Source of the DNA: a virus
Direction: 5' to 3' (one strand)
Virus record (IMG/VR): IMGVR_UViG_3300020193_001932
Location: 1 to 30,905 of that record
DNA length: 30,905 nucleotides
The position numbers and the translations under genes were made by a program. The first letter of the stretch is position 1; each line of letters starts with the position of its first letter. The notes under the pieces are model-generated. The model did not search any database, was not told the origin of the DNA, and saw nothing but the letters and a program-made list of their open reading frames with translations. Below are positions 1 to 30,905 of this stretch, piece by piece.

Positions 1-853
1 CCATCACAATATCTTTGGCAGCTTTAATATTGATGTTTTGAGATGATGTAATATTGCAATCACCTGCCACGTAAATTTGCTTATCGGCTAATACGAACTC
101 ATAACCAGCTCCGCTTGTTTTCACCACTACTGTGCCATCGTTGTGCATTTCGATAAAACTTCCAGATCGGTGATAGAAATGAATCCTCTCTGCTCCTGGA
201 GTATCATCATATTCAAATAAATGCCCCGATTCCGTTTCAATTACCTTATTATAAGGATATTTGGCATAATAAGGAGTTGGAGGTTCATCGAATGTTCGCA
301 CATAGGTTGTTGGTGCATTTTTGACCACAGAGTCTTTTTTAGCTTGAACGATAGTCTCTTTAATCTGCTCATTTCTAGCCACACGACTGATTGTTGGTTC
401 ATTGATTACATTTGGGTATCGTTGAGCGTTGGGAAATTCGATAATTTTGACTCCCACACCCGAAGTAGATTGTAATTTTTGAGGTGGCCTTGGAGATTCT
501 TTTAATTCAGAATCAGTTCGTGGATCTGAAAACCCCACAGTCTTATCTAATAATCGATCAGGAATGCCAGGCAAAATTCCCATCATCACAGGATGTTGAG
601 CGTTAGGTCCATCTAAATAAAAACCCATCACATAGTCGCCCTCTTTAAACATTAACATAGATGAATCAGTGAGTGGCATCAATGGATGCGCCCAAGGCAA
701 TTCAACTGTAGGAATCAAAGACTTGTCCGCTGTGTGCGCACCAGCAATGCGAACACGACACCGACCCAGTTTGAGTGGATCAAAACGATCCTCTACCACT
801 CCAACCCACCACACAAACCCATCATATCCCATGTAATTTGATTCTTGTAACAT
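1..853 (-). CDS. 5: Baseplate central spike/hub protein gp5-like (C-terminus off window)
   Basis: Partial gene; the start is inside the window and the C-terminus lies beyond the left edge. The N-terminus (WWVGVVEDRFDPLKLGRCRV, about residues 15-34) matches the OB-fold opening of T4 gp5, the spike that sits under the tail tube. Residues about 210-245 (ETESGHLFEYDD, then IHFYHRSGSFIEMHNDG) match the start of the gp5/VgrG beta-helix needle. The region between (about 110-200) is a low-complexity linker. T4 gp5 carries a lysozyme domain of roughly 150 residues there, and I see none. The ATG overlaps the gp27 stop as TAATG, so the two are translationally coupled. A lysozyme fused further downstream cannot be excluded because the end is missing. 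Confidence 0.9.
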   Translation of the reverse strand, partial: MLQESNYMGYDGFVWWVGVVEDRFDPLKLGRCRVRIAGAHTADKSLIPTVELPWAHPLMPLTDSSMLMFKEGDYVMGFYLDGPNAQHPVMMGILPGIPDRLLDKTVGFSDPRTDSELKESPRPPQKLQSTSGVGVKIIEFPNAQRYPNVINEPTISRVARNEQIKETIVQAKKDSVVKNAPTTYVRTFDEPPTPYYAKYPYNKVIETESGHLFEYDDTPGAERIHFYHRSGSFIEMHNDGTVVVKTSGAGYEFVLADKQIYVAGDCNITSSQNINIKAAKDIVM

Positions 854-2217
854 TAGATACTTATTGCAGCTTTAATTAGTTGAGAAGTATTAAGTGTCTG
901 TGGATAAGAAACTGCAGTTGATTCCTTTGCCAATTCCAAATAACACATATGACTTTGACGATTAAGCGAATGACGAAGAGCGGCGATAAAGTATTTACCA
1001 CTATACAATTTATCAAGTGGCTTTTCTGTTTTATCAGGCATGATAAGCGATGGAAATTTTGCGTTTAAAACTTGTCCTACACGAAACTCTGTATCGCCAG
1101 GCATAGAAATATTAACGCGAGAAGAATGAAGCAACGACAAATACATATTACGTTGAATAAGCCACTGTTCAACTTTATTTGGAAGTGCCACTCCACTGAG
1201 ACCTCCATATTTCAAGTTATCATGTCCCAAGGTCGTTGGATACATTCTCAAAAGAGAATTAAATTCACCTTCAAGAGTTGTGCCACGTCTCGTCATAAGA
1301 TTACTAGTCATATTTTTATCATTTAGATGTTTGGTTTTCTTGAACATTTCCGACGAACTGAGATTCATGGATCCTATTCGCTGACGAACAGGATCAATTG
1401 TAATCACAGATCCGGAATACATTCCAGAAGAAATATTTTGAATAATGTCAAATCCGCATGGCATTTCCCATTCATACAACGTTTTTCCAGAAGTCTCTAG
1501 ATCAGGTTCTGATTTATCTGTTTCAAATCCTAAATTTCTCGGTGATACTAATACATCTCTAATAGGTGTTCCCTGGCTCAAGAGTTCCAGTGGCGTAAAA
1601 TGAAATCCATCACGATCTTCAAAAAAAACATAAGATGGACTCGAATAGATAGAATGTATTGCCATTCGGCTCAACCAATTAATCGCAAAAAATGGATTCC
1701 AATTTGGAATAACAATAGAATGAGTGCCTACTGTTGGATGTATTTGAGATGTTGGAATTTTTTTTGAATCAATTTTTAAATAATTACGAGCAATATCACG
1801 AACAATACTATCAATGGTTTTACTCTGATACGTTTTTGATACGCGACTCAATTCATTAATAAGTAATTCTTCAGAGCAAAAATGAAGAACAAACATTTCA
1901 TTCTGTGCGTTGATACGCTTTCTATCTGTTAATTTATAAATGCGAAAGATTTTTGAATATTTTTGAGAACTTGATGGTTTTTCAAATTCCACACTGAAAT
2001 ATTCAAATCCTGTGATAGGCGATTTATTAATTAAATCATTCGAATCATGTAAAATAATATTGCCAGTAATTACCGGGCTCAATATGTCTTCATAAATATT
2101 AATTTCATCCAAAATCAATCGAACATCTATCACAGCGCCAGTACTACTAATAATACTTGCCGCAACGAGACGATAATCAGTCGCTAATTGAACGCCTTCT
2201 TCTGGAGGTTGCGCCAT
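853..2217 (-). CDS. 27: Baseplate hub subunit, gp27-like
   Basis: 454 aa. It is the probable trimeric ring that carries the gp5 spike at the end of the tail tube. It resembles the hub proteins of T4-like cyanophages: a beta-rich N-terminus (IDVRLILDEINIYEDILSP), then MFVLHFCSEELLINE and VSKTYQSKTIDSIVRDI, and a middle segment with NPFFAINWLSRMA and VFFEDRDGFHFTPLE, the typical tail-hub fold pattern. T4 gp27 is shorter (about 390 aa). It lies between gp53 and gp5 in one operon, six bases after gp53, and ends in a TAATG overlap with gp5. No clear Shine-Dalgarno sequence precedes the ATG, so coupling to gp53 is likely. Assignment is by remembered family pattern and gene order. Confidence 0.8.
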   Translation of the reverse strand: MAQPPEEGVQLATDYRLVAASIISSTGAVIDVRLILDEINIYEDILSPVITGNIILHDSNDLINKSPITGFEYFSVEFEKPSSSQKYSKIFRIYKLTDRKRINAQNEMFVLHFCSEELLINELSRVSKTYQSKTIDSIVRDIARNYLKIDSKKIPTSQIHPTVGTHSIVIPNWNPFFAINWLSRMAIHSIYSSPSYVFFEDRDGFHFTPLELLSQGTPIRDVLVSPRNLGFETDKSEPDLETSGKTLYEWEMPCGFDIIQNISSGMYSGSVITIDPVRQRIGSMNLSSSEMFKKTKHLNDKNMTSNLMTRRGTTLEGEFNSLLRMYPTTLGHDNLKYGGLSGVALPNKVEQWLIQRNMYLSLLHSSRVNISMPGDTEFRVGQVLNAKFPSLIMPDKTEKPLDKLYSGKYFIAALRHSLNRQSHMCYLELAKESTAVSYPQTLNTSQLIKAAISI

Positions 2218-2223
2218 AATATA

Positions 2224-2841
2224 CTATATGGAAAGGTTTGCAAGTTCTGTCTTAGCTAATGAAAGATAGTCAGGTTTTAAAAGTCGAATGTTGCGTTTGC
2301 TCTCATTCAGTGTTTCTTCGTAAGCATAACTCGATACGCTTGCGCGAGTGGTTGTAACAGTAACAGTAGATCCATTAGAGAATGCAAAAGATTGGGGCAC
2401 AACTGAGGACAACGAATTATAGGTAGTCAGATCAATAATATAAGTCGCTGATGTTGAATTACCCACACTGTTCACCTTTGATATCGTTTTTGTGTAATGA
2501 TGAATTTGATTTTTGGCTGCTGCTATCGATCCATATTGATTGATAATATATGATTGAAAATTTTGATAAGTTTTTGGCCAGTCAATAATGGGGTCTATAA
2601 TATTGTTGAAGAGAGTCACCACCCAATAATAGTCCACACTTCCATACAATTTATCTGCAATAATTTCTGGCAAATCACTCTCTTTAACACTATATGGATA
2701 AAACAATCTAGCGTTTTCACTAATAGTTTCACGAAAACTAACTCGGCGAAAAATATTCGTGCGCAAATCAGGAACTTCCGTAGCTGACGGATCCAATGAA
2801 TATGTCATGATGGGAAAATTACTGAAATATCGAATAGACAT
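2224..2841 (-). CDS. 53: Baseplate wedge subunit gp53
   Basis: 205 aa, close to T4 gp53 (about 196 aa). The N-terminal half is diagnostic: RYFSNFP, then DLRTNIFRRVSF, the segment with YPYSVKESDLPEIIADKLYG and the phrase YYWVVTLFNNIIDPIIDWP, typical of gp53 where wedge meets hub. The C-terminal part (about 110-205) is Ser/Thr-rich and diverged. Its ATG overlaps the stop of gp48 as TAATG, and gp27 follows after six bases, so it is the second gene of a four-gene baseplate operon. Known role: last wedge component, required for wedges to associate around the hub. Confidence 0.88.
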   Translation of the reverse strand: MSIRYFSNFPIMTYSLDPSATEVPDLRTNIFRRVSFRETISENARLFYPYSVKESDLPEIIADKLYGSVDYYWVVTLFNNIIDPIIDWPKTYQNFQSYIINQYGSIAAAKNQIHHYTKTISKVNSVGNSTSATYIIDLTTYNSLSSVVPQSFAFSNGSTVTVTTTRASVSSYAYEETLNESKRNIRLLKPDYLSLAKTELANLSI

Positions 2842-3878
2842 TAGAAGCCTTGCTCCACATCTTCTTTAGTGATATAGGATGTCTCTTTAAAATTCAATTG
2901 TAATTGAATATTTGTAGGAGTGCCATCTTCAAAAACTGCAAATTTTCCACTTTGTCCATAATTCACAGTCACGTTATCGAGGACGCATTGAGACTTAATT
3001 TTTCCTAATTGCCAAATCTCCCCCGTGCTACCATCACCCATACGCCCATAAAATCCAATATCAAATTGAGACGGAGGAATATAATATCTTCCTGCATCAT
3101 TAGATATAAATTCAGGAGCTGAATGAAACTTAAACATTTGAATAATCTCAATAACAGACTCCGCTTCTTTTTTGTTGCGAGGAGCAAAAATAAATTCAAA
3201 TTGAAATTCGCGTAACGTAGGTGATTTGTATAAAACTTCAACTCCAGGATTAAATGCATATCCTGTTGCTTGAACTGCTAAATTTGTTCCTGCATCCCCA
3301 AGTCCTAACCCCGTAGCAACACTTTCCGCTCCGGCTGCCAACGTAGTATTTGCCTTACCAGCAAACAGATTCCCAGCATTGCCGGTCACTGCCTTCATTA
3401 TTCCAGATATCCATGACCTTCCCGTATTGAGAGCTTCCAAAGCCAGACCCGACTTTCCCATGATTTCCTGAACATTAGCCTCGTCCCAACTATTTTTAAA
3501 ATTCCAATTCAACGTATCTGGCATATATAAAAGTATACTTTGCTTCGTTCCAACAACTTGAGGTCTAAAGAATTGCGAGACCTGCCATCCCGCACCCTCA
3601 CGGTTGACATTCCCAGCTTCGCGTGTTTTCCATATGGCATCCTGTTGATCTTTCATTGTCCTAAATTGGTCTGAATCTCCAAAACTTAATTTTTCAGCAT
3701 ACTTACTGCGCATACTCATTAAAACATTAAACTTCATCCAGTACGAAAAACGTTTATTACTATCAACATCAAGTGGATATCTGAGTTGGCTATACTTAAA
3801 CTTACTTTCTTCTAAAGCACTCAGTGCCCCTGTTCCCTTTTGAGCAAACAGCGGATTAATTGGATTGGGTTCAGCCAT
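2841..3878 (-). CDS. 48: Baseplate tail-tube-associated protein gp48
   Basis: 345 aa from the chosen start MAEPNPINPLF. This ATG is preceded by AAGGA at good distance, while the longer frame back to 3977 would run through the divergent gp4 gene. The C-terminal half is characteristic of T4-like gp48: GVEVLYKSPTLREFQFEF, FAPRNKKEAESVIEIIQMFK, FHSAPEF, and a final beta strand with LQLNFKETSYITKEDV. Gp48 caps the baseplate hub and nucleates the tail tube with gp54. The middle (about 160-215) is Gly/Ala-rich with little order. It is the first gene of the operon gp48-gp53-gp27-gp5, with a T4-late-type promoter box just upstream. Confidence 0.82.
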   Translation of the reverse strand: MAEPNPINPLFAQKGTGALSALEESKFKYSQLRYPLDVDSNKRFSYWMKFNVLMSMRSKYAEKLSFGDSDQFRTMKDQQDAIWKTREAGNVNREGAGWQVSQFFRPQVVGTKQSILLYMPDTLNWNFKNSWDEANVQEIMGKSGLALEALNTGRSWISGIMKAVTGNAGNLFAGKANTTLAAGAESVATGLGLGDAGTNLAVQATGYAFNPGVEVLYKSPTLREFQFEFIFAPRNKKEAESVIEIIQMFKFHSAPEFISNDAGRYYIPPSQFDIGFYGRMGDGSTGEIWQLGKIKSQCVLDNVTVNYGQSGKFAVFEDGTPTNIQLQLNFKETSYITKEDVEQGF

Positions 3879-3891
3879 TGTAGAGTCCTTG

Positions 3892-3900
3892 TAATAAATA
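3892..3900 (+). promoter_or_regulatory. Possible late promoter for gp4
   Basis: TAATAAATA on the plus strand, one change from the T4 late box, 17 bases before the gp4 ATG. With the minus-strand box at 3911-3918 it would make a compact divergent late promoter pair inside a 39-base gap. The match is imperfect. Confidence 0.35.
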
Positions 3901-3910
3901 CAACTGAGAT

Positions 3911-3918
3911 TATTTATA
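3911..3918 (-). promoter_or_regulatory. T4-type late promoter box for the gp48 operon
   Basis: On the minus strand this reads TATAAATA, the exact T4 late-promoter -10 element recognised by gp55-RNA polymerase. It lies 32 bases before the gp48 ATG, so a start about 6-7 bases downstream would give a leader of about 25 nt containing the AAGGA ribosome binding site. A gp33 late coactivator gene in the same window supports use of this system. An AT-rich match of eight bases can arise by chance. Confidence 0.6.
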
Positions 3919-4349
3919 TGACCTATCGTGGTAAATTCGTCCCCAAGCACCCTCAAAAGTATCGAGGAAACCCCCATCAGATCATCTATCGATCATCTTG
4001 GGAACAGCAAGTCATGCGTCAACTGGATCTGCATCCCCAGGTAGAGTGGTGGGCATCAGAAGAACTACCCATCAAATATGTCTCACCTGTTGACCACTGT
4101 GTGCATCGGTACTTTCCCGACTTCATCGTCAAGGTGAAGAAGCAAGATGGGTCCAATGTTACCTATATTCTAGAGGTCAAACCCCTCGCTCAGACCACCC
4201 TACGGACCCCCAAACGACAGACGCAAAAGTTTCTACAGGAAGTCAAGACATATGCAGTCAACCAAGCAAAGTGGCAGGCAGCCGAAGAGTTTTGTAAGGA
4301 CCATGGTTGGGAATTCAAAATAATCACTGAAAATGACCTCGGGCTCTAA
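3918..4349 (+). CDS. 4: Head completion nuclease gp4
   Basis: 143 aa from MTYRGKFVPKHPQKYRGN, close to T4 gp4 (about 150 aa), which begins almost identically. Signature stretches are IIYRSSWEQQVMRQLD, EWWASEELPIKYVSPVD, HRYFPDFIVKV and YILEVKPL. Together they give the PD-(D/E)XK-like core: E of SSWE, D of YFPDF, then EVK with the catalytic lysine. In T4 the protein completes the filled head before tail joining. An in-frame extension back to 3840 is rejected because it would overlap gp48 and lacks family similarity. The ribosome binding site is weak (GAG). It is divergent from gp48. Confidence 0.92.
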   Translation: MTYRGKFVPKHPQKYRGNPHQIIYRSSWEQQVMRQLDLHPQVEWWASEELPIKYVSPVDHCVHRYFPDFIVKVKKQDGSNVTYILEVKPLAQTTLRTPKRQTQKFLQEVKTYAVNQAKWQAAEEFCKDHGWEFKIITENDLGL

Positions 4350-4360
4350 TAAATACTTCT

Positions 4361-4942
4361 ATGGTTCAAACACTACTTCAGCGACTTGATGCGTCCCTAA
4401 AAAAAGAGGGATTGACTCCAGGCACTCGTAAAGCACAAGCATGGCTGTTACAAAAAACCAAGAATCTCAAACCAAGCCGTCAAGCCTTTCTAAAAGATCG
4501 CGAACAACAACGAAACAAAACGATTGTAGGCAGAATGTACCATTTCTTCTATGATCCCAAACTCAAAGAGACGTTGCCATACTATGATCGGTTTCCACTT
4601 GTTATTCCTATTAAGCAGTACTCAGATGGGTTTCTGGGGCTTAATCTACACTATCTTTCACCCAAAAGGCGAGTTCGTCTACTAAATAAACTGAGTGCAT
4701 ATTTAACCAATGATCAATATGATGAAAAGACACGGTTTCGGTTATCTTATGATATCCTTCAACGAGCAACCAATATTCCTGAGTTTGAACCCTGTCTGAA
4801 ACGATATCTGTATCCTCATGTGGAGTCACGCTTTCTAGAAATTCCTGCTGAAGAATGGGATATCGCGTGTTTGTTGCCAACTGAACAGTTTGCCAAAAAG
4901 AGCAAAGACTTTGTACATCAAGAATCGGTGAGGAGTATCTAA
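4361..4942 (+). CDS. Conserved T4-like phage protein, function unknown
   Basis: 193 aa. I recognise the segment at about residues 57-100 (GRMYHFFYDPK, LPYYDRFPLVIPI, DGFLGLNLHYL) as a signature recurring in uncharacterised proteins of T4-like marine and freshwater phages, usually in the head/tail gene block. I cannot assign a function. The N-terminus (about 1-55) is basic and helical, with many Lys and Arg, compatible with nucleic-acid or virion contact. It starts 11 bases after gp4 and its stop overlaps the next ATG as TAATG, so it is translated with the tube-fold protein. A head-to-tail completion role is possible from position alone; I see no similarity to T4 gp2 or gp3. Confidence 0.75.
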   Translation: MVQTLLQRLDASLKKEGLTPGTRKAQAWLLQKTKNLKPSRQAFLKDREQQRNKTIVGRMYHFFYDPKLKETLPYYDRFPLVIPIKQYSDGFLGLNLHYLSPKRRVRLLNKLSAYLTNDQYDEKTRFRLSYDILQRATNIPEFEPCLKRYLYPHVESRFLEIPAEEWDIACLLPTEQFAKKSKDFVHQESVRSI

Positions 4943-5877
4943 TGCCTGGAAATATTAGTGAATTTTTAGCAGATATTCGAGAACGCGGAATAGCGAAAAC
5001 CAGTCATTTTGATGTACAATTAACTCCACCTGTGGTTGTTATCGAGCCTGATTCAACAGGCATCGCACCACTTTTAACACTTCGATGCGAGTCAGCTGAA
5101 TTGCCTGGAAGACAGATTGGCACAACAGATAATAGAATCTATGGACCAATCTATAAAACACCCTATGACTCCATCTATGCTGAGACCACGTTCACCTTCG
5201 TAGACACAGCAGAAATGGATATTCGTAAATTTTTTGAAAGATGGATGAATCAAATCTTTGATTCTGAAACCAATACAATACATTATATTGATGATATCGT
5301 AACTGATATTTTCGTAAGACAGTATGATGTCAGTGGTACCACCGAATCTCTCAATACTATTCTTCAGTTTCAATTATTTCGGGCATTTCCAACTAACATA
5401 AATCAATTAACTACATCGTGGGGTGATGATGCACCCCACAAACTAAATGTAACATTCTTCTATGAATATTATATTATTGATGAAAAGAAAATGCAAACAA
5501 ATTTTGCGACAGTTAATGATTTAACAGATCCGACTCAATCCCCAGCTTTTTATGAAGCGACACCCAAATCACTTGAAGATTTAGAAGATACAACTAGAAA
5601 TTTTCGAGAAATTGCAAGAATAGCGGAAATTGAAAAAGAATTACCTGGATACTCAACTAAAACTCAAGCCACGAATCCACCTAGTTCTCCACCAGGCACT
5701 GGTGGAGCTGGCACTGATAGTGGAGAAAGGGCGGAATTGCAACGTGCAGGAGAAGTTTTGAGGCTCGCCAAACAATCCAATGCCGACACCCGCCGTCTCA
5801 TACAGAAGATTAATGAGGAGAATGAAATGCTCAAGCGAAAAGTTAAAGGAATACTTCCTGGGTCCACATCAATATGA
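4942..5877 (+). CDS. Tail-tube-fold protein, gp54/gp19-like
   Basis: 311 aa. Residues about 1-190 look like the tail-tube beta-barrel of the gp19/gp54/Hcp superfamily: FDVQLTPPVV, LRCESAELPGRQIGTTDNR, IYGPIYKTPYDSIYAETTFT, then FFERWMNQIF and a late strand with LNVTFFYEYYII. The last 120 residues are an extension: an acidic helical segment, a Pro/Gly linker (PPSSPPGTGGAG) and a coiled-coil end. A plain tube subunit is usually nearer 160-200 aa, so the extension and the place beside gp26 favour the tube initiator gp54. A gp19-type tube protein is the alternative. It is coupled to the upstream gene by TAATG, and gp26 follows after eight bases. Confidence 0.7.
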   Translation: MPGNISEFLADIRERGIAKTSHFDVQLTPPVVVIEPDSTGIAPLLTLRCESAELPGRQIGTTDNRIYGPIYKTPYDSIYAETTFTFVDTAEMDIRKFFERWMNQIFDSETNTIHYIDDIVTDIFVRQYDVSGTTESLNTILQFQLFRAFPTNINQLTTSWGDDAPHKLNVTFFYEYYIIDEKKMQTNFATVNDLTDPTQSPAFYEATPKSLEDLEDTTRNFREIARIAEIEKELPGYSTKTQATNPPSSPPGTGGAGTDSGERAELQRAGEVLRLAKQSNADTRRLIQKINEENEMLKRKVKGILPGSTSI

Positions 5878-5885
5878 GGTGAATT

Positions 5886-6620
5886 ATGGCATTACCAAAG
5901 ATAGATGTACCGATATATGAGACGGTGTTGCCGTCTGGCACACGCGTACAATATCGTTCATTTCTAGTCAAAGAAGAAAAGTTGTTTTTGATGGCTGCAC
6001 ACTCAGATGATTCAGAAACAATTATCTCAAATATTAAACAAGTCTTATCTAATTGTCTTATTAGTGGTCCGACGATTGATGAATTACCTATTTTTGATAT
6101 AGAATATTTGTTATTGCAAATTCGGGCACGATCTATTGGAGAAATAATCAATCTTCGTTATAAGTGTAACGCAACAATCACTAAAGATGATGGTACACAG
6201 GCAACATGTGGAACCAAATCCGATTATGAGATCAATCTTGTTAATTTTACTCCAACAACATTTCCCGATCACACAAAAACAATTATGTTGACAAACACAA
6301 TTGGAGTGGTGATGCAGTATCCTTTGTTTTCAAAATTTTCCAAGGCTTTGATTGAAAACTTCACTGCGGATGATGCCATTGATATTATTCTTAGTTGTAT
6401 TGAAAGTGTGTTTGATGAGCAAAGTGTGCATTATATTAAAGACATTTCTAAACAGGAATTATTAGAGTTTATTGAATCATTGTCTCCACAACAACTTAAA
6501 AAACTTGATCATTTCTTTAATACATTACCAAAAAATACTTTGACTGTTAATTTTGTCTGCCCATCGTGTAAACATCAGGAAATTATTGAGGCTAAGGGAA
6601 TTGAAAGTTTTTTCGTCTAA
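5886..6620 (+). CDS. 26: Baseplate hub subunit/assembly protein gp26-like
   Basis: 244 aa. The N-terminus (PIYETVLPSGTRVQYRSFLV, KEEKLFLMAA) and the following LPIFDIEYLLLQIRARSIGE match the T4 baseplate gp26 family. Four cysteines in two places, C94/C108 and C225/C228 (FVCPSCKH), could form one zinc site. The start follows GAGGTG at good distance. The frame ends with Phe-Phe-Val-stop inside a T TTT TTC heptamer, and the downstream ORF lies in the -1 frame, so a fraction of ribosomes probably makes a 305-aa fusion. Its place before the tape measure fits a hub assembly role. Confidence 0.83.
   Translation: MALPKIDVPIYETVLPSGTRVQYRSFLVKEEKLFLMAAHSDDSETIISNIKQVLSNCLISGPTIDELPIFDIEYLLLQIRARSIGEIINLRYKCNATITKDDGTQATCGTKSDYEINLVNFTPTTFPDHTKTIMLTNTIGVVMQYPLFSKFSKALIENFTADDAIDIILSCIESVFDEQSVHYIKDISKQELLEFIESLSPQQLKKLDHFFNTLPKNTLTVNFVCPSCKHQEIIEAKGIESFFV
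6594..6614 (+). promoter_or_regulatory. Candidate programmed -1 frameshift site at end of gp26
   Basis: The heptamer T TTT TTC (6608-6614) is in the correct zero-frame phase for -1 slippage and lies three codons before the gp26 stop at 6618-6620. AAGGGA (6594-6599) lies 8 nt upstream of the heptamer, the position at which a Shine-Dalgarno-like sequence stimulates -1 frameshifting in E. coli dnaX. A weak downstream hairpin is possible (GAAAA/TTTTC at about 6642-6654). The -1 frame stays open from here to the stop at 6800. Confidence 0.65.
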
Positions 6621-6802
6621 TCTTTCGTTATGATACATTGGAAAACTATTTTCGAACAAACTTCGCTATGGCTCAACACCATGGATATTCTATTCAGGAA
6701 TTAGAAAATATGTTGCCATGGGAACGTTTAATCTATATTACTATGGTTAACCAATACGTGAAAGAAGAAAATGAAAGACTAGAACTCAGAAAAAAGAGAT
6801 AG
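6614..6802 (+). CDS. -1 frame extension of gp26, or separate small hub-assembly protein
   Basis: This open frame lies -1 to gp26. Read from the slippery site it adds 62 residues to gp26 (243 + 62 = 305 aa). The sequence is coding-like from its beginning (RYDTLENYFRTNFAMAQHH, then YSIQELENMLPWERLIYI and a charged tail rich in Glu and Lys). I recall similar small proteins after gp26 in T4-like marine phages. The first in-frame ATG is at 6668, which would give only 44 aa, has no ribosome binding site, and would drop the conserved-looking segment before it. Frameshifting from gp26 therefore explains the arrangement better than independent initiation. Known parallels are the gpG/gpGT tail assembly chaperones of other tailed phages; T4 itself is not known to do this. 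Confidence 0.65.
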   Translation, partial: RLIFRYDTLENYFRTNFAMAQHHGYSIQELENMLPWERLIYITMVNQYVKEENERLELRKKR

Positions 6803-6805
6803 AAT

Positions 6806-8716
6806 ATGCCAATAGAAAAACCAACAACTGTCAAGTTTGATGCTGACACTAGAAAAGAAGTGTTATCTGCGCTGGGTGGCATCAAGAAAACACTTGAGGA
6901 ATCCAATAAATCTGAAAAACCCGAAACAGTATCAGACAAGATAGCAACAAAGTTGGCAGAAGGAAAGGGTATATTTTCTTCTTTGAAAGAATCGTTAGTA
7001 GAACGCGGTAAAGAAAAAACAGAATCTTTCAAAAAAATGCTTGATCCTGTGAATATCATCAAATCCATGACAGGAGACAGTAAGTTAGCTGGTGTGTTGA
7101 CTGCGAAAGCTTTGGGACGATCAGAAGAAGAGATTAGAAAAGAAGCTGGATTAGAACCAACCACACCGGACTCACCAGAAGATATCACCGAGAATCCTAA
7201 AGAAATTGGTGGAGTTAATGATTTATTAAAAACACTTAATGTAATTGCAGTTCGTGTTGATCAGATTGCTAACTCCATGGGGGCAACACCAAAAGTAACT
7301 TCAGAAGGTCGTTTATATGAAAAAACCGAAAAAGGAGCAAAATTTCTAACAAAAGACGACGCTAACCAAGAAACGGCAATACTCAATACACTCTTAGATA
7401 TCAAAAAGAGTCAAGAAGAAAGTGTTTCACTAGAAAAAGAAATTGTTGATGCAGAAACCAGTCAAGATAAAATCTTAAAAGAAAATGCAAAGCTGGCTGA
7501 AGAAGCAAATGACGCTGCTCGTGAAGCTGCTCGTGAAGCTGGCAAGAAAGCTGGTGGAAAATCTCCATCATTAATGAAAGGCAAAAATAAAGAAGATCAA
7601 AAAGATGAAAAAGATCAACCTGAAGATCAATCTGGATTTGGTGGTATGTTATCTAGTGTATTGGGTATCATTGGTGGCGCCAAAACAATTGGGGGAACTT
7701 TTAAAAAAGGAATTGGCGCCGCGAAATCTATAGGAGGAAGTATACTCAAAAACGTTGGTCTCAAAAAAATTGGTAAAATTGGTAAAATTGGTGCAATTGG
7801 TGCTGGAATTGCTGGAGCAGCTGCAATGCCTTGGACAAAGATAGCAGAAACCAAAGTTGCTGCTGATGGGGCTAAAGCCGTAGCAAAGACTGCAGGTACA
7901 AAGGTTGTGGCTGAGGGTGCCGAAGCTGCTGCAAAGACTGCAACAAAAGAGGGACTCAAATCAAAAATTGCTAAGATTATCGCTAAAAAAGTGCCAAAAG
8001 CATTGCTTGGTGCTGTGGGGAAATCTGTGCCTCTTCTTGGAGCCGCAATAGGATTGGGAATGGCAGTGGGTCGTTTGGTTAAAGGTGATTGGGTCGGTGC
8101 TGGTCTTGAAGCTGTATCTGGACTTGGATCAGCTGCAACAGCCATTCCTGCTACAGTAGCATCACTCGCTCGCGATGTATATACAGAAGCATATGAAATA
8201 GAACCAGAAAAAGACCCCTCAGCTGGACAAAGAATGCCAGAACTAACACAAATGGTGCAAAGTGCAGCTACAGATTTTCTTCAGAATAAAGGTGAAAGTG
8301 CTCCCGAACCAAGTTCACCCGAACCAAGTTCACCCGAACCAAGTTCACCCGAACCAAGTGCTCCCGAACCAAGTGCTCCTAAACCAAGTTCACCTACTGG
8401 GGAACCAACATATCCCACATCTACATCTCCCACAACAGATATTAATGCATATGAACCAGTCAAACAAACTGATGGAGCAAAAATAGATCCTGAACCCATC
8501 AAACGAACTGATGGCACAAAAATGGATAGCGTATCTCGTGAGAATGAAAGATCAAAAGAAGAGAAGAAAAGTAATGCTAATGTTGTAAATGCACCGATAA
8601 CAAACATTAACAACAAAGGAGCGACGAATAATAATATTATTACAGGTATGCCCAGCTCTCGTACAACAGAATCAAGTTGGATAGCATCAAGAAATAAAAA
8701 CTACGTTCCCATATAA
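6806..8716 (+). CDS. Probable tail tape measure / large tail structural protein
   Basis: 636 aa. Residues 1-270 are highly charged and helical, with coiled-coil character. Residues about 275-460 are Gly/Ala-rich and hydrophobic (for example GKIGAIGAGIAGAAAMPW), as in tape measure proteins that cross the host membrane. A Pro/Ser/Glu tract at about 500-529 comes from six 15-bp DNA repeats. The end is Asn-rich (ITNINNKGATNNNIITG) and ends in a TESSW-containing tail, a pattern I know from phage structural proteins. The place after gp26 and the size (T4 gp29 is 590 aa) fit a tape measure, but I see no specific gp29 motif. It is the last gene of the plus-strand block, convergent with gp32. Confidence 0.55.
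   Translation: MPIEKPTTVKFDADTRKEVLSALGGIKKTLEESNKSEKPETVSDKIATKLAEGKGIFSSLKESLVERGKEKTESFKKMLDPVNIIKSMTGDSKLAGVLTAKALGRSEEEIRKEAGLEPTTPDSPEDITENPKEIGGVNDLLKTLNVIAVRVDQIANSMGATPKVTSEGRLYEKTEKGAKFLTKDDANQETAILNTLLDIKKSQEESVSLEKEIVDAETSQDKILKENAKLAEEANDAAREAAREAGKKAGGKSPSLMKGKNKEDQKDEKDQPEDQSGFGGMLSSVLGIIGGAKTIGGTFKKGIGAAKSIGGSILKNVGLKKIGKIGKIGAIGAGIAGAAAMPWTKIAETKVAADGAKAVAKTAGTKVVAEGAEAAAKTATKEGLKSKIAKIIAKKVPKALLGAVGKSVPLLGAAIGLGMAVGRLVKGDWVGAGLEAVSGLGSAATAIPATVASLARDVYTEAYEIEPEKDPSAGQRMPELTQMVQSAATDFLQNKGESAPEPSSPEPSSPEPSSPEPSAPEPSAPKPSSPTGEPTYPTSTSPTTDINAYEPVKQTDGAKIDPEPIKRTDGTKMDSVSRENERSKEEKKSNANVVNAPITNINNKGATNNNIITGMPSSRTTESSWIASRNKNYVPI
8303..8392 (+). repeat. Six tandem 15-bp repeats inside the tape-measure gene
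   Basis: Units CCCGAACCAAGTTCA start at 8303, 8318 and 8333. The variants at 8348 and 8363 end in GCT, and the last at 8378 begins CCTAAA. They encode Pro-Glu-Pro-Ser-(Ser/Ala) repeats, a flexible linker. The near-perfect DNA identity points to recent slippage expansion. Confidence 0.95.
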
Positions 8717-8769
8717 GGTTCATATCAACAGACAGCTGCCAGTTCCTTATAACCGAGCAAATCAGTTCT

Positions 8770-9684
8770 TTATTCAGTGTCCGCCAACTTCTGAAAGTAA
8801 TCTAAATCATCATCAGTAAGTGTCGTTGCAGGTGCAGTCGTTTTGACGGATCGCAGATCATCTTCAATCGTCGCGGTTGCCTTCATCTTTGCGGATTTAG
8901 CACTCACTACTTTTGAAAGATCAGCTGCTTTAGAAGAAGCCATTTCGCCCAGCACCTTATCGAGTTTTGCCTTGAGAACATCATAGGATTTATATTGACT
9001 CGCCGCAGTGAACTCAGTCAAGGAATACTCCTCGTGCCAAATCTTCTCTAGCTGAGCATCGTCGGGCAGCAATGAAGCAACGCCATCAAACTCACTCTTG
9101 TCATAATTTCGATAGCCTTCTACATTACGAACCTTCAATTTCAGATTAGCCCCCTCATACAGGTGAAATGGATTCACGGGCTTCTCATCCTGAAACTGTG
9201 GATTCATCGCTTCGTTAATCTTATCAAAAATCTTCTTGCCAAATCTAAACAACTTAACTTTCTTATCGTGTTCCGGCATTGCGGAATCAGCTACAATATA
9301 GATGTTAGAAATATAGACAACCTTTCGCTTCTGCTTACGAACGATGTCTTTATTGGATTCAATGCCCGTTTTCCAAAGACCGTTATTATACTGGCACACA
9401 GGACAGTCTTTACCGATTGTGGTGGGGCACTCTTCAATATACCAACCCCCAGGACCCTGAAATCCATGGGAAAACTTACGAATCCACGGCAATCCATTTT
9501 CACCGTCTTTTTCTGGAGACGGCAAAAACCGAATCACCGCATAACCATTTCCTGCTTTGTCTACAGTAGGTTGCCAGAATCGCAAATCCTCTGAGGACGA
9601 TTCTCCCTGACCGCGACTCAGGTCCTCAAGAGCTTTGGTGAGTTTGGCAAGATCATTACGTTTAAGTGATGCAAAAGATGACAT
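8770..9684 (-). CDS. 32: Single-stranded DNA-binding protein gp32
   Basis: 304 aa against 301 for T4 gp32. The N-terminus contains SLKRNDLAKL, the basic cooperativity region. The core has the zinc site: H73 (SHGFQG), C86, C94 and C97 (DCPVCQYNN), corresponding to the His-Cys-Cys-Cys site of T4 gp32. The C-terminus is acidic (DDDLDYF), as needed for recruiting partners such as gp59. An ATG preceded by AGGAGG and five T/A bases gives a very strong ribosome binding site. It follows gp59 with a promoter between, as in T4, where gp32 is made in large amounts. It coats ssDNA during replication and recombination. Confidence 0.95.
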   Translation of the reverse strand: MSSFASLKRNDLAKLTKALEDLSRGQGESSSEDLRFWQPTVDKAGNGYAVIRFLPSPEKDGENGLPWIRKFSHGFQGPGGWYIEECPTTIGKDCPVCQYNNGLWKTGIESNKDIVRKQKRKVVYISNIYIVADSAMPEHDKKVKLFRFGKKIFDKINEAMNPQFQDEKPVNPFHLYEGANLKLKVRNVEGYRNYDKSEFDGVASLLPDDAQLEKIWHEEYSLTEFTAASQYKSYDVLKAKLDKVLGEMASSKAADLSKVVSAKSAKMKATATIEDDLRSVKTTAPATTLTDDDLDYFQKLADTE

Positions 9685-9748
9685 AAAAACCTCCTATAAA
9701 AAAACAAGTATTAATTTGTCCACAACACCATAATGAATAACATATATT

Positions 9749-9777
9749 AGTATATAGTATTACGCTGTCACGGTCAA
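9749..9777 (-). promoter_or_regulatory. 32: Sigma70-type promoter for gp32
   Basis: On the minus strand: -35 TTGACC (9772-9777), a 17-bp spacer, and -10 TATACT (9749-9754). The -35 lies inside the end of gp59. The leader to the gp32 ATG is about 58 nt, A/T-rich, long enough for translational self-control as in T4 gp32, although I see no defined pseudoknot. Confidence 0.75.
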
Positions 9778-10362
9778 GTTTTTACGCAACAATTGTTTTG
9801 ATTTTTCAACATCAACCGTGACAAATGGATCATACTTCTCACAGGTGAATAGAAATTCTGGTGTTCGAATCGTATCTCGAATCTTACTTTTCCACATTGG
9901 AAAGAAATTTAAAACACGATTCAACACAATAAGTGTCTCTAACACGATCCGATGTGACCACACTGCCGTCAACAATAATGGATATTCCTGATGCACATAG
10001 ATCCATTCATTGAGATTGGGTGTTTGATCGTGTAACCAGCGTATATCTTGTTCCACTTGATACATAAGCGATTCGTGGACTCTTCGATATGTCAAATACC
10101 GATCATGTGCCTCTGTTGCGACTAACATGCGACTATACAAATGAGGATCAAATAAACAATTCGCCACTAATAAATCTTGAAATCGTTCTGGAGTTTGATA
10201 TAGTTTGGCTAATTTAGCAAAAACAAACCGATCTTGACGTAATTCAAACTTTTTCTGCGTAAGAGTAGTTTTTCCATGATACTTGAAATAATCATAGGAC
10301 GCACGGGTGAAATGCAATCGCATGGCAAAAAACATTTCAGCAGCATCAAACGGAGACATCAT
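9760..10362 (-). CDS. 59: Loader of gp41 helicase, gp59
   Basis: 200 aa (T4 gp59 is 217 aa). The N-terminus is diagnostic: DAAEMFFAMRLHFTRASYDYFKYHGK, written here as one helix ending in FKYHGK, followed by FELRQDRFVFAKLAKLY. Gp59 is an all-helical protein that binds fork DNA and gp32 and loads the replicative helicase. Its ATG overlaps the TGA of gp33 (ATGA), and gp32 follows, reproducing the T4 order. The C-terminus contains the gp32 -35 element. Confidence 0.92.
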   Translation of the reverse strand: MMSPFDAAEMFFAMRLHFTRASYDYFKYHGKTTLTQKKFELRQDRFVFAKLAKLYQTPERFQDLLVANCLFDPHLYSRMLVATEAHDRYLTYRRVHESLMYQVEQDIRWLHDQTPNLNEWIYVHQEYPLLLTAVWSHRIVLETLIVLNRVLNFFPMWKSKIRDTIRTPEFLFTCEKYDPFVTVDVEKSKQLLRKNLTVTA

Positions 10363-10580
10363 AAAGGCAAACGTCCATACCGAGGAATCAAATGTAAATC
10401 TTCAGCATCCTGTGCAATCAACGCCTTTAATCGATCATCCATCAATAACAATGCAGATTCCAGTTCCAAATCAATTTCTTCACAGTAATGTACCACAGAT
10501 TCAATGTAATTTAAATCGTGTTTTTGTGAAGTTGACACAATCGCTCTGAAGAACGTTTCTTTTTCCTCCCTGGTGGGCAT
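10359..10580 (-). CDS. 33: Late transcription coactivator gp33
   Basis: 73 aa, shorter than T4 gp33 (112 aa) and similar in size to cyanophage versions. The body is an acidic helical protein: FRAIVSTSQKHDLNYIES, VVHYCEEIDLELESALLL, then DRLKALIAQDAEDL, like the gp33 segment that binds the RNA polymerase beta flap. It starts in a TAATG overlap with dsbA and ends in an ATGA overlap with gp59. The gene order dsbA-33-59-32 is the T4 order. With gp55 and gp45, which are not in this window, it would activate late promoters such as the one before gp48. Confidence 0.85.
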   Translation of the reverse strand: MPTREEKETFFRAIVSTSQKHDLNYIESVVHYCEEIDLELESALLLMDDRLKALIAQDAEDLHLIPRYGRLPL

Positions 10581-10861
10581 TAGAAAGCTTTCTTGACGAT
10601 CGTTTGATAGAGCCTTTCAAACTCCTCATGTTGTGCAACCTCTTCATCGAAGTTCTGTTTGTAATGAACCTTGACGAGTTTGGAGACAAGCTTTTTTGGC
10701 AATTTAAGATCACCAGAGACTTTCTTGATAGACTCGCGCACGTATTCCCGCTCACTCTCTGCGCGAGCCAGACTCTTGGATGTTTCAGTCAACGCAGTGG
10801 ATAATTTCTGCTTCTCTTCTAAACTGAGTGTGGGGATTTTAACTGTTGACACTGTAGACAT
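10580..10861 (-). CDS. dsbA: dsDNA-binding protein DsbA-like
   Basis: 93 aa from MSTVSTVKIPTLS. That ATG has GGAGG six bases upstream; a longer frame to 10927 is rejected because it lacks a ribosome binding site and runs into the next gene. The second half (IKKVSGDLKLPKKLVSKLVK, then VHYKQNFDEEVAQHEEF) resembles T4 DsbA (89 aa), a small helical protein reported to bind dsDNA near late promoters. It is the first gene of the coupled set dsbA-33-59. No promoter close to consensus is visible just upstream. Confidence 0.78.
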   Translation of the reverse strand: MSTVSTVKIPTLSLEEKQKLSTALTETSKSLARAESEREYVRESIKKVSGDLKLPKKLVSKLVKVHYKQNFDEEVAQHEEFERLYQTIVKKAF

Positions 10862-10889
10862 AATGAACCTCCATGATAAAAATAATGAA

Positions 10890-11486
10890 CTACAACTCTC
10901 GATCACGATAAAAGATGTGATCGCCAATTTTTGCGACTCGCAACTTTTCTCGCACCCAACTAGGTTTCACATAAACCGCATGAAAATATTGCGCACGTCC
11001 CAATAGAACAAGTATATCGCGATCAAAGATATTTTTCAAACTTTTTTGTGCTATAAGTTTGGATTCTTTCCATAAGTGAGGATTAGGTGGATAATACCGC
11101 ATACAATGATAAGAAAATTGGCAGATTCGTTTACTCCCTACCATAAGGGACTGATGCACTACTCCACAAACAGTTCGCGGGTACTCTTTAATCGCAGTAC
11201 GATTAAGAATCACCAGTGCAACGGCTTGTTTTCCTATATGCGATTGATTTGCAGCTTCATAGTAAATGGCTTGAGTTAAACAAACTTCTTCCTGTTTCGT
11301 ATATCTGGGTGCTGCCCCCCAAGGTCGCACAAGCTCACTATCCGTAAATTTTATTAAGCTATAATCTGCATGACCGAGTGTGGTAGGAGTAAATGCATCT
11401 ACACTCAACATAACAATCAATAAAAGAACCCCCATCATCCTCCGAAGATAATAGGGAATCCACACACTAATTTGTGTATGTTTCAT
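10890..11486 (-). CDS. SleB-like cell-wall hydrolase with signal anchor
   Basis: 198 aa from MKHTQISVW. Residues 17-33 are a hydrophobic stretch (MMGVLLLIVMLSVDAF) typical of a signal peptide or anchor, so the product is exported. The SleB/CwlJ domain (Hydrolase_2) spans about 60-195: EEVCLTQAIYYEAANQSHIG with the predicted catalytic Glu77, then AVALVILNRT, FSYHC and AQYFHAVYV. This family cleaves peptidoglycan as a lytic transglycosylase or glucosaminidase. A GTG-started extension to 11528 is rejected: it would run through a terminator hairpin. The start has no good ribosome binding site. Possible roles are endolysin with signal-arrest release or an accessory lysis enzyme; the gp5 in this window lacks its usual lysozyme domain. 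Confidence 0.82.
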   Translation of the reverse strand: MKHTQISVWIPYYLRRMMGVLLLIVMLSVDAFTPTTLGHADYSLIKFTDSELVRPWGAAPRYTKQEEVCLTQAIYYEAANQSHIGKQAVALVILNRTAIKEYPRTVCGVVHQSLMVGSKRICQFSYHCMRYYPPNPHLWKESKLIAQKSLKNIFDRDILVLLGRAQYFHAVYVKPSWVREKLRVAKIGDHIFYRDREL

Positions 11487-11505
11487 GTATATGGGGAAAA
11501 CAAAT

Positions 11506-11530
11506 GGGTGGAAGACAACATCTTCCACCC
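11506..11530 (-). terminator. Rho-independent terminator hairpin
   Basis: A perfect 10-bp inverted repeat, GGGTGGAAGA / TCTTCCACCC with a 5-base loop. On the minus strand it is followed by ATTTGTTTT, a U-rich tail. It lies just after the 33-aa membrane gene and 20 bases before the SleB-like ATG, so it should separate the two units or attenuate readthrough into the lysis gene. Confidence 0.75.
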
Positions 11531-11542
11531 AAAGTTATAAGA

Positions 11543-11644
11543 TTACAAACCCAACCAACGCATAGCATAATGAGCAGCAGTGCTGACAACCACAACAGCG
11601 ACCACCCACTGCCACTCAGTTAAATATGAAAAAAGATCATGCAT
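11543..11644 (-). CDS. Small membrane peptide (33 aa)
   Basis: ATG preceded by AGGAGG five bases away, then 33 codons and TAA. The product begins MHDLFSYLTEWQW and continues with one hydrophobic span (VVAVVVVSTAAHYAM) ending RWLGL, so it is a single-span membrane peptide. A terminator follows 13 bases after the stop. Its place directly before an exported wall hydrolase suggests a holin-like or lysis-regulatory role, but a single short span is no proof. No family is recognised. Confidence 0.68.
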   Translation of the reverse strand: MHDLFSYLTEWQWVVAVVVVSTAAHYAMRWLGL

Positions 11645-11691
11645 ATGACCCTCCTGGATTAAAATATAATTGCATTAATAAAAACACACGT

Positions 11692-12402
11692 TCACTCACT
11701 GTCATCTCCAATAATAGAGTTAAGAGTATGAAATTTTTGAATTCGTCTATATACTTGTACACTATATTTATACTTTGGAAAATGCCAAATCTGTGGAAAT
11801 TCACCCGTTGAGACGCCAATAAGAATGGCGATAGATGGGATCTCCTTTCCAAATCGCTCTTCAGCAAGAAGCGCATAGGTTGTTGCTTGATGAAAATAGT
11901 CTAGAATGCCATCCTCATATTTGGGTTTATTAGATCGTTTGAAATCCAAAATAGTATACTGCCCATCCCACGTACAGATACAATCAGTACGCCCAGCAAC
12001 TTTCAATGCATCACTATACAGTGGCACTTCTGATCCATGAATCGCAGAAACATGACTTTGTAATACTGGTACCATTTGATTTAAGAGCGATTTAATATTA
12101 GGCAACACTTGTGATTGTTGAAAGGGTGTCCATTGATTAGTAATAATTTTTTCTAGAGCGCGATGAAGTCGAGTGCCTTCCCCCGCTGCACGTGAGGTGA
12201 TTGCGTTCGCTTTCGCTTCCCCCACCCGCTCACGCCATTCGCGCAAGCCTTGTTTTTTATCCTCGCTTGAGGTTTTGCCCAACATTGTGGTGACGGATGC
12301 ATACTTATTCCCTTGCGGAGTCGTATACCACCGACCCTGTGGTGTTGTGTCTTCTGTCAATTCGATTGTGTGCCTCCACAGATCTTGCGCAAACATAATC
12401 AT
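11692..12402 (-). CDS. PD-(D/E)XK exonuclease, RecB-like
   Basis: 236 aa. The core is clear: AAGEGTRLHRALE (about 75-88), then AGRTDCICTWDG (about 138-149) followed by YTILDFKRS (about 151-159). These are the Asp and the DxK motifs of RecB-family nucleases, and a helix with FHQATTYALLAEERFG follows, as in the Cas4/RecB group. Such phage exonucleases process DNA ends for recombination and are common in T4-like cyanophages. It lies 16 bases after the P-loop kinase gene and may be cotranscribed with the modification operon. The Shine-Dalgarno sequence is weak; a start at the nearby second Met is possible. Confidence 0.83.
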   Translation of the reverse strand: MIMFAQDLWRHTIELTEDTTPQGRWYTTPQGNKYASVTTMLGKTSSEDKKQGLREWRERVGEAKANAITSRAAGEGTRLHRALEKIITNQWTPFQQSQVLPNIKSLLNQMVPVLQSHVSAIHGSEVPLYSDALKVAGRTDCICTWDGQYTILDFKRSNKPKYEDGILDYFHQATTYALLAEERFGKEIPSIAILIGVSTGEFPQIWHFPKYKYSVQVYRRIQKFHTLNSIIGDDSE

Positions 12403-12418
12403 TCAACCATAAAATATT

Positions 12419-13015
12419 TTATCTCTTGAAATGTCCTTCCAAGAAACGTAACACCTTTTCCTGCTCCTCTAAATTAGTATTATTGAATACTGTAATATAG
12501 GGCATCAGATCAAAATTGGATAATAGGTTACTATATTTTGTTTCACGACCTTTCAAGAACTGCTTAGACTGATCAGATCCTCTATCCTTGTATCGTGCTT
12601 CAAGGACAGTCTTGGGTGCTTTGAGAAATACTATCCGCAAATCGGTATTCGGAAGTGCCATAGCAAACTCTAGGAAGGACTGATTGAAGATTCGATCTCC
12701 TTCGAATAGGATGTTAGATTGACATTCGGATACAAACTCTTGCGCGATGGGTTGAACTGCCATAGAAAGGCGATCTGTTCCCGCAAAGGTTTCTCCCTCT
12801 TCATACTTACCTAGTACAAAGAGATTCAATTCCTTACAATACATTACAGGCAGCGTCTTTTTTGGCACAGCTTTCTCCCAAGTTTTATCTTTCATAAACT
12901 CACGAAGAAGAGTAGTCTTACCTGTTCCTGGACTCCCACCAACGGCAACTAATTTACGCGCCGCAGAAACGGTAATGGTATCTGTACTAGATGCTGTAAT
13001 AGAATTCGCAATCAT
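12419..13015 (-). CDS. P-loop kinase, candidate hydroxymethyl-base DNA kinase
   Basis: 198 aa. Walker A GGSPGTGKTT lies at residues 26-35. NILFEGDRIFNQSFLEFAMA (about 105-124) fits the acceptor/Walker B region, and LRIVFLKAP leads into an Arg-rich lid (ARYKDRGSDQSKQFLKGRET). The fold is that of small nucleotide/sugar kinases. The ATG overlaps the stop of the aGPT-PPlase-like gene (ATGA), so they are co-translated. Established context: phages with hypermodified thymidine pair a P-loop 5-hydroxymethyl-deoxyuridine DNA kinase with an aGPT-PPlase-family transferase. I infer that this kinase phosphorylates the hydroxymethyl group in DNA. A free nucleotide kinase is the alternative. Confidence 0.72.
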   Translation of the reverse strand: MIANSITASSTDTITVSAARKLVAVGGSPGTGKTTLLREFMKDKTWEKAVPKKTLPVMYCKELNLFVLGKYEEGETFAGTDRLSMAVQPIAQEFVSECQSNILFEGDRIFNQSFLEFAMALPNTDLRIVFLKAPKTVLEARYKDRGSDQSKQFLKGRETKYSNLLSNFDLMPYITVFNNTNLEEQEKVLRFLEGHFKR

Positions 13016-14034
13016 ACAAAGTGCTCCAACAAGCCCTCAGACACAGGTCTTTCATCATCAAACATCCAGTCTAAGTTTTCAATCTTACCAGTCCTCAAGA
13101 AAGAACTGAATCTATTTTTATTAATACCTCTTCTATGATCTAGTTTCTGATCAATTGTCTCGTTTCTTGACTGCCATAGAACATTCCAATCAATACCATA
13201 CCACCCATCTTTCTCAGCTTTGGTAATCTCTGCAGCTTGACGATCTAGATAGTACCCAAGATAACGTCCATGATGTTCACGGAAAATCTTCTTGAAAGAA
13301 CACAGGCAAGTCTCCATGGTAAAGAAGTCCACCTGACTTGCTAGTTTGGGGAATCTTTCTTTCATTTCCAGTAAGATTTCGGCAGCGTGTCTTTCAAGAT
13401 TTTGGTACTGTACAGCAGTGAGTTTTCTGTCCACATCATCATATTTGCCGAGAGTATAAAGCAACCCATTACGATGAGAGCGGGAACCATTATAATCGCA
13501 CAACATAAGAGAAGTGGGATTGATCCGAATACTAGCGGTGTGCTTAAGATGCTGAAGATAAAACCAAGTATTGTAACGACCAAACTTATAGAGACTCCCT
13601 TTAACGCCACTCCATAATTTATCAAAGCTGGTTTCCTCTGATCCTCCATAATAACTCTCTATCGCTTCACGTTGTGTTCGATTGCCGACAAATTTCTGAT
13701 ACGATTCAAACATAGCCGGGAGATGACCCTTGTTCCATTTCGTGTCAGTTTGGTAACGAAGACGTTTGTAATTAGTAGCATTCCATTGCTTCATACGATC
13801 TACTGTTGCCAACTCACAGTCAGGAAACTCATTCATCAAAACCCAAGCAGTTGATAGTTGATACGTGTTGCCATAAAGCCAACACAACCAAAGACGTTGC
13901 TCATCGTTATGTTCAAATCGTGTGTTGAGATAGTTCGTGACCCACACCGCTGGATCGCAGTCATCATACTTCAACGACCATGCATACCAGCGAATGAACG
14001 CCTCTCTATTATTTTGTTTCTGTCTATAATCCAT
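13012..14034 (-). CDS. Alpha-glutamyl/putrescinyl thymine pyrophosphorylase-like DNA base transferase
   Basis: 340 aa. I recognise the aGPT-PPlase family from residues 45-72 (EQRLWLCWLYGNTYQL, then STAWVLMNEFPD), and 94-106 (YQTDTKWNKGHLP), with an all-helical remainder ending in a basic segment (LDHRRGINKNRF). Family knowledge: members act in phage hypermodified thymidine synthesis, replacing a (pyro)phosphate on 5-hydroxymethyluracil in DNA with an amino acid or polyamine. The ATG overlaps the stop of the HNH/ParB-like gene by 11 bases, and its own stop overlaps the kinase start, giving kinase and transferase from one mRNA. The clade cannot be fixed by eye, so the amino substrate is unknown. 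Confidence 0.8.
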   Translation of the reverse strand: MDYRQKQNNREAFIRWYAWSLKYDDCDPAVWVTNYLNTRFEHNDEQRLWLCWLYGNTYQLSTAWVLMNEFPDCELATVDRMKQWNATNYKRLRYQTDTKWNKGHLPAMFESYQKFVGNRTQREAIESYYGGSEETSFDKLWSGVKGSLYKFGRYNTWFYLQHLKHTASIRINPTSLMLCDYNGSRSHRNGLLYTLGKYDDVDRKLTAVQYQNLERHAAEILLEMKERFPKLASQVDFFTMETCLCSFKKIFREHHGRYLGYYLDRQAAEITKAEKDGWYGIDWNVLWQSRNETIDQKLDHRRGINKNRFSSFLRTGKIENLDWMFDDERPVSEGLLEHFV

Positions 14035-15481
14035 TTTCCCAAAATTTATCGTACTTCTTCACCATCAATGATTGCGCCTCTGTTTTTGCGTTTAGTGCAT
14101 TTGAATGTTTAATTTCTGCAATCATAGGTACAGCAGTAACATCAAAAATAATATCCTCATTCATTACTTCACCAGCAAGGTACTTATCGAAACAATACGC
14201 AATCCATCCACAGTACATCCTTCTATCTTGAATATTTCTAGTCGTTTGAGTGGGACCATCTGATAAAATCGCTCTCGTTTGCAGGTTAGTGCGGGGGTTT
14301 ACCTTTTTCGAGATATCAGCAGTTGTTTGGAGTTCATCCACCATTATTAAAAGATTATTTAATTCTGGTTCATCAAAATCATTGTGAATACGATACCATG
14401 GAGCATACTGCCCACCGGTAATATGATTAATTAAAAATTTAATACCTCTAAACATTTTATCATAGATTTTATCATCTTTATATTTCATCATATACTTAAT
14501 AAACATTCCAATTAATGGCGAAGTCAATTGTTTTGGTATATACGTATGGGGGAAAAGCTTACCAAGAACGACCAACTCTTCAATGATATAATTCAATTTC
14601 TCGCTTGTCTGTGCTGCACGTTCGGCTTCGTTTCGACCCCACTCAAGAGTTACGCATTCACTGTCACCTGGATGTACATAGTTATCCAATGCAACTACTG
14701 CTATATCATAAACACTTTCACCCTTCTTCCATTTTAAGGGGAGACGATGCGCATAACCTTTGGCGCGCATATATCCGCTCAATTTCTCTGCAAAAGTTTC
14801 AGCTGTTATTTTTGAATCAATAGAGTGATATAGTTGTTCTGCGTGTTTTTCATCATCCACTTTAATAAAGATTCCCAAAATGTTCTTGGGCACTTCATAG
14901 TCTGGAAATTGAAGGTTATTTGCCCAAATGTATGATCGCGTATTACCATCTCCACGGTAGAATTGCCCATCAGGGAAAAGGAAAAACATCATCACTTTAT
15001 GGGTATCGAGAGGAACTCTACCCATAGCATTTCTGGTTTTCGAGTAACGGAGTGTTTCATCACGTTGGCACCATACTGGTGGTATCTTGACGGCTACATT
15101 TGTGGGAATCATACACGATGTAATTGTATCGTTTTTAAGACTTTCTCTTATATTATCGAATAAAGAGTCTGCGGATTCATTTTGAGATTGTAGAGCAATA
15201 GGTGTGACGATCAACCCATCATCCCGCCATTTATTGATAAGTTTTAGACCTTGGGGTGTTAGACTTGCAGACTTTGAACGATTCTCGTCTCTAGGTATCC
15301 AATCTAAATTTTCCGGCAATGAAATAATCTCCCATGGGAAATTATGCTCATATCCATAATTAATTGGAACAATATGATCAAGTTCAAGATTCTCAAGATT
15401 TTCGGGTTTTGGACGACTTTTTTTCATATCATTCGCAGCTTTACGACATTTCTCAATATATACAGACCGTTTCATAATCAT
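14024..15481 (-). CDS. HNH endonuclease / ParB-like domain fusion
   Basis: 485 aa from MIMKRSVYIEK, chosen because AAGGAGAATCCA directly precedes this ATG. A second identical AAGGAG-ATG lies 63 bases further up (15544), giving an in-frame 21-residue extension. The N-terminus has an HNH motif: LELDHIVPINYG (D35 H36), SLPENLDWI (N58) and RDENRSK (N67). A ParB/sulfiredoxin-like segment follows, with FYRGDGNTRSYIW (GDGNTR about 177-182). The remaining 300 residues are helical and unfamiliar. ParB-like and HNH domains often accompany phage DNA modification genes. It heads operon 2 and its stop overlaps the next start by 11 bases. Possible roles are reading modification status, cutting unmodified DNA, or an NTP-using ParB-type activity; all are inference. 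Confidence 0.7.
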   Translation of the reverse strand: MIMKRSVYIEKCRKAANDMKKSRPKPENLENLELDHIVPINYGYEHNFPWEIISLPENLDWIPRDENRSKSASLTPQGLKLINKWRDDGLIVTPIALQSQNESADSLFDNIRESLKNDTITSCMIPTNVAVKIPPVWCQRDETLRYSKTRNAMGRVPLDTHKVMMFFLFPDGQFYRGDGNTRSYIWANNLQFPDYEVPKNILGIFIKVDDEKHAEQLYHSIDSKITAETFAEKLSGYMRAKGYAHRLPLKWKKGESVYDIAVVALDNYVHPGDSECVTLEWGRNEAERAAQTSEKLNYIIEELVVLGKLFPHTYIPKQLTSPLIGMFIKYMMKYKDDKIYDKMFRGIKFLINHITGGQYAPWYRIHNDFDEPELNNLLIMVDELQTTADISKKVNPRTNLQTRAILSDGPTQTTRNIQDRRMYCGWIAYCFDKYLAGEVMNEDIIFDVTAVPMIAEIKHSNALNAKTEAQSLMVKKYDKFWENGL

Positions 15482-15587
15482 TGGATTCTCCTTTTTTGGT
15501 TTCCACATTTCTTCTGTCTCCCTCATACTCTTCGCATTAGTCATTGGATTCTCCTTTTTTGGTTTCCGCATCTCTTCTGTCTCCCTC
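15479..15587 (-). repeat. 63-bp-period tandem duplication carrying ribosome binding site and start
   Basis: Copies at 15479-15524 and 15542-15587 are nearly identical over 46 bp. Each contains, on the minus strand, AAGGAGAATCCAATG. The period is a multiple of three, so both starts are in the same frame and the duplication adds KPKKENPM-type repeats to the longer product. Confidence 0.92.
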
Positions 15588-15611
15588 TTCCCCTTTTCAA
15601 GGATGGCTATA

Positions 15612-15640
15612 TTATGGGCTAGTCCAAGCTAGAAGTCAAC
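15612..15640 (-). promoter_or_regulatory. Sigma70-type promoter for operon 2 (HNH/ParB, transferase, kinase)
   Basis: Minus strand: -35 TTGACT (15635-15640), 17-bp spacer, -10 CATAAT (15612-15617). The spacer contains an inverted repeat CTAG-CTTGGA-CTAG, a possible operator. It lies just after the GNAT gene and makes operon 2 independent of operon 1. Confidence 0.7.
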
Positions 15641-15652
15641 AGAAATCTTGCT

Positions 15653-16234
15653 TTATAACCCGTTGATATCATAAGGAATTTTTGACTCAACCCCATCTAA
15701 ATTGACCCCTATTTGGCTGTTTGCAAGCTCATAGAGGGTCGTACAGCCTCCCTTACCTTTTCGGTTGATCGCTTTATAAATAACCGTATCGAAATAATCG
15801 TAGTCACCCTCTCCGTAGGTATCTCCCCCGATCCTGAAAATGGATAGCTGGCATCCACTTTTTTGTGCCCCCCAAAACTTGAACCCAAGACGCTCATAGA
15901 AACCCACGGCATTCTTCTCAGAGGAAACCCTGAAGTAAGTGGCCCCAGTCGCTCTCGCTCGTTTTAACGAATCTTCGCAGAGGATTCTGGCAAAACCTTT
16001 ACCTCTATGTTTTGCAAACGTATGTAAGAGTTGTAAGTTTGCAACGTGGGGTTTGGTCTTTGATAGTGTGGTAATAATTGCAGCAGTCAACTCATCGCCA
16101 TCGAATGCGCCAATACAAAACTCCCATTGCCTTAGCATGTCTGCTTTGGCAACGAAAGTCTTAGCAAAGTTGTCTTCTTTATTTGTTGAGATGGCTGCGA
16201 TAAACTCATCTCTGGTACACTTACACAACCTCAT
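15653..16234 (-). CDS. GNAT-family N-acetyltransferase
   Basis: 193 aa from MRLCKCTRDEF; a longer frame to 16291 overlaps the amidoligase more and has no family support. The GNAT acetyl-CoA site is clear: VANLQLLHTFAKHRGKGF, where HRGKGFARIL is motif A, followed by TYFRVSSEKNAVGFYERLGF, the usual beta5/helix end. The last 60 residues extend beyond a typical GNAT. The start lies inside the amidoligase gene (14-base overlap), so it is co-translated with the dioxygenase/amidotransferase/amidoligase series. It is inferred to acylate or aminoacylate the amino compound attached to the base. GNAT-fold ligases are described with amidoligases in comparative genomics (work of Iyer, Aravind and colleagues). 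Confidence 0.82.
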   Translation of the reverse strand: MRLCKCTRDEFIAAISTNKEDNFAKTFVAKADMLRQWEFCIGAFDGDELTAAIITTLSKTKPHVANLQLLHTFAKHRGKGFARILCEDSLKRARATGATYFRVSSEKNAVGFYERLGFKFWGAQKSGCQLSIFRIGGDTYGEGDYDYFDTVIYKAINRKGKGGCTTLYELANSQIGVNLDGVESKIPYDINGL

Positions 16235-17093
16235 GGTATTCACGGTGTTTTTTTCCACGGTCTTTATCCCACTTAGTCTTTTCCCACCCAACGTATTCGT
16301 TCAGATTCCAAACGAATGGTGGGAACGTGTAGGTGTCTGCAGCTAGGATTTCCTTGACACTGGGTCCATCATTCAATGCTGCATCAATAAACTTTTCTAC
16401 AAAGCGAAACTGAGCTTCTATTTCCTCGCGCTTTGTGGTTGAACGGAAACAGCGAAACTCGATTGTACCAGTATGCTTCATACAGTAAGTATTGATTGCA
16501 TAACGAAATGGACGACCCATTGATACACCGTCTTTACCTGCAGCATGCAATTTGATAAAGTGTTCAAAGTCTGTTGCCAGATTGATAATATTGTCACACA
16601 TATATTCTGGCATTTTTCGTCCGCCGTCGTACTTGAGATACATCTTAGCGCCTTTGGCTGTCTTCATTTGATCGGTTTCATAGAACCCATAACACGCCTC
16701 AATGGTATCAGTTTGATTAGCTTTAATATATGTAATTAGTTTTTTTAAAGAAGCTACACCACCTTTAAGTCCCGGAACAAATACATGTAAGTGCCCGTGA
16801 TTAACACAAGAAGCAGATGGTTGGTTACCACTCTCAACAAAAAACTGATGCAATTCCATCACACGATCTACTTGTTGTTGCCAAGTAGCAGTTGGCATGG
16901 TGTTGATCTCACCACCCATGTAAGGCTCTTTACCAAGAGGATCGCATGCGACATACTTAAAAGGCTCATGGATGTTTACAATGTCAGTCTCTGCATACTC
17001 CCACTTACCAAGATTCTCTGGTGGAGTCAGGCGACGATCTATATCACCCCACTCTATTTCCATACCATACGTAAATGTAGATTTATCATACAT
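16221..17093 (-). CDS. Amidoligase (glutamine-synthetase-like COOH-NH2 ligase)
   Basis: 290 aa from MYDKSTFTYGMEIEW, chosen because this ATG overlaps the amidotransferase stop. Family motifs: YGMEIEWGD (metal-binding Glu12 and Glu14), GGEINTMP (about 62), CVNHGHLHVFVPGL (about 97-110) and HTGTIEFRCFRST (about 205-217). These correspond to the conserved strands of the amidoligase_2 family, which forms amide bonds between carboxylates and amines using ATP. It lies between a class-II glutamine amidotransferase (ammonia source) and a GNAT, the trio predicted in the literature to build peptide-like or amide products. Next to a TET/JBP dioxygenase it probably edits an adduct on DNA. Modification of a surface or protein substrate is the alternative. 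Confidence 0.82.
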   Translation of the reverse strand: MYDKSTFTYGMEIEWGDIDRRLTPPENLGKWEYAETDIVNIHEPFKYVACDPLGKEPYMGGEINTMPTATWQQQVDRVMELHQFFVESGNQPSASCVNHGHLHVFVPGLKGGVASLKKLITYIKANQTDTIEACYGFYETDQMKTAKGAKMYLKYDGGRKMPEYMCDNIINLATDFEHFIKLHAAGKDGVSMGRPFRYAINTYCMKHTGTIEFRCFRSTTKREEIEAQFRFVEKFIDAALNDGPSVKEILAADTYTFPPFVWNLNEYVGWEKTKWDKDRGKKHREYHEVV

Positions 17094-17760
17094 GCTGTAA
17101 ATCTTTCCTATCAGTGGCAACAACATCAACAGTCATTACCATATTCTCACCAAATGTAATGTAGTTATTCATTGGGACTTTAACCGCAGGAATTCTGACA
17201 CCTGCTCGTTTAGGAATATCTGCAGTAGAAGTAATTAAAACTCCATTCACTAAAGAAGTCAAATATAAAGGTCGTTTACCATTACGATAGGCGACAAGTT
17301 CTTTGGGTCGTGAAGTCAACTCACACACAGCCATGGACATATGACTAAATTCTGTAAGTGGTTCGTTGGAGTGTTGAATTAATTCACTATCGTTTTTAGT
17401 TTCACAATCATACCCGTAAAGCTCTTTCCACTTCTCTGGGAGTTCTTGAGTAATCACACCATTGTGAACAATGGCGTGACCATTGTTACCAATAGGTTGA
17501 TTGTATTGTAAATCAGATGTTGAATAGCGGCAATGCCCAATTAAATACAAGTTACCATCTTCATTGACATATGAGGAGAAGTCATATGGAAACTCATCAG
17601 CTGGAACAGGTTTCTTAATAATATGAACATCATCATTCTTAATGTACGCCACTCCAGTTGCATGTAGACCTCGAATCTTAGACTCGTGAAATACACGATG
17701 TAGCAGTAATAGATCCTCTTTCGAGGGGGCAAGAAGGATTGCTCCTACAATGGCGCACAT
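17086..17760 (-). CDS. Class-II glutamine amidotransferase (Ntn hydrolase)
   Basis: 224 aa. It begins Met-Cys-Ala-Ile-Val-Gly; removal of Met exposes the nucleophile Cys2, as in GATase type 2 enzymes. Other family motifs: IRGLHATGVAYI (about 29-40), GHCRYST (R78), and GNNGHAIVHNGVI (N100, G101), the oxyanion and glutamine-binding loops of the PurF/GlmS/AsnB domain. Only the glutaminase domain is present, so ammonia must be passed to a partner, most simply the amidoligase whose start overlaps by eight bases. The ATG overlaps the dioxygenase stop (TAATG). The reaction is glutamine hydrolysis to glutamate plus NH3. Confidence 0.9.
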   Translation of the reverse strand: MCAIVGAILLAPSKEDLLLLHRVFHESKIRGLHATGVAYIKNDDVHIIKKPVPADEFPYDFSSYVNEDGNLYLIGHCRYSTSDLQYNQPIGNNGHAIVHNGVITQELPEKWKELYGYDCETKNDSELIQHSNEPLTEFSHMSMAVCELTSRPKELVAYRNGKRPLYLTSLVNGVLITSTADIPKRAGVRIPAVKVPMNNYITFGENMVMTVDVVATDRKDLQHV

Positions 17761-19175
17761 TATCTAAAGAATCCCTCAAGTGATTGCTGTCCCTTTGCAT
17801 CAGGATGATGCTTTAACAATTGAGCACAACCAAGTTCTCTCTCACAATAGTCATACCATTCTTGACTTGACCACATTCCCTCCGAGACGCCATTCCACAA
17901 ATACCGTTGCTGTGGGTGTGACTTATCTAGCCGCCGCGATTCAACAAACTTATATCGCGCAGTCTCATATTCCCAACTCCCCAATTCCAACATCTTTTCG
18001 CGGAAATAACAGACCAGCGAAATCCGCTCCATCTCATCCAAGGTTTTTCCTTTGGGTGGAAGAATTTCGGTGTTGCCGTGAATCCCTTGATGATTGTTGA
18101 CCAACAAAAGATCACCAGGGCGAATATTGATGGCCACACGAAACTCTGGGAGCACGAGATACCCACCAGTCCACTTTTTGTCTTTTGCCACAACGGTCAA
18201 ATTGGAAAAGCCTTCTCCCAAATCTCCTGCATCACGATGTGATGCGGTGCGGAAATTCTTGTTGACGGTGATTGTGGTAAAGGGTGTCTGCGCACCAGCA
18301 ACTCGAAATCGTTCATCCAACCGATTGGCACACTTCTCTTGCGCGGCATAGCGAACAGGAAGCAATTGCTTGAACTCATGTGCGAGCTTGACCATAAATG
18401 GGTAACAGAGTTCATAGAGATCACGATGGTTCTCGGTGTATGAGGTAGCGCGACCATAGGGAATGCGAGGATAGCGGTCAAAGAATCCAGCGATACCAGA
18501 CAAGACGCCATTAGCATAAGTGGTATTTGAGATGCAGGTTTTCTTCCAGAGTTCTGCATCCTTCGCAGCTGCAGCAACACTCATCGTTTTCCATTCATCA
18601 ATTTTATCACGAAAAAACGTATCATACTGATACCCTGAGTCGGTCACTTTGGTTCGTAACCAGACCACTCCACGCACAGTCGTCATGGTTTCCTTCTCAT
18701 CAAACTCTGTCAGCAGTCGCGCTAGTTCATCATCGTGATCCAAGAGGATTTGTGGCGGTCGAGTGATAAGATACTCAAGGATCGCATATTGCTGATCGGT
18801 CACCCAATCACGATCACCACATTTATTATTCGTCACCCCTGCAGCAACACCACGATTGAAGGAGGGTTGTGCTGCACCGACCAGACCGTCATAGGCGCCA
18901 TGTTGTTCTTGGGGGGTAAAGACATGCCGACGATACTTGAAAATGATGTTGACTTCGCTGTTGGTGCAGGGACCGCCGCAGGACATGTCCCCACACCCAA
19001 ACGAGGGCGCATAGAAATCACAATCCTCATCAACCAACACATCATAATCCGCGTCAGTCAAAAATTGACCGAGCTTGTCTTCAGCTGCCCTGTCCCAGAA
19101 CCGTGACGTCACCACCGTCACATCATCATCACGCTGTACACAGTACTTCTGTGGATCAAACTGTTTCATCTTCAC
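17760..19175 (-). CDS. TET/JBP-family 2-oxoglutarate/Fe(II) DNA dioxygenase
   Basis: 471 aa. The catalytic core lies at about 295-395. NKNFRTASHRDAGDL contains H313 and D315 of the HxD motif; GFSNLTVV and GGYLVLPEFRVAINIR follow; GDLLLV and HGNTEI supply the distal histidine H366; ERISLVCYF supplies R384 for 2-oxoglutarate. This order and spacing match phage TET/JBP proteins, which hydroxylate the methyl group of thymine (JBP) or 5-methylcytosine (TET) in DNA. The N-terminal 130 residues include a cysteine cluster (C52, C61, C66, C70) that may bind metal, and RDWVTDQQYAILEYL. A helical domain joins it to the core. It is the first gene of operon 1 under a near-perfect promoter. Whether thymine or methylcytosine is the target cannot be read from the motifs. 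Confidence 0.9.
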   Translation of the reverse strand: MKMKQFDPQKYCVQRDDDVTVVTSRFWDRAAEDKLGQFLTDADYDVLVDEDCDFYAPSFGCGDMSCGGPCTNSEVNIIFKYRRHVFTPQEQHGAYDGLVGAAQPSFNRGVAAGVTNNKCGDRDWVTDQQYAILEYLITRPPQILLDHDDELARLLTEFDEKETMTTVRGVVWLRTKVTDSGYQYDTFFRDKIDEWKTMSVAAAAKDAELWKKTCISNTTYANGVLSGIAGFFDRYPRIPYGRATSYTENHRDLYELCYPFMVKLAHEFKQLLPVRYAAQEKCANRLDERFRVAGAQTPFTTITVNKNFRTASHRDAGDLGEGFSNLTVVAKDKKWTGGYLVLPEFRVAINIRPGDLLLVNNHQGIHGNTEILPPKGKTLDEMERISLVCYFREKMLELGSWEYETARYKFVESRRLDKSHPQQRYLWNGVSEGMWSSQEWYDYCERELGCAQLLKHHPDAKGQQSLEGFFR

Positions 19176-19195
19176 CTCATTACCAAATAATTACA

Positions 19196-19224
19196 AGTAT
19201 ATCTAAATTCTCACTACTTGTCAA
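19196..19224 (-). promoter_or_regulatory. Near-consensus sigma70 promoter for the dioxygenase operon
   Basis: Minus strand: -35 TTGACA (19219-19224, perfect), 17-bp spacer, -10 TATACT (19196-19201). The leader to the ATG is about 14 nt with GAGGTGAAG as ribosome binding site. It is the closest match to consensus in the window and suggests strong early expression by the unmodified host polymerase. Confidence 0.82.
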
Positions 19225-19227
19225 CTT

Positions 19228-19938
19228 TTATGCAGCACAATATAGATGTTCTTTACGATACTCATCTTGTGCACACAAAAACTCTTTGACAAATCCAGAT
19301 CGCACAACATCATTGATATCAAAATCAATCTTAGTAACAGAATTTAGTCGTTGAAGAATACTCAAAAAATGATGAATGCCATTTCGTTCCTCTGGACGCC
19401 AAAGGTCTGTTTGTTTCGTATCCCCACAGAAAATCAATCGGCAATTTTGTCCAATGCGCGTTGTCACCGTCGCGAGTTCTCCATATGACAAGTTCTGAAT
19501 TTCATCGATAATCACAATACAATTCTCAAAAGTAATTCCGCGCAAATACGATGTCGTTTGAAAACTCAATTGAAGTTTATTTTTCAAAATTTCATATCCA
19601 TCACCACGGTTCAATAACTGATTACAAATATAACGATAAGGTTCCTCATACACCCAGACTTTTTCTTTAAGGGACCCAGGAAGATACCCCACTTCACGTG
19701 ACGGCACAATCGACCGAATCACAATAACTTGATTGTACTCTGAATCTTTTTTAAGAACCTGACGAAGAGCGAGATAAAACGAAATAAAGGTTTTACCAGT
19801 ACCTGCGTCACCAGATAAAACAAGATGTTGTCCTTCACGCCATGCGTGGTAAGTTTGTTGTTGATGTTCGGTAAGAAATTGAATAGGAGGAAGGATGAGT
19901 GGCTGAGAAGCTTCGTTCAACACCTTTTTCTTGCCCAT
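19228..19938 (-). CDS. phoH: PhoH-like ATPase
   Basis: 236 aa. Walker A GDAGTGKT lies at residues 43-50 in LVLSGDAGTGKTFISF, Walker B at CIVIIDEIQNL (about 139-149), and the sensor segment is LIFCGDTKQTDL. IVIRSIVPSREVGYLPG is characteristic of PhoH proteins. The gene is common in marine and freshwater T4-like phages. The biochemical role is unsettled (ATPase or RNA helicase/nuclease-associated), and phosphate regulation is not implied. GGAGG precedes the ATG but can pair with CTCC upstream. The stop lies just before the -35 of the dioxygenase promoter. Confidence 0.93.
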   Translation of the reverse strand: MGKKKVLNEASQPLILPPIQFLTEHQQQTYHAWREGQHLVLSGDAGTGKTFISFYLALRQVLKKDSEYNQVIVIRSIVPSREVGYLPGSLKEKVWVYEEPYRYICNQLLNRGDGYEILKNKLQLSFQTTSYLRGITFENCIVIIDEIQNLSYGELATVTTRIGQNCRLIFCGDTKQTDLWRPEERNGIHHFLSILQRLNSVTKIDFDINDVVRSGFVKEFLCAQDEYRKEHLYCAA

Positions 19939-19943
19939 GAGGC

Positions 19944-19956
19944 CTCCATTGTGGAG
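19944..19956 (-). promoter_or_regulatory. phoH: Small hairpin covering the phoH ribosome binding site
   Basis: On the minus strand CTCCA-CAA-TGGAG forms a 5-bp stem, and the GGAGG of the phoH ribosome binding site overlaps its 3' arm. It could dampen initiation. The stem is short and only marginally stable. Confidence 0.35.
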
Positions 19957-20004
19957 TTAGGGGTTGAGTTATCTGCTCACTCATACTGAACGTAGTCACC
20001 ATCA

Positions 20005-20259
20005 CTATAATTCCCGTGGTGCTTGTGTGCGTGATTTTCTGCCGCGATTCCGCTCAATAATTGGATCGCGTACATACTTCATAAAATCTGAGGGTGGTTT
20101 TTGATATCCCAGTGCCGCAGGATCACCAACTGCGGGGGCTTCTAGAATCACTTGCTCATAGTCAGGATGAGAAGTCAGAAATGCCTCACGAGCAGACATA
20201 CTGCAAAACTGCTCCAGAATCTCACCGGTAGACTTATGACGAAACGTATAAGACGGCAT
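20005..20259 (-). CDS. FmdB-like small phage protein
   Basis: 84 aa. The N-terminus MPSYTFRHKSTGEILEQF resembles the start of FmdB/zinc-ribbon regulatory proteins and of the conserved small T4-like cyanophage proteins annotated that way (MPxYxFxxxxTGE, then a segment about a substituted residue and an EYL-like helix). The zinc-binding CxxC pairs of true FmdB are absent; only one Cys is present, so metal binding is unlikely. The C-terminus (DFMKYVRDPIIERNRGRKSR) is basic and could bind nucleic acid. In marine T4-like phages such genes are found beside phoH or structural genes. Function unknown. Confidence 0.65.
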   Translation of the reverse strand: MPSYTFRHKSTGEILEQFCSMSAREAFLTSHPDYEQVILEAPAVGDPAALGYQKPPSDFMKYVRDPIIERNRGRKSRTQAPREL

Positions 20260-20272
20260 ACACTACTCGTAT

Positions 20273-20434
20273 TTAGGTGTTTAGAAATGTTCGGTGCAGG
20301 TAACGAAACAATCGCACAACACTATGAACGCAAATAAAAAAGAATAATGGTATGGATATTGCTATCATCCATAGCACAAAGAATAAAATAAAAAAGACTA
20401 AGTACACACCCAAGATAAACAAATCTAATATCAT
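20273..20434 (-). CDS. Small membrane protein (53 aa)
   Basis: An open frame of 53 codons between the zinc-ribbon gene (6 bases) and the FmdB-like gene. The product is extremely hydrophobic: MILDLFILGVYLVFFILFFV, then a second span through IAISIPLFFFICV, and a basic tail with HSVVRLFRYLHR. Two closely spaced transmembrane segments, or one long one, with a positive end predicted to be cytoplasmic. The composition and tight packing support it being real. Holin-like or other membrane roles are possible; no family is recognised. Confidence 0.6.
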   Translation of the reverse strand: MILDLFILGVYLVFFILFFVLWMIAISIPLFFFICVHSVVRLFRYLHRTFLNT

Positions 20435-20440
20435 GATCTA

Positions 20441-20791
20441 TTAGCATCCATCTTCTGATGGTTCATCTGGTTCCTCATCTGCGGTTCGTTCATTCATCAC
20501 CAATAATACTTTTCTCCAACATTCAGCGCAGCGTTCGCCGCGCGAGGGATTCAACCCGCAATAAGAACAAATACGATAGGTGTGTGCGCCTTCTTCGCAT
20601 TCATAGAGAAGTGCATTTTCAATGGTATTATGAATCATAGAAGTCACGCCGTGGGGTGAAAGACAATGGTCATATGCCGCACAATAAGCGTCAATCAGTT
20701 TTGATCGAACGCCCTGCAACTCAGTTCCTTTTTGGAAAAAATTCAGCGTATATGATTCCATCAACGCTGAAAATTCATGTGGTGTTAACAT
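20441..20791 (-). CDS. Unknown protein with a four-cysteine zinc ribbon
   Basis: 116 aa. Residues 75-91 contain CSYCGLNPSRGERCAEC, a compact CxxC-x9-CxxC zinc ribbon (C75, C78, C88, C91). The preceding 70 residues are helical (FSALMESYTLNFFQKG, DAYCAAYDHCLSPHG) and the tail is acidic (DEEPDEPSEDG). The ATG has a G-rich stretch (GGGGG) 10-14 bases upstream. It follows the structured element at 20826-20903, whose folding could affect this gene. I do not recognise the family; small zinc-ribbon proteins in phages often bind RNA polymerase or nucleic acids. Confidence 0.7.
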   Translation of the reverse strand: MLTPHEFSALMESYTLNFFQKGTELQGVRSKLIDAYCAAYDHCLSPHGVTSMIHNTIENALLYECEEGAHTYRICSYCGLNPSRGERCAECWRKVLLVMNERTADEEPDEPSEDGC

Positions 20792-20825
20792 TCAACTACA
20801 CCCCCATGCAGTTATATAGTAAAGT

Positions 20826-20903
20826 GGGGACGACCCAAACCCAGTCACCTGGGATAAAGGAGCATGGATATAGTTGACCAGACCACATCCAAGGGGTCGC
20901 CCC
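20826..20903 (-). ncRNA. Structured intergenic element, three-way-junction-like
   Basis: Outer stem GGGG(A)CGACCC / GGGTCGCCCC (20826-20836 with 20894-20903, one bulge). Inside are hairpin CCCAG-TCAC-CTGGG (20840-20853) and a second arm GGAT...ATCC (20866-20890). It fills the space between the cobS-like stop and the zinc-ribbon gene. It has no U-tract on the minus strand, so it is not a plain terminator, and it fits no tRNA cloverleaf. It may be a leader or processed RNA; function is not known. Confidence 0.5.
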
Positions 20904-20912
20904 GTAAATTAT

Positions 20913-22082
20913 TTACAACGTCGCAGTTGCCGTCTCTGTGCTATCAGAAGATTCGACAGGCACTGTCACTGTGCCGTCAGAAGATTCAACTGGTGCCGCA
21001 GGTGGCGCAACAGAAACATCCAACTTGGTATACAAATCGAGAAAACTGGTTGTTGTTTCTCTATCAAACCGATTCAAACAATATTGAATAGCCTTAAGAC
21101 GATCTTTAAAAATCGCATACGCTTTTGTGATATGAACCAACCGACGAGTTGAGATCACATCCTGACACCCACCATCGTTGAAGGTTTTCCGAATAATCCC
21201 TGCCCAATCAACAAGCATCGTCGCAAAGGTATCATCTTCACTATCTATTGCTTTGAGTTCCTTCCGAATAATTCGCGTCTCACAATTCTTTGGTGCCCAG
21301 TTCTGCTCAAACATAATAGGGAACCGTTCCAAAAAAGCTTCATTCAGCACATTGGTGAACATATACCGTCCATCGTCACTGCCTTTACCTTTAGTGTTCG
21401 CAGTGGCTACGATATTAAATCCTACCGCAGGTGTCACCACCTCATTCTTCTTCTTGAGTAAGAACGGCTTACCTTCCAACACCCGTTGGAGCGTTGCGAG
21501 ATTCGCTGCACCATAATCGAGTTCATCCAAGCACAAAATAGCCCCCTCTTTTGCGGCAAGAGTTACCGGACCATCTTTCCACACCATACTGTTATCACTC
21601 AAAATAAAGTTACCAAGCAAATCGCCTTCGTCTGTTTCGGGTGTCATAGACACACAGACAAACTTTCGCTTGAGTTGGGCACAGGCCTGTTCGACTGCAA
21701 ACGTCTTACCTGTTCCCGAATGCCCCGTTATAAAGACGGGATAAAACTGCTTCGAGTCTATGATACATTTGAGATCATCAAAGTTTCCAAACGGAACAAA
21801 ATGCTCATACTTCTTGGGAATAAGTAACGCATCATCTGCGTGAGTCTGCTCAATCACACGACGCGGCATCTGAAGAACCTTTGCCTGAAACGCTGGAGCT
21901 GACTCAGCTGTAGGTACGCGATACTTTCCCCAACTAATTTTGTTCGCAGGATCGTTCATGTAGAATGACGGGTATCCTATCTTTAAAGATTTAACAATCT
22001 GCAGTATCTCTTTCTTGGTAATAGAGACGTCAGAATGTTTCCTTAACGCACACAAAAACTGTTCACGATCATTGGTCTTCAT
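20913..22082 (-). CDS. CobS-like AAA+ ATPase (MoxR group)
   Basis: 389 aa from the ATG after GGAG; a GTG one codon earlier is possible. Walker A GHSGTGKT is at about 120-127, Walker B ILCLDELD at about 182-189, sensor 1 FNIVATANTKGKG at about 222-234, and an arginine-finger region with LNEAFLERFPI. These are hallmarks of the CobS/MoxR AAA+ family. The C-terminus carries a short repeated tail (two PVESSD units with Thr-rich spacers). T4-like cyanophages carry a similar gene usually labelled cobS; cobalt chelation is not shown there. Paired with the CobT-like VWA protein next door, it more likely forms an ATP-driven MoxR-VWA complex. It has its own promoter. Confidence 0.88.
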   Translation of the reverse strand: MKTNDREQFLCALRKHSDVSITKKEILQIVKSLKIGYPSFYMNDPANKISWGKYRVPTAESAPAFQAKVLQMPRRVIEQTHADDALLIPKKYEHFVPFGNFDDLKCIIDSKQFYPVFITGHSGTGKTFAVEQACAQLKRKFVCVSMTPETDEGDLLGNFILSDNSMVWKDGPVTLAAKEGAILCLDELDYGAANLATLQRVLEGKPFLLKKKNEVVTPAVGFNIVATANTKGKGSDDGRYMFTNVLNEAFLERFPIMFEQNWAPKNCETRIIRKELKAIDSEDDTFATMLVDWAGIIRKTFNDGGCQDVISTRRLVHITKAYAIFKDRLKAIQYCLNRFDRETTTSFLDLYTKLDVSVAPPAAPVESSDGTVTVPVESSDSTETATATL

Positions 22083-22127
22083 CACGACACTCCTTTTTTA
22101 AGTTAGACCACTCACTACCCTACTATT

Positions 22128-22156
22128 AGTATACTAAATTTACCCACAAAAATCAA
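22128..22156 (-). promoter_or_regulatory. Sigma70-type promoter for the cobS-like gene
   Basis: Minus strand: -35 TTGATT (22151-22156), 17-bp spacer, -10 TATACT (22128-22133). The leader is about 40 nt with AAAGGAG. Its -35 sequence, context and spacing closely resemble the promoter of the neighbouring CobT-like gene. Confidence 0.75.
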
Positions 22157-22177
22157 ATTTTTTACATGTCTTTTTTG

Positions 22178-24499
22178 TCATCTGCCTCCTTCCGCAATCA
22201 GAGGAATAAATTTGGTTGCCAAGAGACGATTCATCGCTTTCTTCTCAAACATTCTGGTAAAAGCGGTGGTGACTCTAACCTTTGTTGGCACAACTCCTTG
22301 TAGCAACTCATCTAACTTTTCACCCAATTCTACTTGGCCGCGCTTTTTCTTCTTAGAATACAAAAACGAAAAGCGTGTATAACCATCCATATATGATTCC
22401 ATATATCGTTCTTCTTTGAACTTCTCAATGAGATTTGATGCTTCCTTCCAAGAGGCAATCGTGGATCCCGTCTTGGTACGATATAACGTTGTAAATATAT
22501 CACGCAAATGTTTGCTCTCAGACGAGGGAATCACATAGATACCAAAAACTTGCACTCCAGTGAAATGCCGCAACCACTTCAGAATAACTGCTGTTTGACT
22601 CAATCGTGTATGGTCAACCGCGATCCAATGTTGCTGCGTTGACTCATCGAGGAGCGCCATTTTGTGTTGCGATGGGGAGAAACACGAGGGGTAAAATGAA
22701 ATAGAATCATGGGAAAGGGAATCATCCTTCAAGGTTGCTAACGTATCACGTTTCATGATAGAATAATTGCCATCTGAATCACCATCTTGAACAATAATAA
22801 GGTGTGCCAGATCCACATGATGGTGCTCACGAAATGACACAAGGATATCCTTCATCACCACCAGTGCCTCGTTGAGTGGGGTTGATTGCAATCGCTCGCA
22901 GTCTGGTATTGATGCACTATACGTCTTCCCAATGGGGTTGTTGAGGAAAGCGATCATCCGGTTATCATATTGTTTGGCTAAAAAACTCTGATACATCACA
23001 GCTTCATGAAAGTCTTTTGCCGACAATTGAGAATGCACGATTTCTCGCAATGACACGGTGCCCATATGTAAATCACCACCACGAAAGTCCCACAGCGACG
23101 CATCATTCATGTCTGCTTTGGCAATGAAAGTCTTAGCGTCGTATGCTTCTATTTCTGGATGCGCAAGAATGGACGAAAAACTATACGCAGCAAATGGAAT
23201 ATGTGTTTTACGACAGAATAACGCCAGCACCAAAATTTGCTCAATCGATTCTTGCATCATATGGCTCATTGATCCGCTCTTATCCAACAGCAAGACAATG
23301 CCGTGTGATTTCCCCTTATAGAATTTGGTGCGCTTCTTGAAAATGACATCATCCAAGAGTTTATATCGATAGAGTTTCGTGATATTTAAATCTCCGGTGT
23401 TTGCCTGTTTGGACTTGCGAAAGACAGCGGCAGCCTTTTTCATTTCAAACTCTTTAACCAAAAGAGACACATAGGTGTCATTCCGCTCCATGAACTCAGT
23501 ATACGCGGCTTGAATTTCTGAGTCGGATGGATCATTTATCCTGCGTTTATAGGAATTATGATTATGATTATTATAATGATTCTTCAATGTCTGGACGACA
23601 TCCGCCACAGGGGTCACAATCTTCTTCAGATTCGGGCGAGGGAGTGTCACATAGAGTAAATCCAGAGACTCGGTAGATAACAGACTTTCTTCACGCTTAC
23701 GAAAGAACTCATCAGTATAAGAAGTGGGATCTTGCTTGGGATCTTGCTTGATATAACACTCAGTGTCTGACTCATCTAACTCATCTGACTCATCTGACGA
23801 ACTTGATTCAAAATCAGTATCAAAAGAATCTTGCATCATATCTTCTTCGTCGTCGTTGTCGTTATTATCCTCCTGTTCATTCTCTGTTTCTGTTTGAGTG
23901 AGAAGATCATCAAGAGCCTTGGTTTCATTCAGTTCTTGTTTTGCCTGTGCATAAAGGTCCTGAGCAAGCAGATAGACTTGCTCCCACGTTTCTAATTTTT
24001 CCATGCGTGTCACAAACTGCATTTCCTCAGGGCTAAACGAAACCGTCAACCGTGAACCACCCTTTGCAAATAAATTCAGACGATCAATCAGAGGGAGTTT
24101 GGTAACATCTTTATCCTGGACACCAAAGAAATTTTCTTTATGAAGCTGCGAATATGCCGCCAAAAATGAGGCAGTCAATCCAGGAAACCGACGCTTCATA
24201 AGTTTTTCAATGCGCGCATCTTCCAGAATGTTCAAGAAGAATTTGAAGTTGCTTCGCTCGCGCCCTGCAATAGCCTCATGCCAGCCATCAGGTGGGGTAT
24301 GGAGCGCATGCCCCACTTCATGCCCCATGAGCAAATCATAGATCACTCCCGACATGTTTTTCCAGATCGGGCACACCAGTGTTCTGGTGCTAAGATCAAA
24401 ATAGGCAGTTTTGGTTTTGCGATGCTCGACGTGAATGTTTTCTTCGGCAAGCAATTTCGCGAGTTGAGATTTTGTTTCTGCGGTATACAACATAGTCAT
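22178..24499 (-). CDS. CobT-like protein: zincin-type N-terminus plus VWA domain
   Basis: 773 aa. The N-terminal motif LLMGHEVGHALHTP (H60, E61, H64) is an HExxH zinc site, and FFLNILEDARIEKLMKRRF (E93) supplies the third ligand position, so a metallopeptidase-like domain is present. Residues about 215-250 are strongly acidic (Asp/Glu/Ser-rich). The VWA domain starts near residue 400 with VLLLDKSGSMSH, the MIDAS motif DxSxS, as in CobT. The AAA+ partner is downstream. Together they resemble MoxR-VWA or chelatase-type machines that remodel or mature proteins. AAAGGAG precedes the ATG and a promoter lies upstream. Similar genes next to cobS occur in T4-like cyanophages, usually called peptidase; function unproven. 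Confidence 0.87.
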   Translation of the reverse strand: MTMLYTAETKSQLAKLLAEENIHVEHRKTKTAYFDLSTRTLVCPIWKNMSGVIYDLLMGHEVGHALHTPPDGWHEAIAGRERSNFKFFLNILEDARIEKLMKRRFPGLTASFLAAYSQLHKENFFGVQDKDVTKLPLIDRLNLFAKGGSRLTVSFSPEEMQFVTRMEKLETWEQVYLLAQDLYAQAKQELNETKALDDLLTQTETENEQEDNNDNDDEEDMMQDSFDTDFESSSSDESDELDESDTECYIKQDPKQDPTSYTDEFFRKREESLLSTESLDLLYVTLPRPNLKKIVTPVADVVQTLKNHYNNHNHNSYKRRINDPSDSEIQAAYTEFMERNDTYVSLLVKEFEMKKAAAVFRKSKQANTGDLNITKLYRYKLLDDVIFKKRTKFYKGKSHGIVLLLDKSGSMSHMMQESIEQILVLALFCRKTHIPFAAYSFSSILAHPEIEAYDAKTFIAKADMNDASLWDFRGGDLHMGTVSLREIVHSQLSAKDFHEAVMYQSFLAKQYDNRMIAFLNNPIGKTYSASIPDCERLQSTPLNEALVVMKDILVSFREHHHVDLAHLIIVQDGDSDGNYSIMKRDTLATLKDDSLSHDSISFYPSCFSPSQHKMALLDESTQQHWIAVDHTRLSQTAVILKWLRHFTGVQVFGIYVIPSSESKHLRDIFTTLYRTKTGSTIASWKEASNLIEKFKEERYMESYMDGYTRFSFLYSKKKKRGQVELGEKLDELLQGVVPTKVRVTTAFTRMFEKKAMNRLLATKFIPLIAEGGR

Positions 24500-24517
24500 A
24501 TCACTCCTTTTAATATC

Positions 24518-24546
24518 AGTATACTCTCTTTCAAGACGAAAATCAA
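24518..24546 (-). promoter_or_regulatory. Sigma70-type promoter for the CobT-like gene
   Basis: Minus strand: -35 TTGATT (24541-24546), 17-bp spacer, -10 TATACT (24518-24523), followed by AAAGGAG and the ATG at 24499. Near copy of the cobS-like promoter. Confidence 0.75.
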
Positions 24547-24605
24547 ATAAATTTGTCTAATTGATGATTTCTCCAGGATGAGAAAGATTGTGCATACACG
24601 TGAAA

Positions 24606-24860
24606 TTAGGTCTCATATAATTGACGACGAAGATTGACAATACGCACAATAGCATCTTCCGCAATTTGAATCGCGCCAGTTTTCAATTCTAGAATTTCAC
24701 CTAATGCAGTATAACAAATCTCATTTTCTTGCTGCAGTTCGATTACAGTTTTCATGACTTCTTGTGCTAAGAGCGTATGAGCTTGTTCCATCGCATTATA
24801 TTGTGTTTCTAATGCATGAACTTGCAAAGTCAGATGCGCAATCCGCATTTGATCATCCAT
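24606..24860 (-). CDS. Small coiled-coil protein, unknown
   Basis: 84 aa, almost entirely helical with heptad-like hydrophobics (MRIAHLTLQVHALETQY, then LLAQEVMKTVIELQQEN, and a C-terminal IVRIVNLRRQL). No motif that I recognise. It begins 19 bases after the 45-aa membrane-associated ORF, in the same direction, as the last gene of the iscU-containing group. No good Shine-Dalgarno sequence; CATAAATA, similar to a late box, lies just upstream but too close for a normal leader. Confidence 0.62.
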   Translation of the reverse strand: MDDQMRIAHLTLQVHALETQYNAMEQAHTLLAQEVMKTVIELQQENEICYTALGEILELKTGAIQIAEDAIVRIVNLRRQLYET

Positions 24861-24878
24861 GGATAATATTTATGACTT

Positions 24879-25016
24879 TTATTGTGTTTGAGCCCACTCC
24901 AACACATGCATGGTGATATTATGCGCTGCAACGAATCCTGCATAAATAAATTGTGCTACTTTCTGAGGATGCGCAATCCCCAATCCACACACCACACCGA
25001 GCAAAAATCGCCACAT
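24879..25016 (-). CDS. Small hydrophobic protein (45 aa)
   Basis: ATG preceded by AGAGAAAG about eight bases upstream, then 45 codons and TAA. The product begins MWRFLLGVVCGLGIAH, a membrane segment with a short basic start, and continues QKVAQFIYAGFVAAHNI, possibly amphipathic, ending MHVLEWAQTQ. It sits in a row of tightly packed small genes between iscU and the coiled-coil gene. No family is recognised. Confidence 0.6.
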   Translation of the reverse strand: MWRFLLGVVCGLGIAHPQKVAQFIYAGFVAAHNITMHVLEWAQTQ

Positions 25017-25044
25017 ATAAACAACTTTCTCTTTTTTAAGGAAT

Positions 25045-25173
25045 CTATCGATTGATAGTAATTTTTGTAATGATGATACCGGTCACAAGTCCAAGAATAT
25101 AGAGTCCACAAGCCATCATTGCAGAGACGAAATCCATATGACTCAATGTCATATCACAGGGAATAGTGGGCAT
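25045..25173 (-). CDS. Small single-span membrane protein (42 aa)
   Basis: 42 codons beginning three bases after the iscU stop. The sequence has a polar start (MPTIPCDMTLSHMDF) and one clear transmembrane span (AMMACGLYILGLVTGIIITK), with a short basic end (INR). The close spacing suggests translational coupling with iscU. There is no strong ribosome binding site of its own. Function unknown. Confidence 0.6.
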   Translation of the reverse strand: MPTIPCDMTLSHMDFVSAMMACGLYILGLVTGIIITKITINR

Positions 25174-25176
25174 GTC

Positions 25177-25596
25177 TTAGGCTGTTTCTTCTTGATGGTG
25201 GTGCATCGTTGTCGTGGTGGTGGTACTTTTGGTATGATAGTTTGCAATTGCAGCTTTAATCGCATCCTCAGCCAGCACTGAACAATGAATTTTGACAGGT
25301 GGTAAATTCAGTTCGGAAACAATATCCGTGTTTTTAATATCTTGCGCTTCAGCAAGAGTCTTCCCCTTAAGCCATTCAGTCGCGAGGCTGGAACTCGCAA
25401 TCGCGGAACCACACCCAAAGGTCTTGAACTTCGCATCGACGATCTTCTCACCTTCAACCTTAATTTGGAGCTTCATGACATCACCACATTCAGGTGCCCC
25501 CACCATCCCTGTTCCGACATGACGATCATCTTTGGGCAAACTTCCCATGTTGCGTGGATTGGTAAAATGATCAATGACTTTGTCGCTATATGCCAT
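25177..25596 (-). CDS. iscU: IscU-type Fe-S cluster assembly scaffold
   Basis: 139 aa; it matches my memory of E. coli IscU along nearly its whole length. Ligand residues are intact: C37 in GAPECGDVM (with D39), C62 in TFGCGSAIASSS, and H104-C105 in KIHCSVLAEDAI. LPPVK at 98-102 is the HscA chaperone recognition motif. IscU receives sulfur from IscS and iron, assembles [2Fe-2S], and passes it on via HscA/HscB. No other isc gene is visible, so the phage protein must work with host partners. The C-terminal tail after residue 122 (Thr-rich, then MHHH) is not part of normal IscU. It is a probable host-derived auxiliary metabolic gene. Confidence 0.95.
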   Translation of the reverse strand: MAYSDKVIDHFTNPRNMGSLPKDDRHVGTGMVGAPECGDVMKLQIKVEGEKIVDAKFKTFGCGSAIASSSLATEWLKGKTLAEAQDIKNTDIVSELNLPPVKIHCSVLAEDAIKAAIANYHTKSTTTTTTMHHHQEETA

Positions 25597-25634
25597 CGTT
25601 GGTGGTAACTCCGTTCTCGTTATCGTCGTGGAAA

Positions 25635-25823
25635 TTACATGATTAGCAGTTGATGTTTGTAATATTCAATTTTGTCTCTCAATTGCAATTTCTTTTTCTT
25701 TAACTGCAGATATTCCGTCAAGTGCGATCCATAACTATCCATAGCATGAATGCGTGTATCTAGATCACGATGTTGTTCTTGAAGATGTGTCATATGATGT
25801 AAAATTTTTTGTTTCGTAAGCAT
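25635..25823 (-). CDS. YdcH/DUF465-like small coiled coil
   Basis: 62 aa from MLTKQKILHHM, with GGAGG nine bases upstream; a TTG two codons earlier is less likely. The pattern (LQEQHRDLDTRIHAMD, a short turn, then YLQLKKKKLQLRDKIEYY) is that of the DUF465/YdcH family, small antiparallel helical hairpins of unknown function common in proteobacteria and found in some phages. It lies just upstream of iscU with a 38-base gap. Confidence 0.65.
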   Translation of the reverse strand: MLTKQKILHHMTHLQEQHRDLDTRIHAMDSYGSHLTEYLQLKKKKLQLRDKIEYYKHQLLIM

Positions 25824-25897
25824 CGCCAAAACCCTCCATCAAGTCTATCAGTGAGACTATCATGATGATCAACAATAACAACAACAATCCTCGAATC

Positions 25898-26245
25898 TTA
25901 TGCTCCTTTCGTGCCAAATTGAGTCAGTTCTTGTGGAGACCACATCATGTCAATTTGCGCATGTTCAAATGACTCTGAGGTTAAATAGATATCCACATCA
26001 TGAGAAATCTCCGTGACAGCACGAACCAATCGATGATATTCGGATGTCACGAGAATATCTTTCGCCACATACAACAACCCACGTAAAATACCCCATTGAA
26101 TACGAATCGCTGGGCTCGCCACGCGCAATTGTTCTTTAATCTCCATCTTGGTCTGATGGACGAGTTGTGGTAGTGTTTGTAACACTTCATCAACAAATAT
26201 TTCTGAATCATCACGATTCATTCGTTGTAAGAGATAGTGATTCAT
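25898..26245 (-). CDS. Unknown helical protein
   Basis: 115 aa, mostly alpha-helical by composition (FVDEVLQTLPQLVHQTKMEI, then IRIQWGILRGLLYVAKDILV). No recognisable motif, signal peptide or membrane span. The start follows GGGAG about 11 bases upstream and lies 19 bases after the GP88-like gene, in whose operon it should be transcribed from the promoter near 27000. Function unknown. Confidence 0.65.
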   Translation of the reverse strand: MNHYLLQRMNRDDSEIFVDEVLQTLPQLVHQTKMEIKEQLRVASPAIRIQWGILRGLLYVAKDILVTSEYHRLVRAVTEISHDVDIYLTSESFEHAQIDMMWSPQELTQFGTKGA

Positions 26246-26264
26246 ATTCTTATTCGCTCCCTTT

Positions 26265-26960
26265 TTACTTCGCGTCGACTGTTTGAATCACAAAGCCAGT
26301 CGCGTCTTTCTTTCCACGACCCTTGGCTTTCAACCCCACGACGACGCCCTGGGGGTCAAGAAAGCGCAAATCTGATTCATCTCCATCAATCACGGTGCGC
26401 CCAGCATATGTGGCAGGAACTGTTGCAAATACCGCCGCCACGTTCATGCCTCGGTGAAGGGCATCACGCGCATCCAAATCATTTGATTCCGCCCGTGAAA
26501 AGGTGAGATGGTAATTAGGAAGATGCGCGACGTCGCGATTGGCAAGCTTCGTGTAATCATAAAACTGAACCTGGGGAAACTGTTCAATGATGCCCTGAGA
26601 CTCCCATCGAATATCACTGGTCCCGTTCAAGCGAAAGCAGGGAATCAGCCCTTTGCGCACGGCAGTGCGGATCCCTGCATGAATCTCTTTGACCAACTGC
26701 GTGAGAAATGTTGGACGATCTTCAAAAAACATTTTCGTCTTACGAATTCTGGCTTGTTGAATCGCGTTGGTTGTTTCACCTTTTCGAAACATTCCGCCGC
26801 GTCCAGCAGTATTTAGACATGCGGATTTGCACCCCTCGGTGGCTTTAGGGCAGGTTTGATACCCTGAAAGGGTTGCGGGAGCAAGGTGGAGAATGAAGGA
26901 CAGATAGCCTTTCTTCTCGCCCTTAAGTAGCTTTGGATTGCCGGTGGTTAAGAGGGTCAT
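26265..26960 (-). CDS. GP88-like phage protein
   Basis: 231 aa from MTLLTTGNPKLLKG, chosen for AAGGAG nine bases before this ATG. It resembles the phage 'gene product 88' domain family: LAPATLSGYQTCPKATEGCK with C37, C44 and C48, then CLNTAGRGGMF, FRLNGTSDIRWE and QFYDYTKLANR. The cysteine spacing could bind a metal or Fe-S cluster. The family is widespread in phages and plasmids but has no settled biochemical role that I know of. It has a strong own promoter and leads the transcription unit that includes iscU. Confidence 0.8.
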   Translation of the reverse strand: MTLLTTGNPKLLKGEKKGYLSFILHLAPATLSGYQTCPKATEGCKSACLNTAGRGGMFRKGETTNAIQQARIRKTKMFFEDRPTFLTQLVKEIHAGIRTAVRKGLIPCFRLNGTSDIRWESQGIIEQFPQVQFYDYTKLANRDVAHLPNYHLTFSRAESNDLDARDALHRGMNVAAVFATVPATYAGRTVIDGDESDLRFLDPQGVVVGLKAKGRGKKDATGFVIQTVDAK

Positions 26961-26990
26961 GGTCTGGTCTCCTTTATTGTTCATGCCTAT

Positions 26991-27019
26991 AGTATATACC
27001 CACTAGTCATAAAAGTCAA
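26991..27019 (-). promoter_or_regulatory. Sigma70-type promoter for the GP88/iscU group
   Basis: Minus strand: -35 TTGACT (27014-27019), 17-bp spacer, -10 TATACT (26991-26996). Leader of about 23-25 nt with AAGGAG. Confidence 0.8.
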
Positions 27020-27054
27020 CACCTCAAGGGGTCAAAATGAGTGAATTTCCGAGT

Positions 27055-27105
27055 AATATCAATAACTTAGGATTTATTTTTCGCTGGAATATCAATGACT
27101 TAGGA
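27055..27105. repeat. Pair of 18-bp direct repeats upstream of the GP88 promoter
   Basis: AATATCAATAACTTAGGA at 27055-27072 and AATATCAATGACTTAGGA at 27088-27105 differ by one base and are 33 bp apart, about three helical turns. They lie about 35 bp upstream of the -35, a natural place for a regulator binding site. Confidence 0.75.
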
Positions 27106-27137
27106 GAGACGAGGAGGCTGAACCGTGGGGGAAGAGG

Positions 27138-27476
27138 CTAGACCAGCCCCATAGAGGCACCAGCCCGATAGAGATGATAGATCACCTCATCCCGAACCGC
27201 TTCGAGCCGATACGGATCAACACCAGGATAATCTTTTTTAAGAATATTCGATCGGAAGGGTGATAGCAGTGTGTTCGCCACAGCATGATGGAGAGGGGTC
27301 GTGAGACGTGGCTTGAGCTTATCTGCGAGCTGTTGCCGTTGGTGAGCATCCAGCTGATATCCTAACCATGCCCTCACAATATGACGTTTCTCAAGATTGG
27401 GGGATGGTCGGACTCGCCGAGCAACGGATTCTTCAGTACAGTATTGGCGAAAGGTTATCATACCCCTATATATCAT
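27138..27476 (-). CDS. Unknown protein coupled to the 505-aa gene
   Basis: 112 aa. The start overlaps the TGA of the upstream gene (ATGA), so it is translated by coupling; an internal Met at codon 6 is possible. The sequence is Arg- and His-rich and helical (ITFRQYCTEESVARRVRPS, then HIVRAWLGYQLDAHQRQQL, and DPYRLEAVRDEVIYHLYR). No domain that I recognise. The basic character suggests nucleic-acid or partner binding. Function unknown; the coupling suggests it acts with its 505-aa neighbour. Confidence 0.65.
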   Translation of the reverse strand: MIYRGMITFRQYCTEESVARRVRPSPNLEKRHIVRAWLGYQLDAHQRQQLADKLKPRLTTPLHHAVANTLLSPFRSNILKKDYPGVDPYRLEAVRDEVIYHLYRAGASMGLV

Positions 27477-28990
27477 CTGCCTTGGGAAAGTATTTTGTAG
27501 TGCACAGAAGAGAAGTCATTCATCTTCTTAGCAGCTAGATACATCCTTTTATAGAGTTCTCCAGGGTTTGATGCAGTTTCTAAAGCGTAAATATAGTATA
27601 GCAAAACTATGGCTCGCTTTACTTTATATTCTGACATCTGTGGGTGTCGGCCGCGGTCATCAGTGATCCCAGAAACGCTAACAAACGTAAACTCGTTGGC
27701 TTTTACATACTTAACAAAGTCTTTGTAATGATGATATTCCGACGGATTAGCAATAGCCTGTTTCTCCATAGTCTCAAGTTGAGCCATGACAGACTTAGCA
27801 GCTTTGCCACGGGGTAACTTCTTCATATCTGAAGTTACTGCGTCAAGGCCGGCCACATCGCGCTGAAGCATATCTTTAGAGATAGCACCGTCAAAAACTT
27901 TAGCAGTCTCTGGTTGCCCCTCACCATACGTGTTAAGTTCATTGGAAGCGCCACGTGGTCTAAAACGGAATCTATAATTTACACTATCTTTAAATATTTC
28001 AAATCGAGGTAGTAAATCGAAGTATGTGTTAGAAACTTTATAATCGAACTTCTTCCATGGACCACAATACTTAATGCTCTTGCTGTATTCGGCGTCAACT
28101 TTAATCTTTGATATACCAGCCTCTGTTGTACCTTCGACTTTCTTAAGAGAGATACCAATGATTTCTTTAGAATTAAACTTCTTTTCAACAAATTTGTTTA
28201 AGTGTTCAATACCAGCTTTCTTAGCAAGTAACTTCTTATATAGAGCATCGATACTGTTAGCTAATGTCGGTGCGCAACGCCGTTTAACTGCCCATATATC
28301 AGAAGGATTCCAGTTATCCTTACTATCAGGAAGAACGTTAGAATCTGTTATTTGATTCAAGAATTTGGGTTTCTGAGGGTTGCTGTCTCTGTAAAAGTCG
28401 TATTGAGCCATACAACTTTTTGGTATAACTGTCAGGATAGCATTTATAGTTTTCTTGAAAGAGTCATGCCATGATTTATCAAAGTTAAACTTGATTGCTT
28501 TGTTGATCATCTCTTCGGTTGGCATCTCTTTATTTGTTGCGTAATACTCAAGACAGTATCTAGTGCCGTCTTCTTGTTGAGCAGTCGATGGAGATTTAGA
28601 TGCTAATGCTTTGCCTTTTTCATCTATAACATTTAAGAAACCACCGCCAGATTTGTATATGTTTACTTCTGTCAACTCGTCATCTGAACCAACCTGAACC
28701 GAGAATTTATTGTCTTTTAGGTCGGTTACTTTGACTTTTTTTAATGATTCTAACGCAGCTATTGCCTTAGGGAATACTTTTTCATCAGTAATCTTTAGAA
28801 GTGGAACCCCTCTTTTTGGTAAGTTACCATTCTCTGTTTCGAGATATATCACAGAAGAGAAAGGGGTTAATTTTTGAATGATGATTTCTAATGCATTCGT
28901 CCTCTTCTGCCATTGTGCTGGAGTCTCGGCTGGTTTCTTTTTAACCAACATTTGAAATCCTGCTTTTCCTTGGTAGTATCGTGTGGCCAT
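27473..28990 (-). CDS. Unknown large protein, possible PD-(D/E)XK-like core
   Basis: 505 aa. Not assignable by name. Two segments stand out: NWNPSDIWAVKRR (about 226-238) and IIGISLKKVEG (about 277-287). An Asp in (P/S)-x-D-I-W followed about 50 residues later by a strand ending in S-L-K is a pattern seen in some diverged PD-(D/E)XK nuclease-like phage proteins, with K283 as candidate catalytic lysine. This is inference. The N-terminal 150 residues are beta/alpha with many Lys, and the C-terminus is helical (RAIVLLYYIYALETAS). The start lies at the foot of a hairpin with GAGG in its loop. The product has no membrane span. It is coupled to the following 112-aa gene. Confidence 0.72.
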   Translation of the reverse strand: MATRYYQGKAGFQMLVKKKPAETPAQWQKRTNALEIIIQKLTPFSSVIYLETENGNLPKRGVPLLKITDEKVFPKAIAALESLKKVKVTDLKDNKFSVQVGSDDELTEVNIYKSGGGFLNVIDEKGKALASKSPSTAQQEDGTRYCLEYYATNKEMPTEEMINKAIKFNFDKSWHDSFKKTINAILTVIPKSCMAQYDFYRDSNPQKPKFLNQITDSNVLPDSKDNWNPSDIWAVKRRCAPTLANSIDALYKKLLAKKAGIEHLNKFVEKKFNSKEIIGISLKKVEGTTEAGISKIKVDAEYSKSIKYCGPWKKFDYKVSNTYFDLLPRFEIFKDSVNYRFRFRPRGASNELNTYGEGQPETAKVFDGAISKDMLQRDVAGLDAVTSDMKKLPRGKAAKSVMAQLETMEKQAIANPSEYHHYKDFVKYVKANEFTFVSVSGITDDRGRHPQMSEYKVKRAIVLLYYIYALETASNPGELYKRMYLAAKKMNDFSSVHYKILSQGR

Positions 28991-29015
28991 AGTGGATATT
29001 ATACCTCAATCCACT
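28991..29015 (-). promoter_or_regulatory. Leader hairpin holding the ribosome binding site
   Basis: A 7-bp inverted repeat AGTGGAT / ATCCACT directly abuts the ATG of the 505-aa gene. On the minus strand the 11-base loop contains TGAGGT, the only Shine-Dalgarno candidate. A TATACT box (29020-29025) lies just upstream, so the hairpin would be near the 5' end of the mRNA; its -35 is poor. Likely a translational control element or operator. Confidence 0.5.
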
Positions 29016-29084
29016 ATTTAGTATAATAAGAGCGGGACAACCTTTTATGTTTTGCGTTTCTTTTGGATTTTTTCTACGCCGCGA

Positions 29085-29150
29085 TTAGGTCGCGTCATCA
29101 ATCTTAGGAAACTTCGTGGCGAGATCGTTTTTACCAGAAATGAGCTTCAT
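29085..29150 (-). pseudogene. Short ORF (21 aa), possible remnant of a zinc-ribbon-type gene
   Basis: ATG preceded by GAGGTG seven bases upstream, 21 codons, TAA. The sequence LISGKNDLATKFPKI resembles the opening of DUF4379-type zinc-ribbon proteins (NDLAT-x-(F/H)P-x-(I/L)), but the Trp/Cys part that should follow is missing. Either a decayed gene or a coincidence; the rest of this 263-base gap holds no other credible gene. Confidence 0.25.
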
Positions 29151-29193
29151 TTATCTGCACCTCATTTATGGTACATGATAGGGAAATGCAAGA

Positions 29194-29221
29194 GGCGGCT
29201 GCCCCAATGGGAACAGCCGCC
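29194..29221 (-). terminator. GC-rich hairpin downstream of the ParB-like gene
   Basis: GGCGGCTG (29194-29201) and CAGCCGCC (29214-29221) form a perfect 8-bp stem, with an inner CCC/GGG pairing. The minus-strand tail is only moderately T-rich (TCTTGCATTT), so it may back up the first terminator or stabilise the mRNA end. Confidence 0.5.
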
Positions 29222-29246
29222 GCTTGTCACAGATAGATAGAAAAAC

Positions 29247-29271
29247 CAAGTGGTGGGAGGTGCACCACTTG
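29247..29271 (-). terminator. Rho-independent terminator of the ParB-like gene
   Basis: CAAGTGGTG / CACCACTTG, a perfect 9-bp stem with a 7-base loop, followed on the minus strand by GTTTTTC. It lies 8 bases after the stop codon of the ParB-like gene. Confidence 0.8.
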
Positions 29272-29278
29272 TCAAAAA

Positions 29279-30679
29279 CTATCTATTCACAGAAAGCTTA
29301 AATGGGCCTCCTTTAGGTGGGCGCGGCCCATCGTACGGCAATAGATCAACTTCAATTTTAAGCTTCATATACCGGATAGTCTCTATTAGATCGTCAATCC
29401 ACTTACCAGTTGTTTCTTCCACCAGCTCACGCTTTGTGGTGTAATGCAAGATAATTGCACCTTGCATATTCTTCTCTTTACGCATGACACGCAGGACAAA
29501 CGCAAGAGGTTTAGCGTTGGCGCATTCCCCCACTTTCGAGACCACAGTTGATATATTGCGCACTCCGTATTTGTTCCACTTATAATCAGCAAAGTACGCA
29601 TCATCATATGTCGTGAGAGGCGCTTGATAGGTGAGTTCTGCTTGAGTTTTCTCAAAATCAGTAACAATAGACTCCAACAGACCATTCAACTGTTGTTTTG
29701 ACCCACACACATAATCAAAGTTCAGATACACTAACTGGCGCGCCCGATCCTTGTGAGCAGGCTTTGAAAGATCGAGCTTCTGAGCAGCCAAGAAGTTATT
29801 GATGTTTCTTTTCAAATCTTCTTTTGAATTCGTGGCACGAACCTCGAATGGCTCGCGATTCATATACAATCCAAATCGCAGAATATTCTGTTCACGAATT
29901 TCTTCGGTTGACCCAAACTCTGATTCATTCAGATACACGACAGGAACTGAGTTCCAACCAGCCGTTTTTCTCGCCGCCTCACGACGGGTATGCCCACTAA
30001 TAACACGCTTTACGTCATCTTTGGACACGAGCACCACGATTGGTTTAAACGTTTCGCGAGCTTCTTTAGGATTTTCCAGAAGACGCTGACGGATTTTTGA
30101 CACCGTGTGGTGATTGAGAATCACTTCGCGAATTTGACAATCGCCATAGGCACACACTTCATGAATTGAGACGTCAACTTCTTTATAGAAGTTTGTTCTC
30201 TCTTCAATATGCTTGGCGATTGTGGTCACAATCGCGTGATTTTCATTGGCTTCAGTGACATCCACACTACCCTGTGGAATGCCTTTCCCGTCACCACGCA
30301 AAAAATCAATAATAACTTGTTTCTCGTGCGTCGTTAATATTGATTCATCGGTCTTATGCGCATTATTTACAGCATTGAAAAACTTGCGACCAAGTTTTTT
30401 ACCGTAATCCCACGCAAACCATTCTGCTGCACGTGCTTTTAATTCTGGCCCAATAAACAAAATCGAACGTTCAAGTCTCCCCCTACTATAACGATCCCAA
30501 AACGCACCGTCTTTACACGACGTAATGTAGGTGAATTTATCGTCTCCAAGCGGAGATTTAAACCCAATGCATAACGTGCCGGTTTCCATATCTTGATACG
30601 CATATACATATGACGCATCTGCATCATAGATATGCATTATATTGTTCTTGTCACTTCCACTGTTCTTACGAGAATCCAT
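29279..30679 (-). CDS. ParB-like domain protein with possible degenerate GIY-YIG N-terminus
   Basis: 466 aa. The ParB/Srx-type core is near 185-275: ILNHHTVSKIRQRLLE, FKPIVVLVSK, and VISGHTRREAARKTAG (S228-R233, the GHTRR nucleotide/phosphate loop), then VPVVYLNESEFGS. The first 100 residues contain YVYAYQDMETGTLCIG (Y24-Y26 and C37-G39 spaced as in GIY-YIG), an Arg-rich helix and E86, so a diverged GIY-YIG nuclease is conceivable. The C-terminal 190 residues are helical and end in a Pro-rich tail (PYDGPRPPKGGPF). AAGAGGT precedes the ATG, and a terminator pair follows. ParB-like proteins without ParA are common near phage DNA modification or nuclease genes; genome segregation is unlikely. 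Confidence 0.78.
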   Translation of the reverse strand: MDSRKNSGSDKNNIMHIYDADASYVYAYQDMETGTLCIGFKSPLGDDKFTYITSCKDGAFWDRYSRGRLERSILFIGPELKARAAEWFAWDYGKKLGRKFFNAVNNAHKTDESILTTHEKQVIIDFLRGDGKGIPQGSVDVTEANENHAIVTTIAKHIEERTNFYKEVDVSIHEVCAYGDCQIREVILNHHTVSKIRQRLLENPKEARETFKPIVVLVSKDDVKRVISGHTRREAARKTAGWNSVPVVYLNESEFGSTEEIREQNILRFGLYMNREPFEVRATNSKEDLKRNINNFLAAQKLDLSKPAHKDRARQLVYLNFDYVCGSKQQLNGLLESIVTDFEKTQAELTYQAPLTTYDDAYFADYKWNKYGVRNISTVVSKVGECANAKPLAFVLRVMRKEKNMQGAIILHYTTKRELVEETTGKWIDDLIETIRYMKLKIEVDLLPYDGPRPPKGGPFKLSVNR

Positions 30680-30693
30680 GATCTACCTCTTAG

Positions 30694-30867
30694 TTAATTT
30701 CCTGAGCAGCCTCGGTGTTTTAGACACGTAGCATACTCCGGTGATTGAATTCCACTTGCGCGGGAATTCTTAGCGCGAAAGCAGCCTCGGTGTTTTAGAC
30801 ACGTAGCATACTTCCATGATGAATTCCAACTTTTTATTCGCGGGAATGCGCGCGAATTGCTCATCAT
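30694..30867 (-). CDS. Possible 57-aa repeat ORF in the ParB-like gene leader
   Basis: An open frame starting ATG-ATG with 57 codons. It contains the 10-residue unit YATCLKHRGC twice, giving two CxxxxxC elements with a basic spacer (FRAKNSRASGIQSPE). The strong AAAGGAGG is 14 bases from this ATG, too far to be ideal, and six bases from an ATG-TAA start-stop directly upstream, so expression would need reinitiation. The repeats are identical at DNA level, which argues for a DNA/RNA role rather than selected protein. Low-confidence coding call. Confidence 0.3.
   Translation of the reverse strand: MMSNSRAFPRIKSWNSSWKYATCLKHRGCFRAKNSRASGIQSPEYATCLKHRGCSGN
30705..30812 (-). repeat. Two 33-bp direct repeats with flanking palindromes
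   Basis: Copies at 30705-30737 and 30780-30812 are identical over 33 bp and 75 bp apart. Each contains GTGT-TTTAG-ACAC, able to form a small hairpin. Between and beside them lie inverted GAATTCC / GGAATTC arms, so the true unit is about 75 bp: one palindrome plus one conserved block. They lie 26 bases upstream of the ParB-like gene. Confidence 0.92.
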
Positions 30868-30889
30868 TATTACATTTTGAACCTCCTTT
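30861..30889 (-). promoter_or_regulatory. Strong ribosome binding site followed by a start-stop codon
   Basis: On the minus strand AAAGGAGG (30882-30889), six bases, then ATG-TAA-TAA-TGA-TGA (30861-30875). A perfect ribosome binding site thus leads to an AUG followed at once by four stop codons. It could be a start-stop regulatory element for the 57-aa ORF or the ParB-like gene. Confidence 0.55.
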
Positions 30890-30905
30890 CATATATACGA
30901 GTGAC

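Follow-up and report, generated by a model that had tools for sequence, protein, structure and literature searches.

A putative thymidine hypermodification cassette with a predicted amide-forming finishing module in freshwater T4-like phages

The window, i.e., the whole 30,905-nucleotide stretch of viral DNA analyzed here (IMG/VR record IMGVR_UViG_3300020193_001932), carries an island that is probably a thymidine hypermodification cassette, in which TET, KIN and ADDT would act in succession and AMID, GAT and GNAT would complete a bulky base (Table 1). Its seven genes lie in one direction on the minus strand between 12419 and 19175, in the order TET, GAT, AMID, GNAT, HNH, ADDT and KIN, just as the initial annotation had described them. 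We advance more tentatively the fuller reading that, on a route started by TET, a ligase of the glutamine synthetase fold, together with a glutaminase, forms an amide on an amino acid attached to thymine in DNA and so yields an undescribed nucleoside, that enzymes of the route are brought to newly made DNA by the sliding clamp of replication, and that a common freshwater lineage exchanges its finishing enzymes as interchangeable units.

Table 1. Features of the island and of its slot homolog in the window.
Feature	Position	Strand	Remarks
TET/JBP 2-oxoglutarate/Fe(II) dioxygenase (TET)	17760..19175	-	471 aa; C-terminus QQSLEGFF
Stand-alone class-II glutamine amidotransferase (glutaminase) domain (GAT)	17086..17760	-	224 aa
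COOH-NH2 (amide) ligase, glutamine-synthetase/YbdK fold (AMID)	16221..17093	-	290 aa; start from homologs
GNAT acyltransferase (GNAT)	15653..16234	-	~193 aa; inferred start, 14-bp overlap with AMID
HNH-type protein in variable slot (HNH)	14024..15571	-	HNH motif by eye (LDHIVP...); PHROG endonuclease VII, E = 0.0014
Amino acid:DNA transferase, aGPT-PPlase2 family (ADDT)	13012..14034	-	340 aa
P-loop nucleotide kinase, candidate 5-hydroxymethyl-dU DNA kinase (KIN)	12419..13015	-	198 aa
Sigma70-type promoter	19196..19224	-	Upstream of TET; TTGACA-17-TATACT, 11/12, top-scoring in region
GIY-YIG-ParB homolog (occupant of the island slot in relatives)	29279..30679	-	Profile match 422 bits, E = 3e-128

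The proposed chemistry is predicted from protein families, folds, conserved gene order and the swapping of modules. Acting on phage DNA, TET would hydroxylate thymine at its methyl group to 5-hydroxymethyl-dU, which KIN would phosphorylate to 5-phosphomethyl-dU. ADDT would exchange the phosphate for an amine, with an amino acid, for instance glycine, as the most likely choice; AMID, as an ATP-dependent ligase, would form an amide on the attached group, the amine being likely ammonia supplied by GAT, and GNAT would acylate a remaining amine. The resulting bulky base would block restriction enzymes or hide the DNA from bacterial defences. This sequence of oxidation, phosphorylation, amino displacement and tailoring, suggested earlier, fits the gene content, and the family calls support the earlier reading of a DNA hypermodification island. 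A predicted source of hmdU, a kinase and an amino acid transferase are all present together in the island and its relatives.

TET belongs to Pfam Tet_JBP (E = 4.5e-25), and its profile retrieves human TET2 from the PDB (E = 3e-5). The HxD...H metal triad is present, with H313, D315 and H366 as well as R384 invariant among 18 homologs, and the enzyme is predicted to oxidise a 5-methylpyrimidine in DNA. ADDT falls within PF18724, which includes aGPT-PPlase2 (E = 1.7e-19; 70.9 bits against a gathering cut-off of 26.2). A PDB sequence search with profiles of ADDT, HNH and the L256-type AMID gave no useful match and fold comparison was required; the AF2 model of ADDT (pTM 0.82) matched best the 5-PmdU glycinyltransferase gp46 of PaMx11 (8z2n, 8z2m) at Z 17 over ~252 residues, compared with Z 10 for the next-best fold, although the Foldseek E-value against these structures is only 0.04 at a prob of 1.0. 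The assignments of TET to TET/JBP and of the 13012-14034 product to aGPT-PPlase/ADDT, named beforehand as points on which the proposal could be refuted, both hold by Pfam and, for ADDT, also by fold. KIN matches Ploopntkinase3 (PF18751; 2e-7, 31.2 bits against 27) and conserves the Walker A (GSPGTGKT) and EGDR motifs. Its homologs adjoin TET and ADDT in Wooper and Cr30, the family is also present in the deazaguanine cluster of Rinkes, and KIN matches a PHROG annotated as terminase small subunit; the phosphorylation of hmdU in DNA is its candidate function.

The order TET-GAT-AMID-GNAT-ADDT-KIN is conserved in 83 loci comprising 60 distinct ADDT sequences, with dN/dS of ~0.02-0.3 where measurable, so that a chance cluster can be ruled out. 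A search for the same neighbourhood in other phages, proposed with the first reading, thus recovers the six core genes in unchanged order, with a variable HNH slot. The carriers are a common group of aquatic T4-like phages, a freshwater lineage, whose sister variants replace the middle genes with another GNAT, a small phosphatase or a TET-associated glycosyltransferase. Variant B, TET-GAT-GNAT'-ADDT-KIN, lacks AMID and carries a different GNAT (GNAT') at 62 loci; another 8 read TET-GAT-AMID-ADDT-KIN, a phosphatase separating AMID from ADDT in the loci inspected, and 2 read GAT-AMID-phosphatase-TAGT-ADDT-KIN-TET.

Within the finishing module, GAT matches GATase_6 (1.3e-9; 38.6 bits against a cut-off of 27), and the N-terminal Cys2, HNG and D124 are invariant in the homolog alignment; Cys2 is found in nearly all variant-A loci and in 69 of 70 variant-B loci. 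GNAT is assigned to Acetyltransf_10 (5e-11), supported by alignment. AMID scores below the gathering cut-off of Amidoligase_2 (E = 0.007; 16.7 bits against 22), and its AF2 model is of modest confidence (pTM 0.74, mean pLDDT 66.7). Despite the sub-threshold score, the modelled fold and the homologs confirm it as an amidoligase: the model matches YbdK, glutamine synthetase, Dop and PafA (all Z ~9), BFVD contains similar phage amidoligases (lowest E-value 1.4e-13), and hhalign profile comparison links it to the L256-type family (E = 3.5e-36), whose L256 homolog passes Amidoligase_2 (25.4 bits, cut-off 22). The earlier amidoligase call is therefore upheld by the GS/GCS-type fold of the protein and its relationship to accepted family members. 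The nearest GenBank homologs of AMID stand within DNA-modification clusters, in phage Simon and, with QueF, QueC and FolE, in Vibrio phage 2.275.O; IMG/VR searches with these two AMID queries returned zero relatives. In Simon, AMID occurs together with ADDT, HMUDK_hel, Nmad5 and a thymidylate-synthase-like gene, so that a second cluster for dU hypermodification contains AMID; hmU there seems to come from a homolog of thymidylate synthase.

GAT and AMID are not an obligate pair, since each is found alone in some relatives: GAT without AMID on two contigs of 162-171 kb, and AMID in Simon, where GAT was undetected. This last case bears on a different division of labour, in which ADDT would use ammonia from GAT to give 5-aminomethyl-dU, AMID would ligate a carboxylate (e.g., an amino acid) to that amine and GNAT would acylate the product, with GNAT' acylating the amine directly in variant B. 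Such a scheme agrees with the co-occurrence of GAT and ADDT in variants A1, A2, B and C while AMID is missing from B, and it has a precedent for a GAT domain in nucleobase modification, the Gat-QueC producing dG+ in phage 9g (PMC6884629). However, two carriers of ADDT, Cr30 and Wooper, gave no detected GAT, glycine is the substrate of the closest solved transferase, and in the present lineage GAT overlaps AMID or directly precedes it wherever both are present; we consider the scheme unlikely, and prefer GAT as the supplier of AMID.

Thymine is the likely substrate since 16 related records, whose contigs are possibly incomplete and whose hosts could provide a methylase, contain no PF00145 cytosine C5-methylase; G001 and G002 gave no match to PF00303. 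The same records argue against cytosine as the base, a scheme in which TET would oxidise 5-methylcytosine and the kinase, ADDT and the tailoring enzymes would act on 5-hydroxymethyl-dC. A phage TET is reported by Burke et al. (2021) to act in C5-cytosine hypermodification, and in Methylophilales phage Melnitz a C5-methylase adjoins TET, a ParB-family protein and a related kinase; yet ADDT is absent from Melnitz, and the ADDT of the island resembles a 5-phosphomethyl-dU enzyme, leaving cytosine improbable.

The C-terminus of TET (...QSLEGFF) is similar to that of the phage polymerase (...SLEDFFG). The motif [ST]LExFF terminates 163 of 185 TETs, 45 of 46 variant-B GNATs and 13 of 15 DNA polymerases, plus fragments, as well as some ADDTs; ADDTs of the window type mostly end in a degenerate GLExF, and the peptide is absent from AMID, GAT and KIN. 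This polymerase-like tail suggests tethering to the sliding clamp, for which T4 alpha-glucosyltransferase, which binds gp45, is a known case (PMC13216743). The gp45 clamp may thus carry TET and, depending on the variant, also ADDT or the acyltransferase. That GAT, AMID and GNAT are instead an unrelated module for cell-wall, protein or small-molecule modification, sited by chance among DNA-modification genes, is very improbable: amidoligase/GAT genes of LUZ24-like and OM43 phages have no known DNA role and were proposed to serve cell-wall modification or secondary metabolites (PMC10580990, PMC3890496), and AMID homologs occur in other contexts on Bacteroidota contigs L090 and L091, but in the lineage the module is enclosed within the TET...KIN set, the nearest GenBank homologs lie in the clusters named above, and the variant-B GNAT carries the clamp peptide.

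The core of the thymidine route is already known (Wooper, M6/ViI/PaMx11), its first three steps agreeing with described chemistry, and the GAT/AMID finishing module appears to be new. Lee et al. are said to have found, in 2018 and 2022, amino acids installed on 5-hmdU in M6, ViI and PaMx11. As proposed for the island, 5-hmdU is phosphorylated in these phages, an amino acid is transferred by an ADDT-family enzyme, of which PaMx11 gp46 is the fold match, and tailoring follows. In those phages a homolog of thymidylate synthase produces hmdU at the nucleotide level, and radical SAM, PLP and flavin enzymes together with acetyltransferases do the tailoring, whereas in the island hmdU would be made by TET on DNA and tailored by amidoligase, glutaminase and GNAT. 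Gordonia phage Wooper and Rhodococcus phage Tonitrus likewise have a single operon that combines TET/JBP, ADDT/aGPT-PPlase2, Ploopntkinase3 and a ParB-like gene; unlike the island, Wooper has no detected GAT and no annotated amidoligase or GNAT, and its TET is short and without the clamp peptide. Caulobacter phage Cr30, like Wooper, has the core genes alone, and in Stenotrophomonas phage DLP6 and phage C48C1 the searches found TET but neither ADDT nor a kinase. The initial annotation knew of no described pathway with exactly this set, which stands for the full set with amidoligase finishing, of which no description was found in the accessible literature (an earlier mention of an amidoligase in such clusters is possible), but not for TET, ADDT, 5-hmU kinase and ParB, annotated in actinophages as a thymidine hypermodification system (PMC11955845). 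The CmoA/CmoX/CmoY pathway to 5-carboxymethylcytosine-glycine amide also forms an ATP-dependent amide on a DNA base, CmoY being the precedent for an amide ligase acting on a DNA base carboxylate, some relatives have a glutaminase domain, and ParBc genes are neighbours (PMC12783734); it employs an AMP-forming asparagine-synthetase-type ligase on cytosine, whereas the ligase of the island has the glutamine-synthetase fold and a Cx-SAM route is absent. The Amidoligase_2 and GAT modules of LUZ24-like, OM43 and phiEco32 phages belong to the same protein superfamilies, but TET, ADDT and kinase are not reported with them and their GATs are distant (~23-31% identity), that of UFV-P2 being longer at 486 aa.

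If the proposal is correct, glutamine-synthetase-fold amide ligases and stand-alone glutaminases join the toolbox of DNA base modification, a phage lineage that has been sampled widely is predicted to contain an undescribed nucleoside, and enzymes become available to write amide-decorated bases into DNA. The swappable middle genes would permit matched comparisons of the decoration with the restriction system defeated, and the polymerase-like tail would offer a simple rule to tell apart the phage enzymes that work at the replication fork.

The HNH gene, formerly counted as an HNH-ParB member of the pathway, is probably a mobile nuclease insertion rather than a pathway enzyme. Its slot is empty or occupied by another gene, often a GIY-YIG-ParB nuclease, in many relatives, which probably puts HNH outside the pathway. 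Nor is a ParB-nuclease hidden elsewhere in empty-slot relatives: 11 large records yielded no full-length copy, just a partial 88-column match in G012. In the window, the GIY-YIG-ParB homolog lies ~10 kb from the island. Of the former label, the HNH motif is visible and the ParB domain is not established, as a Pfam search gave no match and profile comparison with the GIY-YIG-ParB relatives produced a weak match of 24 columns (probability 1.9%).

With the AMID (17093) and GNAT (16234) starts chosen by homolog comparison, neighbouring genes overlap by 4, 11, 14, 8 and 1 bases, within the range of 1-14 first noted. The proposed division into two operons did not hold: in empty-slot relatives the GNAT and ADDT genes share 28-31 bases or are separated by a gap of 3-10, which makes the basic unit a single operon that an insertion has interrupted. 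Of the two sigma70-type promoters claimed, the one ahead of TET is retained, since a site of at least 11/12 occurs there in 18 of 89 relative sequences compared with 0.2% of shuffles; the candidate at 15639-15611 (10/12), ahead of the mobile HNH gene, lacks comparative support. Promoter-like sites in the region total 25, at chance level (22.9 +/- 4.7 expected). No tRNA or Rfam family was found in the window.

The seven-gene island was recovered largely as the initial annotation had described it, with respect both to its kind, predicted DNA hypermodification, and to most gene assignments. Seven same-strand genes are confirmed on the minus strand at 12419-19175 and, once the starts of the amidoligase (AMID, 17093) and GNAT (16234) had been re-set from homologs, neighboring genes overlap by 4, 11, 14, 8, and 1 bases, as previously noted. 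Pfam cut-offs are passed by the TET/JBP dioxygenase (TET), the amino acid:DNA transferase (ADDT), the kinase (KIN), the class-II glutaminase (GAT), and GNAT. The non-island genes of the window, an IMG/VR virus record of 30,905 bases, are T4-like, including a gp2-type end protector, tail tube, baseplate, gp32-type SSB, gp59-type helicase loader, PhoH, CobS/CobT-like genes, and NifU; a 636-aa ORF between the baseplate hub and SSB genes (6806-8716, +) has zero PHROG matches.

Features of the window outside the island
Feature	Coordinates	Strand	Remark
PhoH	19228-19938		island flank
PD-(D/E)XK exonuclease	11692-12402		other island flank
GIY-YIG-ParB	29279-30679	-	homolog of relatives' slot nuclease; 422 bits; ~10 kb from the island

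Annotations of TET, ADDT, a 5-hmU kinase, and ParB already exist for Gordonia phage Wooper and Rhodococcus phage Tonitrus (PMC11955845). Amide ligation on a DNA base has been demonstrated for CmoY (PMC12783734), and cell-wall modification has been suggested for amidoligase/GAT modules elsewhere (PMC10580990, PMC3890496). No publication combining amidoligase and GAT with TET/ADDT was found in a search that did not extend to the key papers of the field. Judged by its genes, the island appears to be a variation on an already known hypermodification type, with predicted chemistry.

The cassette is module-swapping. AMID is encoded in 218 stretches of IMG/VR, and the profile survey took in 264 loci, some being overlapping pieces of a single contig, of which 83 have the order TET-GAT-AMID-GNAT-ADDT-KIN (variant A1; 60 distinct ADDT sequences). 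The order TET-GAT-X-ADDT-KIN (variant B) occurs in 62 (42 distinct); X here stands for another kind of GNAT, with Pfam Acetyltransf_1 E-values as low as 6.5e-6, and no AMID was found in two contigs with this order, of 171 and 162 kb. TET-GAT-AMID-ADDT-KIN (8 loci) carries an LMW phosphatase instead of GNAT in all four loci read, and GAT-AMID-ADDT-KIN-TET (2 loci) has an extra TET-associated glycosyltransferase (TAGT; PF20691). Catalytic residues are conserved across homologs of the cassette enzymes, whose genes show dN/dS of ~0.02-0.3. Some variant-B islands hold extra genes, encoding a 242-aa protein with no Pfam match (L164:6274-7002) and a 2OG-Fe(II) oxygenase (PF13759; L136:1413-1985).

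The HNH gene, previously counted as a pathway member, probably does not belong to the pathway, as its position between GNAT and ADDT is often vacant or differently filled. By distinct ADDT sequence in variant A, this slot is empty in 24; it is filled by GIY-YIG-ParB in 25, by HNH in 4, by a gene of 192 aa in 2, and by other genes in 5. The contents of the slot change repeatedly on the tree, which requires 23 changes among 62 rows where the minimum would be 10. Across 11 large records, no full-length copy of GIY-YIG-ParB was detected, and a single partial match came from G012. From these sequence patterns, the slot genes, HNH and GIY-YIG-ParB, seem to behave as mobile nucleases. Since GNAT and ADDT overlap or abut where the slot is empty, the proposed two operons are a single operon with an insert. 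Comparison with relatives supports the TET promoter and not the one preceding the HNH gene.

Among known structures, the ADDT model (pTM 0.82) best matches the PaMx11 5-phosphomethyl-dU glycinyltransferase, whose Z of 17.1 far exceeds those of a queuine-salvage enzyme (Z 10.3) and 8-oxoG glycosylases (Z 8-9.5). This match, together with the lack of a C5-methylase (PF00145) in 16 related records, favors thymine as the predicted modified base. PF00303 was not found in records G001 and G002 or in phages DLP6 and C48C1. A cytosine version of the pathway is possible in Methylophilales phage Melnitz-3, where an HhaI-like C5-methylase, TET, a GIY/ParB-family protein, and a kinase are consecutive (L094:3466-7546); ADDT was not found in Melnitz phages. 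In Mycobacterium phage Rinkes, a kinase of the island's family (Ploopntkinase3, E=7e-74; L096:4892-5506) adjoins a deazaguanine cluster, so the family is not limited to hmU systems.

Window AMID misses the Pfam amidoligase cut-off (16.7 vs 22 bits). Its profile is homologous to a related set (264 columns, E=3.5e-36), a member of which, L256, clears that cut-off, and its AF2 model (mean pLDDT 66.7, pTM 0.74) resembles YbdK, glutamine synthetase, Dop, and PafA at Z ~9, as well as many phage amidoligases. The unannotated record of phage Simon (L085) has AMID inside an M6/ViI-like hypermodification cluster, alongside ADDT, HMUDK_hel, Nmad5, and a gene resembling thymidylate synthase; GAT was not detected in this phage. 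In Vibrio phage 2.275.O (L086), an AMID homolog occurs among QueF, QueC, GAT, and FolE genes in an unusual deazaguanine cluster, whose GAT, adjoining QueC, may by analogy be half of a split Gat-QueC (PMC6884629). The link of AMID with DNA modification therefore extends beyond the window's lineage. Long proteins of two Bacteroidota contigs (L090, L091) have AMID homology at the N-terminus, followed by ParB-like and alanine-dehydrogenase-like genes, both recognized by eye.

Because GAT and AMID are separable, two models arise for the partner of GAT. Slightly favored is that GAT feeds AMID, which would cap the installed amino acid with an amide, since GAT directly precedes AMID where both are present in this lineage. 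The same adjacency speaks against the slightly less favored ammonia-first route, in which GAT would feed ADDT and for which variant B speaks.

The C-terminus of TET is [ST]LExFF or near it in 163 of 185 copies, counted over non-independent homologs with a pattern defined after the sequences had been seen. Clamp-like peptides also end the variant-B GNAT (45/46; QPSLEEFLV) and DNA polymerase (13/15; SSLEDFFG). Among 1,156 other ORFs, many of which are not genes, 13 match: eight polymerases or fragments, two TET fragments, one D12 adenine methyltransferase, and two proteins adjoining TET that are TAGT-like by eye (one was checked against Pfam, with no match). The window's baseplate hub protein (5886-6620, +) ends in GIESFFV, probably by chance, which calls for caution on the motif. 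A precedent for a clamp-bound modification enzyme is T4 alpha-glucosyltransferase, which binds the sliding clamp gp45 (PMC13216743). In phage C48C1, a D12-class adenine DNA methyltransferase near DNA polymerase (L270:2969-3853) ends in STLDAFFG, a polymerase-like clamp peptide.
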